From contig CAIWAN010000029.1 in the NCBI GenBank assembly GCA_903910705.1, forward strand, positions 1-59,189: a stretch of DNA of 59,189 nucleotides. The letters are read 5' to 3'. The notes under the pieces are model-generated. The model saw nothing but the letters and a program-made list of their open reading frames with translations, had not been told where the DNA came from and searched no databases. Below are positions 1-59,189 of the stretch, piece by piece. The stretch comes from an uncultured Candidatus Marinamargulisbacteria bacterium. GTDB taxonomy: Bacteria; Margulisbacteria; Riflemargulisbacteria; GWF2-35-9. Every line of letters starts with the position of its first letter. Position 1 is the first letter of the stretch. A program made the translations under genes and the position numbers.

Positions 1-203
1 GCGCTCATTATGACTCTCAGTTTTTCAAAAGTTGCGTCATCCCGAATACCTGAAAGGATCTCTTGTCGAATGGAGCCGATCATAACGACTTGGCCCGCAT
101 CAATAAGTTCTGATAGTTTCAGACCAATACGATTGTCTTGTTCCGTAGACAGTTTTTTTCGGAAGGCTAGTGACCAGACAGATGTATCGACAAGCACCTT
201 CAC
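1..203 (-). CDS. vapC: VapC-type PIN-domain toxin (partial, runs off window edge)
   Basis: The reverse-strand frame opens with a GTG that shares one base with the stop codon of the upstream antitoxin gene and reads VKVLVDTSVWSLAFRKK. This is the typical N-terminus of PIN-domain ribonucleases, with the first catalytic Asp in LVDTSVW. It continues through IGSIRQEIL, a common helix containing the conserved Glu, until the window ends, so about half the usual 130-residue length is present. VapC toxins cleave RNA, often initiator tRNA or rRNA, and are neutralised by the cognate VapB. The one-base overlap indicates translational coupling. Function is assigned from the motif and the VapB neighbour; the RNA target cannot be inferred. 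Confidence 0.8.
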   Translation of the reverse strand, partial: MKVLVDTSVWSLAFRKKLSTEQDNRIGLKLSELIDAGQVVMIGSIRQEILSGIRDDATFEKLRVIMS

Positions 204-400
204 TATTTGTCTCTGTGCGCCTTGTAGTTATAAGCTTCATCAAAATCAATCGCACCAAATAATGAAATCGCCTCATGCTGCTTCCGTCTCTCAATATATT
301 CTTGAAGAGCGTCATTAACGACTTCGCGCTTAGTTTTTTTATGACCTATCCGTTTAGCTTCATTAAGTAAGTCAATATCGATCGCTAGATTTGTTGCCAC
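203..400 (-). CDS. vapB: VapB-type antitoxin
   Basis: This 65-residue protein has a GTG start preceded by a GAGGTGA ribosome-binding site. The N-terminal MATNLAIDIDLLNEAKRIG followed by KKTKREVVNDAL is the ribbon-helix-helix pattern of VapB antitoxins paired with PIN toxins. The C-terminal part, rich in charged residues and ending near FGAIDFDEAYNYK, is the usual toxin-wrapping segment. It lies directly upstream of the VapC frame with overlapping codons, the standard antitoxin-first order. Such antitoxins normally autoregulate the operon by binding a palindrome near their own promoter; none was identified in the short upstream gap. Confidence 0.85.
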   Translation of the reverse strand: MATNLAIDIDLLNEAKRIGHKKTKREVVNDALQEYIERRKQHEAISLFGAIDFDEAYNYKAHRDK

Positions 401-455
401 AGGAAATCACCTCAAATCCATTTTACACAGAGAGATGTGTAAAGTAAACAAGGGG

Positions 456-1751
456 CTAGGGGAGCTTTTCCACGAACCTCGGGGGATAATACAACCAGAG
501 CGCCAATATTTTCTCAACCAAGGGATGCCAGAATCGGCGACGATCGACAAGAAAGAACCCGATATCTTGCACGACCACCCATCGCCAAAAGAACCCACTG
601 ACATTACTTCTTTGAAAATAACGATACCCTTCGGCTTCTATCGGACGTAGCCCCCGCCGTAGATCAAGAACAGGCATCGAGAGTTGAACCCACCGCTTCT
701 TAACTTCATCCACGGCAGGAAGTTCCTTGTCTTTGGGTATTTTGATCAGAACCTCCATCTGCTGACAAATGATCTTCGGGTCAAAAGCATCGGTACAATT
801 TCCCCGTTTACACCCATTCGGGAAACAACGATAAGAACAGATCGTCTCGGGACGAATAACCCGATGATGGACACCATACGGCCCCCATCGCGTGGGTTTT
901 ACATACTTTGAGGGGGACAAATTAAGAACACGCGTTCCCAATGAAGCAGCCAAATGCATGGGGCCAGTATCCACGGAGATCAGGATTGTCGCGCCTTGGA
1001 TCAGCCCTGCCAGTTGCAATAGATCGGTTTGCCCCGTCATATCAAGGATGGATTCGTCATCGGCCGCTATCGAGGCATTTTGAGTTCGCTCATTCTGGCC
1101 ACCCGTCAACACGGTCGTCATCCCTTGATGGGATAAGCACCGGATAAGTCCTTGATAGATGCCGGAAGGGATACTGCGATTACCTCGCCCGACTCCGGGG
1201 TGGATCACCGCATAAGGGACACATAGGGGCGACAAGGGCCGTGGAAATTCGACACCCTCCCACCCAAACCGCCCGACCGTGGGTAATGCGATATTAAAGG
1301 GCTTAAGTAGTTGAAGATCAAGGTCGACTTCGTGCATAAGGGGGTTATCAAAATCCTGCCGGACTCGATGAGTATGAAACCCAGACAATAAAAGTTTGCG
1401 ACTATCCCCCACTCGCACAGGGATTCTGGCAAGCCAAGTTGAAAGGACATACGGCGCTTCATTGAAGGCATGGATCACAAAATCAAAATGGGCGGCCTTT
1501 AATGTCTTCACAAACTTTAACAGCCCACGAGCCGAGGTGCCTTTCTCAAACGGGTCAAGCCAAACCTCATCGATCGCCGGATGCGCTTCTAGCAGAGGGG
1601 CCGTATAGTCATTTCCTAATACCACGATCGTTGACTCGGGCCATTGCTGACGAAGGGCCATCACGGTAGGAAGTATTAAAAGAACATCCCCCAACGCATC
1701 GGGACGCACGAGCAATATCTTCGGGGTCTTAATCGTGGGGATAGGTCGCAT
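456..1751 (-). CDS. GT9-family glycosyltransferase (heptosyltransferase-like), copy 1
   Basis: 431 residues. The N-terminal ILLVRPDALGDVLLILP and the C-terminal domain segment ISVDTGPMHLAASLG are hallmark motifs of the ADP-heptose:LPS heptosyltransferase family (GT9, GT-B fold), which builds the inner core of lipopolysaccharide on the cytoplasmic face. After them comes a Cys-containing stretch (CSYRCFPNGCKRGNC), a feature seen in RfaF-like enzymes. The final 110 residues go beyond the usual domain and end with an aromatic YYPP segment also found in the next gene. The ATG chosen follows GAGGAGG; a TTG one codon upstream is possible. It overlaps the upstream GT9 gene by 23 bases, so the two are cotranscribed. 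The sugar donor is unknown. Confidence 0.8.
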   Translation of the reverse strand: MRPIPTIKTPKILLVRPDALGDVLLILPTVMALRQQWPESTIVVLGNDYTAPLLEAHPAIDEVWLDPFEKGTSARGLLKFVKTLKAAHFDFVIHAFNEAPYVLSTWLARIPVRVGDSRKLLLSGFHTHRVRQDFDNPLMHEVDLDLQLLKPFNIALPTVGRFGWEGVEFPRPLSPLCVPYAVIHPGVGRGNRSIPSGIYQGLIRCLSHQGMTTVLTGGQNERTQNASIAADDESILDMTGQTDLLQLAGLIQGATILISVDTGPMHLAASLGTRVLNLSPSKYVKPTRWGPYGVHHRVIRPETICSYRCFPNGCKRGNCTDAFDPKIICQQMEVLIKIPKDKELPAVDEVKKRWVQLSMPVLDLRRGLRPIEAEGYRYFQRSNVSGFFWRWVVVQDIGFFLVDRRRFWHPLVEKILALWLYYPPRFVEKLP

Positions 1752-3012
1752 CAAGGGCCTCCTCTACCGTTTGATCATCACTTTTTCTGACAAGGATCGG
1801 GGGGTAATAAGCTTGGGTGGCCGCGATAAGACGTTTGACTTTATCCACAAAACGGACACGGTTGAGGATCACCACCGGTGCGTCTTGTTTAAGGCTTTCT
1901 TTAGGCCAGGTACCACCGGCCCCCTCTTTTGTTGCATCGATCACGCGAATACATTGAGCGTGAACCGATCGTTTATAGTCTCGGACGCTTAAACTTTGAG
2001 GACTATCTTGAACCCGTTCTAACGACTCCAAAACATCGTCGACATTGAGATGATCGATACATTCTCGCGTTTTGCAAGTATACGGATTACACACCCGTGG
2101 GCATCGCCATCGGGGTTCGACGATCTGCGCTGGCACACCATACGGCCCCCATCGGGTGGCTTTGATAAGTTTACTCGGCAAAATGGCCACAACAGGGACA
2201 CCCAATGCGGCAGCCAAATGGAGCGGCCCCGTTGTCGTACCAATGAACGCTTTTGCCATTGATAGGATCGGAATGAGGGTCAGCATCGTAGTCTCCCCAG
2301 CCACCGAGATCAACGCGTCGCCAAATCGTTTCATGATGGGAACAAGGGCAAGGGCTTCTTTGGGGCTACCGGTCAGAACCGGCATATATCCGTTGGCAAT
2401 CACCCCTTCGATCACCGCTTCATAAAACGAAAGGGGGATCGGCAAATTCCCATTGGCTAGGCCGACATGGATCACCACGGGGGGATACAGGGTCATTTTC
2501 TTCATCGCCGATTGAATCACCGGAGGCTGGACGATCCGATTGGTTAGAAAGCCATATCGCCTCGACTCGGCTACGTTGATCCCTAAGGGACGCAATAGTC
2601 TTAAATGAATATTGACCTCGTGCTGCCAAAGGTTCCCATAGCGTTGATCTACATGTCGATTAAGGAATAACGTTGCCACAAGCTTGGTCCGATCCCCGAT
2701 TCGTACAGGGATTTTGGCTAACCAAGCCAAGGCGGCATATTCGGGCTCGTTATAAGCAAAGATCACGACATCAAAATGATGAGCACGGATAATACTAAGC
2801 AGTTTAAGCCAAGTTTTGAGGGATCGATCCGCTCGATAAACATCGTCGATCACATCACTAACAGCGGCATTATTAAGGAGAAGCTCTCGTGTATAGGCGC
2901 TGGCAAGATAAACAATGTGCGCATCGGGATAATGGCTCTTTAATTCATTGGCCATGGGAAGCGACAAGATGACGTCGCCCATCGCGTCAGGACGAATAAT
3001 CAAAACTTTCAT
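1729..3012 (-). CDS. GT9-family glycosyltransferase (heptosyltransferase-like), copy 2
   Basis: 427 residues from the chosen start, MKVLIIRPDAMGDVILSLP. It carries the GT9 signature motifs at both ends (RPDAMGD; FIGTTTGPLHLAAALG) and a Cys-rich segment CPRVCNPYTCKTREC. It is clearly paralogous to the downstream gene and shares with it an extra C-terminal region of about 100 residues containing AYYPP. The role is probably transfer of a heptose or related sugar to a surface lipid in a diderm envelope. An upstream in-frame ATG exists, but the chosen ATG has the sequence TATGAT exactly six bases before it and no ribosome-binding site, suggesting a leaderless message. It is transcribed divergently from another glycosyltransferase. 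Confidence 0.8.
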   Translation of the reverse strand: MKVLIIRPDAMGDVILSLPMANELKSHYPDAHIVYLASAYTRELLLNNAAVSDVIDDVYRADRSLKTWLKLLSIIRAHHFDVVIFAYNEPEYAALAWLAKIPVRIGDRTKLVATLFLNRHVDQRYGNLWQHEVNIHLRLLRPLGINVAESRRYGFLTNRIVQPPVIQSAMKKMTLYPPVVIHVGLANGNLPIPLSFYEAVIEGVIANGYMPVLTGSPKEALALVPIMKRFGDALISVAGETTMLTLIPILSMAKAFIGTTTGPLHLAAALGVPVVAILPSKLIKATRWGPYGVPAQIVEPRWRCPRVCNPYTCKTRECIDHLNVDDVLESLERVQDSPQSLSVRDYKRSVHAQCIRVIDATKEGAGGTWPKESLKQDAPVVILNRVRFVDKVKRLIAATQAYYPPILVRKSDDQTVEEALDATYPHD

Positions 3013-3043
3013 GGGTCTATCATAACATGTATAATGAAGAAAC
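3013..3043. promoter_or_regulatory. Compact divergent promoter region, leaderless-type
   Basis: Only 31 bases separate two divergent glycosyltransferase genes. On the reverse strand TATGAT (3019-3024) is followed by six bases and the ATG at 3012. On the forward strand TATAAT (3030-3035) is followed by eight bases and the ATG at 3044. Neither start has a Shine-Dalgarno sequence. The spacing would put the transcription start on or next to the start codon in both directions. No convincing -35 hexamers are visible. Confidence 0.5.
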
Positions 3044-3811
3044 ATGTCTAAGCTTCACGACCTTCTCATGCTTGAACAAACACCGGCCTTTTCGAGTCCC
3101 GCTGTTAAGCGTCAATTCAAGGACAAGGTCTTGATGATGACCACGACACGTAATCACTTGAAATTCCTTAAAAAGACAATGGTTTGCCTTCAAGCCGTCC
3201 TTGATCATCGCCCCGACACCGTCCTTGTCATCATCGACAACGCGTCCGAGCCGGATGTTGTGGATTATTTAAAAACCCTTTCTTCGCCTCAAATTGAGGT
3301 CAATCTGCTTGCAACCAATAATGGTCGGGCGGTTGCCCATAACAGTTATTTACAACAGGCCGTTCGTCCCGACGATCAACCCGCCGTGATCTTCTCGGTC
3401 GACCCAGATATTACCTTTTCTGTCGAGGACTTTGATCGGTTGATCGATGCCGTCACCAACCTCAAACGCATCGGCATGCTAAGTATGCGATATGTAAATA
3501 ATGCCTGTAACCCCGAAAGTCGACTGAATCGCCCACCTCGTATCCTGCGTGGGAAATCGGGCAAACAATACGCGGTCAGTGTCCCCTCTTTTAGCAATGT
3601 CGCGGGGGGGATCTTTGCCATTCGCGGGGATATCGTCATGAAACGGTTAAAGGGTCGACTCTTCCCTAAGAAATCCTTTGCGCTCTATATCAATGACGAC
3701 GGAGCTTTGCACGATGCTCTTCGCCGGCGGTTCTACGTTAACGGATACCTCGAAGGCACCTCGGCCAAACACTACAAATCCGGCAATATTATTCTAAACG
3801 ACGAAGAATAA
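3044..3811 (+). CDS. GT-A-type glycosyltransferase (family 2-like)
   Basis: 255 residues. The segment TTTRNHLKFLKKTMVCL with VLVIIDNASEPDVVDYL shows the nucleotide-binding half of a GT-A fold, and FSVDPDITF is positioned as the DXD-type metal-binding motif. Near residue 175 comes the sequence NVAGGIFAIRGD, typical of the acceptor half of family 2 enzymes. A terminal DDGALHDALRRRFY region probably contains the catalytic Asp. It is shorter than the usual 300-350 residues and lacks membrane segments. It sits back to back with the two GT9 genes, so a role in surface polysaccharide or LPS core assembly is likely. Its end overlaps the convergent ispD by 23 bases. Substrate unknown. Confidence 0.65.
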   Translation: MSKLHDLLMLEQTPAFSSPAVKRQFKDKVLMMTTTRNHLKFLKKTMVCLQAVLDHRPDTVLVIIDNASEPDVVDYLKTLSSPQIEVNLLATNNGRAVAHNSYLQQAVRPDDQPAVIFSVDPDITFSVEDFDRLIDAVTNLKRIGMLSMRYVNNACNPESRLNRPPRILRGKSGKQYAVSVPSFSNVAGGIFAIRGDIVMKRLKGRLFPKKSFALYINDDGALHDALRRRFYVNGYLEGTSAKHYKSGNIILNDEE

Positions 3812-4472
3812 GCTCGATCATCCGCTGATCGCTGGGTGTTGTCAGTTTGATATTATCTGGGTCGCCTTCAACGCAGACAATATTGCCCAATTGGTAGGCA
3901 TCGATCAACATCACATCGTCCGTAAAATCTAAACGTCCTCCTTCAATCGCTCGCTTATGCGCCGCTAAAATGGCCCCATAATCGAAGCCTTGAGGGGTTT
4001 GAACCCGATAGAGATTTTCCCGACTAACGGCTCGGGCAAACGCTCCTGACGAGGTCACTTGATAAAGGGAGTCGGTCACTGCAATGAGGGGGCTTACGGC
4101 TTCGGCATCTAGACGAGCCTCCATAACACGGTCAATTAGATCGGACGGAAGATAAGGCCTCGCGGCATCATGGATAAGAACGGTATCCGGCGAGAAGCTT
4201 TCGGCAGCCAAAAGACCACGATAAGCCGATTCTTGACGAGTCAGCCCACCAACGACTATCAACACAGGCTTTGGTGTGTTGGTCATCGCCGTCTTAACCT
4301 CATCGAGGAAATCGGGATGAACGACCAACACAAGACTATCTACCGCAGGATGAGACAAGAAGGCATCAACACTGTAGCGATAAACAGGCCGCGAGTTATG
4401 AATACTGAACTGCTTGGGGATCTCCCCACCAAAACGAGACCCCGACCCCGAGGCAAGAATAATGGCTGACAC
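3789..4472 (-). CDS. ispD: 2-C-methyl-D-erythritol 4-phosphate cytidylyltransferase
   Basis: 227 residues from a GTG start, beginning VSAIILASGSGSRFGGEIPKQF, which is the CTP-binding glycine-rich loop of IspD. Further family motifs are HDAARPYLPSDLI, TDSLYQ, LYRVQTPQGFDY and TDDVMLIDA. The enzyme makes CDP-methylerythritol in the MEP isoprenoid pathway, which here would feed the polyprenyl tail of menaquinone made by genes later in the window. In-frame ATGs exist further upstream, but the extra codons lie in palindromic repeat DNA and are not IspD-like. The GTG is preceded by a purine-rich GGGGGGAAGG. Length matches the family. Confidence 0.92.
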   Translation of the reverse strand: MSAIILASGSGSRFGGEIPKQFSIHNSRPVYRYSVDAFLSHPAVDSLVLVVHPDFLDEVKTAMTNTPKPVLIVVGGLTRQESAYRGLLAAESFSPDTVLIHDAARPYLPSDLIDRVMEARLDAEAVSPLIAVTDSLYQVTSSGAFARAVSRENLYRVQTPQGFDYGAILAAHKRAIEGGRLDFTDDVMLIDAYQLGNIVCVEGDPDNIKLTTPSDQRMIELILRRLE

Positions 4473-4575
4473 CCTTCCCCCCTTCGGGGACCTTCCCTTA
4501 TCAAGGGAAGGAATATTATGCATTATGGTCATCCTTCCCTTGATAAGGGAAGGTGTCAGCATCGCTGACGGAAGG
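4471..4575. repeat. Cluster of palindromic (REP-like) units between ispD and leuS
   Basis: The sequence contains CCTTCCCTTATCAAGGGAAGG and, about 20 bases on, CCTTCCCTTGATAAGGGAAGG, each self-complementary, followed by GTCAGCATCGCTGAC (another palindrome) and GGAAGGGTGGG. Smaller hairpins such as CCCCCCTTCGGGG flank them. This looks like a dispersed palindromic repeat with GC-rich stems inserted between two reverse-strand genes. It occupies the spacer up to and including the ispD start region and could form hairpins in mRNA. A second hairpin of similar composition follows nifJ. Confidence 0.7.
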
Positions 4576-4582
4576 GTGGGTT

Positions 4583-7003
4583 TTACCTGACAACAAAATT
4601 AACGAGTTTCTTGGGAACAACGATCTCTTTGACAAGGGTCTTTCCCTCGAGGTGTTTGGCTAGTAACGACTTTGCTTCACGAATCAGCTCACTTTGACCA
4701 AGGCCGGTCGGGAGATCTTTGCTCGCGCGAAGTTTTCCGTTGACCATAAACACGATCGTGACGGTGTCCTCGACTAATAGCGACTCGTCATACGTGGGCC
4801 AAGATTGCTGATGAATACTGAACGAATTGCCAATTTGTTCCCACAGTTCTTCGGTAATATGTGGGGCAAACGGGGCGAGCAAAATCAGCAAGGTCTCAAG
4901 CGACTGTTTCGTAATGGTTGCTTCATTACTAAATTCATTAGCATAGATCATGAGTTGACTGATCGCCGTATTGAACTTGTAACCTTCGATCTCGGCAGAT
5001 ACTTTTTTGATGGTTTGATGACGCACCTTTTCAAGGTGAGGTGGGGTCGTGCCTTGCGTGATCGGCTTCTGCGCAATGCGCCAGACTTTTTCTAAGAAAC
5101 GACGAGTCCCCGAAATATTCTTCATTGACCACGGTTTTGATTGCTCCAGTGGCCCCATAAACATCTCGTAGAGCCGTAGGACATCCGCGCCCGATTCCTC
5201 AATGACATCATCGGGGTTAACCACGTTACCAAGCGACTTGGACATTTTTTGGCCATCTTCGCCCATGATCAGGCCTTGATTGGTCAATTTTTGATAGGGT
5301 TCGGGGGTGGGTACAGCCCCGATATCATAGAGAAACTGATGCCAAAAACGAGAATATAATAAATGCAGAACCGCATGCTCTGCGCCGCCGATATAGGAAT
5401 CGACCGGTAGCCAATATTTGAGTTTATCACTGTCGGCTAAATGATCGTCATTTTGGGGATCGATATAGCGAAGATAATACCAACTCGACCCAGCCCATTG
5501 GGGCATCGTATTGGTTTCACGTTTGGCCGCTCCACCGCACGTTGGACAGGTTGTATTCACCCAGTCTGTAATATTAACAAGCGGTGATTCGCCTGTTCCC
5601 GATGGCTCATATTTGTCCACCTCAGGGAGCAGAACCGGCAACCGATCTTCGGGGACAGCCACAATACCACAATGGGGACAATGAATGACCGGAATGGGTT
5701 CGCCCCAATACCGTTGACGACTAAACACCCAATCTCGCAGTTTGAACTGGATCTTTGCAGCGCCCTGCCCTTTGGCTTCAAGAACCTTGATGATCTCTTT
5801 TTTGAATTGTGCCGTTGGCATCCCGTCATAAATTCCTGAATGGATCGCAAAACCATCGGCGATGGCTGCCTCTTTAAGGTCGACAGGGATGAGTCCTTTT
5901 TGAGCAGTGACCACAGGGATGATCGGCAGATCGAAGGTTTTGGCAAACTCGAAATCGCGTTCGTCATGGGCCGGAACCGCCATGATCGCGCCCGTCCCAT
6001 AGGTAGACAGGACATAATCCGCCACCCAGATCGGGATACGGGTCTCGTTGACCGGATTGATCGCATAGGAGCCAGTAAAAACGCCTGTTTTTGTTTTGGA
6101 AAGAAAAACTCGTTCGGTATCACTTTTCTTACTGGCCGCGTCCACATATTGATCCATGGCCTCTTTTTGACGGGTTGTGGTGAGTGTGTCCACTAACGGA
6201 TGTTCGGGCGAAATGACCATATAGCTGGCACCGAAAAGCGTATCGGGTCGAGTGGTAAAAACAACCAAGGGGTCTTGATTTTTGTTATCAACCACAAAGG
6301 TCACCTCGGCGCCTTCGCTGCGTCCAATCCAATTTCGTTGCATGTGTTTGATCGGCTCCGGCCAATCCAGTGCATCCAGACCCGTCAAAAGACGCTCAGC
6401 GTAGGCGGTGATCTTAAGCATCCACTGGCGTAGATTTTTCTTGCCAACAACGGTACTGCATCGATCGCATTTCCCATCGACGACTTCTTCATTCGCAAGT
6501 CCGGTCTTGCAACTGGGGCACCAATTGATCGGGAAAGTCGCCTCGTAAGCAAGCCCCTTTTTATAGAGTTGCAGGAAAATCCATTGTGTCCACTTTACAT
6601 AGTGTGGGTCGGTGGTGTCGATCTCGCGATCCCAGTCATAGGCAAACCCGATGGCTTTGATCTGTCGTTTAAAATTCTCGATATTCTTCTGCGTGCTGAT
6701 CCGAGGTTGTATCCCTGTTTTGATGGCATAGTTCTCTGCGGGCAGACCAAACGCGTCCCATCCCATCGGATGAAGGACATTAAAGCCGTTCATTTTCTTA
6801 TAACGCCCCAAGATATCCGACGCCGTATACCCTTCAGGGTGGCCAACATGAAGCCCTGCACCCGATGGATAAGGGAACATGTCCAATATATAGAAACGTT
6901 TTTCTGGGGGGAAAGAAGGATCTTCGGTCACCTTGTTTATCTGGGCGGCATCCCAACGATCTTGCCATTTCTTTTCGAAAATAAGGTGATTATAAGCGGC
7001 CAT
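4583..7003 (-). CDS. leuS: Leucyl-tRNA synthetase
   Basis: 806 residues. Class I synthetase signatures are clear: HVGHPEGYT (the HIGH motif) near residue 50, the CP1 editing domain in the middle with [13 protein letters not shown], the zinc-binding CPSCKTG and CPTCGGA pairs, and [14 protein letters not shown] (KMSKS) near residue 585. The C-terminal anticodon-binding and tail domains are complete and end KKLVNFVVR. It charges tRNA-Leu in the cytoplasm. The start [14 protein letters not shown] fits the family; an upstream in-frame ATG is rejected because the bases in between form a promoter. Length is normal. Confidence 0.97.
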
Positions 7004-7039
7004 GGGGAAAATGATAGAAGATGACGCTCTGACCGTCAA
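7004..7039 (-). promoter_or_regulatory. leuS promoter placing the start site at the ATG (leaderless)
   Basis: On the reverse strand TTGACG (7034-7039) is followed by a 17-base spacer and TATCAT (7011-7016), then seven bases (TTTCCCC) and the leuS ATG. This is a near-consensus sigma-70-type promoter whose expected +1 falls on the start codon. No Shine-Dalgarno sequence is present. It is the best defined of several leaderless-looking starts in the window. Confidence 0.65.
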
Positions 7040-7067
7040 TTAGTAACATATAGATAAAGGGGGGGGC

Positions 7068-7178
7068 TTTTTCAGTTATCGTCAGCAATGCTTTAATATG
7101 TGTCCATGTCAATCGTCCACGCGCATGGACAATCTTGGGATACTCTTCATAAAATTGATAAGAACAAATACTCCTATC
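7068..7178 (-). pseudogene. Possible fossil of a DUF1016-N-like (YhcG-type) gene
   Basis: A short reverse-strand reading frame between leuS and the radical SAM gene encodes SYQFYEEYPKIVHARGRL followed by TWTHIKALLTI. The pattern YP.I....G.LTW.H...LL.I resembles the N-terminal winged-helix domain of DUF1016 proteins, which are linked to restriction loci. Nothing recognisable lies on either side, so if real this is a remnant of a gene rather than a working one. Assignment rests on memory of the motif only. Confidence 0.3.
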
Positions 7179-7198
7179 CCTACCCGCCCTCATCAGAC

Positions 7199-7210
7199 TA
7201 GAATACCGCT
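7199..7210 (+). promoter_or_regulatory. -10-like hexamer six bases before the radical SAM start
   Basis: TAGAAT (7199-7204) is followed by ACCGCT and then the ATG of the radical SAM gene. No Shine-Dalgarno sequence is present. The spacing matches the other leaderless-type starts in the window. No clear -35 element was found. Confidence 0.45.
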
Positions 7211-8530
7211 ATGACAAAAATCGTCCTAGCGAGTGTTAACGCCAAGTTCATCCATTTAAATCTCGCGATACGCTATATGCAAAAATATTTAGCCCAGATC
7301 GCCCCCGATATTGAATGTGTCGTTAAGGAATGGAACATTAACCAACGCTTTATCGATATCATCAGAGAGCTTTATGAGGCCAAGCCCGACATGCTCCTTT
7401 TCTCGGTTTACATTTGGAATGTCGACTTTACCCTCAAGTTGATTAGGGAACTGAAGAAAATAGCCCCCAAAACGCGCATAGTCGTGGGGGGTCCCGAGGT
7501 CATGTATCGCAAAGAGGCGCTACTCGCTGAGTATCCAGAGATCGAGACCGTGCTGGTCGGCGACGGGGAAACGTCCGTTGCTCAGTATTTAGGGATCGAT
7601 GTCGATATCCCCGATTGTACGAACTTGGACTACCTACCGTTCCCCTATGACGACGAGGAGATCGAGCGGACGCGCAACCAGATCCTCTATTATGAATCAG
7701 CCCGTGGTTGTCCGTTTTCTTGTGCGTATTGCTTATCCTCTATCGACCCCTACGTGCGCTATTTCAGTTTGGCTCGGGTCCTAAAAGATATCGATTTCTT
7801 TATGCAGCGCAACGTTAAACTGGTCAAGTTTGTCGATCGGACCTTTAATCTTGACCCCAAGCGTTATCTGGCCATTTGGCAGCATATCCTTGATACCCAT
7901 AATGGACTCACCACCTTTCATTTTGAGCTAGCGGGCGACTTGCTAACACCACAGGCCCTTGCCTTGCTAAAGTTGGCACCGCCAAAGGCACTGCAATTTG
8001 AGGTCGGCATACAAAGCGCTCACTTGCCAACACTCAAGGCCATTCACCGCATGACCGATCTAGAAAAACTGAAGGCGAACCTTCTGGCACTTGGCGAGAA
8101 TATTCACATGCATGTCGATCTGATTGCGGGGCTTCCGCTAGAGGACTTCGCGACATTCGGAGTGTCGTTTGACTTTGCCATGAGCCTGAAGCCAGAAATG
8201 ATGCAGCTCGGATTTTTGAAAATATTAAGTGGCACGGAGATGGAGCGCCTCGCCATGGCTGACACAAGGTATGTTTATTTATCCCATCCGCCCTACGAGG
8301 TTTTGGCGACACCGTGGGTGCCTTTTGAGGAGATGATGCTACTGAAAGATATCGATAGAACCGTGGATATCTTCTACAACTCTGGACGGCATACCCTTGC
8401 CGATACGTCATTTGCGTTTTTCATGGCTCTAGCCAAGCATCTTCGCCAAACAGGTGTTTTTAACGACCCAAGGCGACCCGAATATTATGCAAAGGCGTTG
8501 GATGAGTATGGGGATCATTCTTGCATTTGA
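7211..8530 (+). CDS. B12-binding-domain radical SAM protein (DUF4080-like), 3' end rearranged
   Basis: 439 residues. The N-terminal half (about 1-130) has the Rossmann-like layout of a cobalamin-binding domain (IVLASVNAKFIHLNLAIRYM, VVGGPEVMY). The radical SAM cluster motif CPFSCAYC lies near residue 174, and LAGDLLTPQAL and VEVGIQSAHLPTL-like strands follow. Such enzymes use S-adenosylmethionine and a [4Fe-4S] cluster, often with B12, for methylation or other radical chemistry; the substrate is unknown. The last residues (ALDEYGDHSCI) differ from a second copy of the 3' end found about 0.8 kb downstream (ALDEYLKTKS), so the C-terminus was changed by an insertion. The protein seems shorter than related proteins that I recall. 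Confidence 0.8.
   Translation: MTKIVLASVNAKFIHLNLAIRYMQKYLAQIAPDIECVVKEWNINQRFIDIIRELYEAKPDMLLFSVYIWNVDFTLKLIRELKKIAPKTRIVVGGPEVMYRKEALLAEYPEIETVLVGDGETSVAQYLGIDVDIPDCTNLDYLPFPYDDEEIERTRNQILYYESARGCPFSCAYCLSSIDPYVRYFSLARVLKDIDFFMQRNVKLVKFVDRTFNLDPKRYLAIWQHILDTHNGLTTFHFELAGDLLTPQALALLKLAPPKALQFEVGIQSAHLPTLKAIHRMTDLEKLKANLLALGENIHMHVDLIAGLPLEDFATFGVSFDFAMSLKPEMMQLGFLKILSGTEMERLAMADTRYVYLSHPPYEVLATPWVPFEEMMLLKDIDRTVDIFYNSGRHTLADTSFAFFMALAKHLRQTGVFNDPRRPEYYAKALDEYGDHSCI
8445..8509 (+). repeat. Upstream copy of 65-bp direct repeat (radical SAM 3' end)
   Basis: This stretch matches 9237-9301 at a constant offset of 792 bases. The first 10 bases and the last 36 are identical; the 19 between differ at eight positions. 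It encodes the TGVFNDPRRPEYYAKALDEY end of the radical SAM protein. With its partner it brackets a toxin-antitoxin pair. Confidence 0.85.
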
Positions 8531-8573
8531 TCGTAAAGATAGTTGGAAATTTGTCCTGAGCGCTCAAAACCCT

Positions 8574-8708
8574 CTATATTTTGACTAAGACTTTATTGCA
8601 CTCTTCTTGAAGTTTTTTAAGTCGAGCAGTCAGCGTCAATCCTTTATCTCGTTCATATCGCTTCTTTTGATTCGCATGTATTTCTTGCATAAACATAGGC
8701 TCTTTCAT
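8574..8708 (-). CDS. Small putative antitoxin of a PIN-toxin pair
   Basis: A 44-residue protein, MKEPMFMQEIHANQKKRYER at the N-terminus and KKLQEECNKVLVKI at the end. The pattern (MxEIHxxRxxxYE near the start, then a second helix with a Glu/Lys-rich tail) resembles short antitoxins that follow PIN-domain toxins in many bacteria. The ATG is preceded by AAGAAGG and lies 13 bases after the toxin stop, so the order is toxin first, antitoxin second. It is too short for confident family assignment, and the call depends on the neighbour. Confidence 0.6.
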   Translation of the reverse strand: MKEPMFMQEIHANQKKRYERDKGLTLTARLKKLQEECNKVLVKI

Positions 8709-8721
8709 GGTGTCCTTCTTT

Positions 8722-9174
8722 CTAAAACTCCATTGGAGAAATAATATCAATGTTGTTGTAACCTTGCAAAATATTCAGAGCATTAACCAGCTGCCTAGTT
8801 TTGAGTTTTACAATATGTTTGTAATTCCAACTAGCAAGAATCTTAATATTATTGATAGTTGCACAGGCAAGATGAAGCGCATCCTCAACGTGTGTTTTTG
8901 GAATAAGCCCATGTTTTATATAAAAATCTGAACATCTTACGACATCGTCAGTAATTTCAAGCACTTCAAGCCCATTGGTTATATCATAAATTTCTTGGCG
9001 TCTTTTTGGATTATTGATTTCATTGGCTTCGGTAAGAACTAACGTTGAAATACACAAGCGTTCCTTTTTCGTTTTATTAAAAAATGCCTTTGTTTCATGA
9101 ATTTTCTCTGGTTCCCTGAGGTCGTTGATTGCACTTAAAATGGACGTATCTAGGTATATTCTTTGGTTGTGCAT
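8722..9174 (-). CDS. PIN-domain protein, probable ribonuclease toxin
   Basis: 150 residues starting MHNQRIYLDTSILSAIND, where LDTSILSAI carries the first catalytic Asp of PIN domains. Central ISTLVLTEANEI supplies the conserved Glu, and the later HVEDALHLACA segment supplies the third and fourth acidic positions. PIN proteins of this kind are RNases, usually toxins of type II modules. The chosen ATG has TACACT six bases before it and TTGAGA seventeen bases further up, a good leaderless promoter. An upstream in-frame start would lie across that promoter. The gene sits on an inserted segment that is opposite in direction to the radical SAM gene. Confidence 0.8.
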   Translation of the reverse strand: MHNQRIYLDTSILSAINDLREPEKIHETKAFFNKTKKERLCISTLVLTEANEINNPKRRQEIYDITNGLEVLEITDDVVRCSDFYIKHGLIPKTHVEDALHLACATINNIKILASWNYKHIVKLKTRQLVNALNILQGYNNIDIISPMEF

Positions 9175-9209
9175 AACTCTAGTGTACACCGATAAACCTC
9201 AAATCTCAA
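9175..9209 (-). promoter_or_regulatory. PIN toxin promoter, leaderless type
   Basis: Reverse strand: TTGAGA (9204-9209), 17-base spacer, TACACT (9181-9186), then AGAGTT and the ATG at 9174. The predicted transcription start coincides with the start codon, and there is no Shine-Dalgarno sequence. The downstream antitoxin, by contrast, has a normal AAGAAGG site. Confidence 0.6.
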
Positions 9210-9236
9210 AGCAAAAGTATCGATCTATTATTGATT

Positions 9237-9301
9237 GCCAAACAGGCGTTTATTCCGCCCCTCGACGACCCGAATATTATGCAAAGGCGTTGGATGAGTA
9301 T
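9237..9301 (+). repeat. Downstream copy of 65-bp direct repeat
   Basis: This copy continues in the radical SAM reading frame to YLKTKS and a TAA at 9317-9319, which is probably the original end of the gene. Together with 8445-8509 it marks the limits of the inserted toxin-antitoxin segment. Confidence 0.8.
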
Positions 9302-9353
9302 TTAAAAACAAAGAGTTAAAATCTGCATCCTTCTGCTCCCTCCGTGCATCTAT

Positions 9354-9394
9354 ACTAAGACTTAATTGTTTTTCGGAACAATTTTAGTCTTAGT
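9354..9394. repeat. Long inverted repeat upstream of the rhodanese gene
   Basis: The left arm ACTAAGACTTAATTGTT (9354-9370) pairs with the right arm AACAATTTTAGTCTTAGT (9377-9394) around the loop TTTCGG, with only a small internal bulge. No T-tract follows, so it is not a standard terminator. The right arm is immediately followed by TATACT (9395-9400), a -10-like hexamer ahead of the rhodanese gene, so an operator role is possible. The 11-mer CTAAGACTTAA in the left arm recurs at 47787-47797 upstream of another toxin-antitoxin operon. Confidence 0.65.
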
Positions 9395-9445
9395 TATACT
9401 GAGCCTGTCGAAGTATATTTAATATCACGGGAAAAGGAGTCGTAA

Positions 9446-9844
9446 ATGAAAAATGTAGGGTTCGTCATATCATTGGTTTTTATTGTTTCTGTTTTTTCGA
9501 TCGGATTGGGGGCAACAAAGGGGCCGTCTGTTCAATATTTTTCTCCTTCAGATTTTCAAAAACTCACGCTTTCCTCAAAAAACATTCTGGTCGATATTCG
9601 CACCCCAGAAGAATACGCGAGTGGACATATCCGTCACGCCCAGCTCATTAATCTTCATGATGCTGAATTTTCCACTAATATCGGTCGCCTTGATAAAGAA
9701 AAAACGATACTCATCTATTGCCGCTCAGGTCATCGGACAGAGGCAGGCAAAGAAGAGTTTCGACGACAAGGGTTTAAAAAGATCGGTATTCTAAAAGGTG
9801 GGATTAACGCTTGGAACGACGCCAATTTGCCTATTGAGCAATAG
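9446..9844 (+). CDS. Exported rhodanese-like sulfurtransferase
   Basis: 132 residues with a signal peptide (MKNVGFVISLVFIVSVFSIG, then GATKGP) and a single rhodanese domain. The active-site loop is YCRSGHRTEAG, with Cys near residue 93, and LVDIRTPEEYASGHI is the family's N-terminal motif. Rhodaneses carry persulfide sulfur on the Cys; this one would act in the periplasm. AAAAGGAGTC precedes the ATG. It opens a row of small thiol- and metal-related genes on the same strand and is followed three bases later by a DUF6132-type membrane protein, a pairing that is common. Confidence 0.88.
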   Translation: MKNVGFVISLVFIVSVFSIGLGATKGPSVQYFSPSDFQKLTLSSKNILVDIRTPEEYASGHIRHAQLINLHDAEFSTNIGRLDKEKTILIYCRSGHRTEAGKEEFRRQGFKKIGILKGGINAWNDANLPIEQ

Positions 9845-9847
9845 ACC

Positions 9848-10018
9848 ATGAGCGTTCATGTTATAAAACAAATCGTCCCTCTCGTTCTGGGTGGTATTGC
9901 TGGATATGCCGTTTATAAATATATCGGGTGCCGTTCGGGCGTATGCCCTATAACAAGCAACCCCTACATGTCGATCGGATATGGTGTTTTAATCGGCATG
10001 ATCTTGACTCGAGGTTAA
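9848..10018 (+). CDS. Small membrane protein, DUF6132-like
   Basis: 56 residues, MSVHVIKQIVPLVLGGIAGY followed by a short loop CRSGVCPITSNPYMS and a second hydrophobic segment. Two predicted membrane helices flank a conserved-looking Cys pair, CRSGVCPI, placed close to the membrane surface. This pattern fits DUF6132 proteins, which occur beside rhodaneses and DUF2892 proteins; their function is not known. The ATG starts three bases after the rhodanese stop, so the pair is coupled. The Cys pair would suit sulfur transfer or redox relay with its exported partner, but that is inference. Confidence 0.65.
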   Translation: MSVHVIKQIVPLVLGGIAGYAVYKYIGCRSGVCPITSNPYMSIGYGVLIGMILTRG

Positions 10019-10024
10019 GCAAAA

Positions 10025-10720
10025 ATGGCACATCAAACGGGTTGTCTGATTTGTGGTGAAGAGCTTATATATGGCGAAGCGAATGGCCATGTTTGCTCGG
10101 TATGTGGAAAGTCCTTTTTAAGCAGCGTTGTGTGTAAACAAGGTCATTATGTCTGCGATGCCTGTCATGAAACGGATGCCCTTAAGTATCTGCATGCCTT
10201 CATTTCCAATACGACCGAAACAAACCCCTTTGTCATGATCGAATCTATCATGGAGCATCCTTCCTTTAACATGCATGGCCCCGAGCACCACTATCTGATC
10301 CCCTCTGTATTTCTAACCGCCATCAAAAACGCGGGGGGAACGGTTCCCGACAACTATTGGGAACTCCTTTCGACCCGATCGTCTCAATTACCCGGCGGAA
10401 CATGTGGGTATTGGGGGGCCTGTTCTGCGGCGTTGAGTGTCGGCATTACCGCCAGCATTTACAGCCAATGCACCCCACTCCAAACGGAGTCCTATGGCCA
10501 GATCCATGAGGCAACAAGAGATGCCTTGGATGCGATCTCGAAGGTTGGCGGGCCTCGGTGTTGTAAACGAAATATTTTCCTGTCCGCTCAGGCCTTTGCC
10601 GCTTTCTTAGAGAACACGTGGGCTGTCGTTTTGCCTCGCTCAAACTATCGATGTAACCATATGAAACGTAACAAGGAGTGTCTCACTTTGAAATGCCCCT
10701 TCTTCCCAAAAAGAGTATAA
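10025..10720 (+). CDS. DUF5714-type zinc-finger/Cys-rich protein
   Basis: 231 residues. The first 55 hold CLICGEEL, CSVCGKSF and CDACH pairs plus a HYVCDACH segment, which look like two zinc-ribbon modules. The rest follows the DUF5714 pattern as I know it: HPSFNMHGPEHHYLIP, LPGGTCGYWGACSAA and GGPRCCKRNIFLSAQ. The GPEHH and CCKRN stretches suggest a metal site. DUF5714 is found alone or fused to methyltransferases, mostly in anaerobes, and has no established function. Here it is followed by more Cys-rich proteins and, 2.3 kb on, by a separate methyltransferase, consistent with that association. Confidence 0.75.
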   Translation: MAHQTGCLICGEELIYGEANGHVCSVCGKSFLSSVVCKQGHYVCDACHETDALKYLHAFISNTTETNPFVMIESIMEHPSFNMHGPEHHYLIPSVFLTAIKNAGGTVPDNYWELLSTRSSQLPGGTCGYWGACSAALSVGITASIYSQCTPLQTESYGQIHEATRDALDAISKVGGPRCCKRNIFLSAQAFAAFLENTWAVVLPRSNYRCNHMKRNKECLTLKCPFFPKRV

Positions 10721-10743
10721 TAAAACGAATAGGAGGTGAAAGA

Positions 10744-10863
10744 ATGAAGAAGATCACAAAAGTTAATTTAAAGCTGAATAAATCATGCTGTGGAAGCGCC
10801 GATAAAACAGTTGCGCAATGCTGTGCAAAACACACCAAGGTTGTCATGGGTTGTCACGATTGA
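10744..10863 (+). CDS. 39-residue Cys-rich peptide
   Basis: The frame starts MKKITKVNLKLNKSCCGSAD and continues AQCCAKHTKVVMGCHD, with five Cys, two of the pairs adjacent, and two His residues. AGGAGGTG lies seven bases before the ATG, one of the strongest ribosome-binding sites in the region, which argues that it is translated. Longer starts upstream are not supported. No family is recognised. The thiol density and its place between DUF5714 and DUF2892 suggest metal or persulfide binding. It could also be a metallochaperone-like peptide, but nothing in the sequence shows which metal. Confidence 0.6.
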   Translation: MKKITKVNLKLNKSCCGSADKTVAQCCAKHTKVVMGCHD

Positions 10864-10887
10864 GCCGTTTTCTAAAAGGAGAACAAC

Positions 10888-11076
10888 ATGAAATGTAATG
10901 TCGGAAAAGCAGATAAGAATATTCGTATCATTATTGGTTTAGTCATCATTGCATTGGGGCTCGTTTTTAAAAGTCCCTTGGGGATGATAGGGCTTATCCC
11001 ATTCGCTACCGCTTTACTGGGTTGGTGTCCCTTGTATTTACCGTTCGGTATCAACACCTGTGAGTCAAAGAAATAA
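10888..11076 (+). CDS. DUF2892 inner-membrane protein
   Basis: 62 residues: MKCNVGKADKNIRIIIGLVI, then a glycine-rich turn, and LLGWCPLYLPFGINTCESKK. This is the DUF2892 (YgaP transmembrane) pattern, with two membrane helices and a conserved GWCPLY..FG.NTC motif. In other proteins it is fused to a rhodanese domain, whereas here the rhodanese is a separate gene 1 kb upstream. The ribosome-binding site is AAAAGGAG. Its role is not established; the rhodanese link points to sulfur or redox chemistry at the membrane. Confidence 0.85.
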   Translation: MKCNVGKADKNIRIIIGLVIIALGLVFKSPLGMIGLIPFATALLGWCPLYLPFGINTCESKK

Positions 11077-11090
11077 ACAATCTCAGCTAA

Positions 11091-11123
11091 GCCTCGCTCC
11101 ATAGATCAAACTATGGGGCAGGC
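11091..11123. terminator. Hairpin between convergent genes
   Basis: GCCTCGCTCCATAG and CTATGGGGCAGGC pair around ATCAAA with a six-base perfect core (CCATAG/CTATGG) extended by GC pairs. It lies between the forward-strand DUF2892 gene and the reverse-strand flavin reductase gene, where a two-way terminator is expected. A T-tract is missing, so intrinsic termination is uncertain. Confidence 0.45.
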
Positions 11124-11138
11124 GAAGGCATTCACCCT

Positions 11139-12398
11139 CTAGCTATTTTGTCTTAGATATTTCAGAGCGCTCAGTGCCGAAGAGACGCCCTCGCCCACGG
11201 CGACAGCGACTTGTAACCCCCCGCAGGTAATATCACCCGCCGCAAAAATACCGGAAAGATTGGTTCTTAGTTCTTTGTCGATAGCGATGCAGTCTTTGGA
11301 TTCGACATTGATACCTGTTTTACGAAGAAGCGATTTCGAGGGAACCGATTGAATAATAAATACCGCTTCAGCCTCTAGCGTTTTACTCCCCGCTTCGGTT
11401 TCTATCGTGACAGACTCCAATGTGGCTTGGCCGGATAACGATTTGATCTGCGCATCAGGATAATAAACGACCCCCTTTTTCTTCGCTGATTCATGAAGCG
11501 ATTCAGAGCATTGTGCTGACTTGCAGTAGGAGACGAATGCGACATCGCAATCGAGTTGTTTAAGCATCAAGGCATCATCCATCGCTTCTTCATCATTGCC
11601 ATAAACAACGACTTTCTTCCCACGATAAAAGGCGCCATCGCAGGTCGCGCAATACGACACACCCAGCCCAATGAGCCGCTCTTCATTCTCGATGGTTTGT
11701 TGATGCTGCCCCTTGCCCATGGCAAGGATAATCGTTTTTGCCTTATAAACGTTCGTTCTGGTCGTTACGAGTTTGACATCGTGTCCATAGGTTAAGTCTA
11801 GCGCATCTCCACTCTCGATCGTCGCGCCAAACCCTTGAGCTTGCGTTTCCATATTTTGGAGAAGTTCTTTGCCGGAAAGGGGCGGCAACCCAGGATAATT
11901 CTCGACAAGATGGGCCAGTTCAAGGTGAGATTTGGCTTTTCCTTTAAGGACAAGGGTTTTCTTGCCAGCTCGAGCAGTATAAACAGCCGCGGCTAAACCG
12001 GCTGGCCCTGCCCCCAAGATCAAAACATCCCAAATATTTTCATGGGCATCAGGAACGATAAGCGTTCGTGCCTCGACCTGAAACGCGTCAACAACAGCCC
12101 CAATGAGTTGTTGTACAGTGATCGTCCCCGATAATCGAGTTCCCACCTCATGGGATTTATCAAAGAATAAAAGGGTTGGGCTTGAACGGACATTCAGTTC
12201 GAGCGCCAACTCTCGATTGTCTTGTCGATTGATCTTATAAACAGAGAAATCATTCGAGTAGAGAGACTCCAGTTCGATAAGGAGAGGAGCCAATGCTTCA
12301 CACGGCGGGCATTCTGTCGAATAAAAATCGACAACAACTCGTCCCTTATCGTTTGAAAGGATTTGACTTAATTCTTGGCTATTTACTTCTTTGACCAT
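11139..12398 (-). CDS. Thioredoxin fused to a thioredoxin-reductase-like flavoprotein
   Basis: 419 residues. Residues 1-105 form a thioredoxin domain with active site CPPC in STECPPCEALAP. From about residue 120 comes a flavin reductase: ILGAGPAGLAAAVYTARAG (FAD binding), CATCDGAFYRG (redox CxxC) and GIFAAGDITCG. The usual NADPH-binding elements of thioredoxin reductase are altered: the GGGxxA loop reads YGNDEEAM and the HRRxxxR stretch reads SYCKSAQCSES. That resembles flavin reductases that take electrons from ferredoxin rather than NADPH. AAAGGAGAG precedes the chosen ATG; a longer start is less likely. The fused thioredoxin should be its own substrate. Confidence 0.85.
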   Translation of the reverse strand: MVKEVNSQELSQILSNDKGRVVVDFYSTECPPCEALAPLLIELESLYSNDFSVYKINRQDNRELALELNVRSSPTLLFFDKSHEVGTRLSGTITVQQLIGAVVDAFQVEARTLIVPDAHENIWDVLILGAGPAGLAAAVYTARAGKKTLVLKGKAKSHLELAHLVENYPGLPPLSGKELLQNMETQAQGFGATIESGDALDLTYGHDVKLVTTRTNVYKAKTIILAMGKGQHQQTIENEERLIGLGVSYCATCDGAFYRGKKVVVYGNDEEAMDDALMLKQLDCDVAFVSYCKSAQCSESLHESAKKKGVVYYPDAQIKSLSGQATLESVTIETEAGSKTLEAEAVFIIQSVPSKSLLRKTGINVESKDCIAIDKELRTNLSGIFAAGDITCGGLQVAVAVGEGVSSALSALKYLRQNS

Positions 12399-12506
12399 AA
12401 CTCTCCTTTGGATGCGGGGGTTCGGGAAAAAGATACACAAAGTATCTGGGTGTTAATATGCGCCCTTTTGCACCTCTGTTGCATCTCAATAATAAAGAAG
12501 GACCTA

Positions 12507-13064
12507 ATGAACTGCCTACAATGCACCCAAAAATCATGTAAACAAGAAGCAAAAGACTGCAATGGCAATAGAGTCAACATTGTTGATTTGTATCAAAGTC
12601 AACCCATTAATGACACCTATATTCGTGCGGATGATCTCGTATCAAGCGGTAAAGCCGGACAATTTTCAAGGCTTGAAGAAATTGCCCAGTTTTGTAAAGC
12701 GGAGCACTACAAGACGATCGCTATCGCCTATTGCTATAGCATGGAATCGCTTGCCGAAAAGACATCCGACTATTTAAAGTCTCAAGACTTTGGCGTCCGC
12801 TCGTATCGTTGCACCATCAATGGCATCCGAGAGTGTCAGATCAACCCGAGTCTGGGTCGAAGCGTCAACTGCAACCCCTTAGGTCAGGCGCAAGCCATTA
12901 ATCAAGAGAACGTCGACTTTGTTGTCGAGATGGGGTTGTGTCTGGGGCATGATGTTTTGTTTCATCAGCAGCTCAAAAAACCCTTTACCGTTTTTATCGT
13001 CAAAGATCGTGTTTATGACAACGACCCGAAACAATTTTTGTCTGAAAAGGAGCAACAACGATGA
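12507..13064 (+). CDS. DUF1847 Cys-rich protein
   Basis: 185 residues starting MNCLQCTQKSCKQEAKDCNG, with a CxxCxxxxC cluster typical of DUF1847 that is expected to bind metal. The central part (EIAQFCKAEHYKTIAIAYCY, GVRSYRCTINGIRECQINP) and the late NVDFVVEMGLCLGHDVLFH are characteristic of the family. Its function is unknown; it is mainly found in anaerobes next to redox and methyltransferase genes. AAGAAGGACC gives the ribosome-binding site; an upstream in-frame ATG overlaps the divergent flavin reductase gene and is rejected. Its stop overlaps the next start by four bases (ATGA), so the methyltransferase is cotranslated. Confidence 0.75.
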   Translation: MNCLQCTQKSCKQEAKDCNGNRVNIVDLYQSQPINDTYIRADDLVSSGKAGQFSRLEEIAQFCKAEHYKTIAIAYCYSMESLAEKTSDYLKSQDFGVRSYRCTINGIRECQINPSLGRSVNCNPLGQAQAINQENVDFVVEMGLCLGHDVLFHQQLKKPFTVFIVKDRVYDNDPKQFLSEKEQQR

Positions 13065-13714
13065 ATCGTTTTGAAAAAGAAGCCCCCACGTGGGACGAAG
13101 CCCCTCAACGAAAGGTACTTACTTCAGCGATAACAAATGCCTTATTTGATGCCATACATTTAACGAAAAATCAACTTGCCTTAGATTATGGAGCAGGCAC
13201 AGGCCTCATCACGCTCGAGATCGCCCAAAAAGTAAAACATATCGTCGCCATGGATAGCTCGGTTGGAATGCTTGGTGTTTTGAAAGAAAAGATCCAACAT
13301 TATCAAATTCCGAACATAAGCACGGAGCTTTTAGACCTTGAGAAATCAACCCTAGATCGCCACTTCGATGTCATTTTCTCATCAATGACGATGCATCATA
13401 TCGATGAGCCACTTAAACTTATAAACGTTTTTATGGACGCCTTGAATCCGAATGGCATCCTAGCTATTGCTGACCTTGATACGGAGTCAGGCCATTTTCA
13501 TGCCGACAATAATGGGGTCAAGCATTTTGGGTTTGATCGTGCCATCTGGGAAAAAAGGTTTCTTGAAATGGGGCTTTCAAATGTTCACACCCAAACGGCC
13601 TATACTTTTCAGAAGGAAACACCCAACGGAACAAAAGAAACCTTCAGTATTTTTCTGATATGGGGTTTTCACATGGTAAAATATACCCACACGTTTGGGG
13701 AGGCACATTCATGA
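13061..13714 (+). CDS. Class I SAM-dependent methyltransferase
   Basis: 217 residues. The glycine-rich SAM loop is LDYGAGTGLITLEIAQK (motif I), followed by IVAMDSSVGMLGVL (acidic end of beta-2) and IFSSMTMHHIDEPL (motif IV region), with LAIADLDTE as the post-motif. The substrate is unknown. The arrangement DUF1847-methyltransferase-CoA-disulfide reductase, all with overlapping codons, suggests one operon for sulfur or metal metabolism. The Asp-Leu-Asp-Thr-Glu-Ser-Gly-His segment and GFDRAIWEKRFLEMG are shared with a broad group of small methyltransferases. Its stop overlaps the next start as ATGA. Confidence 0.85.
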   Translation: MNRFEKEAPTWDEAPQRKVLTSAITNALFDAIHLTKNQLALDYGAGTGLITLEIAQKVKHIVAMDSSVGMLGVLKEKIQHYQIPNISTELLDLEKSTLDRHFDVIFSSMTMHHIDEPLKLINVFMDALNPNGILAIADLDTESGHFHADNNGVKHFGFDRAIWEKRFLEMGLSNVHTQTAYTFQKETPNGTKETFSIFLIWGFHMVKYTHTFGEAHS

Positions 13715-16164
13715 AAATAATCATTATCGGGGGCGTTGCGGGTGGGGCGGGCACAGCCGCTCGTTTGAGACGGTTATCTGAAACCACAGAGATCATTGTC
13801 ATCGAACGAGGCAAGGACATCTCTTACGCCAACTGCGGTATCCCCTACCATATTGGGAATGTGATTAAAGACCGTGATAATCTGGTCATCGTCAACGAAC
13901 ACGACTTCGAAGCGATGTTCAACGTCGACGTCAGAGTCCAAAGCGAAGTCATCTCCATAAATCGCCAAGACAAAACCGTCACGATCAAAGATTTGACCAA
14001 TGAGAACACCTACGTCGAATCCTACGACAACCTCGTCCTTTCACCGGGCGGGAACCCGATTCGCCCTGCCCTTCCGGGTATCAATCTATCAAGTATCTTT
14101 ACCCTCCGAAACCTCACCGATATGGATGCGATCATCCGGTTTATTCACGACCGCCAACCCACACGTGCCGTCGTTGTCGGCGCTGGGTTTATTGGCCTAG
14201 AAGTTGCCGAGAATCTTCATCACTTAGGACTTCAAGTCTCGATCGTCGAATTGGCGGGGCAAGTCATGAACCTACTCGACTTTGAAATGGCCTCAGCGAT
14301 CCACCAACAACTCAAGACAAAAGAGGTAGAGCTTTTCCTCAAAGACGGGGTAAAAGAGTTCTCCGAAATGCCAAACAATTCATTGCGAGTAACCCTTCAA
14401 GGAGGGCGAACCATTAATACCGATCTAGTGATTCTATCTATTGGCATCCGGCCTGAAGTAGTTCTCGCCAAAGACGCTGAGTTAACGATCGGTGCCTTGG
14501 GCGGGATCAGCGTTAATGAGCAAATGCTGACCTCGGACCCGAACATTTACGCTCTGGGTGATGCGACAGAGATCATTGATTGTGTGAGTAATACGGCTGC
14601 TTTAGTTCCCTTAGCGAATTCGGCGAACAAACAAGGACGCATCGTTGCTGACAATATAATGGGCGGAACCGAGACCTATGGGGGAACACCCGCAACAGCC
14701 ATTGCCAAGGTTTTCGACTTGACCGTTGGGATTACCGGTAACAGCGAGAAACAACTGCTTAAAAAAGGCATTCATTTTGACAAAGCCTATCTAAACCCTG
14801 CCTCCCATGCCAGTTATTACCCAGGGTCTTTCCCGATGATGTTTAAGCTGCTGTATGCGCCCGACTCAGGCCGACTCTTGGGGGTTCAGATTATTGGTCA
14901 AGCCGGCGTTGATAAACGAATTGATGTTTGTGCTGCCATGATCCAAAGTCAAAAGAGTGTTTACGATTTGGCTCGACTTGAGCTTGCCTATGCGCCGCCT
15001 TACGCTTCCGCCAAAGACCCCGTCAATATTGCGGGCATGATCGCGATCAATCAAATTCAAGGGAAAAACCCCGTTGTGCATTGGCAAGATGTTCCCCAAT
15101 TGCTGACCGAACATGCTTTATTTCTCGACGCACGAAGTCCGATCTCCTATCAATTAGGCCATATCGATGGGGCGATCAATATTCCCTTAGAGCAATTAAG
15201 AGCCCGTATTCATGAAGTCCCGTCCGATCGAAAAGTGGTCATTTATTGCAATCAGGGCAAAACAGCCTATTTTGCGCTGAGTATTTTAAGGAACTTTGGG
15301 TACACCAATGTTTGGAATTTGAGTGGCGGCTATACGCTCTACAAATTAACCACCATTCAACAAGAGAATGTCGGTATCTTTCAAGGCCAACATTTGGACA
15401 AACTCGAGAATTTACAAACCGTCCACCAACCCGAAGGCAATATGCTCAAACTGGACGCCTCCGGTTTGCAGTGTCCGGGGCCCATCGTTCGTTTAGCCAA
15501 AACCATGGCAGAGGCCAAATCCGGTGATGTAGTCGAAATTATCGTTACCGATCCGGGGTTTATGAATGATGCACAGGCTTGGTGCAATCAAACCAACAAC
15601 AAATTGCTTTCTTTAACCAATACCGAGGGCATCATTACCGCTCATATCCAAAAAGGTATCGCGGCCGAAGGCAAAACCCTCCTAAGCGACATCCCTCATG
15701 ATAAAACGATCGTTGTGTTCAGCAGTGAGCTCGATCGGGCCTTGGCCGCTTTTGTTATCGCTAATGGGGCGGCTTCTATGGGACGGAAAACAACCCTGTT
15801 CTTTACCTTTTGGGGACTCAATATTTTAAGAAAACGTGAATATGTCTCGCTGAAGAAGACCCTCGTCGAGCGATTATTTGGCTTTATGATGCCCAAGGGA
15901 ACAGGGAAACTGGCCTTATCCAAAATGCAATTCGGTGGTCTCGGCGCAGCCATGATAAAAGGGATCATGAAAAAGAAAAAAATCGATTCCCTTGAATTGA
16001 TGATACAAAGCGCACGCGAAGCCGGTGTCAGGATTATCGCCTGTCAAATGTCCATGGATCTTATGGGTCTCAAAAAGGAAGAACTCCTCGATGACATCGA
16101 GATCGGTGGCGTTGCCAGTTACCTAAGTTCAGCCGAAACCGCGGACACGAATTTATTTATCTAA
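13711..16164 (+). CDS. Four-domain CoA-disulfide reductase/rhodanese/TusA/DsrE-like protein
   Basis: 817 residues. Domain order: FAD/NAD(P)-dependent CoA-disulfide reductase (1-450; GGVAGGAGTAARLRRL, the redox Cys42 in SYANCGIPYHIG, and VVGAGFIGLEVAENL for NAD(P)); rhodanese (about 455-550, catalytic Cys in YCNQGKTAYFA); TusA/SirA-like (about 570-645, LDASGLQCPGPIVRLAKTM); and a DsrE/F-like domain (about 660-817, FGGLGAAMIKGIMKKKK and IIACQMSMDLMGL). All four active-site Cys are present. It would pass sulfane sulfur from rhodanese to TusA and DsrE while reducing CoA or polysulfide disulfides in the cytoplasm. Such fusions are known in anaerobes. The ATG follows GGGGAGG and overlaps the methyltransferase stop. 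Confidence 0.9.
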   Translation: MKIIIIGGVAGGAGTAARLRRLSETTEIIVIERGKDISYANCGIPYHIGNVIKDRDNLVIVNEHDFEAMFNVDVRVQSEVISINRQDKTVTIKDLTNENTYVESYDNLVLSPGGNPIRPALPGINLSSIFTLRNLTDMDAIIRFIHDRQPTRAVVVGAGFIGLEVAENLHHLGLQVSIVELAGQVMNLLDFEMASAIHQQLKTKEVELFLKDGVKEFSEMPNNSLRVTLQGGRTINTDLVILSIGIRPEVVLAKDAELTIGALGGISVNEQMLTSDPNIYALGDATEIIDCVSNTAALVPLANSANKQGRIVADNIMGGTETYGGTPATAIAKVFDLTVGITGNSEKQLLKKGIHFDKAYLNPASHASYYPGSFPMMFKLLYAPDSGRLLGVQIIGQAGVDKRIDVCAAMIQSQKSVYDLARLELAYAPPYASAKDPVNIAGMIAINQIQGKNPVVHWQDVPQLLTEHALFLDARSPISYQLGHIDGAINIPLEQLRARIHEVPSDRKVVIYCNQGKTAYFALSILRNFGYTNVWNLSGGYTLYKLTTIQQENVGIFQGQHLDKLENLQTVHQPEGNMLKLDASGLQCPGPIVRLAKTMAEAKSGDVVEIIVTDPGFMNDAQAWCNQTNNKLLSLTNTEGIITAHIQKGIAAEGKTLLSDIPHDKTIVVFSSELDRALAAFVIANGAASMGRKTTLFFTFWGLNILRKREYVSLKKTLVERLFGFMMPKGTGKLALSKMQFGGLGAAMIKGIMKKKKIDSLELMIQSAREAGVRIIACQMSMDLMGLKKEELLDDIEIGGVASYLSSAETADTNLFI

Positions 16165-16184
16165 CTTTTCCAGAGACATTCTTA

Positions 16185-17357
16185 ATGCCTAATTTATTCG
16201 ATCTTATCAAAACCAGTCTCTACATCGGGTTTACCGGTTACGGTGGCCCCGCAATCTTGGCGCACATGAAATCGATCTTTGTTAAAAAGAAAAACTGGGT
16301 TACCGAAAAAGAATTCATGGATGGGCTCAGTCTTGCCCAACTCCTTCCGGGTGCGACAGGGGTTACCCTCATGGGCTACCTTGGCTTTCGACTTAAGCGC
16401 TTTCGGGGCGCGTTCCTTTTGCCTGCGATGTTCGCCCTTCCCGCCTTTATCTTTATGACCGTACTTTCTTGGGCATATTTTCAATTTGGAGAACTTCCTT
16501 TTGTGAAAACATTATTCGCCGGCTTGGGGGCACTAGTGGTGGCGCTACTCGTCAATGCGATCCGTACCCTAGGCAAGGCCGTCTATCCAAAATGGTCATG
16601 GCAGAACATCAGACCCGCGATCATTTCTTTTGTCGCCTTTGTCGCCCTGTTCGTTTTCAAACTTAATATTGTTTATGTTATTAGTCTTAGCGCACTTTTA
16701 GGGATCGTTTTGTTTTATAAGAAAACTGGCATCACGCAACCCATCGACGTAAAAATTGAAAAGACTGAAATCCTAAAATGGAGCGACTATTTACCCATCA
16801 TTCTTCTTATCGCGACCTTTATGGTCTTTCTCATTAGTCCAGTAAGAGAATTAATGCTCACGTTCATGAAGATCGGGATGTTAGCCTTCGGGGGCGGGTT
16901 TACCTCGATCCCCCTGATGCAAAGTGAGATCGTCGACAAGCTCCACATTTTATCGCTAACCCAGTTCCGAGATGGTATCGCGATGGGGCAGATCACCCCC
17001 GGCCCTGTCCTCATCACCGCGACATTCGTGGGATTTAAAACGCTTGGCTTATTCGGCGCGATGGGCGCAACCTTTGGCATTTTCATGCCCTCGCTGATCG
17101 CAGTTCTCTTTCTAGCAAAATTCCATAGTATTGTAAAAGACCATCCCGTCACTCGGAGTATGATCCGAGGCCTGCTTGCAGGGTTTATCGGGCTCCTTTT
17201 CGCGACGACGATCACTTTTGGGCTCCATTCTCTCGTCAGTTGGCAAACGTGTGGCATATTTATACTCGACTTGATCATTCTGGTTGGGTTGAAAAAAGAC
17301 CCCTTGTGGGCGATACTGGCTAGCTTACTTTTGAGCATGCTCTTGCTGCCCCTGTAG
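16185..17357 (+). CDS. chrA: Chromate transporter, CHR family
   Basis: 390 residues, about ten membrane segments. The two halves are related and each carries the CHR signature: GFTGYGGPAILAHMKS with LSLAQLLPGATGVTLMGYLG in the first, and AFGGGFTSIPLMQSEIV with GIAMGQITPGPVLITATFVG in the second. This is the long two-domain form that exports chromate in resistant bacteria, though many members have unknown substrates such as other oxyanions. It is 20 bases after the redox fusion gene on the same strand. There is no clear ribosome-binding site, and a late AGAGAC is weak. Loss of chrA activity elsewhere gives chromate sensitivity. Confidence 0.88.
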   Translation: MPNLFDLIKTSLYIGFTGYGGPAILAHMKSIFVKKKNWVTEKEFMDGLSLAQLLPGATGVTLMGYLGFRLKRFRGAFLLPAMFALPAFIFMTVLSWAYFQFGELPFVKTLFAGLGALVVALLVNAIRTLGKAVYPKWSWQNIRPAIISFVAFVALFVFKLNIVYVISLSALLGIVLFYKKTGITQPIDVKIEKTEILKWSDYLPIILLIATFMVFLISPVRELMLTFMKIGMLAFGGGFTSIPLMQSEIVDKLHILSLTQFRDGIAMGQITPGPVLITATFVGFKTLGLFGAMGATFGIFMPSLIAVLFLAKFHSIVKDHPVTRSMIRGLLAGFIGLLFATTITFGLHSLVSWQTCGIFILDLIILVGLKKDPLWAILASLLLSMLLLPL

Positions 17358-17408
17358 CAGTATAATAAAACAAAAAAACATGTATAATTGAGGTATATGG
17401 AGGCATTT

Positions 17409-17819
17409 ATGAACAAGGATATTCGATGGAAGCAACGATATCAAAATTTTAATAAAGCAATGAATAATTTACTCGAAGCCGTCATAACCGCCAAGCAGCG
17501 TGAGCTAAGTAAACTTGAAAAACAAGGGGTTATCCAGGCTTTTGAGTATACCTATGAGCTTGCTTGGAAAACAGTGAAGGATTTTTACGAATCACAAGGA
17601 GAAGTCGATATTCAGGGTAGTCGTGATGCGTTTCAACTGGCATTTCGACGAGGTCTTGTCGTTGATCATGGGGAGGAGCTAATGGCCTCGATCAAAAGCA
17701 GACAGTTAACCTCCCATACCTATGATGATTCTACGGCCAATGCCATCTTTCATGACATAATTAACCTATATTTTGATGCCTTCAAGGAGCTTGCTGACAA
17801 CCTAGGCGAATATGCATGA
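17409..17819 (+). CDS. HI0074-type nucleotidyltransferase-substrate-binding (HEPN-like) protein
   Basis: 136 residues, all-alpha. The motifs MNKDIRWKQRYQNFNKAMNN, IQAFEYTYELAWKTVKDFYE and RDAFQLAFRRGLV are those of the HI0074 family, the partner of a minimal nucleotidyltransferase. SHTYDDSTANAIFHDI near the end contains the family's conserved Tyr. TGGAGG precedes the ATG, chosen over shorter upstream choices. TATAAT at 17383-17388 would be a promoter for this pair. Such HEPN/MNT modules are often toxin-antitoxin systems in which the MNT protein AMPylates the HEPN partner. Here it overlaps the MNT gene by four bases. Confidence 0.85.
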   Translation: MNKDIRWKQRYQNFNKAMNNLLEAVITAKQRELSKLEKQGVIQAFEYTYELAWKTVKDFYESQGEVDIQGSRDAFQLAFRRGLVVDHGEELMASIKSRQLTSHTYDDSTANAIFHDIINLYFDAFKELADNLGEYA

Positions 17820-18136
17820 GTGGACTTGAGTCTCAGACCGTTACAAAGATCAAGCAATGCCTAGCCGAGGTTCCCGAGATCGACAAGGCGATTCTCTATG
17901 GGTCGAGGGCAAAGGGTAATTATAAAACAGGGTCAGACATTGATCTCACTCTGTTCGGTAATGGTCTAACCATGAAATTACTCTATATGCTGCAAGAAAA
18001 ACTGGACAATTTATATCTCCCTTACACCTTCGATCTGTCCATTTTTGTTAATCTGGAGAATCCCGACTTAATCGACCATATCCAGCGTGTGGGTGTGGTG
18101 TTCTATGAAAAAAAAGAAGGTATATTTTGCGCCTAA
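17816..18136 (+). CDS. Minimal nucleotidyltransferase (MNT), antitoxin partner
   Basis: 106 residues. The Pol-beta-like core is AILYGSRAKGNYKTGSDIDL, which provides the GSxxxG substrate loop and the catalytic Asp pair; FDLSIFVNLENPDLI gives the third acidic position. In HEPN/MNT pairs this protein modifies and neutralises the HEPN protein using ATP. The start overlaps the HI0074 stop (ATGA). The end overlaps the phoR frame by ten bases, an arrangement that ties phoR translation to this module. Length is normal for the family. Confidence 0.85.
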   Translation: MSGLESQTVTKIKQCLAEVPEIDKAILYGSRAKGNYKTGSDIDLTLFGNGLTMKLLYMLQEKLDNLYLPYTFDLSIFVNLENPDLIDHIQRVGVVFYEKKEGIFCA

Positions 18137-19518
18137 CGCTCTTACAAAAAGGATTCCTTGGTTTTGGTGGCATCATCAGTCTTGGTATGCTTTTATTGAC
18201 GCTCTCAATGACGTCATTCTTTATGAATTATGGCCTTTCTGTTCACGAGAATTCCCTTAAACACCATGCGACCTACATTATGCAGACGCCGCAGCTTAGC
18301 GATCAAGCCCTTCACCATTACGCCCAGATCCACGGCATCCGTATTACCTTGATCGATCCCAAAGGAACGGTTCGTTTTGATACCGAAGCCTCGCCCACCA
18401 CCATGGAGAACCATTTATCCAGACCCGAAATTCGAAACGCGATAGCTAAGGGAATGGGGGTTCGCATTCATCAAAGTGAAACCCTAAAAAAACCCATGAT
18501 GTACGTGGCGATAAAGGCTTCCGATGGTCATTTTATCCGAACCGCCATGGACATTGCCAGCGTCCACGAGGAGCAAAACCACGTTCAACACCTTATCGCC
18601 CTAGCAACCGTGCTGATCCTCCTCGCCATATTATTTCTCCTGTATGTCTCTTTGAAAAAACTATTGGCTCCCCTTCGGAACGTTAATGATAATTTAAAGA
18701 AATTAGCGCAAGGCGAACAGATCATATCCGTCCCCATTCAAAGCAAAGATGAACTGGGCGATCTTTCTGTAACGACGAACCAACTCATCGAGCAGATCGC
18801 CGCCCAACAGGAACGGTTGAAGTCTTTAGAAAATCTACGCCGTGACTTTGTAGCCAATGTGTCTCACGAACTTCGCACCCCTCTTAGCGCGATCGTCGGA
18901 TTCCTTCAAACCCTCGAAGATGGCGCCATCGATGATGCCACACATAATCGACGTTTTTTAACCATTATCGCTCGGAATGTTGAGCGGCTGACCCATCTCG
19001 TCGATGATATTCTTAACCTCGCTCGTATCGAAAACAATACCGCCCCAACCCAACGCCTCAATATAACCCAAGAACTGAGCCAATTGTTAGAAGACATGGC
19101 GCTTATCGATAACCCCCGTATTAAACTGAGCCTTCCCCCCAAGTCGATCTTTATCCATATCAATCAAAGTGAGCTGCTTTCCGCGTTTCGAAACTATATT
19201 GATAACGCCATCAAATATGCCCCTGAAGGAGACATTCAGATTGCGCTAAGCGAAACAGATGACAGCGTCCAATATGCGGTCACCGACCATGGCCAAGGGA
19301 TCGCTCAACCCTTTCAAGAGCGGCTATTTGAGCGCTTCTATCGCCCTGACAAAGATCGGTCGCGTGAATTTGGCGGCACAGGGCTAGGGCTTGCCATCGT
19401 CAAACATATCCTTCAAAAACAGGGCGGTCAGGTTTTGGTCACTAGCACTGTGGGCGTGGGCTCAACCTTTAGCTGGATTCTTCCCAAGCATCACGGGGAT
19501 GTGACAGAATTGTCATGA
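18127..19518 (+). CDS. phoR: PhoR-type sensor histidine kinase
   Basis: 463 residues with a TTG start preceded by AAGAAGG. Topology: a first membrane helix (about 11-35), a periplasmic domain of about 120 residues, a second helix near 160-178, a HAMP-like linker (LLAPLRNVNDNLKKLAQGE), and a HisKA domain with RRDFVANVSHELRTPLS (phosphorylated His near 247). The HATPase domain ends with FGGTGLGLAIVKHILQKQGG. The sequence around the His is characteristic of PhoR kinases, which sense phosphate limitation through PstS-ABC and PhoU. A PhoB-type regulator follows and pstS lies nearby, so the phosphate role is supported by context. The start lies inside the MNT gene. Confidence 0.85.
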   Translation: MRLTLLQKGFLGFGGIISLGMLLLTLSMTSFFMNYGLSVHENSLKHHATYIMQTPQLSDQALHHYAQIHGIRITLIDPKGTVRFDTEASPTTMENHLSRPEIRNAIAKGMGVRIHQSETLKKPMMYVAIKASDGHFIRTAMDIASVHEEQNHVQHLIALATVLILLAILFLLYVSLKKLLAPLRNVNDNLKKLAQGEQIISVPIQSKDELGDLSVTTNQLIEQIAAQQERLKSLENLRRDFVANVSHELRTPLSAIVGFLQTLEDGAIDDATHNRRFLTIIARNVERLTHLVDDILNLARIENNTAPTQRLNITQELSQLLEDMALIDNPRIKLSLPPKSIFIHINQSELLSAFRNYIDNAIKYAPEGDIQIALSETDDSVQYAVTDHGQGIAQPFQERLFERFYRPDKDRSREFGGTGLGLAIVKHILQKQGGQVLVTSTVGVGSTFSWILPKHHGDVTELS

Positions 19519-19543
19519 AATCGTCACAATTCATCCGTATACT
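19510..19543 (+). promoter_or_regulatory. Pho-box-like direct repeat and promoter of phoB
   Basis: TTGTCAT (19510-19516), four bases GAAA, TCGTCAC (19521-19527), then ten bases and TATACT (19538-19543). Two seven-base direct repeats with a four-base A-rich spacer, replacing a -35 box, are the classical PhoB-binding architecture, and the ten-base gap to the -10 is right. It implies autoregulation of phoB from inside the end of phoR. Equivalent sites precede the porin gene and a small peptide gene. Confidence 0.7.
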
Positions 19544-19555
19544 GTGTTCAAAGCT

Positions 19556-20254
19556 ATGACAAAAATATTGATCGTTGATGACGAAGCGGATTTAGTCGAA
19601 CTGATTCGTTTCCACTTAGAGAAGAACAATTTCTCCGTTTTAACGGCAGGCGATGGTGAGGCGGCGCTTATCGATATTCGCCGATTACACCCCGATTTGA
19701 TCATTCTTGACTGGATGCTACCCAAAATGGAAGGCATCGAGGTCTGCAAAAAAGTGCGACAAGACCCAACACTCGCCAAAACCCCGATCATCATGTTATC
19801 GGCAAAAAGTGAAGAATTCGACAAAGTCCTTGCCCTCGAACTCGGTGCCGATGATTATTTAAGCAAACCCTTTAGTCCGCGAGAACTGGTGGCTCGCGTC
19901 AAAGCGATCCTTCGACGATCGGTCGGAGCGGTTGAACCCGTCACCAAAAAAGAAGACCATCTCACTCTGGGAGCGTTGACCATCGATACCGCCACCTACG
20001 AAGTCCAACTTAACGCGACGCCCCTCCCCTTGACCAAAACAGAGTTCGAACTGCTCCTGACGCTTGCCGGTCAGCCCCAACGTGTTTTTACCCGAGAGCA
20101 ACTGCTCTACAAGGTCTGGGGTGACGACTTTTATGGCGATAATCGAGTCGTCGACGTCCACATTCGTCGGCTCCGCGCCAAACTCGAAGCCGTCACCGAC
20201 TTCGAATACGTCCGCACCGTTCGCGGTGTTGGGTATAAATTTAGCACGGGGTAG
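19556..20254 (+). CDS. phoB: PhoB-type response regulator
   Basis: 232 residues starting MTKILIVDDEADLVELI. The receiver domain has the acidic pocket (DDEAD), the phosphoacceptor Asp in LIILDWMLPKMEG and the LYS-containing DDYLSKPFSPREL loop. A winged-helix OmpR/PhoB DNA-binding domain follows (LTKTEFELLLTLAGQ, FTREQLLYKVWGDDF, VDVHIRRLRAKLE). It would bind the pho-box direct repeats upstream of itself and of the porin. Upstream GTG and ATG starts lie within the promoter; the chosen ATG gives the canonical N-terminus. The gene pair phoR-phoB is in order kinase first, reversed from E. coli. Confidence 0.88.
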   Translation: MTKILIVDDEADLVELIRFHLEKNNFSVLTAGDGEAALIDIRRLHPDLIILDWMLPKMEGIEVCKKVRQDPTLAKTPIIMLSAKSEEFDKVLALELGADDYLSKPFSPRELVARVKAILRRSVGAVEPVTKKEDHLTLGALTIDTATYEVQLNATPLPLTKTEFELLLTLAGQPQRVFTREQLLYKVWGDDFYGDNRVVDVHIRRLRAKLEAVTDFEYVRTVRGVGYKFSTG

Positions 20255-20263
20255 ATATTGCCG

Positions 20264-20509
20264 CTATCGATACGCGTCTTTGCGATGCAAAATGCGACCA
20301 ATAACAATCACATCATTTGATACATCAAACAAAACTCGATACGAGCCGACTCGCAACCGGTAGGCTGGCGAATAGTTTGACAATCGTTTAATTTGACTTA
20401 CATTAGGAAACGCTGAGAGCTCCTGAATATGGGAAAGCATTGATTTTCTTTTTGTTACGTCAAGCTGGTCTAAGTCTTTGATAGCTGAGCGACGAAGATC
20501 AATTTTCAT
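20264..20509 (-). CDS. RelE/ParE-family toxin
   Basis: 81 residues: MKIDLRRSAIKDLDQLDVTK at the start and LSNYSPAYRLRVGSYRVLFD near the middle. The YRLRVGSYRVLF...VIVIGRILHRKDAY arrangement is the RelE/ParE fold's strand-turn-helix core, with the basic residues that contact mRNA or gyrase. The C-terminal HRKDAYR tail is characteristic of RelE-type mRNA interferases. It lies convergent to phoB and overlaps the upstream antitoxin by 11 bases on the same strand, as in other type II modules. Confidence 0.88.
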   Translation of the reverse strand: MKIDLRRSAIKDLDQLDVTKRKSMLSHIQELSAFPNVSQIKRLSNYSPAYRLRVGSYRVLFDVSNDVIVIGRILHRKDAYR

Positions 20510-20726
20510 TCAATAAATATTGCTCCAAGGAAACCGTCTCTTCTCCTCGAGTTTGCTCAAGCATATAAAGGTCAAGCATGTCCTGTATCTTTTCGATATT
20601 AACGGCATTAAGCAAGATATATTTATCTGTATTGCCAGCAATAAAAAGCAGCTCATTTCCACTTCTAATTGAGTTCATGGCTTCTAAGGGACGAGTCAAA
20701 AATTGGTCTTCGGTGAGCTTAATCAT
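20499..20726 (-). CDS. Phd/YefM-like antitoxin
   Basis: 75 residues from the chosen ATG, beginning MIKLTEDQFLTRPLEAMNSI. The first 45 residues resemble the Phd/YefM fold (a short beta strand, helix, and the LLFIAGNTDKYILLNAVNIEKI stretch), though the match is weak. The acidic C-terminal half (EETVSLEQYLLNEN) would wrap the RelE-type toxin. Upstream in-frame ATG codons are possible but add a hydrophobic run not seen in antitoxins. It is coupled by overlap with the toxin gene. The antitoxin role follows mostly from position. Confidence 0.7.
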   Translation of the reverse strand: MIKLTEDQFLTRPLEAMNSIRSGNELLFIAGNTDKYILLNAVNIEKIQDMLDLYMLEQTRGEETVSLEQYLLNEN

Positions 20727-20774
20727 CAAAGACAATAATACAACACATGTCAATAACAGGGAAGTTATGGCAGG

Positions 20775-20809
20775 CCGTCATCTAAACGTCACAATTTCTT
20801 CCTCAAAAT
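20775..20809 (+). promoter_or_regulatory. Pho-box-like direct repeat upstream of the porin/pstS genes
   Basis: CCGTCAT (20775-20781), CTAA, ACGTCAC (20786-20792), then AATTTC. The block from the second repeat on closely matches the phoB site (CGTCACAATTC versus CGTCACAATTTC). A weak -10, CAAAAT, lies eleven bases after the repeat. The 140-base leader to the porin ATG has a further -10-like TATACA at 20845-20850. It lies just upstream of the porin and pstS genes that PhoB would be expected to control. Confidence 0.65.
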
Positions 20810-20948
20810 GAGATGCTCGCGTTGCAATAGCGACATCTAATCTTTATACAATTCTATCAAAACGTAAGGATAAAAAGAGGAGGTGCCACGCTTACAACAA
20901 CGTGCACGGTTAAGAAGAAGACAGTGATTATTTGAAAGGAGCATTTGA

Positions 20949-21911
20949 ATGAAAAAACAATCGATCTTAATAGGCGCCATGGCTTTGATGCTAGCGGCCA
21001 CAAGCTTTGGACTCGATATCGACGGAAAGGTAAAGAGCTCATTTGGATTTTTACTCGGAGATAATCAAGACGGCAGTTGGATGACCGAAAAAGCAGCCAA
21101 CAACAGCACAAGTCCCGCAGACAGTGCACTTTACAAAACCATCGTTGGGCTTACCCTCAAGAACGATGACACCTCGCTATATTGGGAAAGCAAATTCACC
21201 GCGAGCGGAACAGCCATCGGCATGTCAGCGGCTTATTTGTACATCACCACCGAGTTGAAGTCTCTACCAGGGTCACTTCGCGTCGGTTACCAACGCATGG
21301 GCATCCTTGATGCAGAAACACATCCCTATTCCGACGGAAGTTTTTACACCTACTGTAAAGACAAAGGCGTTGGGGTTTCGTACATGGTTCCCGTTGGCGA
21401 CTTTGACCTAAAGATCACTCAATTAGGCACAATGCCAGGGGTTGAAGGCTTTACCAACAATAACAACACAAAGTCGTTCTTAGGCGCGATGCTCAAATCC
21501 GGTAAAGATTGGACGGTAGGCGCTGTATATAGTGCTGATTCGACACCCAACAACAGTGTTAGTGGATTTTCTCTATATGGCGATTATACCTTCATTCAAG
21601 ACGACCTAAAGTTAGTCGGAACAGCGTGGTATGATCTAAATGATGATGCAAGTAAAGCCTACATTACTCAAAAGACAAAAGCAAAACAGTACTATGGCCT
21701 TTATGCCAACTATGACGTAAACGCTGACACTCAACTGTATGTGAACTACCTCCTCGATGCTAATCAAGTTAATATTAGCAACAAGCTCAGTGGTGGTGTA
21801 AAATACAAATTGTCGAGCCGCGTTACGGGGTATTTCCATTTAGAGCAAGTCACCGCTATTAATGGAACAACAACAGGCTTTTCGTCAGTTGCGCTTGAGA
21901 CATCACTATAA
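20949..21911 (+). CDS. Outer-membrane beta-barrel protein, candidate phosphate-starvation porin
   Basis: 320 residues. The signal peptide MKKQSILIGAMALMLAATSF ends near GLDIDGK. The rest alternates hydrophobic and polar residues as in a barrel (VGLTLKNDDTSLYWESKFTA, GLYANYDVNADTQLYVNYLL), with no Cys and many Asn, Gly and Tyr. AAAGGAG precedes the ATG. It has no recognised porin family signature by eye; calling it a phosphate or anion porin rests on the Pho-box-like site upstream and the pstS gene fourteen bases downstream, with which it is surely cotranscribed. Confidence 0.7.
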   Translation: MKKQSILIGAMALMLAATSFGLDIDGKVKSSFGFLLGDNQDGSWMTEKAANNSTSPADSALYKTIVGLTLKNDDTSLYWESKFTASGTAIGMSAAYLYITTELKSLPGSLRVGYQRMGILDAETHPYSDGSFYTYCKDKGVGVSYMVPVGDFDLKITQLGTMPGVEGFTNNNNTKSFLGAMLKSGKDWTVGAVYSADSTPNNSVSGFSLYGDYTFIQDDLKLVGTAWYDLNDDASKAYITQKTKAKQYYGLYANYDVNADTQLYVNYLLDANQVNISNKLSGGVKYKLSSRVTGYFHLEQVTAINGTTTGFSSVALETSL

Positions 21912-21925
21912 AGAAAGGAACCACT

Positions 21926-22822
21926 ATGAAAAACAAACCATTAGTAGCTCTCGTTCTCGCTGGATCCCTGTTTGCTCAGGTTGGATTCGGAATGGTTCAG
22001 GTCAAAGGATCTGACACCATGGTCAACTTGGCTCAGAAATTAGCCGAAGTGTATATGCAAAAGAATCCTAACGACAAGATCGCCGTAACAGGCGGAGGCT
22101 CTGGCACAGGCGTTGCGGCGTTAATCAACAGCAAATGTGATATCGCCAACTCGTCTCGTTCGATGAAAGACAAAGAGCTCAAAAAAGCCAAAGAAAAAGG
22201 CGTCGAGGTCAAAGAGATCGCCGTCGCTGTTGATGCGCTTAGTATCGTTGTGAATGATGGCAATCCGTTAACCAGTATTTCCAAAGAATCGCTCGCGGCC
22301 ATTTATAAAGGCGAAGTGACCAACTGGAAAGAAGTCGGCGGCCCAGACCTTGCGATCTCGCTTTATGGTCGTCAACCCAACTCTGGCACGTTCGATTTCT
22401 TCCGTGAGCATGTGCTTGCTGGCGAATACTCCAACAAAATGGCTCAGATGAATGGTACTTCACAGATCGTTGATGCAGTCAGACAAGACAACGGTGGTAT
22501 CGGTTATGCCGGCGTGGGTTATGTGGTTGATAATGGCAAGCCGGTCAAAGGGATCAAGATCCTCCCCGTTTCCGAAAAAGACGGTGACAAGGCCTACTCA
22601 CCCCTCGATGAAAAGAATATTTACTCCGGTAAATATCCAATCGCTCGTGCCCTATTTCAATATGTCGATGGCGCACCCAAAGGCGTTGCCAAGAGCTTCA
22701 TCGAATTTGAATTATCCGACGAAGGTCAAAAGCTCGTAGAGGCCGAAGGTTTCTATCGTGTAAAAGGTAAATTCGCCGACGCGAACACAGCCATTTACTC
22801 GAAGAAAACCAAAGTTTTCTAA
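21926..22822 (+). CDS. pstS: Phosphate-binding periplasmic protein
   Basis: 298 residues with a signal peptide (MKNKPLVALVLAGSLFAQVG) and no lipobox Cys, so a soluble periplasmic form. Phosphate-binding motifs are VQVKGSDTMVNLAQK, TGGGSGTGVAALI, ANSSRSMK and YGRQPNSGTFDFFREHVL. It captures phosphate for the PstCAB importer and is a Pho-regulon member in most bacteria. The gene sits in the porin operon behind the Pho-box-like site and ends in a strong terminator. No pstC, pstA, pstB or phoU follow within the window, which is unusual for pstS. AAAGGAACC provides the ribosome-binding site. Confidence 0.92.
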   Translation: MKNKPLVALVLAGSLFAQVGFGMVQVKGSDTMVNLAQKLAEVYMQKNPNDKIAVTGGGSGTGVAALINSKCDIANSSRSMKDKELKKAKEKGVEVKEIAVAVDALSIVVNDGNPLTSISKESLAAIYKGEVTNWKEVGGPDLAISLYGRQPNSGTFDFFREHVLAGEYSNKMAQMNGTSQIVDAVRQDNGGIGYAGVGYVVDNGKPVKGIKILPVSEKDGDKAYSPLDEKNIYSGKYPIARALFQYVDGAPKGVAKSFIEFELSDEGQKLVEAEGFYRVKGKFADANTAIYSKKTKVF

Positions 22823-22845
22823 AAGTAAGCGATTGTTCTAAATAA

Positions 22846-22880
22846 ACAAAGAGGCCGCTTTCGCGGCCTCTTTGTTATAA
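22846..22880 (+). terminator. Rho-independent terminator after pstS
   Basis: ACAAAGAGGCCGC (22846-22858) and GCGGCCTCTTTGT (22863-22875) form a perfect 13-bp stem around TTTC. The last bases of the stem are T-rich on the 3' side. It separates pstS from the arsenic genes. Confidence 0.9.
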
Positions 22881-22898
22881 TAAAAGAAGGAGTTCTTC

Positions 22899-23321
22899 AT
22901 GACAAAAGTTTTATTCGTTTGTATCCATAATTCCGCTCGGAGTCAAATGGCCGAGGCGTTCGTTAACAAATACGGCCAAGGCGAGATCGTAGCCGAAAGT
23001 GCAGGGCTCGAACCGGGCAAGCTCAACCCTATCGTGGTCGAGGCCATGAAAGATATCGGCATCGACATCTCCAACAACCCCACCAAAAGTGTCTTCGACT
23101 TTTACAAACAAGGCAATCTCTACAACTATGTAATCACCGTCTGCGATGAAACCAGTGGCGAGCAGTGCCCCCTATTTCCGGGTATCACCGAGCGTTTACA
23201 CTGGGGCTTTCCCGACCCTTCTAGCTTTACAGGCACCCATGATGAACGACTCCAACAAACAAAAACCGTTCGCGATGCGATCGAGACAAAGATCGTCGAT
23301 TGGATTAAAACAATATCATGA
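22899..23321 (+). CDS. arsC: Arsenate reductase, low-molecular-weight phosphatase type
   Basis: 140 residues. The P-loop is FVCIHNSARSQMAEAF, the C-X5-R of LMW-PTP-related arsenate reductases. Later Cys residues in VCDETSGEQCPLFPG are placed like the redox pair of the thioredoxin-coupled ArsC of Gram-positive bacteria. The WGFPDPSSF segment carries the general acid Asp. It reduces arsenate to arsenite, with electrons from thioredoxin. AAGAAGGAG precedes the ATG; TATAAT lies at 22877-22882. It overlaps the next start by four bases, so reductase and pump are coupled. Confidence 0.92.
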   Translation: MTKVLFVCIHNSARSQMAEAFVNKYGQGEIVAESAGLEPGKLNPIVVEAMKDIGIDISNNPTKSVFDFYKQGNLYNYVITVCDETSGEQCPLFPGITERLHWGFPDPSSFTGTHDERLQQTKTVRDAIETKIVDWIKTIS

Positions 23322-24355
23322 ATATTTTCGAGCGTTATTTATCGGTATGGGTGGCGCTTTGCATGGTCATTGGCGTGGCTATCGGCACCCTCTTTCCCGA
23401 AGTAACGGGGCTTATTCGTCAGTTCGAGTTTGGCAAAAACAGTCATATCAACATTCCCATCGCGATCCTGATCTGGCTGATGATCTATCCGATGATGTTA
23501 AAGATCGACTTTCATTCTCTACTAAGTGTTGGCAAAGAACCGAAGGGGCTCTTGGTCACCCTTGGGGTAAACTGGCTCGTCAAACCCTTTAGCATGGCTC
23601 TTTTGGGCTGGGTGTTTTTCAAGCTTCTTTTCTTGCCCATGTTGGGCATCGATCTGGCGAACCAATATTTGGCTGGCGCGATCATCTTATCAGCAGCGCC
23701 CTGTACCGCGATGGTCTTTGTCTGGAGCTACCTGACCAACGGCAACCCCGCCTACACGCTTGTTCAGGTGGCGGTGAACGACTTGATCATGCTGGTTCTG
23801 TTTGCGCCCATCGTCGCCTTTCTCGTCACGGGCACCGCAGGGATTACCGTTCCTTATAATGTGCTGTTCTTATCCGTCATTATTTTTATCGTCATTCCTT
23901 TGTTGTTAGGCGTCATCTCTCGGGTCGTTATGCTAAAGTATTGGAGAAAAGCCCGTTTCGAGCAGTTCATGGCAACACTTCATCCCGTCACGATGATAGC
24001 GCTTCTCTTAACCTTGATCACGATCTTTGCTTTTCAGGCGGACAATCTTATCATTCGTTGGTTCCATGTCATCTTGATCGCGATCCCCCTACTCATTCAG
24101 GTGTATTTCAACAGCAGCCTGACCTATTTAGTGATGCGTTGGCTGAAAGTGCCACATAATATCGCAGCCCCAGGGGCGTTGATCGGTGCAAGTAATTTCT
24201 TCGAGTTAGCCGTTGCCACAGCGATCGCGCTGTATGGCCCCAGTTCAGGTGCGGCACTCGCAACCGTTGTCGGGGTTCTTGTCGAAGTCCCGGTGATGCT
24301 ATCGATCTGCGGAGTTTGCAATCGGTCAAAGGACTGGTATAAACTAGGCCTATAG
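23318..24355 (+). CDS. acr3: Arsenite efflux transporter, ACR3 family
   Basis: 345 residues with ten predicted membrane segments. Family-defining motifs are [20 protein letters not shown], the catalytic-Cys region [15 protein letters not shown], and [20 protein letters not shown], with the conserved [19 protein letters not shown] and a late EVPVML. ACR3 exports arsenite by proton antiport. Its four-base overlap with arsC shows they act together: arsenate is reduced, then arsenite is pumped out. No ArsR repressor or ArsM gene was found nearby. Being next to the phosphate locus suits the fact that arsenate enters cells by phosphate import. Confidence 0.93.
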
Positions 24356-24386
24356 CATTTTGAGATAAACTACTTGGAGGTTTGAA

Positions 24387-24812
24387 ATGATAAAATACTT
24401 CAGTATGATTCTGGTGGGGTTGTTTTTATTGATCCAATTGATCCCTTTTGGCAAAGATCATCAAAATCCCCCGATTCAATCCGAACCGAAATGGAACGCG
24501 CCTGCCACCAAACAATTATTTGCCCGCGCCTGTAATGATTGTCATAGCCATGAAACCAAATGGCCTTGGTACAGCCATGTAGCCCCAATCTCATGGTTAA
24601 CTCAACGAGATGTTATCGAAGGGCGGGAATATTTCAATGTCTCTTTGTGGGGGACTCAAAAGAAAAACAAAGGAGACGAAGCAGCCGAGGAGCTTGAAAA
24701 AGGCAAGATGCCCCCTTGGTTCTATTTACCCACGCATCCTGAGGCAAGATTATCTCCAACTGAACGAACAGCCTTAACCAAAGGATTATTGTCGACTTTC
24801 GGTGGCGATTAA
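24387..24812 (+). CDS. Haem-binding domain protein (Haem_bd family)
   Basis: 141 residues with an N-terminal membrane anchor ([20 protein letters not shown]). The motif [20 protein letters not shown] is the CxxCH c-type haem site with the family's KWPWYS..AP signature. The following [19 protein letters not shown] and [16 protein letters not shown] are typical of the same family. It would be a membrane-bound, periplasm-facing monohaem protein, perhaps an electron carrier. TTGGAGG precedes the ATG. The gene ends four bases inside the convergent gene. Confidence 0.85.
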
Positions 24813-26086
24813 TGTATCTCTGGTGCCTTAAACGGCTCGTTTAACCGATCTGTATCTTTACGAACACTCGCCTGCCCCACTTCGCTTCTCAAATAAGCAA
24901 CACGGTTAAGGTAGAGGGACGCTTCTTTGAAGGTCGATTTCTTTAACTCTGCAGCGACCTCGTTTAGGAGACGGTTCGCCTCGTCAGGCTTTGAGTCGCG
25001 ATATAGAATTTCAGCGTGTCGAAGTTTAGCGTAGCAAGCAAGGTTGCGGGCAATAGCATGGTGTTTATCCAATAACTTATAAACGGCTTTATAGCTATGT
25101 TTTGTTCCAACTTCTCGATGGCTAATAAACTCAATGTCTGCTTGTTGTAACCTCACATAAGCCGTCAGCGCGACTTTTTCGGCACCTTCGGGAAGGAGCC
25201 CCACCTTCAGGACTAACTCATGTAATACCTTTTGTTGTTTATCAATAGCAGGTGACGGATCGGACTTATTATGAAAGGGTTCGAAGAAGTGAATAACAGT
25301 CGAGTAAAGTCCATTAGGCACACAATCAAGCGTATAAAGCCGTATGAACTCTTTGGCTACCTGATTGATCTCCGAGTATAACTTAACAACTGGCGTCAGA
25401 TTCGAGGGGGCGGCCTCCTTCTTTTGTTGTTCAATTCTATGTGAATTTGTTTCTTTGGTATCTGGCTTCTTTTCTGGCTTAGGTGCGGATTTCTTTTCAG
25501 TCTTCTGGGTTGTCTTCTTTCCCGTCGATTGAGGTATAGGCGTTATTCGATATTCGTCATATCGGGTATATTTCATTCCAAGTAGGGCTCGGGATGTCCG
25601 TGGTCCTAAATGGCCGCCATTTTTGGATATTTTCTTTCTTCTCTGATAAGTCCAAACATCCTGTTTAAACTGCTCAAAGGCATATTGACTCGGATCAAAG
25701 GATTCGTCCTGCCCTCCCAAACGCTTGTAGAGAAGCTGTTTTATAGCTAACGTAAGGGCATTAAAATCCGCATCATCTTTGGTCGAAAGATGCCCCCTTC
25801 GTCGAACAAACTGATGCAACATATCGTTTAATGTCTGTTCGTCATTGTCGATGATCGTCGTATCGGATTTGGAATCTTCTAAGATCGGCATTTCTAACGG
25901 GGTAATATTTAAATGCATATTTCCCAAGGTTTGATCCTTTGATGAATCCGGCAAGGACAAAGACCTGAGACTTGTCAGCGTAGAGGTTGAATCAATAATC
26001 GATTTCGTTATCCCATACTTTTGAGTGTTGCCCCGATAGTCTATCGGATAAGGTTGCAGAAGCGATACCTTTAATGAGTCGCTCAT
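24809..26086 (-). CDS. Unrecognised protein with a peptidoglycan-binding-like motif and helical C-terminus
   Basis: 425 residues, no signal peptide or clear membrane helix, family not recognised. Residues 1-125 are low in complexity with many Ser and Thr. A segment near 140-175 ([17 protein letters not shown], then [14 protein letters not shown]) resembles the peptidoglycan-binding type 1 pattern (V..Q....G.LG..T...L). A Lys/Glu/Pro-rich linker of about 40 residues ([19 protein letters not shown]) follows. The last 200 residues look all-helical and may be TPR-like, with [20 protein letters not shown]. It is the last gene of a three-gene unit: its ATG overlaps the upstream stop and is preceded by AAGG. 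Motif calls are by eye only. Confidence 0.6.
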
Positions 26087-28980
26087 GATTTGACCTTCAT
26101 TGCCTTTTTGAAATCGGGAACGATTCTTTCTTCAAGCTTTTCTTTTATTTTGGGATCTAGATTGATCTGGTCATTATTAAGGGAACGTTTTTCATTGTTA
26201 ATTAAATCATCTGAAAAAGCACTGAAAGACTTTTTAAATTCATCAATAAGAGCGGCCCCATTTTCTTTCTGATCCCATATCCATAAAATGTTTAGAAAGG
26301 ACTTAACTTTTTGGAGTGTATTACCACTCTCTGATACGATAGGCAACAAGTGTGAAAAATCCATCTGACGTTGTTTCCAGTTTTTCTGTTTATAGAGTAT
26401 TCCCTTGATCGTCAGTGACGCTATTTCAGAGAATAATTTCGTTGCGATGATCGTATCCCAACTTAACCCTAATGAGCTTGCGACACCGTATATAAAGAGC
26501 CCCATCGCGGTATCCAAACCTTCAATCCCAAACTTTCGCAGATTCTCCGAACTCAAGGCTTTTCCTATCGCCAAAGACTTGATACTCTGAGCCAACATGA
26601 TATATACCATTTTCAATAATCCAACAGCAATATTTGAAGCATTATTAAACCAAAAATAGGACAAATCCGAAGTCAAATCAGCTGACTGCATTAGATCAAA
26701 CGTCGAATTATAGGCTCCTTTCATCAGTGAAATTGCTAGCATCGTTTTAAATATTGTATAGGCCACATCCGGCCAAAGAATGAATGAGGGTCGCCATCTT
26801 TTGGGGTTTAGACTTGCAAACGCCAATTGATGTTCGGCCATCCCCTTGATAAAGGCTATTGTAAGGGCTCCGATCGTCAAGGGAATAGTCAATGAAAGGG
26901 CTGGTGGAGAGATGATTCCGGGGATCAGGCTCATTACAAAAAACCCAGCGAAAACCCATTTCGGGTTTAACGTTTTGGCGTGTATCATTGTTTCACGTCC
27001 CCGTTCAAAAATCTCTTCCCTTACTCGGCTAAGCAAACGCGTATAGCTATTATTGGGAGTAACGCTTAGCGCCGTATTTTTTAAATTTTGAAACATATTG
27101 GCGACTTTGCCAGAGGGAAGCTCGTCTTCTATATTTGTTTGTTCGTTATCACTGCTAAATAATTGAGCATGCCCTAACTGTTTCGGACAAGGATGTTGCG
27201 CGTCATACCAATACTCTATCTTTATCGGTTCTATATGGGGTTGGGCGCACGCATATTTGGTTAAGTCAGATTCGAAGTAATCGAGAACCATTCCCTTGAG
27301 CTTTGATTCTTTGAGCGTCCCAAGAATATCGAAGGAAAGTCGTTTCGCTAATCGAATAAGCCGTTTGATAGACTGAGTGTCCTCATAGTCATTTTTGCAA
27401 ATATTTAGCAAATTCGTTTGCTCGTCTTCCGAGGGCATACCCATAACGGTTAAAGAATTATTGGTTAATATATATTTTCCATTCGACTGACTGCAAAATG
27501 TTTGGAATCTTTCAGCCTGATATATATCTACACTTGTTCCCTTCATATATTGATTAATACAATCGACATACGTCTCGACTACTTTCACGTCGGTAATTGC
27601 CTTTTGATACTCGATGGATTCTTCGTCTCTAGGAAGGAAAAAAGCGATCCCTTTGATATTAGGAAAGTTTTCAATGAGCGTTAATAGAACTTGACTCGAG
27701 TCGGGCTTGCCGTACACACTCAACAAGGGCTCAAACGCCTGAACGGTTTGTAGTAATTGATTCATGTTCGGGAATGTCTTGTCAAAGTCAGCGGGTGCTA
27801 AATACTTATCACGAACATAAATTTGGTCAAGTTCTCTTATCAGCGTTTCATAGAACTCAATTTTATTTAATATAGGGGATAATTTATTTATTCGATATTT
27901 TTCAGTGTTTAGGTATGCCAATCGTTTCATTGCCATGGTGGTTATTTTGTCAATAATGAGCGCAGCCAAGTCTTCCCGTGAGGGTGGACCATTTGTTGAC
28001 TTTAAGAGCTCATCGTAAGTAATTTTTTGCAAACAAAGTTCTTGTCTTCTTTCATACCCAAGATTAAACGTTGGCACATCAGTGATCGATTTTTCGGGGA
28101 TGGTCAGTCCAATTTTTAGTTCGTCACCAATGGGATCCCCATTAAACCGAGCAATTTGATATTTTATGAGCTGTTGGTGGATAGCTTCTGTCTTTTTTTC
28201 ATGATCAATGATGGACGTTATCACATCATCCAAAGTCTGACTTGTGATCGCGAAACTAATGTTGTTTCGATACCAGTCGCCCTTATCATTAAGACGATTC
28301 GCGCTATATTCTAATCGGCATTGAAGCGTTATGCCGAGTATCTTCGCTGCGTTTTCTGCCTCAGAGATCGTCTCTTTAAGCGTCTTTATATCGGTGGGCT
28401 TATCGTAAGTGATCATAACGTTTTTATATCCTGCAGTATATTGCTCCAACACTAAGGCAACAGAGCTTGTTTTAGTTTGTACCACATCACGTACACGGGA
28501 TGTTTCCGTGGACGCTACCGACTTCAGATGATACTTGTTTAAATCAAGATTTTCTCCGGTGGATTCGACTAAAACAAGATTAAGACGCTGATACATTTCG
28601 AGTATATTGTTTTGATCGTTTGGATGTTCTAATACCTTTAATGTCAGATTGAGTAGGACTCGGGGCCAATGGCTATCAGTTTCTTTGTAAGAATAGAGTG
28701 ATTTGAACCGGTCAAGAATATTTTTCAGATGCGCAGCATCCATATTTCCAAGCGTTTGATTGTCTTTAATCATAATCAGCAGGGCTGCAATAGTTTGAAC
28801 AAGCGGATGATCATAAATTGACGAATTAATCCCATTCAAGCAGGTATCATCTGCATCAAAGTATTCACTAACATTTTCAGTTCCTGATAATAATCGGATC
28901 AAGGTTTTAACGTCATTGTTAAGCGACCTTGGAATAGGGGTATCAATTGTTGAGAGGGCAATGACCTTATAGCCAGTCAT
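26083..28980 (-). CDS. Unrecognised 965-residue protein with a membrane domain
   Basis: No family recognised. Residues 1-660 look soluble and mixed alpha/beta. A possible nucleotide- or ligand-binding region lies near 175-300 (YKNVMITYDKPTDIKTLKE and IARFNGDPIGDELKIGLTIP), and residues 405-575 include another compact part (IKGIAFFLPRDEE). About six hydrophobic stretches follow between 674 and 860, for example WVFAGFFVMSLIPGIISPPA and AMGLFIYGVASSLGLSWDTI. The last 100 residues are charged and soluble. There is no signal peptide, so the N-terminal part is probably cytoplasmic. The start overlaps the upstream gene's stop by four bases, and its stop overlaps the next start, so the three proteins are likely made together. 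Base composition appears more A+T-rich than in the flanking genes. Confidence 0.65.
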   Translation of the reverse strand: MTGYKVIALSTIDTPIPRSLNNDVKTLIRLLSGTENVSEYFDADDTCLNGINSSIYDHPLVQTIAALLIMIKDNQTLGNMDAAHLKNILDRFKSLYSYKETDSHWPRVLLNLTLKVLEHPNDQNNILEMYQRLNLVLVESTGENLDLNKYHLKSVASTETSRVRDVVQTKTSSVALVLEQYTAGYKNVMITYDKPTDIKTLKETISEAENAAKILGITLQCRLEYSANRLNDKGDWYRNNISFAITSQTLDDVITSIIDHEKKTEAIHQQLIKYQIARFNGDPIGDELKIGLTIPEKSITDVPTFNLGYERRQELCLQKITYDELLKSTNGPPSREDLAALIIDKITTMAMKRLAYLNTEKYRINKLSPILNKIEFYETLIRELDQIYVRDKYLAPADFDKTFPNMNQLLQTVQAFEPLLSVYGKPDSSQVLLTLIENFPNIKGIAFFLPRDEESIEYQKAITDVKVVETYVDCINQYMKGTSVDIYQAERFQTFCSQSNGKYILTNNSLTVMGMPSEDEQTNLLNICKNDYEDTQSIKRLIRLAKRLSFDILGTLKESKLKGMVLDYFESDLTKYACAQPHIEPIKIEYWYDAQHPCPKQLGHAQLFSSDNEQTNIEDELPSGKVANMFQNLKNTALSVTPNNSYTRLLSRVREEIFERGRETMIHAKTLNPKWVFAGFFVMSLIPGIISPPALSLTIPLTIGALTIAFIKGMAEHQLAFASLNPKRWRPSFILWPDVAYTIFKTMLAISLMKGAYNSTFDLMQSADLTSDLSYFWFNNASNIAVGLLKMVYIMLAQSIKSLAIGKALSSENLRKFGIEGLDTAMGLFIYGVASSLGLSWDTIIATKLFSEIASLTIKGILYKQKNWKQRQMDFSHLLPIVSESGNTLQKVKSFLNILWIWDQKENGAALIDEFKKSFSAFSDDLINNEKRSLNNDQINLDPKIKEKLEERIVPDFKKAMKVKS

Positions 28981-30506
28981 TTTGACAACCTTATGTTTTG
29001 AGAAATTTCGCCAAAATATTGGAACCAGACGCTGACGACGGAAGGGTTAATATTCGGAAATAGTGGTTTGTCGTTGCTGGTGACACCTATAATATCGGTG
29101 GTCTCGCCTTTTTCGTTGCGTATGGGGACAAGAAAACCAGAAGTAATTTCTCCAGAGCGTGGAAGGAAGTCCTCAATATGTTTCTTTAGTGGATGAGCAA
29201 TCTCCGAAAAATACAGAAAAGGATTGTTTTCAAAATACGTTAATAACGACTCCATTTCTTTAGTGATGGTATTGTCTTTCCCTGTTATCCGCACATCATA
29301 TCCTCCAGTTGCCTTGCTAGCCAAAAATGCGGTATCGCTACCCGAGAAATCTTTGACTCGATCGAGTATAACGGGGAGTGTTAAGGGGGCTTGCCTTGAA
29401 TTCTTGAATTCTTCCCGTATTCTCCCAAAACTTGTTTGAAGCTCTTCTACATATTCGCGTTGTTGGTCTTTTTCAGAGAACAGGCTATTCCCTGGCTTAA
29501 GGATGGTAATAATCCCAAAGGTTCTTTTCCCATCAATGGGACCAGGCTGAATACGAACGGGTATTTCTGTCTTTGTTTTTTCGTTGTAAAAGATGGCTTT
29601 GTATGGGTTAAAGTCTTCGTTCTGAATTTGATTTTTGCGAACTTCTGATAAACCATAATTATGGGTTACATCTAAAATATTTTTTCCAATAAGTTCATCT
29701 AACGTCATTCCCAAGGCATCCAATGCCGCTATATTTGCCCATTCTATTTGGCCATTTGACGCTAAGAACCCAACAGGCTCCATGTCCTGTACCATGCTTA
29801 TTATTGATAAAATGGAGAAACTGTTGTTAGTAATTTTTTTTAATAAATCGGTCTCTTTTGGATTTAACTGATTCATTTTGTCGATATCGAAAAACATCAA
29901 ACCGTTTATTTTTTGTGCTTGAATGTCCTTCATGATGCTCAAATATCCAGGAAATTCTTCTTCCGAAAGTATTTCTTTTATTTTAGCGATTTCAATAACG
30001 CGAGCTGAATAATCAGGGGGGCTTGTTTGAGTGGGAAGAACCTTTGCTTTTACTTTTTGGTAAATGTCTCGGCTCATATTCTTAAACATGCTTATCATTG
30101 ATAAAATGGGAGAACTTTCATTCATAAGCATTTTTTTTATCTTTGACTTATTAACAGCTGATATTCCCTGCGATGAAAGAATCAACGTATCAATTTCGTT
30201 GGAATCGAAAAACATCAAACCATTTATCTTTTCCCTATTATTTCCAATCGTCTCATCAATGAATTCTAGCTCTGGTACAGATAAAAATTGTTTCAAAATA
30301 GCGGTGTCAATAACGTGAACTCGATATTTAGGGGACATTGGTTCTGTGGGTAAAGCATTAAAAACGTCTCCAAGTGTTGTTGCCTTATTGGTTGGTTTCC
30401 AAATTTTACCCGTTATATAACTCCCAGCCGTGGAAAAGAAGCCTCGCTTTCGCCCAACCTTAGATTCTTCTGTAGACATAGCTATAACCTTCTTGTTCAT
30501 ATTCAT
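28977..30506 (-). CDS. Unrecognised sensor-like protein: tandem duplicated module, PAS, GAF-like
   Basis: 509 residues, no membrane segment. Two copies of an 80-85-residue module lie at about 59-144 and 165-242; both contain KINGLMFFD and end in [SF]ILS[MI]ISM..[ND]M. A PAS-type domain follows at about 243-338 (PVGFLASNGQIEWANIAALD, IPVRIQPGPIDGK), then a helical linker, then a GAF-like domain (375-500; SGSDTAFLASKATGGYDVRI, FLVPIRNEKGETTDIIGVTS). No kinase, GGDEF or DNA-binding output is present, so it probably signals to its two downstream partners. The ATG used gives KKVIAMST, like the KVIALST of the next protein. A second start at 30479, preceded by AGAAGG, is equally possible. Confidence 0.65.
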   Translation of the reverse strand: MNMNKKVIAMSTEESKVGRKRGFFSTAGSYITGKIWKPTNKATTLGDVFNALPTEPMSPKYRVHVIDTAILKQFLSVPELEFIDETIGNNREKINGLMFFDSNEIDTLILSSQGISAVNKSKIKKMLMNESSPILSMISMFKNMSRDIYQKVKAKVLPTQTSPPDYSARVIEIAKIKEILSEEEFPGYLSIMKDIQAQKINGLMFFDIDKMNQLNPKETDLLKKITNNSFSILSIISMVQDMEPVGFLASNGQIEWANIAALDALGMTLDELIGKNILDVTHNYGLSEVRKNQIQNEDFNPYKAIFYNEKTKTEIPVRIQPGPIDGKRTFGIITILKPGNSLFSEKDQQREYVEELQTSFGRIREEFKNSRQAPLTLPVILDRVKDFSGSDTAFLASKATGGYDVRITGKDNTITKEMESLLTYFENNPFLYFSEIAHPLKKHIEDFLPRSGEITSGFLVPIRNEKGETTDIIGVTSNDKPLFPNINPSVVSVWFQYFGEISQNIRLSK

Positions 30507-30555
30507 ATATCGAACAGGAACCTAGTGAATCCTAGCTTTTAATATGAAGATTACG

Positions 30556-31959
30556 TTACGAAACGACCTTATTGTGGCGTTTGAGAAGGGCATGAATGAG
30601 GCGTTCTTCGGCAATGACCAGATCCCCCATTTTGTAGGCTCCGGGGGTTATGCCTTTTAAATCACAAAAGGAGGCGAAAAGTTTAAAATTATTAGGGTCG
30701 ATCCGCCCCACTGTTTCCTCGACGATTTGGGCATCCATACTATCCCAAGCAAGCAAAAACGACTCAGCCAAACACCCCAATGTATTATGGTCATTCCCAA
30801 ACCCAAAATTAAACCGTGAACGAAGACCAGAAACGCTTAACAGTCCACCTTCGAGAGTATAGCGCTTATCATCGAGTGTCGCGCGCGGGATAGCCTCCGG
30901 ACGCGAGTCATCGATAAAGATAAAGTGTTTAGGGATTTGCTGAAGCGAGATGATCGAACCGACATTCGAGGTCGCGCAAATGCCCATGTGACAGCCATCA
31001 AGCACCCGCTTTATCCGTTTTGGGGTAAACAGCGCCGTATGAATATGACTTTTGGGATATTGATGGGAGAAATCACGTCGAAGATGTCGCAACTTTTTCT
31101 GATTAATATCGATAAGTGTCACCTGCACGCCCCAATCGAGCAAAAACTCAGCACAGTGGCTCCCAATATTCCCACATCCAAGAATTGCGATATTGATCCT
31201 CTTTCGATCGATCTGGGACTTCTCGATCAGTTGCATCGTCGTGGTGACAATGGAATAGACGGTTGCGGTATGGCCCGTCGTAACGCGATACCCTCCCCCT
31301 TTAGCAAAGATCGATTTTACTAACGTTCCTTTTTTGGTCACCATCGGCCACCACCCACCCAGTCCAAGCACGATCTTGCGGGGGGTTGGGGCGCAATACT
31401 TGTCTAGCAGTTTCTTTGTTTTAAACAACTCTTGCTCCGTGCGTTTTCGCTCTTTCATGAGGGTATCAGGTAATAATGGTGTACTAACTAATAACCCTCG
31501 GAGGCCGTTTTCTGCATCAAAATGATCGATAATGCAGGGCGGGAAATGTTGGATCAGCTTCAAATAGAGCTTAGGTGAAAGACGCTTTAAGCCGTTCAAA
31601 AAAGGAAACACGCTTTGATAGTCTTGCACATACCGAGTATGAATAAAAAATACAAAATCAACCTTATGCCGTGGGAGCGGTAGCGGGATGAAGGTATAGA
31701 TCATCGTCACCACAAAATTGCGCATCGTCTCTAAAAATGTCTGCCCCCTGACCGCTTGTTCGTGGTACATTTTCTCGGCTAAGTCAAAGAATCGAACAAT
31801 CTTTGGGGCTTGTGGTTTGGCTCTTGTGCCGGGACTAGGGTGAAGCAACCACTCTTTATGTCTGTGGCTTTTGGTTACCGAGAACTCATGATGATGGCGA
31901 GCGATGTGTTTAACAAACAAATTCAGTGGAACCGCAACATCCTGAGTCTTGTTAGGCAT
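30556..31959 (-). CDS. Acyl-ACP reductase-like (AAR-type) oxidoreductase
   Basis: 467 residues. A Rossmann NAD(P)-binding site lies at IAILGCGNIGSHCAEFLLDWG (about residue 255). Before it, IVLGLGGWWPMVTKKG and RVTTGHTATVYSIVTTTM align with the LGGFTS and TTGNTHTA motifs of cyanobacterial fatty-acyl-ACP reductase. MGICATSNVGSI may hold the catalytic Cys used for acyl-enzyme formation. These enzymes reduce fatty acyl-ACP to aldehydes, used for alkanes, wax esters or ether lipids; no decarbonylase or wax synthase gene is nearby. The N-terminal 90 residues contain an extra basic stretch. TATAGT is six bases before the ATG. The substrate is inferred from similarity only. Confidence 0.6.
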   Translation of the reverse strand: MPNKTQDVAVPLNLFVKHIARHHHEFSVTKSHRHKEWLLHPSPGTRAKPQAPKIVRFFDLAEKMYHEQAVRGQTFLETMRNFVVTMIYTFIPLPLPRHKVDFVFFIHTRYVQDYQSVFPFLNGLKRLSPKLYLKLIQHFPPCIIDHFDAENGLRGLLVSTPLLPDTLMKERKRTEQELFKTKKLLDKYCAPTPRKIVLGLGGWWPMVTKKGTLVKSIFAKGGGYRVTTGHTATVYSIVTTTMQLIEKSQIDRKRINIAILGCGNIGSHCAEFLLDWGVQVTLIDINQKKLRHLRRDFSHQYPKSHIHTALFTPKRIKRVLDGCHMGICATSNVGSIISLQQIPKHFIFIDDSRPEAIPRATLDDKRYTLEGGLLSVSGLRSRFNFGFGNDHNTLGCLAESFLLAWDSMDAQIVEETVGRIDPNNFKLFASFCDLKGITPGAYKMGDLVIAEERLIHALLKRHNKVVS

Positions 31960-31971
31960 TTCCCTACTATA
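31960..31971 (-). promoter_or_regulatory. -10-like hexamer six bases before the AAR-like start
   Basis: Reverse strand TATAGT (31966-31971), then AGGGAA and the ATG. There is no Shine-Dalgarno sequence at normal distance from the ATG. The -35 region has no good match. Same spacing as the other leaderless-type starts. Confidence 0.45.
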
Positions 31972-32036
31972 CAGGTGAATTATTACTCTTTAATGAAGCC
32001 TTGATGAATTTTGGGCTTCACCTAAACATAATCCCC

Positions 32037-32070
32037 TTGTCACACCCTTGTCATCTTGACTCGATATAGT
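32037..32070 (+). promoter_or_regulatory. Third Pho-box-like direct repeat with -10
   Basis: TTGTCAC (32037-32043), ACCC, TTGTCAT (32048-32054), ten bases, TATAGT (32065-32070). The repeat spacing (11) and the ten-base gap to the -10 are the same as upstream of phoB. The transcript would start about 17 bases before an AAAGGAGGTG ribosome-binding site and a 37-residue reading frame. If functional it adds this peptide and the following channel-like gene to the Pho regulon. Confidence 0.6.
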
Positions 32071-32093
32071 GTCTTATGAAAGGAGGTGAAAAG

Positions 32094-32207
32094 ATGATTG
32101 TCTATATGATGAAAATGTTTTTGTTCGACTTTTTCTGTATCGAATCGAGCAACCCCGAAGACCCACTAAACCTCGACACGCAGCCTAGGCTCCACTCGGA
32201 GTTCTAG
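32094..32207 (+). CDS. 37-residue peptide of unknown function
   Basis: The peptide starts MIVYMMKMFLFDFFCIESS, hydrophobic and Phe-rich with one Cys, and ends in a polar tail (NLDTQPRLHSEF). AAAGGAGGTG precedes the ATG by four bases, one of the best ribosome-binding sites in the window. The Pho-box-like promoter is directly upstream. The frame is too short for family assignment, but the paired strong translation and regulated-promoter signals make expression plausible. A leader-peptide role for the following membrane gene, 56 bases downstream, is also possible. Confidence 0.5.
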   Translation: MIVYMMKMFLFDFFCIESSNPEDPLNLDTQPRLHSEF

Positions 32208-32263
32208 GCAAGCTTGACGCCACCCACTATCTGAATTACGATTTTAAAAAGAGTGAGGTTTTC

Positions 32264-32617
32264 ATGAACGCCTTTGAACGAAAGTCCCAGCCCCTCATCT
32301 CCAATAAAGAATTTGCCATCCGAATGGCCGTATACTTCCTGTTCGGACTGGGGTTTCTATTGATCTCGCTGGGTATCGGCACGTTAGGCTATGCCTATTT
32401 TGCTAAATTACCTTTTGTCGACGCATTCCTAAACGCCGCCATGATCCTCACTGGCATGGGGCCTGTAAACCGAATGGAAACAACGGGGGGCAAACTCTTT
32501 GCAGCGGTCTATGCCATCTATTCTGGCGTCGCTTTTCTGACCTTTGTCGCCGTCCTGTTCACCCCGATCTATCACCGGTTTCTCCACAAGTTCCACCTAG
32601 ATCTAGACGAAAAATAG
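32264..32617 (+). CDS. Small membrane protein resembling a two-helix ion-channel module
   Basis: 117 residues with two or three membrane helices: MAVYFLFGLGFLLISLGIG, a re-entrant-like loop AFLNAAMILTGMGPVN, and LFAAVYAIYSGVAFLTFVAV followed by TPIYHRFLHKFHLDL. The order outer helix, pore-like loop and inner helix recalls the Ion_trans_2 potassium-channel unit, but the loop has TGMGP instead of the TVGYG selectivity filter. I recall similar small conserved proteins of unknown function in other bacteria. GAGTGAGG precedes the ATG. It is probably in the same transcript as the preceding peptide, hence possibly phosphate-controlled. Confidence 0.6.
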   Translation: MNAFERKSQPLISNKEFAIRMAVYFLFGLGFLLISLGIGTLGYAYFAKLPFVDAFLNAAMILTGMGPVNRMETTGGKLFAAVYAIYSGVAFLTFVAVLFTPIYHRFLHKFHLDLDEK

Positions 32618-32625
32618 CACCCGAG

Positions 32626-32644
32626 AAAGCTACCAAGCTTTTTT
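32626..32644 (+). terminator. Weak terminator after the channel-like gene
   Basis: AAAGCT-ACCA-AGCTTT is a six-base stem followed by TTT. It lies nine bases after the stop of the forward gene and ahead of the convergent reverse-strand 34-residue frame. The stem is short and AT-rich, so termination would be partial. Confidence 0.4.
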
Positions 32645-32656
32645 GACAAACACAAC

Positions 32657-32761
32657 TTATCCAGAACCCAATATCGGTCCCAGCTTCATCCCCGCGACCA
32701 TTAATATTAACGCTAAAATAAGCAGAAAGATCGACTTCCACTGGACACGAATTTTCTTCAT
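32657..32761 (-). CDS. 34-residue single-helix membrane peptide
   Basis: MKKIRVQWKSIFLLILALIL followed by MVAGMKLGPILGSG: a basic N-terminus and one membrane helix. It starts 15 bases after the stop of the preceding coiled-coil gene on the same strand, with TATATT exactly six bases before the ATG instead of a ribosome-binding site. No family recognised. Small single-helix proteins are easily missed in annotation; expression is uncertain. Confidence 0.45.
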   Translation of the reverse strand: MKKIRVQWKSIFLLILALILMVAGMKLGPILGSG

Positions 32762-32776
32762 GCCCGCAATATACCG

Positions 32777-33280
32777 CTAAACGAGACCGTTGATAAGGGC
32801 CTCGATATCATCCTGCCCAACAGCCGGAGATGATACAACAGGCTTCGATGCAGGTTCAGGCGATACAACCACATTCTGTAATATGGGCGGAATGGTCACG
32901 GATTTTGGAGTGACCGGTTCGGGCGGCAACTCGGGTTCAGGGGTCGGCTCAGGTTCAGATATGGGTAAAACGATCGGCTCTAAATCCGCGAAGAGATCAT
33001 CATCGATCGACAAGTCTGGCTCATGAACAGGTTCGGGTATTGGCGACACGATCGGCTCGGCCTCTGCGAGAACCGGATCTTCAAGCACCATTTGGTCGTC
33101 CTCATCAAAAGGCAAATCTGTTTCAAGGGTCTCTGCCGAAAGCGAACTTGCGCCACCGGTTAACCCTTGAAGTTCGCTGATCCTTACTTCGATCTTAGCG
33201 AGATCTTTTTTTTGTTTTTCAATCAGGTCACGGCGAAGTCGAGATAGTTCATCTATACGAATTTGAATAAGTTCTTGCAT
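32777..33280 (-). CDS. Coiled-coil/acidic proline-rich protein ending in a QDDIEALI motif
   Basis: 167 residues from an ATG preceded by AGGGGGAA. The first 45 residues form a coiled coil (ELIQIRIDELSRLRRDLIEK, KKDLAKIEVRISELQG). A long, low-complexity region rich in Pro, Glu and Asp follows (EPIVLPISEPEPTPEPELPP). The last residues, AVGQDDIEALINGLV, match the Q[DE][DE]I[DE]ALL peptide found at the ends of FliM-, FliN- and CheC-related proteins, which contacts CheY or related partners. No flagellar or chemotaxis genes are in the window. It lies divergent from nifJ. Function unknown; it may be an adaptor that tethers a partner through its terminal motif. Confidence 0.55.
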   Translation of the reverse strand: MQELIQIRIDELSRLRRDLIEKQKKDLAKIEVRISELQGLTGGASSLSAETLETDLPFDEDDQMVLEDPVLAEAEPIVSPIPEPVHEPDLSIDDDLFADLEPIVLPISEPEPTPEPELPPEPVTPKSVTIPPILQNVVVSPEPASKPVVSSPAVGQDDIEALINGLV

Positions 33281-33428
33281 TATATTTCCCCCTAAAATCT
33301 TGCACAATAAACCAAATTATAGGAACTCTTGCCCGAAAATAGAAGATTATTTCGATTTTTCAACATGACAGTAAGAACGGGTTGCGGTAAACTTATGACC
33401 GTTTGAAATCGTTGAAAGAGGTGTCGGT

Positions 33429-36400
33429 ATGGTAGAGAAAAAGTTTGCGACGATCGATGGAAATCAGGCAGCGTCTCATGTTGCATATGCGTTAAGCGAA
33501 GTAGCTGCCATTTACCCCATTACTCCTTCCTCGAATATGGGCGAAAATTGTGACGAATGGGCCGCTCTCGGCAAAAAGAATATTTTTGACCAAGTCCTCA
33601 AAATTGTCGAAATGCAATCCGAAGGCGGCGCAGCGGGTGCCGTTCATGGTTCACTGGTTGCCGGTTCCTTAACCACGACTTTTACGGCGTCTCAAGGCCT
33701 TCTTCTCATGATCCCTAATATGTATAAGATCGCTGGCGAGCTGATCCCCATGGTCATTCACGTTTCAGCGCGTAGTTTAGCCGCACAAGCCTTATCCATT
33801 TTCGGCGACCACAGCGATGTGATGGCTGTTCGTCAGACAGGCTTTGCGATGTTATGCGCCAACTCCGTCCAAGAAACGATGGATCTTGCGCTGGTTTCCC
33901 ATCTGGCCACTCTCGAAGCGAGCGTCCCCTTCCTTCACTTTTTCGATGGGTTCCGTACCTCTCATGAAGTCCAAAAGATCGAAGAGATCACCTTTGACAC
34001 CATGGCGAGTCTCGTTAACAAAAAGTCTATCCAAATCTTCAAAGACCGCGCCATGAACCCCAAAAAGCCAACTTTACGTGGCACCGCCCAAAACCCTGAT
34101 ATCTACTTTCAAGGTCGTGAAACCGTTAATCAAGCCTACTGGGATACACCTGAGATCGTTCAAGACACGATGGACAAAGTCGCCAAGATCACCGGCCGAA
34201 GCTACAAATTATTCGACTATGTCGGCGACCCTGATGCCGAGAACGTCATTGTTGCGATGGGTTCTGGCTGCGAAGCGATCGAAGAATATATCAAATTCGC
34301 CTGCCAAAAGAAAGAAAAGATCGGGCTTATTAAGGTTCATCTTTATCGCCCCTTCAGTGTTAAGCATATCATCGAAGCCATACCTGCAACGGTCAAAAAG
34401 ATAGCCGTCCTCGACCGCACCAAAGAGCCAGGTTGCGCCGCCGAGCCGCTTCACCAAGATGTATTAACTGCCCTCACCTCACCTCAAGGCATGAAAAAGT
34501 TCAAAACGATCCCCCTCGTGGTGGGTGGTCGCTATGGGCTTTCCTCTAAAGAATTCAATCCCGCCATGGTTAAAGCGGTCTACACCAATCTCGAAAGCAA
34601 AGAGCCCCGAACCGATTTTACGGTCGGTATCCTTGATGATGTCTCGAACCTCTCCTTAACCGTCGAAAAACAGCGTATCAACTGCGTTCCTGATGGCACG
34701 ATCCAATGTATGTTTTGGGGTCTCGGCGCAGACGGCACCGTTGGCGCAAACAAGAACTCCATCAAGATCATTGGGGATTACACCGATCTTTATGCTCAAG
34801 GCTATTTCGTTTATGACTCCAAAAAATCCGGCGGGATCACGATTTCCCACCTTCGTTTTGGCCCCGACCCGATCCAGTCAACGTATCTCATTACCGAGGC
34901 GGACTTTGTCGCCTGTCATAATCAGTCCTATTTAGGCAAATACGATATGCTCTCGACGATCCGTCATGGGGGCACGTTCCTTCTTAACTCGAACTTCAGT
35001 CGAGAAGAAGCCTTCCACAAACTCCCTGTCGATATGCAACAGATCATCATCGACCGTCAGATCAAGTTTTATAACATCAACGGCCTCGAGATCGCCAAAG
35101 CGGTCGGCCTCGGTGGACGCGTTAATATGGTCATGCAAACTGCTTTCTTTGCGATCGCGAACATTCTCGATCCAAAAAAGTCCATCGAATTGATCAAAAA
35201 GTCGATCGAAAAGACCTATTCACGCAAAGGCAAAGAGATCGTTGAGATGAACTGGAACGCCGTCGACAAAACCGTCGAAGCTTTGGTTCAAGTCGAGGTT
35301 CCTGCTACAGCGAAGGATACAGTTCATTACCCCGTCTATATGAATATTGACGAACCCTTTGTCAAAAATGTCATGCAGCCGATCGCGCTTCTCAAAGGCG
35401 ACGATCTCCCTGTTTCTCATATGAGCAAAGATGGTGTTTTCCCAACCGCAACGACCCAATACGAAAAACGCTCGATCGCTTCGGATGTCCCGACATGGAT
35501 CGCCGCCAATTGCATCCAGTGTAATCAATGTTCGTATGTTTGCCCTCATGCGGTTGTTCGTACCAAGCAGATCGACCCAGCTCATTTAACCAACAAACCC
35601 GCTACGTTCGAAACCATCAAGTCAAACACAAAGAATGACAAGAACCTCGAATACAAAGTACAAATCTTCGTTGAGGATTGTACCGGTTGCGGAAGCTGCG
35701 TCGAAATCTGCCCCGCCAAAACGAAGGCCCTTCAGATGGAACCCATCGAAAAGGCTATCGAACAAGGCGAAGTCGCTAACTACCAATTCTTCCGTCAACT
35801 ACCCGAAGAAAACACCGAAGGCACCAAAGAAGGCACGTTGAAATGGTCCCAGTTCAAACAGCCTTTGTTTGAGTTCTCAGGTGCTTGCGCTGGTTGTGGC
35901 GAAACCCCGTATGTCAAACTCGTCAGTCAACTTTTCGGTGAACGCATGGTCGTTGCCAATGCAACGGGCTGTTCCTCGATCTATAGTGGAACGGCACCGG
36001 CCATCCCCTATTGTAAAAACGAAAAAGGCGAAGGTCCCGCTTGGGCCAACAGTCTTTTCGAAGACAACGCGGAGTTCGGTCTGGGTATGCGTTTATCCAT
36101 CAATCAAACACGTGACACCCTCTTCCAATCCCTGGAGACACTTCAAGGTCTAGACATTTCTGCTAGTCTCAAAGCAGCCATTGTGGCTCTAATAGAGGTC
36201 AAAACCAAGAACGATGCAGACGCCAAAGCCAAAGCCGATGTTCTCGTTAACGAAATCGAGAAAGCGTTCAGTTCTGCTAAAGGAGACGTGCTCAAACAAC
36301 TCACCGTTGCGCGTGAAAATCGGGATTACCTGCTCGACAAGTCCGTTTGGATCATCGGTGGAGATGGTTGGGCTTACGATATTGGATACGGCGGCCTTGA

Positions 36401-36968
36401 TCATGTCATTGCGTCCGGTGAAAATGTAAACATCCTCGTTTTAGATACCGAGGTTTACTCCAACACAGGCGGACAATCGTCTAAATCAACACCAATCGGT
36501 GCCGTTGCCAAGTTTGCTGCCAGTGGTAAAAAGGTAGCCAAGAAAGATCTTGGTCTTATCGCAATGTCCTATGGTTATGTTTATGTCGCCTCTGTCAGCA
36601 TGGGGTCTAACAAACAACAGGTACTTAACGCCCTCATGGAAGCAGAAGCCTATGATGGTCCGTCGATCATTGTGGCGTACTCCCCCTGTATCGCTCACGG
36701 GTTTAATTTGCGTGATTCTCAAGCTCATGGTGGCAATGCGGTGGCAGCTGGTTACTGGCCTTTGTACCGTTACAACCCAACAGCGGAAAAGAAAATGAGC
36801 TGGGATACCCGTCCCGCAACGATGGACTTCAAAGAGTTCCTATTATCCGAGACTCGTTATAAGTCGTTAAAGACGATTAACCCGACTGAGGCCGATGCCT
36901 TGTTCGCACGAGCCGAAGAAAGTCGAAAAGCACAGATCGGATTCCTACAGAAACTATCAGAGATATAG
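33429..36968 (+). CDS. nifJ: Pyruvate:ferredoxin (flavodoxin) oxidoreductase
   Basis: 1179 residues, single-chain five-domain form. Start MVEKKFATIDGNQAASHVAY, with YPITPSSNMGE as the pyruvate-binding loop of domain I. The ferredoxin domain holds two clusters (CIQCNQCSYVCPHAVV and CTGCGSCVEICPAKTKA), and the thiamine diphosphate domain has GACAGCGETPYVKLV, GDGWAYDIGYGGLDHV and DTEVYSNTGGQSSKSTP. It oxidises pyruvate to acetyl-CoA and CO2 with reduced ferredoxin, a key reaction of anaerobes, and may work in reverse for CO2 fixation. AGAGGTG lies before the ATG. A GC-rich hairpin follows the gene. Length and all cofactor motifs are intact. Confidence 0.97.
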   Translation: MVEKKFATIDGNQAASHVAYALSEVAAIYPITPSSNMGENCDEWAALGKKNIFDQVLKIVEMQSEGGAAGAVHGSLVAGSLTTTFTASQGLLLMIPNMYKIAGELIPMVIHVSARSLAAQALSIFGDHSDVMAVRQTGFAMLCANSVQETMDLALVSHLATLEASVPFLHFFDGFRTSHEVQKIEEITFDTMASLVNKKSIQIFKDRAMNPKKPTLRGTAQNPDIYFQGRETVNQAYWDTPEIVQDTMDKVAKITGRSYKLFDYVGDPDAENVIVAMGSGCEAIEEYIKFACQKKEKIGLIKVHLYRPFSVKHIIEAIPATVKKIAVLDRTKEPGCAAEPLHQDVLTALTSPQGMKKFKTIPLVVGGRYGLSSKEFNPAMVKAVYTNLESKEPRTDFTVGILDDVSNLSLTVEKQRINCVPDGTIQCMFWGLGADGTVGANKNSIKIIGDYTDLYAQGYFVYDSKKSGGITISHLRFGPDPIQSTYLITEADFVACHNQSYLGKYDMLSTIRHGGTFLLNSNFSREEAFHKLPVDMQQIIIDRQIKFYNINGLEIAKAVGLGGRVNMVMQTAFFAIANILDPKKSIELIKKSIEKTYSRKGKEIVEMNWNAVDKTVEALVQVEVPATAKDTVHYPVYMNIDEPFVKNVMQPIALLKGDDLPVSHMSKDGVFPTATTQYEKRSIASDVPTWIAANCIQCNQCSYVCPHAVVRTKQIDPAHLTNKPATFETIKSNTKNDKNLEYKVQIFVEDCTGCGSCVEICPAKTKALQMEPIEKAIEQGEVANYQFFRQLPEENTEGTKEGTLKWSQFKQPLFEFSGACAGCGETPYVKLVSQLFGERMVVANATGCSSIYSGTAPAIPYCKNEKGEGPAWANSLFEDNAEFGLGMRLSINQTRDTLFQSLETLQGLDISASLKAAIVALIEVKTKNDADAKAKADVLVNEIEKAFSSAKGDVLKQLTVARENRDYLLDKSVWIIGGDGWAYDIGYGGLDHVIASGENVNILVLDTEVYSNTGGQSSKSTPIGAVAKFAASGKKVAKKDLGLIAMSYGYVYVASVSMGSNKQQVLNALMEAEAYDGPSIIVAYSPCIAHGFNLRDSQAHGGNAVAAGYWPLYRYNPTAEKKMSWDTRPATMDFKEFLLSETRYKSLKTINPTEADALFARAEESRKAQIGFLQKLSEI

Positions 36969-36992
36969 CATTCCCCCATTGTCCTTGCGACT

Positions 36993-37035
36993 CCCCCTCT
37001 TTTCTAAAGAGGGGGCTGGGGGGAGATTTTTTTTT
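36993..37035. terminator. GC-rich hairpin with T-tract after nifJ
   Basis: CCCCCTCTTT (36993-37002) pairs perfectly with AAAGAGGGGG (37006-37015) around TCT. A further CTGGGGGGAGA leads into a run of nine T residues. This would terminate nifJ transcription. The composition and design resemble the palindromic repeats at 4471-4575 and similar dispersed elements in other genomes, so it may be a repeat that serves as a terminator. Confidence 0.7.
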
Positions 37036-37060
37036 GCCATCTGGTTGGGCGTTTATTGGG

Positions 37061-37711
37061 TCAGCGGAGTCTCTCAAACCAATCCAATATTTTATTATTA
37101 TCCTGCCGATAATCTTCATGAACCATATTGGGTTCTTCCCAATAGGTTATGGAATAATCCTTTGACTTCAAGAAATCTCGGTTCATCTGCGCATATTTAA
37201 TCGGGATCATTGCATCTTTTCGACCATGGATCAGCAAGATCGGACGACGATTTTTCTTCACACTCTGATATTTTATATATTGCCCCATCTCCGTAATGGC
37301 GAGCCCCATAAAGGTCTGAACGGCATTAAAATAGGGATACTCATTGATCCCCAACAGCAAGGCCACCTGCCCGCCTGATGATGCCCCTGATAACAACGTC
37401 CTTTTGATGCCATAGGTTGACTGGGCAGTTGCAACGATTTTCATAATACGATTCATGTCTTCCCCCGACCACCCATTCGGATCGGTCGAATTAGGAACTA
37501 CCACATAATAATGACGAGCCTCGGCCTCTTTCGTCCAATTCTGAACAAAGTTATTCGCCCGCTCCCCCGACCCATGCAAGGCAACGATCATTTTATTAGA
37601 AGTGATCGTGGGGATAAATACAACAAAGTTGCCACTATTGATGCCGTACTCCTCAATACTGGATGCCCACAATATCGGTGTTAAGAACAAGACTACAAGA
37701 AATATTCGCAT
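37061..37711 (-). CDS. Exported alpha/beta-hydrolase (esterase, PHB-depolymerase-like)
   Basis: 216 residues with signal peptide MRIFLVVLFLTPILWASS. Catalytic elements of the alpha/beta hydrolase fold are ALHGSGERANNFVQNW (oxyanion loop), GASSGGQVALL (nucleophile Ser in G-x-S-x-G), ILLIHGRKDAMIP (Asp) and MVHEDYR (His). This arrangement is seen in small feruloyl-esterase and PHB-depolymerase-related esterases (family of LpqC). Substrate unknown. A shared TTTGGAG region links it to the end of miaA. It is the last gene of a reverse-strand group running from hypA through hypB and miaA. Confidence 0.75.
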   Translation of the reverse strand: MRIFLVVLFLTPILWASSIEEYGINSGNFVVFIPTITSNKMIVALHGSGERANNFVQNWTKEAEARHYYVVVPNSTDPNGWSGEDMNRIMKIVATAQSTYGIKRTLLSGASSGGQVALLLGINEYPYFNAVQTFMGLAITEMGQYIKYQSVKKNRRPILLIHGRKDAMIPIKYAQMNRDFLKSKDYSITYWEEPNMVHEDYRQDNNKILDWFERLR

Positions 37712-38593
37712 TTATTTCGGCTCCAAATCGATCCACACAGCATCAGTAAAGCTACGATACCAAGTCAACTGCCGTTTCGCAAAGTGTCGCGACCGTTTTT
37801 TAATGAGATCAACCGCCTCTGACAACGTCGTCACGCCCTTCAAATAGGCAATGATCTCCTTATACCCCAGTCCTTGAAGGGACGAAAGCGAGGGATCGTA
37901 CCCAGCCTCTAGCAGCGTTTTGACTTCCTCAACCAGCCCCTTCTCGATCATAGTATCCACACGGGTTTCGATCCGTTGATAGATCTCATTTCGAGGTCGA
38001 TTTAAAACGATCAATTGAAAGCGATCCTTGTCAGGATTCTGCTGTCTTGTTTCTGATGCCTTTTTTCCCGTTTGCTTAATGATCTCAAGGGCACGGATGA
38101 TGCGGAAGGCGTCTAATGGCTTGATCGAGGCACCCGACTCAGGGTCTTTGTTGACCAATTCTTGATGAAGCGAAAGGATACCCTCTCGATTGGCTCGATC
38201 ATAGAGTTTCTCTCGAAACAAAGGGTCAGGCGCACATTCGGGCATCAAATACCCGTTCAACAACGCACGGATATAAAGCCCTGTTCCCCCAACGATCAAA
38301 ACCTTTTCGCCCGTATCAAATATCAACTTTGCAGCCTCTAAAAAATGACTCAGCGACCACGGTTCATCAGGGTTTTTAATATCGATCAAATGATGCTGTA
38401 TCCCTTGTCGGTCTGCAAGAGGGATTTTAGCCGTTCCAATATCCATCCCCCGATAGACCTGCATCGAATCTGCCGACAAGATCGATAGCTTGTGCGTTTT
38501 AGCCCACTTCAAGCTCAGCTCGGTCTTGCCCACAGCCGTCGCTCCGACCAAAATAGGGATACGGCCTTCTTGAAAATGAATATTTAAGGCCAA
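37712..38593 (-). CDS. miaA: tRNA dimethylallyltransferase
   Basis: 293 residues. Walker A is VGATAVGKTELSLKWA, with DSMQVYRGMDIGTAK as the family's switch region and VGGTGLYIRALLNG nearby. The RLDTFRIIRALEI-like stretch (PLDAFRIIRALEIIKQTGK) and the C-terminal KRSRHFAKRQLTWYR complete the signature. It transfers the dimethylallyl group to A37 of tRNAs reading UNN codons. Its substrate, DMAPP, comes from the MEP pathway (ispD elsewhere in the window). It overlaps the end of hypB by ten bases. Length is normal. Confidence 0.95.
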   Translation of the reverse strand: MALNIHFQEGRIPILVGATAVGKTELSLKWAKTHKLSILSADSMQVYRGMDIGTAKIPLADRQGIQHHLIDIKNPDEPWSLSHFLEAAKLIFDTGEKVLIVGGTGLYIRALLNGYLMPECAPDPLFREKLYDRANREGILSLHQELVNKDPESGASIKPLDAFRIIRALEIIKQTGKKASETRQQNPDKDRFQLIVLNRPRNEIYQRIETRVDTMIEKGLVEEVKTLLEAGYDPSLSSLQGLGYKEIIAYLKGVTTLSEAVDLIKKRSRHFAKRQLTWYRSFTDAVWIDLEPK

Positions 38594-39222
38594 AATCGCT
38601 CAACCAATGGGTCCGACCCTTCGCCGGTCGTACATGACAATAAAAATAGTTCTTGATCCTGACGGATCGACCGCAGGGCATCGGTAAATCGTTGGAGAGA
38701 AAAATTAGTATAAGGGATCAGGTCAATTTTGGTTAAGATCACCGCTTTCGCCTCGTGAAAAATACGCGGGTACTTCAAGGGTTTATCGTCGCCCTCAGTA
38801 ACCGAGATGATCGCGATCTTTTCATCCGCCCCCAAATCAAACCCCGTGGGACAGACCAAGTTACCAACGTTCTCGATAATAACCATATCGAGCGCATCAA
38901 GCGAAAACTCGCCCAAGACCTTGCCGACTTGACTGGCGTCTAAATGGCAACCATTTCCAGTGTTGATTTGAACGACCGGCACATCCAAGGTCGCTATACG
39001 CTGCGCATCTCGTGCCGTGGCACAATCCCCCTCGATAACGGCGATCCGCGCTCCTTTATCTTTAAGCAACGGGATCATTAGCTCTAATACGCTCGTTTTC
39101 CCCGCACCAGGCGATCCAATAAGGTTAAACAACCTGACACCCTTTGTCTTCAACAGTTCAGTCGTATTCTCGGCAAACACATCATTTGCTTTCAACACAT
39201 TCTGCATCACTTTGATCTCCAT
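38584..39222 (-). CDS. hypB: Hydrogenase nickel-incorporation GTPase
   Basis: 212 residues. The GTPase P-loop is LIGSPGAGKTSVLELM, with IEGDCATARDAQRI and NTGNGCHLDASQVG as family signatures; ENVGNLVCPTGFDLG and LTKIDL are the G2/G3-type and NKxD motifs. There is no His-rich Ni-storage stretch at the N-terminus. HypB delivers nickel to [NiFe]-hydrogenase with HypA. GAGGACG precedes the ATG. No hydrogenase structural gene is in the window. hypA lies 13 bases upstream. Confidence 0.95.
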   Translation of the reverse strand: MEIKVMQNVLKANDVFAENTTELLKTKGVRLFNLIGSPGAGKTSVLELMIPLLKDKGARIAVIEGDCATARDAQRIATLDVPVVQINTGNGCHLDASQVGKVLGEFSLDALDMVIIENVGNLVCPTGFDLGADEKIAIISVTEGDDKPLKYPRIFHEAKAVILTKIDLIPYTNFSLQRFTDALRSIRQDQELFLLSCTTGEGSDPLVERFWP

Positions 39223-39235
39223 TGAAACGTCCTCT

Positions 39236-39583
39236 CTATTCCTCGACTTCGATCTGATTTACGAAAAGCGACTGTCCCCGTTCAATATGGCTGTCCGAAA
39301 CCCCACATTGAGGACACGTATAACGATGGTCATTAAACAACCATGTTTGCTGACATTGATGACAGGCTACTTCAGTCGGTTCGAGTGTGAGGGTTAAGAC
39401 AGAGCCTATCGCTCGAGGATCGTCCATAGTGATGGCTTCCCAACAAAGATCGAGGGATTCATTGACCACACCAAGGTATTCTCCAAGAGTGACCTCAACA
39501 TTGAGGAGTTTGGCATGTCCCCCCGAATCCAGAGCGTCAACAACCGTAGACCAAATACCCGCAGCGATCGACATTTCGTGCAT
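39236..39583 (-). CDS. hypA: Hydrogenase nickel metallochaperone
   Basis: 115 residues starting MHEMSIAAGIWSTV, with the nickel-ligand His at position 2. CHQCQQTW and CPQCGVSD form the zinc site. It hands nickel to HypB. A longer frame upstream adds non-family residues and reads over a terminator, so the ATG is chosen; it has TATACT exactly six bases before it. The upstream flank is the strong bidirectional terminator that ends the flavoprotein gene, so the transcript must begin in this short gap. Confidence 0.93.
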   Translation of the reverse strand: MHEMSIAAGIWSTVVDALDSGGHAKLLNVEVTLGEYLGVVNESLDLCWEAITMDDPRAIGSVLTLTLEPTEVACHQCQQTWLFNDHRYTCPQCGVSDSHIERGQSLFVNQIEVEE

Positions 39584-39595
39584 GCAGCCAGTATA
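39584..39595 (-). promoter_or_regulatory. -10-like hexamer six bases before hypA
   Basis: Reverse strand TATACT (39590-39595), then GGCTGC and the ATG. No ribosome-binding site is possible in this gap, because the terminator hairpin occupies the next upstream bases. This is the clearest context for leaderless translation after leuS. Confidence 0.55.
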
Positions 39596-39596
39596 T

Positions 39597-39628
39597 AAAA
39601 AAAGGGTGACCGAGGCCACCCTTTTTTT
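39597..39628. terminator. Bidirectional terminator upstream of hypA
   Basis: AAAAAAAGGGTG and CACCCTTTTTTT form a stem with a nine-base loop. A-tract and T-tract on the two sides allow termination in both directions. On the reverse strand it ends the FMN-binding-protein gene (stop at 39656). Confidence 0.85.
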
Positions 39629-39655
39629 CAACATCAACCATAATCCACTAAAGGG

Positions 39656-40219
39656 TTACTTTTTCTTGTAAACCTCTTCATAAATCACCAGTGAATCTTT
39701 GACCGCATGGGTAACCGCTTTTGACGAGACCGTCGCACCGGTAACGCCTTTGATATCATTACCCACTTCAAGTGGATCACTTAAGCCTTTTCCAACAAAC
39801 TGCTCGAGAAAGGTTCGTCGAGAAATGGGTTTACCCCTTTTTTCTTCAAACGCTAGAACAACCACATCTTCGATCTTGGTTACCTTGGGGTCGATAGCAA
39901 TCAGGAATTGGATCAATCCCCACTTGCCTTGCTCCGTCGCCTCCATCGCTAAACCAATTACCTCGCCGCCCTTTTTAGCAACATGAAAGGTTTTCTCTTC
40001 ACCCACTTTTGTTGTCAATTTAGCGGTCTCAGAACGAGCATCGATAGCAGCGATCATTTCAGCCGTTAAAACAATTTTAACGGCTTCAACACTGTCTTTC
40101 TCGGGGAAGATCTGATCTAGGGCTGCGGGAACCTCGATCAGCGTTGCCGCAAAAAGAGTGCCAGTAAGACCCAGAACGACCATCATACTGATTAAGAATA
40201 CAGGTAAAACTCGTTTCAT
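39656..40219 (-). CDS. Exported FMN-binding-domain protein (flavinylated electron carrier)
   Basis: 187 residues with signal peptide MKRVLPVFLISMMVVLGLTG. The FMN-binding fold of RnfG/NqrC type ends with GNDIKGVTGATVSSKAV, whose Thr after TGA is the expected covalent FMN site, matching the ApbE target motif. Such proteins carry electrons in the periplasm. ApbE, the enzyme that attaches FMN, is encoded 3 kb upstream in the same direction, with two porin-like genes between. AGGAGGGG precedes the ATG. A similar domain is used in NADH:quinone and extracellular electron transfer, but no Rnf or Nqr genes are here. Confidence 0.85.
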   Translation of the reverse strand: MKRVLPVFLISMMVVLGLTGTLFAATLIEVPAALDQIFPEKDSVEAVKIVLTAEMIAAIDARSETAKLTTKVGEEKTFHVAKKGGEVIGLAMEATEQGKWGLIQFLIAIDPKVTKIEDVVVLAFEEKRGKPISRRTFLEQFVGKGLSDPLEVGNDIKGVTGATVSSKAVTHAVKDSLVIYEEVYKKK

Positions 40220-40234
40220 ACTGACGCCCCTCCT

Positions 40235-41461
40235 TTAGAAGAATATCCTTGTGCCTAAAATAATACGAGTAAAATCCAACGTTTCGGAAGCGTTTGCACC
40301 ACCTGTTGATGTATTTACAACACTTGGAGCACCTGAATCTGTGCGTGCAAAGTTAGACATTTGGTAGGTTAAGTTAATATCAAAGTCTTTTGCAACCGTA
40401 TAGATCGCGCTGAGCGCAAGATCACGATACGTTTCTTTTGTATCTGTTGCATAAGCGATGGACCCATTACTATTGTTGTTATTGGTGTATGTTGCATAAA
40501 TCGCCTGCACCTTAAAACCAGGAGAAAGCAAATAACGCGCTATTAAATTGTATCCATTTTGCGATTTATCGTCATTACCAACTTGATTATTTGCAGTTGC
40601 CAAAATTGAAACATTCGTTGTCGCCTTTGCCGTTGTTGCATTCTGATTCATGAGAACTCTAGCACCCTGTTGGGTAGACTGAATATATTCGCCTCTTAGA
40701 TACAAGGGGCCATTCTCATATTCTGCACCCACTGCATAACGAATATCGGTAGAAGAACCGTTGCTCTGTAGATTGTTATAGAAGGAAGCTTCCCACTTCA
40801 CACCATAAAGAACAGGCTCTGCTTTAACAAGCCATGCTAAGCTCTGATTATTATCCACCATATTTGTACCGCCATTAAGCAGCATAAACGTCATGGGAAC
40901 CTTGGTATCGGCAACATCATAGGTCTTTTTAAGCTCAAGCCCACTATCCAACCAAACCGCGTCTGAACTCACGGAAAACTTGGTCTCGACCAGAGAGTCA
41001 ATCCATGAAAGATGTTCACCATAGTCCCACGTCAATTTATTACGCATGATACCGGCTGATAACTGATACCCGTCTTTTAATTGAAAGATCATCTTCGCGT
41101 TATCCCAGTTCTGAATGTCAAAAAGTTTGGCCGCGATACTCTGTTGCGCGCCAATATCTTTTCCAAAAACAGAATAGGCACCTGTACTCGCTTGATATGT
41201 AGGATCAAACTCAACAGCAAACGTATCCGAAAACGTGTGATGGATCGATAACACCACGTAGTCCAACGCCATACCCACATCACGAGCGGTTGTACTAGCT
41301 ATCGCTGTACCCGAGGTATTGGTATACGTATGAGTTCCTGTAGAAAGATCGTAGGGCAGAAAACGCATTTGTCCTCCAAACGTCGTTGAGCCTTCGCTGC
41401 CAGCGAAAACAACCCCCGCGCATAAAACCATTACCAAACTTAAAAATAGTTTTTTAATCAT
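40235..41461 (-). CDS. Porin-like outer-membrane beta-barrel, copy A
   Basis: 408 residues with a signal peptide (MIKKLFLSLVMVLCAGVVFA). The remainder is a repeating aromatic/polar pattern as expected for 14-18 strands (KWEASFYNNLQSNGSSTDIR, YAVGAEYENGPLYLRGEYIQ), ending LDFTRIILGTRIFF with a terminal Phe as in outer-membrane proteins recognised by Bam. AAAGAGGAG is before the ATG. Similarity to copy B in the motifs SFMVRAEPELFG/LVKAEPVLYG, YENGPLYLR/YASGPIYMR and the terminal motif shows they are paralogues. It is 15 bases from the flavoprotein, so the two are probably cotranscribed. Confidence 0.8.
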   Translation of the reverse strand: MIKKLFLSLVMVLCAGVVFAGSEGSTTFGGQMRFLPYDLSTGTHTYTNTSGTAIASTTARDVGMALDYVVLSIHHTFSDTFAVEFDPTYQASTGAYSVFGKDIGAQQSIAAKLFDIQNWDNAKMIFQLKDGYQLSAGIMRNKLTWDYGEHLSWIDSLVETKFSVSSDAVWLDSGLELKKTYDVADTKVPMTFMLLNGGTNMVDNNQSLAWLVKAEPVLYGVKWEASFYNNLQSNGSSTDIRYAVGAEYENGPLYLRGEYIQSTQQGARVLMNQNATTAKATTNVSILATANNQVGNDDKSQNGYNLIARYLLSPGFKVQAIYATYTNNNNSNGSIAYATDTKETYRDLALSAIYTVAKDFDINLTYQMSNFARTDSGAPSVVNTSTGGANASETLDFTRIILGTRIFF

Positions 41462-41551
41462 TGATCCACTCCTCTTTTGTATCTTTTTTACTTTGTCTCA
41501 AGACCGTCGCCAACACCTCCTCGATATTTGTAAATAAAGTCATGTCTCTCC

Positions 41552-42835
41552 TTAGAAGGTAATTCGTGTACCTATGAGAAATCGATTAAAACTTAAGTTC
41601 TCATAAGGATAGATCTTTGTTGTTTCGCTAGATCTTTGGGTTGGAGTTTGGTTATCTTGACGAGTCCAGTTCCCACACTCATAGGTTACCAAGATCGACG
41701 CGCCATCCGCTACATTAAAAATGATCCCATAATAAAAATCCTCATCCCGTTCCATTGCGTCATTAGGATTGAAAACGACTGGTCCAGCAAGGGCGGAGCT
41801 ACCACTTCCAGAATATTTCACCCCTTCATTTGTATAATAAAGATAATAAGCCGCCTCAAGTCGAATCCCAGGGGCCACCGCGTAATGCGTCACAAAATTA
41901 TACCCACCTTTACTCACAAGATCGGCATACTTGGTTGCCGCGGCAGTGTAATAATTCGTCGTCATCGACGCATCCTGAACATTTCGTCCCTTTTCGAGGA
42001 ATGTACGAATAATTTCAGAACGCATATAGATCGGGCCAGAAGCATACTCGGCTCCGAGTGAATACCGAGTATCCGGTTGATTGCTGGATAGGTCGGTCGT
42101 ACTATCCGGTTGACGGCTGTTGTAATAACCCAGTCCCCATTTGATTCCAAATAATTCAGGCTCGGCTCTGACCATAAAGCTTAAATTTTGATTTTTATCA
42201 GGTGCATATAACTGTCCATTCCCATTTCCAACTTCAAAGGTGAACGGCACAGGAAGACCGAAAATATCATACGACTTCTGTAACTCAAATCCTGTATTAT
42301 GAAGCCCCGCCGCGGTACAGGAGAACTTACTAATATGGATCTGATCTTCCCAAGCAAGCTGATTGCCATAATCCCATGTAAATTTTGAGTACATTTGCCC
42401 AATAGATAGCGAATAATCATCGGGTAACTGAGCATTGATCTTAGCAACAGTAAAATCATCATTATTTAAACCCAACGCGTTCGACGCGGTTGATTTAGGT
42501 TTTATCACTGTCCCTAAATTGGTGCCATATTTGGGCGTCGCGCCGCTTGTTGTTTCGAGGGCGGGTGAAAACTCGGCCGACAACCAGTCATTGATCTTCT
42601 GATTGAAAAACAAAACGATCCAGTTCACATAAGCACCCGAGATCCCGCCCGATGTCGCGGAGACATTATCCCCAGCCGCTGTCGTACGATAGGTTCGAGT
42701 CCCTCCAATGGAATCGTTGAACAAATACTTAAAATGCCCCCCGATGGTCGTCTCCGTCGTCTTAACCAAAACCTCGGCTTGAACCAAACTAAACGCAAAC
42801 ACGCACACACACATCATCGCTAACTTTTTTATCAT
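41552..42835 (-). CDS. Porin-like outer-membrane beta-barrel, copy B
   Basis: 427 residues. The chosen ATG, MIKKLAMMCVCVFAFSLVQA, has AAAGGAAT before it and gives a signal peptide; an upstream ATG adds 39 residues that are not membrane-protein-like. The same barrel architecture and terminal LSFNRFLIGTRITF as copy A. It shares the TIGGHFKYLFNDSIGGTRTY / TTFGGQMRFLPYDLSTGTH opening with copy A. Position between ApbE and the flavinylated protein suggests that the barrels pair with the periplasmic carrier to move electrons or small redox molecules across the outer membrane; that is inference. Confidence 0.78.
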   Translation of the reverse strand: MIKKLAMMCVCVFAFSLVQAEVLVKTTETTIGGHFKYLFNDSIGGTRTYRTTAAGDNVSATSGGISGAYVNWIVLFFNQKINDWLSAEFSPALETTSGATPKYGTNLGTVIKPKSTASNALGLNNDDFTVAKINAQLPDDYSLSIGQMYSKFTWDYGNQLAWEDQIHISKFSCTAAGLHNTGFELQKSYDIFGLPVPFTFEVGNGNGQLYAPDKNQNLSFMVRAEPELFGIKWGLGYYNSRQPDSTTDLSSNQPDTRYSLGAEYASGPIYMRSEIIRTFLEKGRNVQDASMTTNYYTAAATKYADLVSKGGYNFVTHYAVAPGIRLEAAYYLYYTNEGVKYSGSGSSALAGPVVFNPNDAMERDEDFYYGIIFNVADGASILVTYECGNWTRQDNQTPTQRSSETTKIYPYENLSFNRFLIGTRITF

Positions 42836-42977
42836 TAGTGTATTCCTTTCTCTCTTGGTATTAATGTTATCCATCACCATGCCGTTCGACCTATAAATCA
42901 AAACTATCGATTTCGCAAAATAATAAAAACATTCATTTTCTTTTGATTTCATAATTGAAAATAAATTGAATTGTACT

Positions 42978-43970
42978 CTAATTCAGATTTCTGTAAAGCT
43001 CTTTAGAGAACAATACCTTTTGTTTATCATCGACAAAAATAGCCGCGGCACCAGGGACGTCATCAATAAATTCAAGTCCTTTCTTAGAACCCATTATAAA
43101 AAGCGAACTGGATAGTCCGCCAATTTTATCAAGATTTCCATAGATGACCGTGGTACCCAATACGCCCCGTGCCGGAAAGCCTGTCTTGGGGTCAAGAATA
43201 TGGTGATAACGGACCCCCTTTTCGATAAAATATCGCTCATAATCACCCGAAGAGAAAACGGCCATGTCAGTCACCGCGAATCGCCCGAGTATTTCGTCTT
43301 TTCGTGGATGCCTCACCCCAACCATCCATGGTTTCCCAGCATAAAACCCCATAGCATAAAGGTCGCCCCCCCCATCCACCATAGCATTTTTAACGCCATT
43401 GGCTCTGATGACCCTCACCGCTTCACTGATCGCATAGCTCTTAGCAATACCACCCAAGTCGATCCCAACGTGAGGGTCTATTTTTGAAACACGATCATTT
43501 TGGATAAGAAGATACTTCATGCCAACATGTTGAAGTAACGCGTTGATCTCTGTTTTAGGCGGAACACGATACTGTCGCGAGAAAAACCCAAAGGCTTCTA
43601 AAAGAGGTCCTACCGTGATATCGAAAGCGCCGTTTGAAAGAGTATTAACCTCACGAGCGCGTTTGATCACAGCAATGATCTCTGGATCAGTAATGGGTTT
43701 ATTGCGATGATTGAACTGATATATTTGCCCTTGGGGATCACTGATATTAAATTTATCATCAATATCCTTGAGTCGTTTAAAGACCTTATTGATGACAGGT
43801 ATCCTATTTTTTCCACCCGGAATTTTTATTGTCCAAAAGGTATCCATCATCAACTGTGTCCGCTCGACAATGGGAGGACGATAGACACGAGCGACAAAAA
43901 ACCAACCAACCAACGCAAAAAGGAGGGGGAAAAAGATAAAACGAAAAAGGGTGGATTTTTTCACAACCAT
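42978..43970 (-). CDS. apbE: FAD:protein FMN transferase
   Basis: 330 residues, one N-terminal membrane anchor (TLFRFIFFPLLFALVGWFF). ApbE signatures are FDITVGPLLEAFGF, VGIDLGGIAKSYAIS, NAMVDGGGDLYAMG and YHHILDPKTGFPARG, plus TTVIYGNLDKIGGLSSSLFI near the end. It transfers FMN from FAD to Thr or Ser of exported flavoproteins; the obvious target is the FMN-binding protein downstream. The gene is divergent from the NusG-II gene, with about 65 bases between them. TATACT lies 16 bases before the ATG. Confidence 0.93.
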   Translation of the reverse strand: MVVKKSTLFRFIFFPLLFALVGWFFVARVYRPPIVERTQLMMDTFWTIKIPGGKNRIPVINKVFKRLKDIDDKFNISDPQGQIYQFNHRNKPITDPEIIAVIKRAREVNTLSNGAFDITVGPLLEAFGFFSRQYRVPPKTEINALLQHVGMKYLLIQNDRVSKIDPHVGIDLGGIAKSYAISEAVRVIRANGVKNAMVDGGGDLYAMGFYAGKPWMVGVRHPRKDEILGRFAVTDMAVFSSGDYERYFIEKGVRYHHILDPKTGFPARGVLGTTVIYGNLDKIGGLSSSLFIMGSKKGLEFIDDVPGAAAIFVDDKQKVLFSKELYRNLN

Positions 43971-44036
43971 GATCTTCTGGAGGCAAAGTATATAGGTAAA
44001 GATTTAAATGCGCAAATATATTAGAATAGACGATCG
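43971..44036. promoter_or_regulatory. Divergent promoter region, apbE / NusG-II
   Basis: Reverse-strand TATACT (43987-43992) lies 16 bases before the apbE ATG, and forward-strand TAGAAT (44022-44027) lies nine bases before the NusG-II ATG. Both genes belong to extracytosolic flavin/quinone electron transfer, so shared control is likely. -35 elements are not clear. Confidence 0.45.
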
Positions 44037-44384
44037 ATGAAAACTCACTCACAGCTTTACCCCTTTTTTTTAGAAGATCTTACCCTCATAGGTGTGACGA
44101 TTTTACTGTCTATCGCTTTATTCTCATCTAGCATCAGTGACGATAAAGGTCGATGGGCTATCGTTTATGTTAACAATCACCTCAGCCAAAAAATATCACT
44201 CAATACCCCTAAAGTTTATACACAAGGTCATATGCTTCTACAGGTCGAAGCCGGAAAAATTCGGGTTAGATCATCAGATTGTCCCGAACAGATCTGTGTC
44301 CACACGGGATGGATATCCCAAAAAGGGCAAATCCTTGTCTGTGCCCCCAATCATGTCCTTATCGAGATCAGCCATGCCCCATAG
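44037..44384 (+). CDS. NusG domain II-containing membrane-anchored protein
   Basis: 115 residues. One N-terminal membrane helix (LTLIGVTILLSIALFSSSI) then an extracytosolic domain with VRSSDCPEQICVHTGWI and GQILVCAPNHVLIEI. The DCPEQ-CVHTGWI-C-P-N-LIEI pattern is diagnostic of this NusG-II family, which is linked to Gx transporters, ApbE and flavin-based electron transfer. The two Cys pairs may form a disulfide or redox site. The next gene starts inside its last codons. Function not established. Confidence 0.88.
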   Translation: MKTHSQLYPFFLEDLTLIGVTILLSIALFSSSISDDKGRWAIVYVNNHLSQKISLNTPKVYTQGHMLLQVEAGKIRVRSSDCPEQICVHTGWISQKGQILVCAPNHVLIEISHAP

Positions 44385-45624
44385 ATCGTCCTTTAGTCAC
44401 CAAAAAAGACAAGTCAACACGCTGCATAAGCTAGCCCTTTTCGTAGCGTGGGCCTGTGTGTTTCAGCTCATCGAGTTTATTTTCCCGAGCCCTTTTCCGG
44501 GGGTTCGATTAGGGCTCGCTAATATGATCAGTCTTGTCGTCCTGTTTCAGATGGGTTTTAGGGCTGCTCTCGAAATTGCGATCCTGCGAGTTTTGATCAG
44601 CTCTATTTTAGTAGGAACTTTTTTATCACCAACCTTCGCGCTAAGCCTCGCGGGGGCTATTACCAGTACACTCGTCATGGGGTTTCTTTTTAAATTGTCC
44701 ATTAAACAAGCCTATCTTCGATTCAGCCTCATCGGCATCAGTATCGCCGGCGCCATCACCCACACCATGACTCAGTTGGGGTTGGTTTATATTATCTTGA
44801 TCAAACATACAGGGATTTTCCTGCTGACCCCGTGGCTACTTATCAGCGCACTGATCATGGGCACCCTGACTGGCCTTATCGCCCGACAGATCAGCAAGGA
44901 TATGGACGGGGCATCAATAAATTTTGGCAGAAGAGAGGCCCGTCGCCTTCTAGCCCGTACTCAACAAAACAAACATGACGAGCATCTGACGCGATCGTTC
45001 CTACGAAGATTCTCCCCTACCTTTAAGATCCTTTATGTTTGCGCCATAGCCCTGTTGATCGTTTTGATCGAAAATGTTTGGCTTTACGGCATCATTCTCA
45101 TTTTCACAATTGTCCTTGCTTTTGTCGGAAAGATCCCCTCGAAAAAACTGTGGATGGGCATAAAGCGAATGCGGTTTTTTCTCATCATGACGATTATTTT
45201 GGATCTTCTCTTTGTCAATCAGGGTGTGACGATCATCGGTTGGCACGGATTGCACATCACCCAAACGGGTCTCAGTCAAGGCCTTCTGTTTGCGTGTCGA
45301 CTGGTTATCCTCTTACTTAACTCCTATATCGTCAGCCTAAGCACCACCCCTGAAGAGATCTCTCAGCACTTGAGCCGACTACTGAGCCCTCTCAAAATAT
45401 TTCGATTCTCCCCCGTTCGCTTTGCCAAGATCATGATGATCGCGTGGATGCTGGTACCGACACTGCTCGACCAGACTTACGCGTACCTCAAAACGTCACT
45501 GAGCCACTTTTCAGCGCTTCGCCATATCGCAAGCACTCTGTCGAGGCTCATTCTTAAGTCGATGGAATCGTCTCAGGATGATTTAGAAAATCGCGATCGA
45601 AAAAGTCACGCTATAAAGGAATAG
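44374..45624 (+). CDS. Gx transporter family / EcfT-like fusion protein
   Basis: 416 residues. The first half (about 20-180) is the Gx transporter (heptaprenyl diphosphate synthase component I-like) membrane domain: KLALFVAWACVFQLIEFIFP, PFPGVRLGLANMISLVVLFQ and GTLTGLIARQI. The second half (about 215-416) resembles CbiQ/EcfT proteins: VNQGVTIIGWHGLHITQTGL, FACRLVILLLNSYIVSLSTT and the coupling-helix sequence ARKIMMIAWMLVPTL-like region. It overlaps the NusG-II stop by 11 bases. The fusion suggests an ECF-like transport complex, perhaps for an isoprenoid or quinone precursor, but the substrate and an ATPase are not seen. The 3' end overlaps convergent menA by 42 bases. Confidence 0.78.
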   Translation: MPHRSSFSHQKRQVNTLHKLALFVAWACVFQLIEFIFPSPFPGVRLGLANMISLVVLFQMGFRAALEIAILRVLISSILVGTFLSPTFALSLAGAITSTLVMGFLFKLSIKQAYLRFSLIGISIAGAITHTMTQLGLVYIILIKHTGIFLLTPWLLISALIMGTLTGLIARQISKDMDGASINFGRREARRLLARTQQNKHDEHLTRSFLRRFSPTFKILYVCAIALLIVLIENVWLYGIILIFTIVLAFVGKIPSKKLWMGIKRMRFFLIMTIILDLLFVNQGVTIIGWHGLHITQTGLSQGLLFACRLVILLLNSYIVSLSTTPEEISQHLSRLLSPLKIFRFSPVRFAKIMMIAWMLVPTLLDQTYAYLKTSLSHFSALRHIASTLSRLILKSMESSQDDLENRDRKSHAIKE

Positions 45625-46464
45625 CAGCGCCCCCGTGCGGCCTAGCATCGGGTTCAGTTGTCGCGGATCGGAATAGGTAAAGACGGTCTTTATTAAAAAT
45701 CGACTAATAAGAACGCCCTGCAACGCACAAAGCCCCATCATAAATTGATGTTCGGGATGAGCCCACCCATAAATAAACGGAACAAGCGCAGCCACCAACA
45801 AGGCACTACCATATTCGACTTGCGCAAACGTCCGCCCGAATCTCACAGCAAGCGTTTGCTTATGGTGAAGTCGATCTTGGTCAATATCGCGAAGATTGTT
45901 CACTGTCAAAATGGCAACCGAAAGCAGTCCAGGTAATATCCCCATCATCACCACAATAGGGTTAAGACTTAAGGTCTGAACATAGAACGTCCCCGAAACA
46001 GCGACCAATCCAAAAAAGATGAACACAAAAATATCCCCCAAACCTAAATAGGCCAAGGGAAACGGCCCTGCCGTATAAAGGAGGCTAAAAAGAATGGATA
46101 AAAGGCCAATAATGAGAATGGGCCACCCTCCCCGACTTACCAAATAAAGCCCGCCAATAAGGGTAAGTCCGATTGTCAAAGCGATGGCCATTTTCATGTG
46201 TCGATGGGATACAAGCCCTGCCTGAGTAACCCGTTGTGGCCCCAAGCGAGCGGGGGTATCCGCCCCCTTTTTGCCATCAAAATAATCATTGGCTAGATTG
46301 GCGGTGATCTGGATCATCACGGCGCAGAACAAGCAAATAAGAGCAGCTAGGAGATGGAGTTGATGCTGGGCATAAGCCAGCGCTGTCCCGATAATGACCG
46401 GAGCAATAGCAGCCGGAAGTGTTTTGGGGCGACTCGCAAGGAACCAAACGTTAACGGGATTCAT
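45583..46464 (-). CDS. menA: 1,4-dihydroxy-2-naphthoate polyprenyltransferase
   Basis: 293 residues, about nine membrane helices. The UbiA-type prenyl diphosphate motif [20 protein letters not shown] and the second Asp-rich motif [20 protein letters not shown] are present. It prenylates DHNA to make demethylmenaquinone and is the membrane step of menaquinone synthesis. It overlaps menB by four bases in a menB-menA unit that is separate from the main men operon downstream. Length fits the family. Confidence 0.92.
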
Positions 46465-47282
46465 GGTCGCTTCGGAAATTGAGTAAAGTCAGGTTTGCGT
46501 TTTTCAACAAAGGCATCGCGTCCTTCTTGAGCTTCTTCCGACATATAATAAAGGAGCGTGGCGTTACCGGCTAGTTCTTGCAAGCCCGCTTGCCCATCAC
46601 AATCCGCATTAAGCGCCGCCTTTAAGCAGCGTATCGATAAAGGTGAATTAGCCAAGATCTCTTTACACCAGGCAACCGTCTCGGTCTCAAGCTCTGCAAG
46701 CGGAACCACCTTATTAACAAGCCCCATATCCAAGGATTCGGCTGCCGAATATTGCCGACAGAGGAACCAGATCTCTCTGGCTTTTTTTTGCCCGACGATA
46801 CGAGCCATATAACTCGCGCCATATCCTCCATCGAATGATCCGACTTTAGGCCCCGTCTGACCAAAAATTGCGTTATCAGCCGCGATCGTCAGATCGCAAA
46901 GCATATGAAGCACGTGCCCGCCACCAATAGCAAAACCCGCGACCATCGCGATAACCGGCTTGGGACAGGTACGGATCTGACGCTGGAAATCGAGTACATT
47001 CAAATGGGTGTGACCGGATTCGTCTTTATAGCCGTCGTCACCCCGAATTTTTTGATCGCCACCCGAACAGAACGCCTTGTCACCCTGCCCAGTTAATATG
47101 ATAACGCCGATCGACGCATCATAACGAGCATCCTCAAGCGCCTTCATCATCTCGACAACGGTCAAGGGACGAAACGCATTATGCACGTTCGGGCGATTGA
47201 TCGTAATTTTGGCGATCCCCTCAGCCTTATGGTAGAGAATATCCGTAAACGTGATTGCTTCGATCCATTTAATGGGGGTCAT
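46461..47282 (-). CDS. menB: 1,4-dihydroxy-2-naphthoyl-CoA synthase
   Basis: 273 residues, crotonase fold. Signatures are [34 protein letters not shown] and [23 protein letters not shown]-like segments. It closes the OSB-CoA ring in menaquinone synthesis. GGAGG lies five bases before the ATG; a TTG four codons upstream is rejected. The ATG overlaps the TGA of the ParE-type toxin gene upstream as ATGA, so menB translation is coupled to the toxin-antitoxin pair. Confidence 0.93.
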
Positions 47283-47569
47283 GTGCGCCTCCAAAAGTAA
47301 TTTGGCTTCTGATGTTGATGCGCAAAAGCAAGGACAATAATGGCCTGTTCATCAACCCTATATATTATTTTATAGGGGAACCGATCTAGGATATATGATT
47401 TTAAGCCGAATCGAAGTTGCGCCCAAGCATTGGGGAAAGCAGAAATGAAATGAATAGCACGATTAAATTCAAGAACGAGGGACTGACCCAGCCCTGATCG
47501 TTCAAAGTCATAATATTCTTGGGCGTCTTTCAATTCGGTCATAGCTTCATGAAGAACAATTACTTTCAT
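47279..47569 (-). CDS. ParE/RelE-family toxin, leading the menB-menA unit
   Basis: 96 residues: [20 protein letters not shown], then [20 protein letters not shown] and [20 protein letters not shown]. The arrangement of the helical hairpin followed by the beta core and the FPYKIIYRV motif is that of ParE/RelE toxins paired with short unstable antitoxins. It follows its antitoxin by three bases and is followed by menB with an ATGA overlap. Whether it targets gyrase or mRNA is unknown. Confidence 0.85.
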
Positions 47570-47572
47570 CGA

Positions 47573-47764
47573 CTATGGCTTCCAAACGATATAGTTTTCG
47601 GAACCCTTTTTATATGACTCGTATCGTTTGAGCGCTTCTTCTTCCCAAAGTGAATCGAGCTCAGCATCTGGCACATCTAAACTATTTAAAATATCATGCA
47701 CCATTTTTGCTTTATCTACTGGTTTTAGTTTTAAAACTTCCTCTAATATAGAATTTGGACTCAT
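47573..47764 (-). CDS. Unstable antitoxin (PF09720-like)
   Basis: 63 residues. The pattern VLKLKPVDKAKMVHDILNSL followed by DSLWEEEALKRYESYKKGSE is the short addiction-module antitoxin family (PF09720). GGAGGGG precedes the ATG. Upstream, AGTCTTAG leads to CATAAT, a plausible promoter; the same CTAAGACTTAA sequence on the other strand also occurs in the palindrome before the rhodanese gene. It is the first gene of a transcript that goes on to menB and menA. Confidence 0.85.
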   Translation of the reverse strand: MSPNSILEEVLKLKPVDKAKMVHDILNSLDVPDAELDSLWEEEALKRYESYKKGSENYIVWKP

Positions 47765-47864
47765 AAACCCCTCCTTTAATATTATGCTAAGACTTAACTA
47801 TTTTATCACAAAGTATTGCGCTACATGATATACTCGACAACATCAAAAGAAAGCGAGGTTGCTT

Positions 47865-48065
47865 ATGTTTGGTCTAGGTGTTCCCGAATTAATTGTTATC
47901 CTCGTCATTATTCTCATTTTATTTGGCCCCTCCAAACTTCCCGAAATGGCAAAGGGTATCGGCAAAAGCGTTAAAGCTTTTCAAGACGGTCTTAAACATG
48001 TCGAAGGGGAGACGCTAAAAACAGATGCTGACAAAGAACCTCAAGCCCCAGTCGACAAAAAGTAA
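47865..48065 (+). CDS. tatA: Sec-independent protein translocase TatA
   Basis: 66 residues: MFGLGVPELIVILVIILILF, then GPSKLPEMAKGIGKSVKAFQ. The short N-terminal helix, FGPxKLP hinge and amphipathic helix define TatA. GAGG precedes the ATG. It forms the pore of the twin-arginine export system with TatC. Overlapping tatC by 41 bases, it is followed by a gene whose product carries a Tat-type signal, so the pair is placed next to its likely substrate. No tatB seen. Confidence 0.92.
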   Translation: MFGLGVPELIVILVIILILFGPSKLPEMAKGIGKSVKAFQDGLKHVEGETLKTDADKEPQAPVDKK

Positions 48066-48780
48066 ACCTGTTGATCTAACACTTATCGAACATCTCGAAG
48101 AACTTCGTCGGCGTCTCATCATTTGTGTTATCGTCGTAGGCATCGCCTCGATCATCGCCTATTTTAATATTCAGCCCCTGCTCAACTGGCTGATCCGGCC
48201 AGTGGGTACCGTTGTTTTTACCAAGCCGACCGAAGCGTTTACTGCAGGCCTAAAACTGGCGTTCTTTATCGGTCTTTTTGTCTCTATGCCGGTCATTCTG
48301 TTTCATGTATGGCGATTCATCAGCCCCGCTCTCCATCAAAACGAAAAGAGATCACTGTTCTGGGTCGTACCGGTGTCAGTAGTGATGTTTGCTATTGGCA
48401 TGGCTTTTGCCTATTTTGTGGCCATACCGGCGGGGCTTCAATTCCTCTTATCTTATGGGACCAGCCAAATTCAGCCCTATATTTCCGTCAGTTCCTATAT
48501 CTCTTTCTTGACCTTCTTTGTGCTCGCGTTCGGCCTCATTTTTCAATTACCCGTTGCGATCGCCTTGCTTAGCGTTGCCGGTTTTGTGAGCCCAAAATAT
48601 CTACGTCAAAATCGCCGATTCGCTATTGTCGCTGTGTTTGTTGTTTCGGCAGTTTTCACGCCAACCCCCGATGTATTTAATCAATGTATTATGGCCATTC
48701 CGCTGTATATTCTTTTTGAGATGAGCATTCTATTATCCGTGATGCTTTTTAAGCCTTCAAGCAGTTTTCATCTACACTAA
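48025..48780 (+). CDS. tatC: Sec-independent protein translocase TatC
   Basis: 251 residues with six membrane helices. LTLIEHLEELRRRLIICVIV is the characteristic cytoplasmic N-terminal motif, followed by FTKPTEAFTAGLKLAFFIG, FISPALHQNEKR and VSPKYLRQNRRFAIVAVFVV. TatC binds the twin-arginine signal. The start used lies inside tatA; a later start is possible but would remove only a short tail. A short spacer precedes the cytochrome gene. Confidence 0.93.
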   Translation: MLTKNLKPQSTKSKPVDLTLIEHLEELRRRLIICVIVVGIASIIAYFNIQPLLNWLIRPVGTVVFTKPTEAFTAGLKLAFFIGLFVSMPVILFHVWRFISPALHQNEKRSLFWVVPVSVVMFAIGMAFAYFVAIPAGLQFLLSYGTSQIQPYISVSSYISFLTFFVLAFGLIFQLPVAIALLSVAGFVSPKYLRQNRRFAIVAVFVVSAVFTPTPDVFNQCIMAIPLYILFEMSILLSVMLFKPSSSFHLH

Positions 48781-48802
48781 TATACGGTAAGATGTTTTCG
48801 CT

Positions 48803-49327
48803 GTGCACAATATAAGCAACCGACATGCCTTCTTTATGGTGATTTGCTTCTTTTTCCTAACGTTCACGTTGGGCTCAGAGCCAACGGTAGCGCCGAGACA
48901 TCTCTCGGTTCTCATGACGCAATGCTACGAATGCCACGCCACCGTTGATGAAGAAGAGTTTATTCCCCGAAAACTAGAAGACCACACTTTTATTCATCTC
49001 GATCACGGAAAGGGCTCTATGTGGTGTTTTAGTTGTCATAATCCTAAGGCTGGCAACACCGTCCATGTTGAAGGCAAAATATCCGCCAGTTTTAGATATT
49101 CAGCAGGCCTCTGTAATAAATGTCATTCTGAGATCTACGCCGACTGGAAAAAGGGCGTCCACAGCAAAATTACGGGATATATGACCAACCGTGAAAAGAA
49201 AACCTGTGTTGAATGCCATAATCCCCATCATCCTAAATATAAGGCCATCGCCCCAGATGGAAAACCAACCTCTCTCGAAGATCGACGATACAAGCAACGA
49301 TATAAAACAGGAGCAAAAAAACGATGA
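48803..49327 (+). CDS. Exported tetrahaem c-type cytochrome
   Basis: 174 residues with an N-terminal hydrophobic signal (HAFFMVICFFFLTFTLGSEP). Four CxxCH haem sites are visible: CYECH, CFSCH, CNKCH and CVECH. His residues in HLDHGKG and HSKITG could serve as distal ligands. The GTG start has TAAGAT nine bases before it and no ribosome-binding site. It overlaps the following FeS gene by four bases. The three-gene row (cytochrome, FeS, NrfD) resembles NrfB-NrfC-NrfD and DsrJ-O-P-type modules. Confidence 0.88.
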   Translation: MHNISNRHAFFMVICFFFLTFTLGSEPTVAPRHLSVLMTQCYECHATVDEEEFIPRKLEDHTFIHLDHGKGSMWCFSCHNPKAGNTVHVEGKISASFRYSAGLCNKCHSEIYADWKKGVHSKITGYMTNREKKTCVECHNPHHPKYKAIAPDGKPTSLEDRRYKQRYKTGAKKR

Positions 49328-50259
49328 ATTGGCAAAAAACAATAACCCGACGCACCGTATTAAAGCTTTTAGGCGGGCTTGGGCTCATGAGCGTCACTCC
49401 CTCGATGGCGCTGGGGGTTGATCCTAAGAAAAAGAAGAATGATTTTATGGACGAATTTTTTCAGAAAAATTATCGGATCATGTCCAAAAAAGAAAAACAG
49501 GAAGCCGTTGAACGGTTACAACGACGATATAAAAAAGAATATGGAAAATCCGTCGATATCTCGACAAAAGATGCCCATGATGGCGAAAAGTTCGTCTATC
49601 TTCTTGATATAAGTCGCTGTATCGGCTGTCGAAAATGTGTGACGGCCTGCGCAGAAGAAAACAATACCTCTCGAGGTGGCGAGACCTCTAGCCAGATTCA
49701 ATATATTCAAGTCTTAAAGTTTAAAAAGGGCAAAACAATGCGGCTTGAAGAAGGTGATGCTGAATATGAAGACATACAAGGCCCCGACCCTGACGCCTAT
49801 TATGTGCCAATAGCTTGCCAGCAATGCGAAAACGCTCCTTGTGTTAATGCCTGTCCAACCAAAGCCACTTGGATTGAAAAAGAAGGGATTAGCGTTGTCG
49901 ATTATAATTGGTGTATTGGCTGCCGTATGTGTGTCAACGCTTGCCCTTATGGAGCTCGCAAATTTAATTGGGGCAAACCCGAACTTCCACCCAATGAACT
50001 TAACGTAAACACCCATTATTTAAGTAATCGGCCACGAACGAAGGGCGTTGTCGAAAAATGTCATTTTTGCTTGCAACGGGTTCGTGACGGCAAATATCCG
50101 CAATGTCACAAGGCCTGTCCAGCAGGTGTTAGAAAGTTCGGAAATTTACTCGACCCTTCGAGTGAAGTTCACTATATTTTCAAGAAGTACAAAGTATTCC
50201 GGCTCAAAGAGAATTTAAATACTGAGCCACGATTTTATTATTACTCTTCACTCGGTTAA
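49324..50259 (+). CDS. Periplasmic 4x[4Fe-4S] ferredoxin subunit with Tat signal
   Basis: 311 residues. The N-terminus has TRRTVLKLLGGLGLMSVTP, a twin-arginine signal sequence. Four Cys clusters follow: CIGCRKCVTACAEEN, CQQCENAPCVNACPTKAT, CIGCRMCVNACPYGARK and CHFCLQRVRDGKYPQCHKACP, the NrfC/DmsB/DsrO pattern. It would carry electrons between the NrfD subunit and the cytochrome on the periplasmic side. Location between tatA-tatC and NrfD supports export by Tat. A basic and coiled stretch of about 60 residues (KKKNDFMDEFFQKNYR to YGKSVDI) precedes the first cluster and is unusual. Confidence 0.92.
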   Translation: MNWQKTITRRTVLKLLGGLGLMSVTPSMALGVDPKKKKNDFMDEFFQKNYRIMSKKEKQEAVERLQRRYKKEYGKSVDISTKDAHDGEKFVYLLDISRCIGCRKCVTACAEENNTSRGGETSSQIQYIQVLKFKKGKTMRLEEGDAEYEDIQGPDPDAYYVPIACQQCENAPCVNACPTKATWIEKEGISVVDYNWCIGCRMCVNACPYGARKFNWGKPELPPNELNVNTHYLSNRPRTKGVVEKCHFCLQRVRDGKYPQCHKACPAGVRKFGNLLDPSSEVHYIFKKYKVFRLKENLNTEPRFYYYSSLG

Positions 50260-50268
50260 GGAGAAAAA

Positions 50269-51465
50269 ATGAAACTCATCGGCAATATTATTATGGCTCT
50301 TGTTAAAGGAAAACCGCTTTACTATATTTGGATAGCCTCATTGATTGCCGTTATTGTCTGGGGGGGGGATGCCTTTATTCACCAATGCCAAGAAGGGCTT
50401 ATATTATCGATGCTCAGCGACAGCTTCCCGTGGGGATTCCAAATCGCGAACTTTGTTTTCTTGGTTGGGGTTGCAGCTGGAGCGGTAACATTGATCATTC
50501 CAGCCTATTTCTTTGGAAATAAAGCAGCACGAGAATGGGTATTTATTGGCGAAGCCCTTGCCATTGTTGCCGTAATCATGGCCTTACTATGCATCCTTAC
50601 CGATATTGGTCATATTGAACGTCTTTGGCATCTGATCCCGCCCTTTGGCATCCTCAACCTACCTAGCTCCTTGTTATCGTGGGATGTTTTGGTCGTAAAC
50701 GGGTATCTAATTATTAATATTTTTTTGGTATTATTTTTACTCTGGAAGGGATTTTATAATAAAGCACGCGGATTTTTCCATCGCTTTGTATTCTTGCCGG
50801 TCACCTATATTTCGATCCTATGGGCTTTTGCTATTCATTCGATAACGGCCTATATTTTCAGTAGTATGGTCAGTCGCCCATACTGGAATAATGCCTTGAT
50901 GGCTCCTAAGTTTATTGCGACAGCACTGGCAACAGACCCCGTCGTAATGATACTTGTTTTGCTCTTGATCGCATGGCGATTTAAGCTAATGATTCATAGA
51001 GAATTGATCAACCTGCTTGCTAAAATTTCCTTTTTCTCCCTCGGGGCGACCATTCTCATGGTGTTGTCTGAACTTTTCTTCGAGTTTTATTCCGGAACCG
51101 AGCATAGTCAATCTGCGCTGTATTGGTGGGTAGGGCTTTCCGGACATTCAGGACTCCCCCTGTATAGTTGGGGTTCGTTTGCCTTAATGTTGATTGGATT
51201 TCTATTATTACCTTTATCAGGCTTTGGAGTCCGAAAGGCCATTCTCATACCTGCATGCATCATCATTCCGATTGGCATCTGGATCGAAAAAGGGATCGGG
51301 GTGATTATTCCGGCGTATGTCCCAAATAACCTCGGAAAGATCTATGATTATTGGCCGAACATTCATGAACTCATGATCGTCGCCGCCATTTGGGCATTAG
51401 GGCTTCTCCTATATACATTGATCTTAAAAGTTACTGTGCCTATTCTAAAAAATAAAATAGATTAA
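50269..51465 (+). CDS. NrfD/polysulfide-reductase-type membrane subunit
   Basis: 398 residues, about ten membrane helices. The opening WIASLIAVIVWGGDAFIHQ and the later FPWGFQIANFVFLVGVAAGA are typical of the NrfD family (also DsrP and PsrC) that exchanges electrons with menaquinone. The ILTDIGHIERLWHLIP segment is like the quinone-site helix of PsrC. AAGGAGA precedes the ATG. With the FeS protein and cytochrome upstream it would form a menaquinone:cytochrome c oxidoreductase-type complex. No molybdopterin catalytic subunit is present. Confidence 0.88.
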   Translation: MKLIGNIIMALVKGKPLYYIWIASLIAVIVWGGDAFIHQCQEGLILSMLSDSFPWGFQIANFVFLVGVAAGAVTLIIPAYFFGNKAAREWVFIGEALAIVAVIMALLCILTDIGHIERLWHLIPPFGILNLPSSLLSWDVLVVNGYLIINIFLVLFLLWKGFYNKARGFFHRFVFLPVTYISILWAFAIHSITAYIFSSMVSRPYWNNALMAPKFIATALATDPVVMILVLLLIAWRFKLMIHRELINLLAKISFFSLGATILMVLSELFFEFYSGTEHSQSALYWWVGLSGHSGLPLYSWGSFALMLIGFLLLPLSGFGVRKAILIPACIIIPIGIWIEKGIGVIIPAYVPNNLGKIYDYWPNIHELMIVAAIWALGLLLYTLILKVTVPILKNKID

Positions 51466-51475
51466 TTGTCATTGA

Positions 51476-52477
51476 ATGCCATCTCTCGATAAGATATATT
51501 CCCCCATACAGGCTTCACTGACAAAACTCGAAGAACAGCTCCATCGCTTCGAGAACAATCTTTCTGCCATTACGAAATCAGACACGACCCCGATCATATT
51601 TAATTTAAGTGAAGGGAAAAAGATTCGGGCCGCCTTATTACTCTTTTCTTCAGGAATAGCATCCACGTCCGATGCTGTGATTGAGACCGCTACAGCTGTT
51701 GAGTTGATCCACTTTGCCTCTCTGGTCCATGATGACATCCTCGACCAAGAAAGTGAGCGGCGAGGCGAAAAACCTCTTTACAAACAGCTCTCCACAAAAA
51801 AATCACTCCTTCTCGGTGACTATATTCTTACCAAAGCACTTCAAGACATTCCCGAAACCATCTACATCAAAGCGAGCAAAGCATTACTCTCGATTATCTC
51901 GGAGATGTGTATCGGAGAGTTTAGCCAGCTTCAAATGAAAGAAGATGATATTGAACAAACTCAATATCGACAAAATTACTATGATGTCAATTTCAAGAAA
52001 ACAGCCTTGCTCTTTGGAAAAGTATGCTACATCGGAAGTCTCTTCAATAAAACACTGAGCGAGGATGAACACGCAGCCTATATGCGGTTTGGTGAGAACT
52101 TCGGCATGGCTTTTCAATTCTTAGATGACACGCTCGAGATTGCTCAGCAACTAAATGGAGAAAAAGAAATTCATGTTTTTGATGCAGCGCAAGGAATCGT
52201 CACCCTACCTTATCTAAATTACGCAGAAAACATCCTTCAGATACAAACCCCTGAAACTTTTTCACAATTTAAACGCGACCTAAAAGATCCTGAAAAACTT
52301 ATCACTATCCATCAAAACATGAAAAAAGAAAAAGTCTTTGAAAGCGTTCTCGAGGTTATTCAAACCTATATCATCAATGCCAAGCGAGCATTAGCAAGGA
52401 TCGACAGTGATCTAACCATGAATTTATTCAAAATCGCCGATCATTTCGATAAAAAGAGTCAGAAAATTTGCCGTTAA
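51476..52477 (+). CDS. Polyprenyl diphosphate synthase (menaquinone side-chain)
   Basis: 333 residues. First Asp-rich motif LVHDDILDQESERRG (DDxxD) is intact. The second is FQFLDDTLEIAQQL, where the usual DDxxD reads DDTLE. The GxDLxxGKxTLP motif is changed to VFDAAQGIVTLP. The general all-helical fold and the starting LSEGKKIRAALLLF (G-K-R region) are typical. It would build the polyisoprenoid tail for MenA and lies at the head of the menFDGCE genes. The altered motif may affect product length; family membership is clear. Confidence 0.85.
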   Translation: MPSLDKIYSPIQASLTKLEEQLHRFENNLSAITKSDTTPIIFNLSEGKKIRAALLLFSSGIASTSDAVIETATAVELIHFASLVHDDILDQESERRGEKPLYKQLSTKKSLLLGDYILTKALQDIPETIYIKASKALLSIISEMCIGEFSQLQMKEDDIEQTQYRQNYYDVNFKKTALLFGKVCYIGSLFNKTLSEDEHAAYMRFGENFGMAFQFLDDTLEIAQQLNGEKEIHVFDAAQGIVTLPYLNYAENILQIQTPETFSQFKRDLKDPEKLITIHQNMKKEKVFESVLEVIQTYIINAKRALARIDSDLTMNLFKIADHFDKKSQKICR

Positions 52478-52481
52478 TTTC

Positions 52482-53798
52482 ATGATGTATCCTGAAATCC
52501 ATCAATTTTTTGAAAAATATTCCTCAATAAAGTCCCCGAAAGAATCCAAGAAGGTGATCATTCACAGGATCGAGGTCGCCATCCATAATCATCACCCTTG
52601 TTCATGGTTAAGTGCTCATGCGATATATCCCAAGTTTTATCTAGCCAATCGCGATCACTCCGAAGAATTGGCCACTCTTGGTACCATCTATGAAACAAAG
52701 AGTCTAAGCAACATGCAGTCTATGATGAAACACGACTCTGATATCATTTTTTGCGGAGGAATGGCCTTTGATCCCCAACAAAAACCACAAAATCATTGGA
52801 AAAAGTTTGGAAAGAAACATTTTTTCATTCCTCGCTTTGCGATGAAGACCGCTCAGGGAATAACCACTATACTAATTTTCCTAAAAGATACTGAAATAAC
52901 GGCCCCTTTCAAAAAAGAACTGCTTGCTCAAGTTCAGCAACTATTAGCACATCCAGCACCGGAACTAATCATCACCCCTTCATCAAAGAGTAAAGGAATA
53001 CATTTTCCCAATAAAAAACAATGGGTCAAGAGTGTTCTCCAAGCCAAAAAGGATATTTCACAAAATAAATACAAAAAAATCGTTTTGGCTAGAGAAACCC
53101 TATTCAAGCAAAGCCTACATCCTGAACAGCTCCTTTCTCTTTTCTCAACTCCAGCTAATACTATCGATTATTATTACCAAATCTCAAAAACGGATGCTTT
53201 TGTTGGACGCTCCCCTGAATATATATTTAGAAGACATAAAAGAAATCTTGTTTGTGAGGCTGTGGCAGCGAGCATTCTAGCCTCGCAATCAACCGACTCG
53301 CCCATTATTTCGGACCCGAAAAGCAAAAAAGAACATGAATATGTCACTCGGCACCTCACAAAACAAATCAATACCCTAAGTGTAAAGACCGTCAAATTCA
53401 CGGACACGACCACCATTGTCCATTTAAAGCTTATACATCTTTTTTCGACCATTCGATCTAAGCTTAAACGATCTATTCAGGATTGTGAAATCATTCACGG
53501 TTTACACCCTACCCCTGCAGTTGGTGGATTTCCTAGAAAAGATATAATTAAAATCCTTCATAAAAAAGAACCCTTTTCTCGCGGTTGGTATGCCGGACTA
53601 ATAGGCACTCTATCAAAAGATAAAACGGACATGGCCGTGGCCATAAGAGGCATGCTGATTAACAAGAACACTGTCCGAATATTTTCAGGTGCGGGGATTA
53701 TAAGCGAATCAGATGCTAATCTAGAATGGGATGAACTCGAACAAAAAACACAATACTTTAAGGACATCCTAAATGGACAAGCAACACTCCACGCCTGA
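52482..53798 (+). CDS. menF: Isochorismate synthase
   Basis: 438 residues. The chorismate-binding domain at the C-terminal side has FVGRSPEYIFRRH, LVCEAVAASI, KSKKEHEYVTRHL, HGLHPTPAVGGFPRKD and SRGWYAGLIG, the shared signature of MenF/EntC. The catalytic Lys region is YKKIVLARE. It converts chorismate to isochorismate, the first committed step of menaquinone synthesis. It follows the polyprenyl synthase by four bases and overlaps menD by 26. No ribosome-binding site is visible; two ATG codons in a row begin it. Confidence 0.9.
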   Translation: MMYPEIHQFFEKYSSIKSPKESKKVIIHRIEVAIHNHHPCSWLSAHAIYPKFYLANRDHSEELATLGTIYETKSLSNMQSMMKHDSDIIFCGGMAFDPQQKPQNHWKKFGKKHFFIPRFAMKTAQGITTILIFLKDTEITAPFKKELLAQVQQLLAHPAPELIITPSSKSKGIHFPNKKQWVKSVLQAKKDISQNKYKKIVLARETLFKQSLHPEQLLSLFSTPANTIDYYYQISKTDAFVGRSPEYIFRRHKRNLVCEAVAASILASQSTDSPIISDPKSKKEHEYVTRHLTKQINTLSVKTVKFTDTTTIVHLKLIHLFSTIRSKLKRSIQDCEIIHGLHPTPAVGGFPRKDIIKILHKKEPFSRGWYAGLIGTLSKDKTDMAVAIRGMLINKNTVRIFSGAGIISESDANLEWDELEQKTQYFKDILNGQATLHA

Positions 53799-55479
53799 AC
53801 TTAACCTTATCTTTTCAACCGTTCTAATCGAAGAATTCACCCGTCTTCAAGTCAGCACCATTGCTATTTCCCCTGGGTCACGTTCAGGTCCACTTACCGT
53901 GGCAGCAGCTAGACATCCGAACATACATAAAAAGGTTCATATCGATGAGCGAGGGCTTGGATATTACGCTCTAGGAGCCGCAAAATCAACAAACAAGCCA
54001 GCCATCATTATTACAACATCCGGAACCGCATTAGCTAATCTGATGCCCGCTATTGTAGAAGCCTCGATGGACCACATTCCAATGATCATCATTTCAGCCG
54101 ATCGACCATCCGCGCTCTATGACACGGCCAGCAATCAAACCATCGATCAAATTAAAATATTTGGCTCTTATGTCCGCTGGTTTATGGACATCCCATGTCC
54201 TTCAAGCCTAAACTCATTAGACAGACTGATTTCAGCAGCAGACCAATCCTATCACCTAGCTACATTACCCACGAACGAAGGCCCGGTTCACATCAATTGC
54301 CATTTTGACGACCCGCTACTGCCTAAACCTGAATTCATGTTAACGCAAGGCCATCTGCCCATACACCTTCATCAATGGTTCAATGATAACCAGCCCTTTT
54401 CAATCATTTCTCGGCCACTTAGTGGACATTCAGAAGAAGACTATCAAACTACAGCTCAACAAATAAACAAAAGCATATCCGGACTTATCGTATTAGGAAA
54501 AATTGATCCTTTAGAAGAAACAGCTCAGCTTATCAACCTGATCAATAAACTCAATTGGCCTGTCTTCCCTGACATTTCTTCTCAGCTCAAAATGGACGAT
54601 GTCCACAATACCATAATCCCTCATTTTGAAATGATGCTATTCACAGACCCGACACTCAAATCTCATAAATTTGAGACAATCCTGCATGTCGGAGGAAGGA
54701 TCAACTCGAAGAAACTAGGAACCCTGCTTGCCAATCTAAACGCATGTCAATATATCCGTGTACAAAACACGCTTCAACGAGATGAAGAATTTAGGGTCAG
54801 CACTATTCGGTTTACGTCTATTCACTCTTTCTGTGTCCGAATACTGCCCTATCTAAAGACAAAAGAACCAATAGCTAGTACTAGCCTATTACAGAAAGAC
54901 TCCAAGGAGATCAAGCTTCGACTCGAAGCGGACACAAGTTATTCCGAAGTCACTATTTGCAAACAATTATCTCAATGCATCCCTGTAGAACATCAACTAT
55001 TTATAGGCAATAGCATGGCTATACGAAATATGCAGATGGCAAGCCTCTTTGACAAACGATCCCCTCGAATTTTCGTCAATCGTGGAGCAAGCGGCATAGA
55101 TGGACTCATAGCAACAGCCTGTGGTTGTGCCGAAGCTTCTAAGACACCGACAACCATTCTTTTAGGTGACAGCTCTGCCTTGCATGACCTCAACTCGCTT
55201 CAGCTGGTTTCGATGTCCAACATTCCGATCATTGTTATTATTATAAACAATAACGGAGGGGCGATATTTTCATCCCTTGCTATCTCAAAATGGAAAGAAC
55301 TGGTTACGCCCTACTTCATCGCTCCGCATGGTCATACGTTTGAGCATTTTGCGAAAGGGTTTAACATAGACTATACGAACATATCCTCGATTCACGACTT
55401 CAAAGATGCCTATCTTACTTCCTTAGGATCGAAGACATCAATCATCATCGAATGCACGATCCATAAAACAGACCAATGA
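53773..55479 (+). CDS. menD: SEPHCHC synthase (MenD)
   Basis: 568 residues, thiamine diphosphate enzyme. ISPGSRSGPLTVAAARHPNI and IDERGLGYYALGAAK and ITTSGTALANLMPAIVEA are MenD N-terminal motifs; the thiamine-binding GDSSALHDLNSLQ (GDGxxxxN-type) and IINNNGGAIFSSL are in the C-terminal domain. It joins 2-oxoglutarate to isochorismate. Its product needs MenH to eliminate pyruvate; no MenH gene is present in the window. It overlaps both flanking genes. Confidence 0.93.
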   Translation: MDKQHSTPELNLIFSTVLIEEFTRLQVSTIAISPGSRSGPLTVAAARHPNIHKKVHIDERGLGYYALGAAKSTNKPAIIITTSGTALANLMPAIVEASMDHIPMIIISADRPSALYDTASNQTIDQIKIFGSYVRWFMDIPCPSSLNSLDRLISAADQSYHLATLPTNEGPVHINCHFDDPLLPKPEFMLTQGHLPIHLHQWFNDNQPFSIISRPLSGHSEEDYQTTAQQINKSISGLIVLGKIDPLEETAQLINLINKLNWPVFPDISSQLKMDDVHNTIIPHFEMMLFTDPTLKSHKFETILHVGGRINSKKLGTLLANLNACQYIRVQNTLQRDEEFRVSTIRFTSIHSFCVRILPYLKTKEPIASTSLLQKDSKEIKLRLEADTSYSEVTICKQLSQCIPVEHQLFIGNSMAIRNMQMASLFDKRSPRIFVNRGASGIDGLIATACGCAEASKTPTTILLGDSSALHDLNSLQLVSMSNIPIIVIIINNNGGAIFSSLAISKWKELVTPYFIAPHGHTFEHFAKGFNIDYTNISSIHDFKDAYLTSLGSKTSIIIECTIHKTDQ

Positions 55480-56198
55480 AACCTATCTCCCCACTAATCA
55501 AAGACGCTAAACGAATAGAGGGGATTTTTAATGCCTTATCAAAACACTATGATTTGATCAATCGACTCTTATCAGCCGGTATAGATCAACATTGGCGCAA
55601 AAAACTTTCATTGAAACTAACACCAACATCGCAAAACCTAAAAATACTGGACATAGCAACAGGGACAGGCGATCAGATCGTTTCACTGTGCCAAACTCAT
55701 TCCACAATTAAAACGGCCATAGGCATTGATCTTGCAGAGAATATGCTAGCTGTTGCAGAGAAGAAGGTAATCAAAAAGAACCTCTTGGAAAGAATACAGC
55801 TTCAAAAAGGAAATACCTGTAATTTAGCCTTTGAAGATGAGACCTTTGATGCCGTAACTTGCAGTTTTGGTCTACGAAATTTTGACGACCTTACATTGGC
55901 ACTCAATGAGATATTTCGGGTACTAAAACCGAATGGACAACTCTTGATCCTCGAATTCTCATTACCAAAGAATAAAATATTTAAAAATATGTATATCGGC
56001 TACTTTCGACATATACTACCTGCTTTAGGCAACCTATTCTCGAACCACCCAAACGCGTATACTTATCTTAATCAGTCCGTAGAACAGTTCCCATATGGTG
56101 ATGCATTCGCGGACATATTAAGACGATCAAAGTTTTCGAATATTGAACATGTCCCTCTTTCGTTTGGAATATCAACGATCTATTCAGCAACCAAGTAA
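55476..56198 (+). CDS. menG: Demethylmenaquinone methyltransferase
   Basis: 240 residues, UbiE/MenG family. ILDIATGTGDQIVSLCQTH is SAM motif I, and DAVTCSFGLRNFDDLTLALN and RVLKPNGQLLILEFSLPKNK are the family signatures. It adds the last methyl group to demethylmenaquinone. ATGA overlap with menD indicates coupling. The end GISTIYSATK is normal for MenG. Confidence 0.93.
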   Translation: MKPISPLIKDAKRIEGIFNALSKHYDLINRLLSAGIDQHWRKKLSLKLTPTSQNLKILDIATGTGDQIVSLCQTHSTIKTAIGIDLAENMLAVAEKKVIKKNLLERIQLQKGNTCNLAFEDETFDAVTCSFGLRNFDDLTLALNEIFRVLKPNGQLLILEFSLPKNKIFKNMYIGYFRHILPALGNLFSNHPNAYTYLNQSVEQFPYGDAFADILRRSKFSNIEHVPLSFGISTIYSATK

Positions 56199-56206
56199 CT
56201 AAACTT

Positions 56207-57166
56207 ATGAAATTATCTCTGCATATTGACATTAAATCCATACCGTTTAAACATCCAGTTGCTGTTCGAGGAATAACGATTTCCGACAGACAATATATTC
56301 AATTAACAGCAACTGATCAATTTGGACATACAGTCACATCTGAAGTTTCTCCCTTAGATGGGCTCCATCAAGAGTCTATTGACGAGGCCTCTGAACAACT
56401 TAATCAAATCAAGCAGAATATAGCCGAAACAGGACTAGAGAATATTGCCAACAAAAAGTTATACCCAAGCGTAAAATGCGGACTTGATATACTGTTTTAC
56501 TTACTTAAGGCGAAACAGAAAAACAGTTCACTTGCGAATTATCTAAATCCTCAAGCACTAAGCTCGTTACCAATAAATGCATTATTAAATGAAGACTTAT
56601 CCAAACGCGAATTAAACAAAACCCTCGATCGATGGATGGCAGAGAAAAGAACCTGCATCAAAATCAAACTAGGGCGACAATCCCTTAACAAAGACATCCG
56701 ATTAACCAAACATATTCTGTCCACGATAGATCCGTCAGTTGCCTTGCGATTAGACATCAATCAACAATGGACATTGTCAGAATTTCAATCATTCATCCAT
56801 TCTGTCGATTTGAATAAGATCGAGTATATAGAAGAGCCTGTTATTGACTATCGACAACTCGATGAGATACCGGACATTCACGCCATCAAGATCGCACTGG
56901 ATGAAAGCATACTCAATGTTGAGACCAGCCATTTTCAAACTCTGCCTGCATACATTAAGGCACTCGTCATCAAACCCATGATTCTTGGGGGTATTACACC
57001 CACCATACAATTAGCTTCATTGGCCCATATTAGCGGACGATACCTTGTTATTAGCTCATCGTACGAAAGCCCTACTGGCTTAGATAACTTATATCAACTC
57101 GCTTTGGCTACCCATAAAGAAGACATAGCAGCAGGATTAGACACCGGAGTCAATTTTGTCGAATAA
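56207..57166 (+). CDS. menC: o-Succinylbenzoate synthase
   Basis: 319 residues, enolase superfamily. Catalytic Lys are expected in TCIKIKLGRQS; metal-binding acids in ALRLDINQQWT (Asp), IEYIEEPVIDY (Glu) and KIALDESIL (Asp), and the second Lys in ALVIKPMILGG. It dehydrates SHCHC to o-succinylbenzoate. There is no ribosome-binding site; it begins eight bases after menG. The N-terminal capping domain is present. It overlaps the menE frame by 11 bases. Confidence 0.88.
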   Translation: MKLSLHIDIKSIPFKHPVAVRGITISDRQYIQLTATDQFGHTVTSEVSPLDGLHQESIDEASEQLNQIKQNIAETGLENIANKKLYPSVKCGLDILFYLLKAKQKNSSLANYLNPQALSSLPINALLNEDLSKRELNKTLDRWMAEKRTCIKIKLGRQSLNKDIRLTKHILSTIDPSVALRLDINQQWTLSEFQSFIHSVDLNKIEYIEEPVIDYRQLDEIPDIHAIKIALDESILNVETSHFQTLPAYIKALVIKPMILGGITPTIQLASLAHISGRYLVISSSYESPTGLDNLYQLALATHKEDIAAGLDTGVNFVE

Positions 57167-58310
57167 TCTAGCGTTAGAAATCATCACATGCAACCAACAT
57201 CCTTCTGCGGACATGGCGACTCATATTCGTGCAACGATCAAACGAGGACATGTTGCTGTCATTTTGAATCCATCGTTATCAAACATACCGCTTTCTCAAC
57301 CCCATATAATGGACAGAGAAAATAAGCAGACAGACCGTCCTGCTACAATGATATATACATCGGGCAGTCTGGGGGCACCCAAAAGGGTAATCCATTCGAC
57401 AAACAACCATATATATAGCGCTAAGGGTCTATTAGAGATCATTCCGTTTACTCAAGGAGACAAATGGTTGGTCAGCCTCCCCTTTTATCATGTCAGCGGA
57501 CTCTCACTTCTCTGGCGTGAAGAAATGGGCGGCGGAACCCTTATCTATCCTCAAAGAGATATAACGTTGATCCAGAATATCCGTGATGCAGACATTTCCC
57601 ATATCTCATTGGTAGAAAGCCAGCTTTACAGCCTTCTAAAGAACCCACTGAATAAAGACATCCTTAAACACATGAAAGCGATCATCGTAGGTGGGGGGCC
57701 GCTACCTCTTTCGCTATGGCAAAAAGCCAAAGAGTGGGAGCTCCCCGTATACACAACCTATGGCCTAACCGAAATGGCCTCGTCAACCACGCTCTCCTCA
57801 AGAACAATTATCCACGAAAAAAGCTATCACTCAGGAAAAACACTTAACTATCGCAAAATATACATTGATGCGGATATGTCCATTTTCGTCAAAGGGAAAA
57901 CCCTCTTTATGGGATTCGAAGAAAAAGAATGGTTTAAAACAGGGGACGCTGGATTCTTTGATGCAGACAACAACCTCCATATTATAGGTCGCCAAGATAA
58001 TATGTTTATTTCGGGTGGAGAAAACATATACCCAGAAGAGATCGAGAAAAATCTATTGAACATCGAAGGTGTTGATGCGGCCGTTGTTGTGGCGACAGCG
58101 GACATAAAATATGGACATCGTCCAAGGGCCTTCATCAAAACCAATAAGGACCTTGATTCACTAAGACGATCACTGCCCGATCAACTAGCAAATGTCCTCC
58201 CCAAATTTAAGATCCCGACAGACTTTCACCCTTGGCCAAAGAATTATCCCAATACCCATTTAAAAATTGATCGACCTTTCTTCAATAATATCGATATAAT
58301 ATCTACATAA
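57156..58310 (+). CDS. menE: o-Succinylbenzoate-CoA ligase (short form)
   Basis: 384 residues with a TTG start overlapping menC; an ATG 19 codons on is an alternative. Adenylate-forming motifs are MIYTSGSLGAPKRVIHSTN (P-loop), VYTTYGLTEMASSTT and WFKTGDAGFFDADNNLHIIG, FISGGENIYPEEIEK. At about 380 residues it is shorter than the usual 450-490, with a reduced N-terminal domain. It makes OSB-CoA, the substrate of MenB. A catalytic C-terminal Lys is expected in NTHLKIDRPF. Confidence 0.88.
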   Translation: MSNNLALEIITCNQHPSADMATHIRATIKRGHVAVILNPSLSNIPLSQPHIMDRENKQTDRPATMIYTSGSLGAPKRVIHSTNNHIYSAKGLLEIIPFTQGDKWLVSLPFYHVSGLSLLWREEMGGGTLIYPQRDITLIQNIRDADISHISLVESQLYSLLKNPLNKDILKHMKAIIVGGGPLPLSLWQKAKEWELPVYTTYGLTEMASSTTLSSRTIIHEKSYHSGKTLNYRKIYIDADMSIFVKGKTLFMGFEEKEWFKTGDAGFFDADNNLHIIGRQDNMFISGGENIYPEEIEKNLLNIEGVDAAVVVATADIKYGHRPRAFIKTNKDLDSLRRSLPDQLANVLPKFKIPTDFHPWPKNYPNTHLKIDRPFFNNIDIIST

Positions 58311-58312
58311 TC

Positions 58313-58702
58313 ATGTACATTTATTCCACTACGATTCGACTTCAGGATACCGATGCCGCAGGTGTGATGTTTTATTCATCACTTTTCAGACATATCCATG
58401 ATAGCTACGAAGACTTTCTGCTGGACGCGGGACTCAGTATTCGCTCTCTCATCGAGGACAGACCCTATGCCTTACCGATTGTTCATGCTGAGGCAAATTA
58501 TTTATCCCCCATTAAGCTCGGGGATCAAATCGACATTCAATTGTCTCTAAAGTCTCGCAACCTTCATTCGTTCACGCTTCAATACATACTAATAAATGAA
58601 CAAGCCCAGAAAGTAGCAACGGCCGAAACGGTTCATGTCGCCATCGACAAACAATCTGGTAATAAAACAGACTTACCGGCTATTCTTAATGAACTATTTT
58701 GA
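58313..58702 (+). CDS. Hot-dog thioesterase, probable DHNA-CoA thioesterase
   Basis: 129 residues, 4HBT fold. The motif RLQDTDAAGVMFYSSLFRHI is that of YbgC/DHNA-CoA hydrolases, and HAEANYLSPIKLGDQIDIQL is the central strand. In the menaquinone pathway a thioesterase must free DHNA from DHNA-CoA before MenA. Being at the end of the men operon right after menE strongly supports that role. No ribosome-binding site. The next gene, nuoA, starts 67 bases on. Confidence 0.82.
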   Translation: MYIYSTTIRLQDTDAAGVMFYSSLFRHIHDSYEDFLLDAGLSIRSLIEDRPYALPIVHAEANYLSPIKLGDQIDIQLSLKSRNLHSFTLQYILINEQAQKVATAETVHVAIDKQSGNKTDLPAILNELF

Positions 58703-58769
58703 TACCGTTGAAGCATTGTAAGAATAATATGATTCACATATAATTCAGAATACGAATTCTTAACCAATC

Positions 58770-59132
58770 ATGACATACATCAACAACTTTGGAATATTGG
58801 GAATCTTTTTGCTCGGAGGCATTGCCTTCGTCTTGGTCGCTTTGGCCTTAAGCTGGCTGCTTAGCCCCCATAAAGGAAACCTCGAAAAAGAGACCACTTA
58901 TGAATGTGGGGTAGATACAACCGGTACCACGTGGGTTCAGTTCAAGCTTCAATACTTTTTGTATGCCCTGATCTTTGTAGCCTTTGATGTTGAAACCGTA
59001 TTCCTTTTGCCTTGGGCCATCGCCTTTCATACACTAGGTCTTTTTGCCTTTGTCGAGATGATTATATTTATTGGTATCTTAGCCCTTGGATTATGGTATG
59101 TCTGGAAAGATGGAGCCCTCGAATGGAACTAG
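58770..59132 (+). CDS. nuoA: NADH:quinone oxidoreductase subunit A
   Basis: 120 residues, three membrane helices. ETTYECGVDTTGTTWVQFKL is close to the conserved YECG motif, and FDVETVFLLPWAIAF is the family's helix-2 signature with conserved Asp and Glu. It is part of the membrane arm of complex I and takes part in quinone-site coupling. TATAAT at about 58738 and no ribosome-binding site precede it. It overlaps nuoB by ten bases, so the complex I operon begins here and leaves the window. Confidence 0.95.
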   Translation: MTYINNFGILGIFLLGGIAFVLVALALSWLLSPHKGNLEKETTYECGVDTTGTTWVQFKLQYFLYALIFVAFDVETVFLLPWAIAFHTLGLFAFVEMIIFIGILALGLWYVWKDGALEWN

Positions 59133-59189
59133 AGAACATACTCGTCACAACGGTTGATCGAGCACTCGATTATTGCCGCTCCTATTCCC
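59123..59189 (+). CDS. nuoB: NADH:quinone oxidoreductase subunit B (partial)
   Basis: The start, MELENILVTTVDRALDYCRS, matches the N-terminal part of NuoB just before the FeS-binding Cys pair. Only 22 residues are in the window. The start overlaps the last codons of nuoA. NuoB carries the N2 cluster next to the quinone site. Identification depends on the nuoA neighbour and the N-terminal pattern. Confidence 0.85.
   Translation, partial: MELENILVTTVDRALDYCRSYS

Follow-up and report, generated by a model that had tools for sequence, protein, structure and literature searches.

We found that the similar N-termini of two adjacent genes, here called A and B, are instances of what sequence comparison shows to be a tag found across the class on many proteins that are otherwise unrelated. 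Together with a third gene, C, they form a reverse-strand block in the window, the whole analyzed stretch of 59,189 nucleotides from an uncultured Candidatus Marinamargulisbacteria bacterium. We consider it evenly balanced whether this previously undescribed consensus tag, which lies within the first ten residues, serves to move a large share of the proteins in the class, much of sugar metabolism included, either outward via a type III gate or to an internal compartment. Our preferred explanation, to which we give somewhat less than even confidence, is that A and B are members of a large tagged set, that the tag is a sorting signal, likely for type III export, and that the three genes are a cargo cluster.

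The ORF coordinates agree with an earlier note on this DNA, which described three reverse-strand genes overlapping by four bases each (Table 1). Since both overlaps are ATGA, translation would be coupled between A and B and between B and C, and the overlap with A also fixes the start codon of B. Gene C additionally shares 4 bases with a convergent haem-binding gene at 24387-24812(+). The GC content of A (0.376), B (0.393), and C (0.434) compared to 0.455 for the remaining window bears out the note's statement that the block is richer in A+T than its neighbors, and its view that the proteins have no recognized family is essentially true. Directly upstream of A is a 467-aa NAD(P)-binding protein (30556-31959(-)), which weakly matches the N-terminal part of PigE, resembles acyl-ACP reductases by eye, and keeps the same position in G002, a genome of the same genus. 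A phosphate/arsenic neighborhood occupies 18127-24355(+) and includes a PhoR-like kinase, a PstS-like protein at 21926, a low-molecular-weight phosphatase/arsenate reductase-like protein at 22899, and an ACR3 arsenite exporter at 23318; pst genes also adjoin the relative of B in genome G007.

Table 1. Features of the three-gene block, in window coordinates.
Feature	Position	Strand	Basis or remark
Gene A	28977..30506	(-)	ORF, 509 aa
A tag MNMNKKVIA (K-V-I-A)	30480..30506	(-)	Pattern match; G002 orthologue
A tandem module 1, about residues 52-145	30072..30353	(-)	Smith-Waterman
A tandem module 2, about residues 157-243	29778..30038	(-)	Smith-Waterman
A PAS domain, residues 248-335	29502..29765	(-)	PF13426, E=5.7e-7, over curated cut-off
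A C-terminal region, residues 345-509, GAF-like by eye only	28980..29474	(-)	
A stop/B start ATGA overlap, 4 bases	28977..28980	(-)	Translational coupling inferred
Gene B	26083..28980	(-)	ORF, 965 aa
B tag MTGYKVIA	28957..28980	(-)	Start codon set by ATGA overlap with A
B PHP-like region, about residues 155-580	27241..28518	(-)	Profile-profile; suggestive only
B hydrophobic C-terminal region, about residues 670-870	26371..26973	(-)	Hydropathy; f21 relatives
B stop/C start ATGA overlap, 4 bases	26083..26086	(-)	Translational coupling inferred
Gene C	24809..26086	(-)	ORF, 425 aa; no family
C peptidoglycan-binding-like pattern, residues 85-174	25565..25834	(-)	Shared (38%) with G002 protein

The likeness of the A and B N-termini (KKVIAMST and KVIALST), to which the note had drawn attention, is real, and when generalized it occurs far above chance. 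Similar starts were seen first in the G004 relative of B (MKCKLIAIQ), a 191-aa neighbor (MLNKIIANA), the SDH_alpha protein of G002 (MLQHKIIATI), and proteins of family f21 (MLSKIILTG). We defined the tag as M-x(1-5)-K-[ILV]-[IV]-[AS] at the ORF start, having set aside looser patterns that matched ordinary proteins (DnaK, adenylate kinase, and others) in every genome. In random stretches of three genomes of the class, G000 (the source of the window), G004, and G007, each sample covering roughly 10-20% of its genome, the tag starts 49 of 696 ORFs, compared to 2 of 224 from control lineages and one E. coli stretch (p=7e-5); the ORF start was the ATG within the first 45 codons that the pattern chose, which inflates the rates in class and controls alike. 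The counts were 11/258 for G000, 30/248 for G004, and 8/190 for G007. The pattern had been fixed before the G004 sequences and half of those from G000 were fetched; the other G000 half and the G007 set had helped to shape it. Elsewhere the tag was found at 1/80 in f2 and 2/143 in f21, and after internal Met codons at 9 of 5,149 (about 0.2%). Since a dozen tagged paralogues form one tandem family in G004, we recounted by homology family, and the tag was carried by 33 of 518 families compared to 2 of 191 in the controls (p=0.0013). The excess over related genomes is six- to eight-fold. Tagged genes are long and, in G000, AT-rich (GC 0.389 versus 0.452, p=5e-5), which is not clearly so in G004 or G007; the AT-richness of the block is thus a property of the tagged gene set in G000. 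In the literature collection searched, no description of such a tag was found.

We considered whether the tag could be ordinary N-terminal bias, with Lys and Ile common near the start of AT-rich genes, in which case the three genes would be unconnected orphans. The controls do match at about 1%, UvrB being one example, K-I-I starts near the N-terminus likewise occur on about 1% of ordinary proteins, and the looser patterns admit DnaK, adenylate kinase, and others. However, the size of the excess, its presence in held-out samples, and the family-level result argue against this reading, as does conservation of the tag between orthologues and across diverged paralogues, and we hold it to be distinctly unlikely. 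Between A and its G002 orthologue, residues 1-12 are identical and residues 13-40 are divergent, and members of the tandem family L181 of G004 keep the tag although paralogue pairs commonly share 25-35% identity. The codons of the tag vary freely (GCN, ATH), so selection acts on the protein rather than the nucleotides, and a nucleotide element was ruled out on these grounds. A role in translation or stability, such as an N-degron or ribosome-level control with no bearing on location, would suit a short element at the extreme N-terminus, but the lack of codon conservation and a Met-to-Lys distance that ranges from 2 to 6, unlike known N-degrons, leave it very improbable.

The tagged set is mostly mutually unrelated, and many of its members have no family at all. 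Sugar enzymes with the tag are phosphoglucose isomerase (PGI), phosphoglucomutase (PGM; two genomes), iPGM, class III FBPase, and glycogen phosphorylase. Others are CofD/YvcK-like proteins (two genomes), GTP cyclohydrolase II (GTPCH2), HAD, HD, thioredoxin-like, metallo-beta-lactamase, and MoxR-plus-FGE proteins, and a cysteine desulfidase-like SDH_alpha protein. Four consecutive tagged genes in G004 (L184:7448-12905, contig C26) encode a CofD/YvcK-like protein, a phosphoglucomutase, a phosphoglucose isomerase, and a HAD phosphatase. Among the sugar-phosphate enzymes found by motif in the class samples, nearly all are tagged, while glycogen synthase is untagged. G007 has near-tags outside the strict pattern, on PGK (MEIYNKIIQ) and a PHP protein (MLKKILAGG), which are resemblances only, and its orthologue of the tagged G004 phosphorylase is without the tag. 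Two adjacent tagged giants of 833 and 1578 aa, with no clear family, are located at L171:9217-16448 (G000, contig C63).

Since the tagged enzymes make up a pathway, a serious rival is that tagged proteins are sent to an internal site, such as a compartment, granule, or membrane-bound enzyme assembly, in what would be a bacterial analog of the glycosome; A and B would then reside there with part of sugar metabolism and many unfamiliar proteins. Whole sugar-metabolism enzymes look more like the contents of a compartment than like injected effectors, and the set is coherent, with the PGI, PGM, and CofD/YvcK-like genes adjoining in G004, iPGM, glycogen phosphorylase, and FBPase tagged, PGK near-tagged, and glycogen synthase the exception among motif-found enzymes. 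A tag on about 4 to 12% of ORFs also suits a subset of the proteome. On the other hand, neither a shell nor an import machine or receptor turned up in searches whose scope did not extend to microcompartment or encapsulin families, and the tandem, fast-diverging tagged family L181 resembles exported proteins more. On balance, we regard an internal place as rather unlikely.

Type III export is the route that we favor for the tagged proteins, tentatively and on genomic grounds, because each genome of the window's class has two FlhA/SctV-like loci. Across the phylum, 66 of 74 genomes have at least one such locus. Within the class, all 8 genomes have two, the second being fragmented in G003 and G006, and these 8 are exactly the genomes among the 74 that encode flagellin. 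Elsewhere in the phylum, most genomes have a single gate locus and lack flagellin, with a partial second copy in G045, so that a flagellin-less type III export apparatus is apparently present phylum-wide. The FHIPEP (FlhA/SctV-like) loci of G000 are at C91:10336-12363 and C53:96552-98570, and the gate locus of G073 is accompanied by FliM/FliN-like, FliP, FliR, and FlhB genes. The gate copies that we sampled are nearest to the FlhA model and fall just below the SctV cut-off. The type III route is weakened by gate-bearing genomes without a tag excess, as no excess was found for f26, f29, f30, and f2 (in class), which have the same apparatus, and by the lack of docking-motif enrichment. The FlhB-docking/gate motif, F-x-x-x-hydrophobic, followed the tag at a frequency of 0.35 in tagged proteins compared to 0.38 in random windows, and polar residues after the tag were only mildly enriched. 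In the literature collection searched, type III secretion in Margulisbacteria was likewise not described.

Gene A does contain a duplicated module, as previously proposed, since its two copies align with a Smith-Waterman score of 115 compared to a maximum of 56 in 1000 shuffles. Of the suggested PAS/GAF pair, the PAS domain was recovered by PF13426 (30.2 bits, cut-off 27), PF00989 (22.8 bits, cut-off 22.6; E=9.5e-5), and TIGR00229 (1.1e-6), while profile searches found no GAF match in residues 345-509, where the likeness is one of appearance only. Profile searches also found no kinase, cyclase, or other catalytic output domain, in agreement with the proposal that A lacks an enzymatic output. 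The orthologue of A in G002 (L008:55-1584(-)) is 80% identical and has the same upstream neighbor as in the window.

Full-length relatives of B are encoded in two other genera, one of 941 aa in G004 (L006:3392-6214) and one of 931 aa in G007 (L007:7566-10358). These two share 35% identity, and their identity to B is about 22-25%. Pfam, NCBIfam, and PDB searches returned no match to B, and no relatives of its family were found among the other genome contigs, viral contigs, plasmids, or phages searched. B had been described as a soluble and membrane protein; the C-terminal hydrophobic region holds up, although only one or two segments exceed the hydropathy cut-off. This region recurs in proteins of about 650 aa in family f21. 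There, at L021:4738-10178 and in L012, L013, and L015, a conserved gene pair behind an aldehyde dehydrogenase gene encodes proteins of about 650 aa and 1159 aa whose starts resemble the tag (MFCKIIVAR, MLSKIILTG), and it is the 650-aa member that has the C-terminal region of B.

A profile built from B and its relatives matched a PHP protein (E=4e-4 for one genome of 74). Aligned by hhalign to a three-sequence PHP alignment, the B family gave 90.6% and a score of 57, compared to 17-23 for reversed or unrelated controls; this signal comes mainly from one PHP sequence, L014, and B alone scored 18.6, the same as the controls. No Pfam match to PF02811 (PHP) was found in B. By eye, most of the PHP metal ligands (DxHxH, TDH, GxE, xHP, SDxH) are lost in B and its relatives, with mainly the E retained and, in the relatives, also the D of the last motif. 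Because the signal depends on one sequence, B alone is silent, and the metal-binding histidines are lost, the reading of the middle of B as a catalytically eroded or dead PHP domain is only suggestive. An AlphaFold model of B made without an alignment had a mean pLDDT of 37 and was too poor to use.

The peptidoglycan-binding-like motif noted earlier in C gained no profile support, since no Pfam match, PG_binding_1 included, was obtained at E<=10; NCBIfam and PDB searches were likewise empty. The sole relative of C is partial, with 90 residues at 38% identity in a 375-aa protein located elsewhere in G002, next to which comes the tagged SDH_alpha protein. The C-terminus is predicted to be helical (residues 330-419, pLDDT 70-87 in part), within a model made without an alignment whose mean pLDDT of 44 is too poor to use overall. 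A hint of a paralogue for C on C70 of the same genome (E=0.065) was dismissed as a spurious match to a TPR-like stretch.

The earlier note had read the three genes as an envelope-associated signaling or stress system and proposed a genome survey for the trio. The ATGA overlaps, which imply one transcript, the PAS domain in A, and the hydrophobic C-terminus of B fit a self-contained system of this kind. However, the A-B-C order was not found in the other genomes searched, and absence of the trio elsewhere is what the note had named as a refutation; in G002, the contig stops at the 3' edge of A. Outside the window's genome, A was found only in G002, and the relatives of B in G004 and G007 occur without A or C beside them, so that a conserved unit was not supported in other genera. 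The block also has no kinase, cyclase, or response regulator, and we give the trio system a low probability. The tag instead points to an undescribed sorting or export signal.

Under the sorting explanation that we prefer, the tag would be recognized, right at the N-terminal end, as a hydrophobic signal that sends the protein out of the cytosol, with the type III (flagellum-type) export apparatus being the most likely machine. A, B, and C would be a co-translated cargo cluster, in which A may be a soluble PAS protein with a sensing or binding role, B a large protein whose PHP-like domain is probably dead and whose hydrophobic C-terminus could enter a target membrane, and C a helical partner without the tag, possibly acting as a chaperone or scaffold. 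The lack of a tag on C speaks against this picture.

To our knowledge, few bacterial sorting signals have a readable consensus on many unrelated soluble proteins, and we know of no sequence rule that predicts the substrates of injectisomes. It would be very unusual for glycolytic enzymes to carry an added address tag. Should type III export depend on the tag, its consensus would supply such a rule for predicting substrates, and should the tag instead mark a compartment, bacteria would have a parallel to the glycosome; by either route, dozens of unfamiliar genes in an obscure lineage become one testable class.

Compared to PAS/GAF sensors, A likewise combines a PAS domain with a GAF-like end but differs in having no output domain and in the tag and unfamiliar duplicated module that precede the PAS domain. 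The B family aligns with one PHP protein (PF02811; TrpH/YciV-like) and has a similar motif order, but it differs in its mostly absent catalytic histidines, the missing Pfam match, and a membrane-like C-terminal addition. In the kinetoplastid glycosome, unrelated glycolysis enzymes share a short terminal targeting tag; that system is a eukaryotic organelle with other signals, whereas no bacterial organelle or receptor was found here. By inspection, the tag looks too short to be the amphipathic helical encapsulation peptide of microcompartment cargo. Flagellar rod and hook subunits such as FlgD carry a hydrophobic N-terminal export signal (PMC8983047), which is likewise a short, small, non-polar run near the N-terminus ahead of unrelated sequences. 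The tag described here differs in its fixed Lys-[ILV]-[IV]-[Ala/Ser], its presence on large enzymes and unfamiliar proteins, and the lack of enrichment of the FlhB-docking motif, and it is a candidate export signal. In Chlamydia, the phosphoglucomutase CT295, GlgP, and GlgA are type III-secreted sugar enzymes, according to excerpts of two reports (PMC9251005, PMC4829429). As in our set, these are housekeeping sugar enzymes, phosphoglucomutase and glycogen phosphorylase among them, and they carry N-terminal export signals where ours carry a candidate one. A consensus tag is not reported in those excerpts, while the putatively secreted enzymes described here share a common consensus and add PGI, iPGM, and FBPase.
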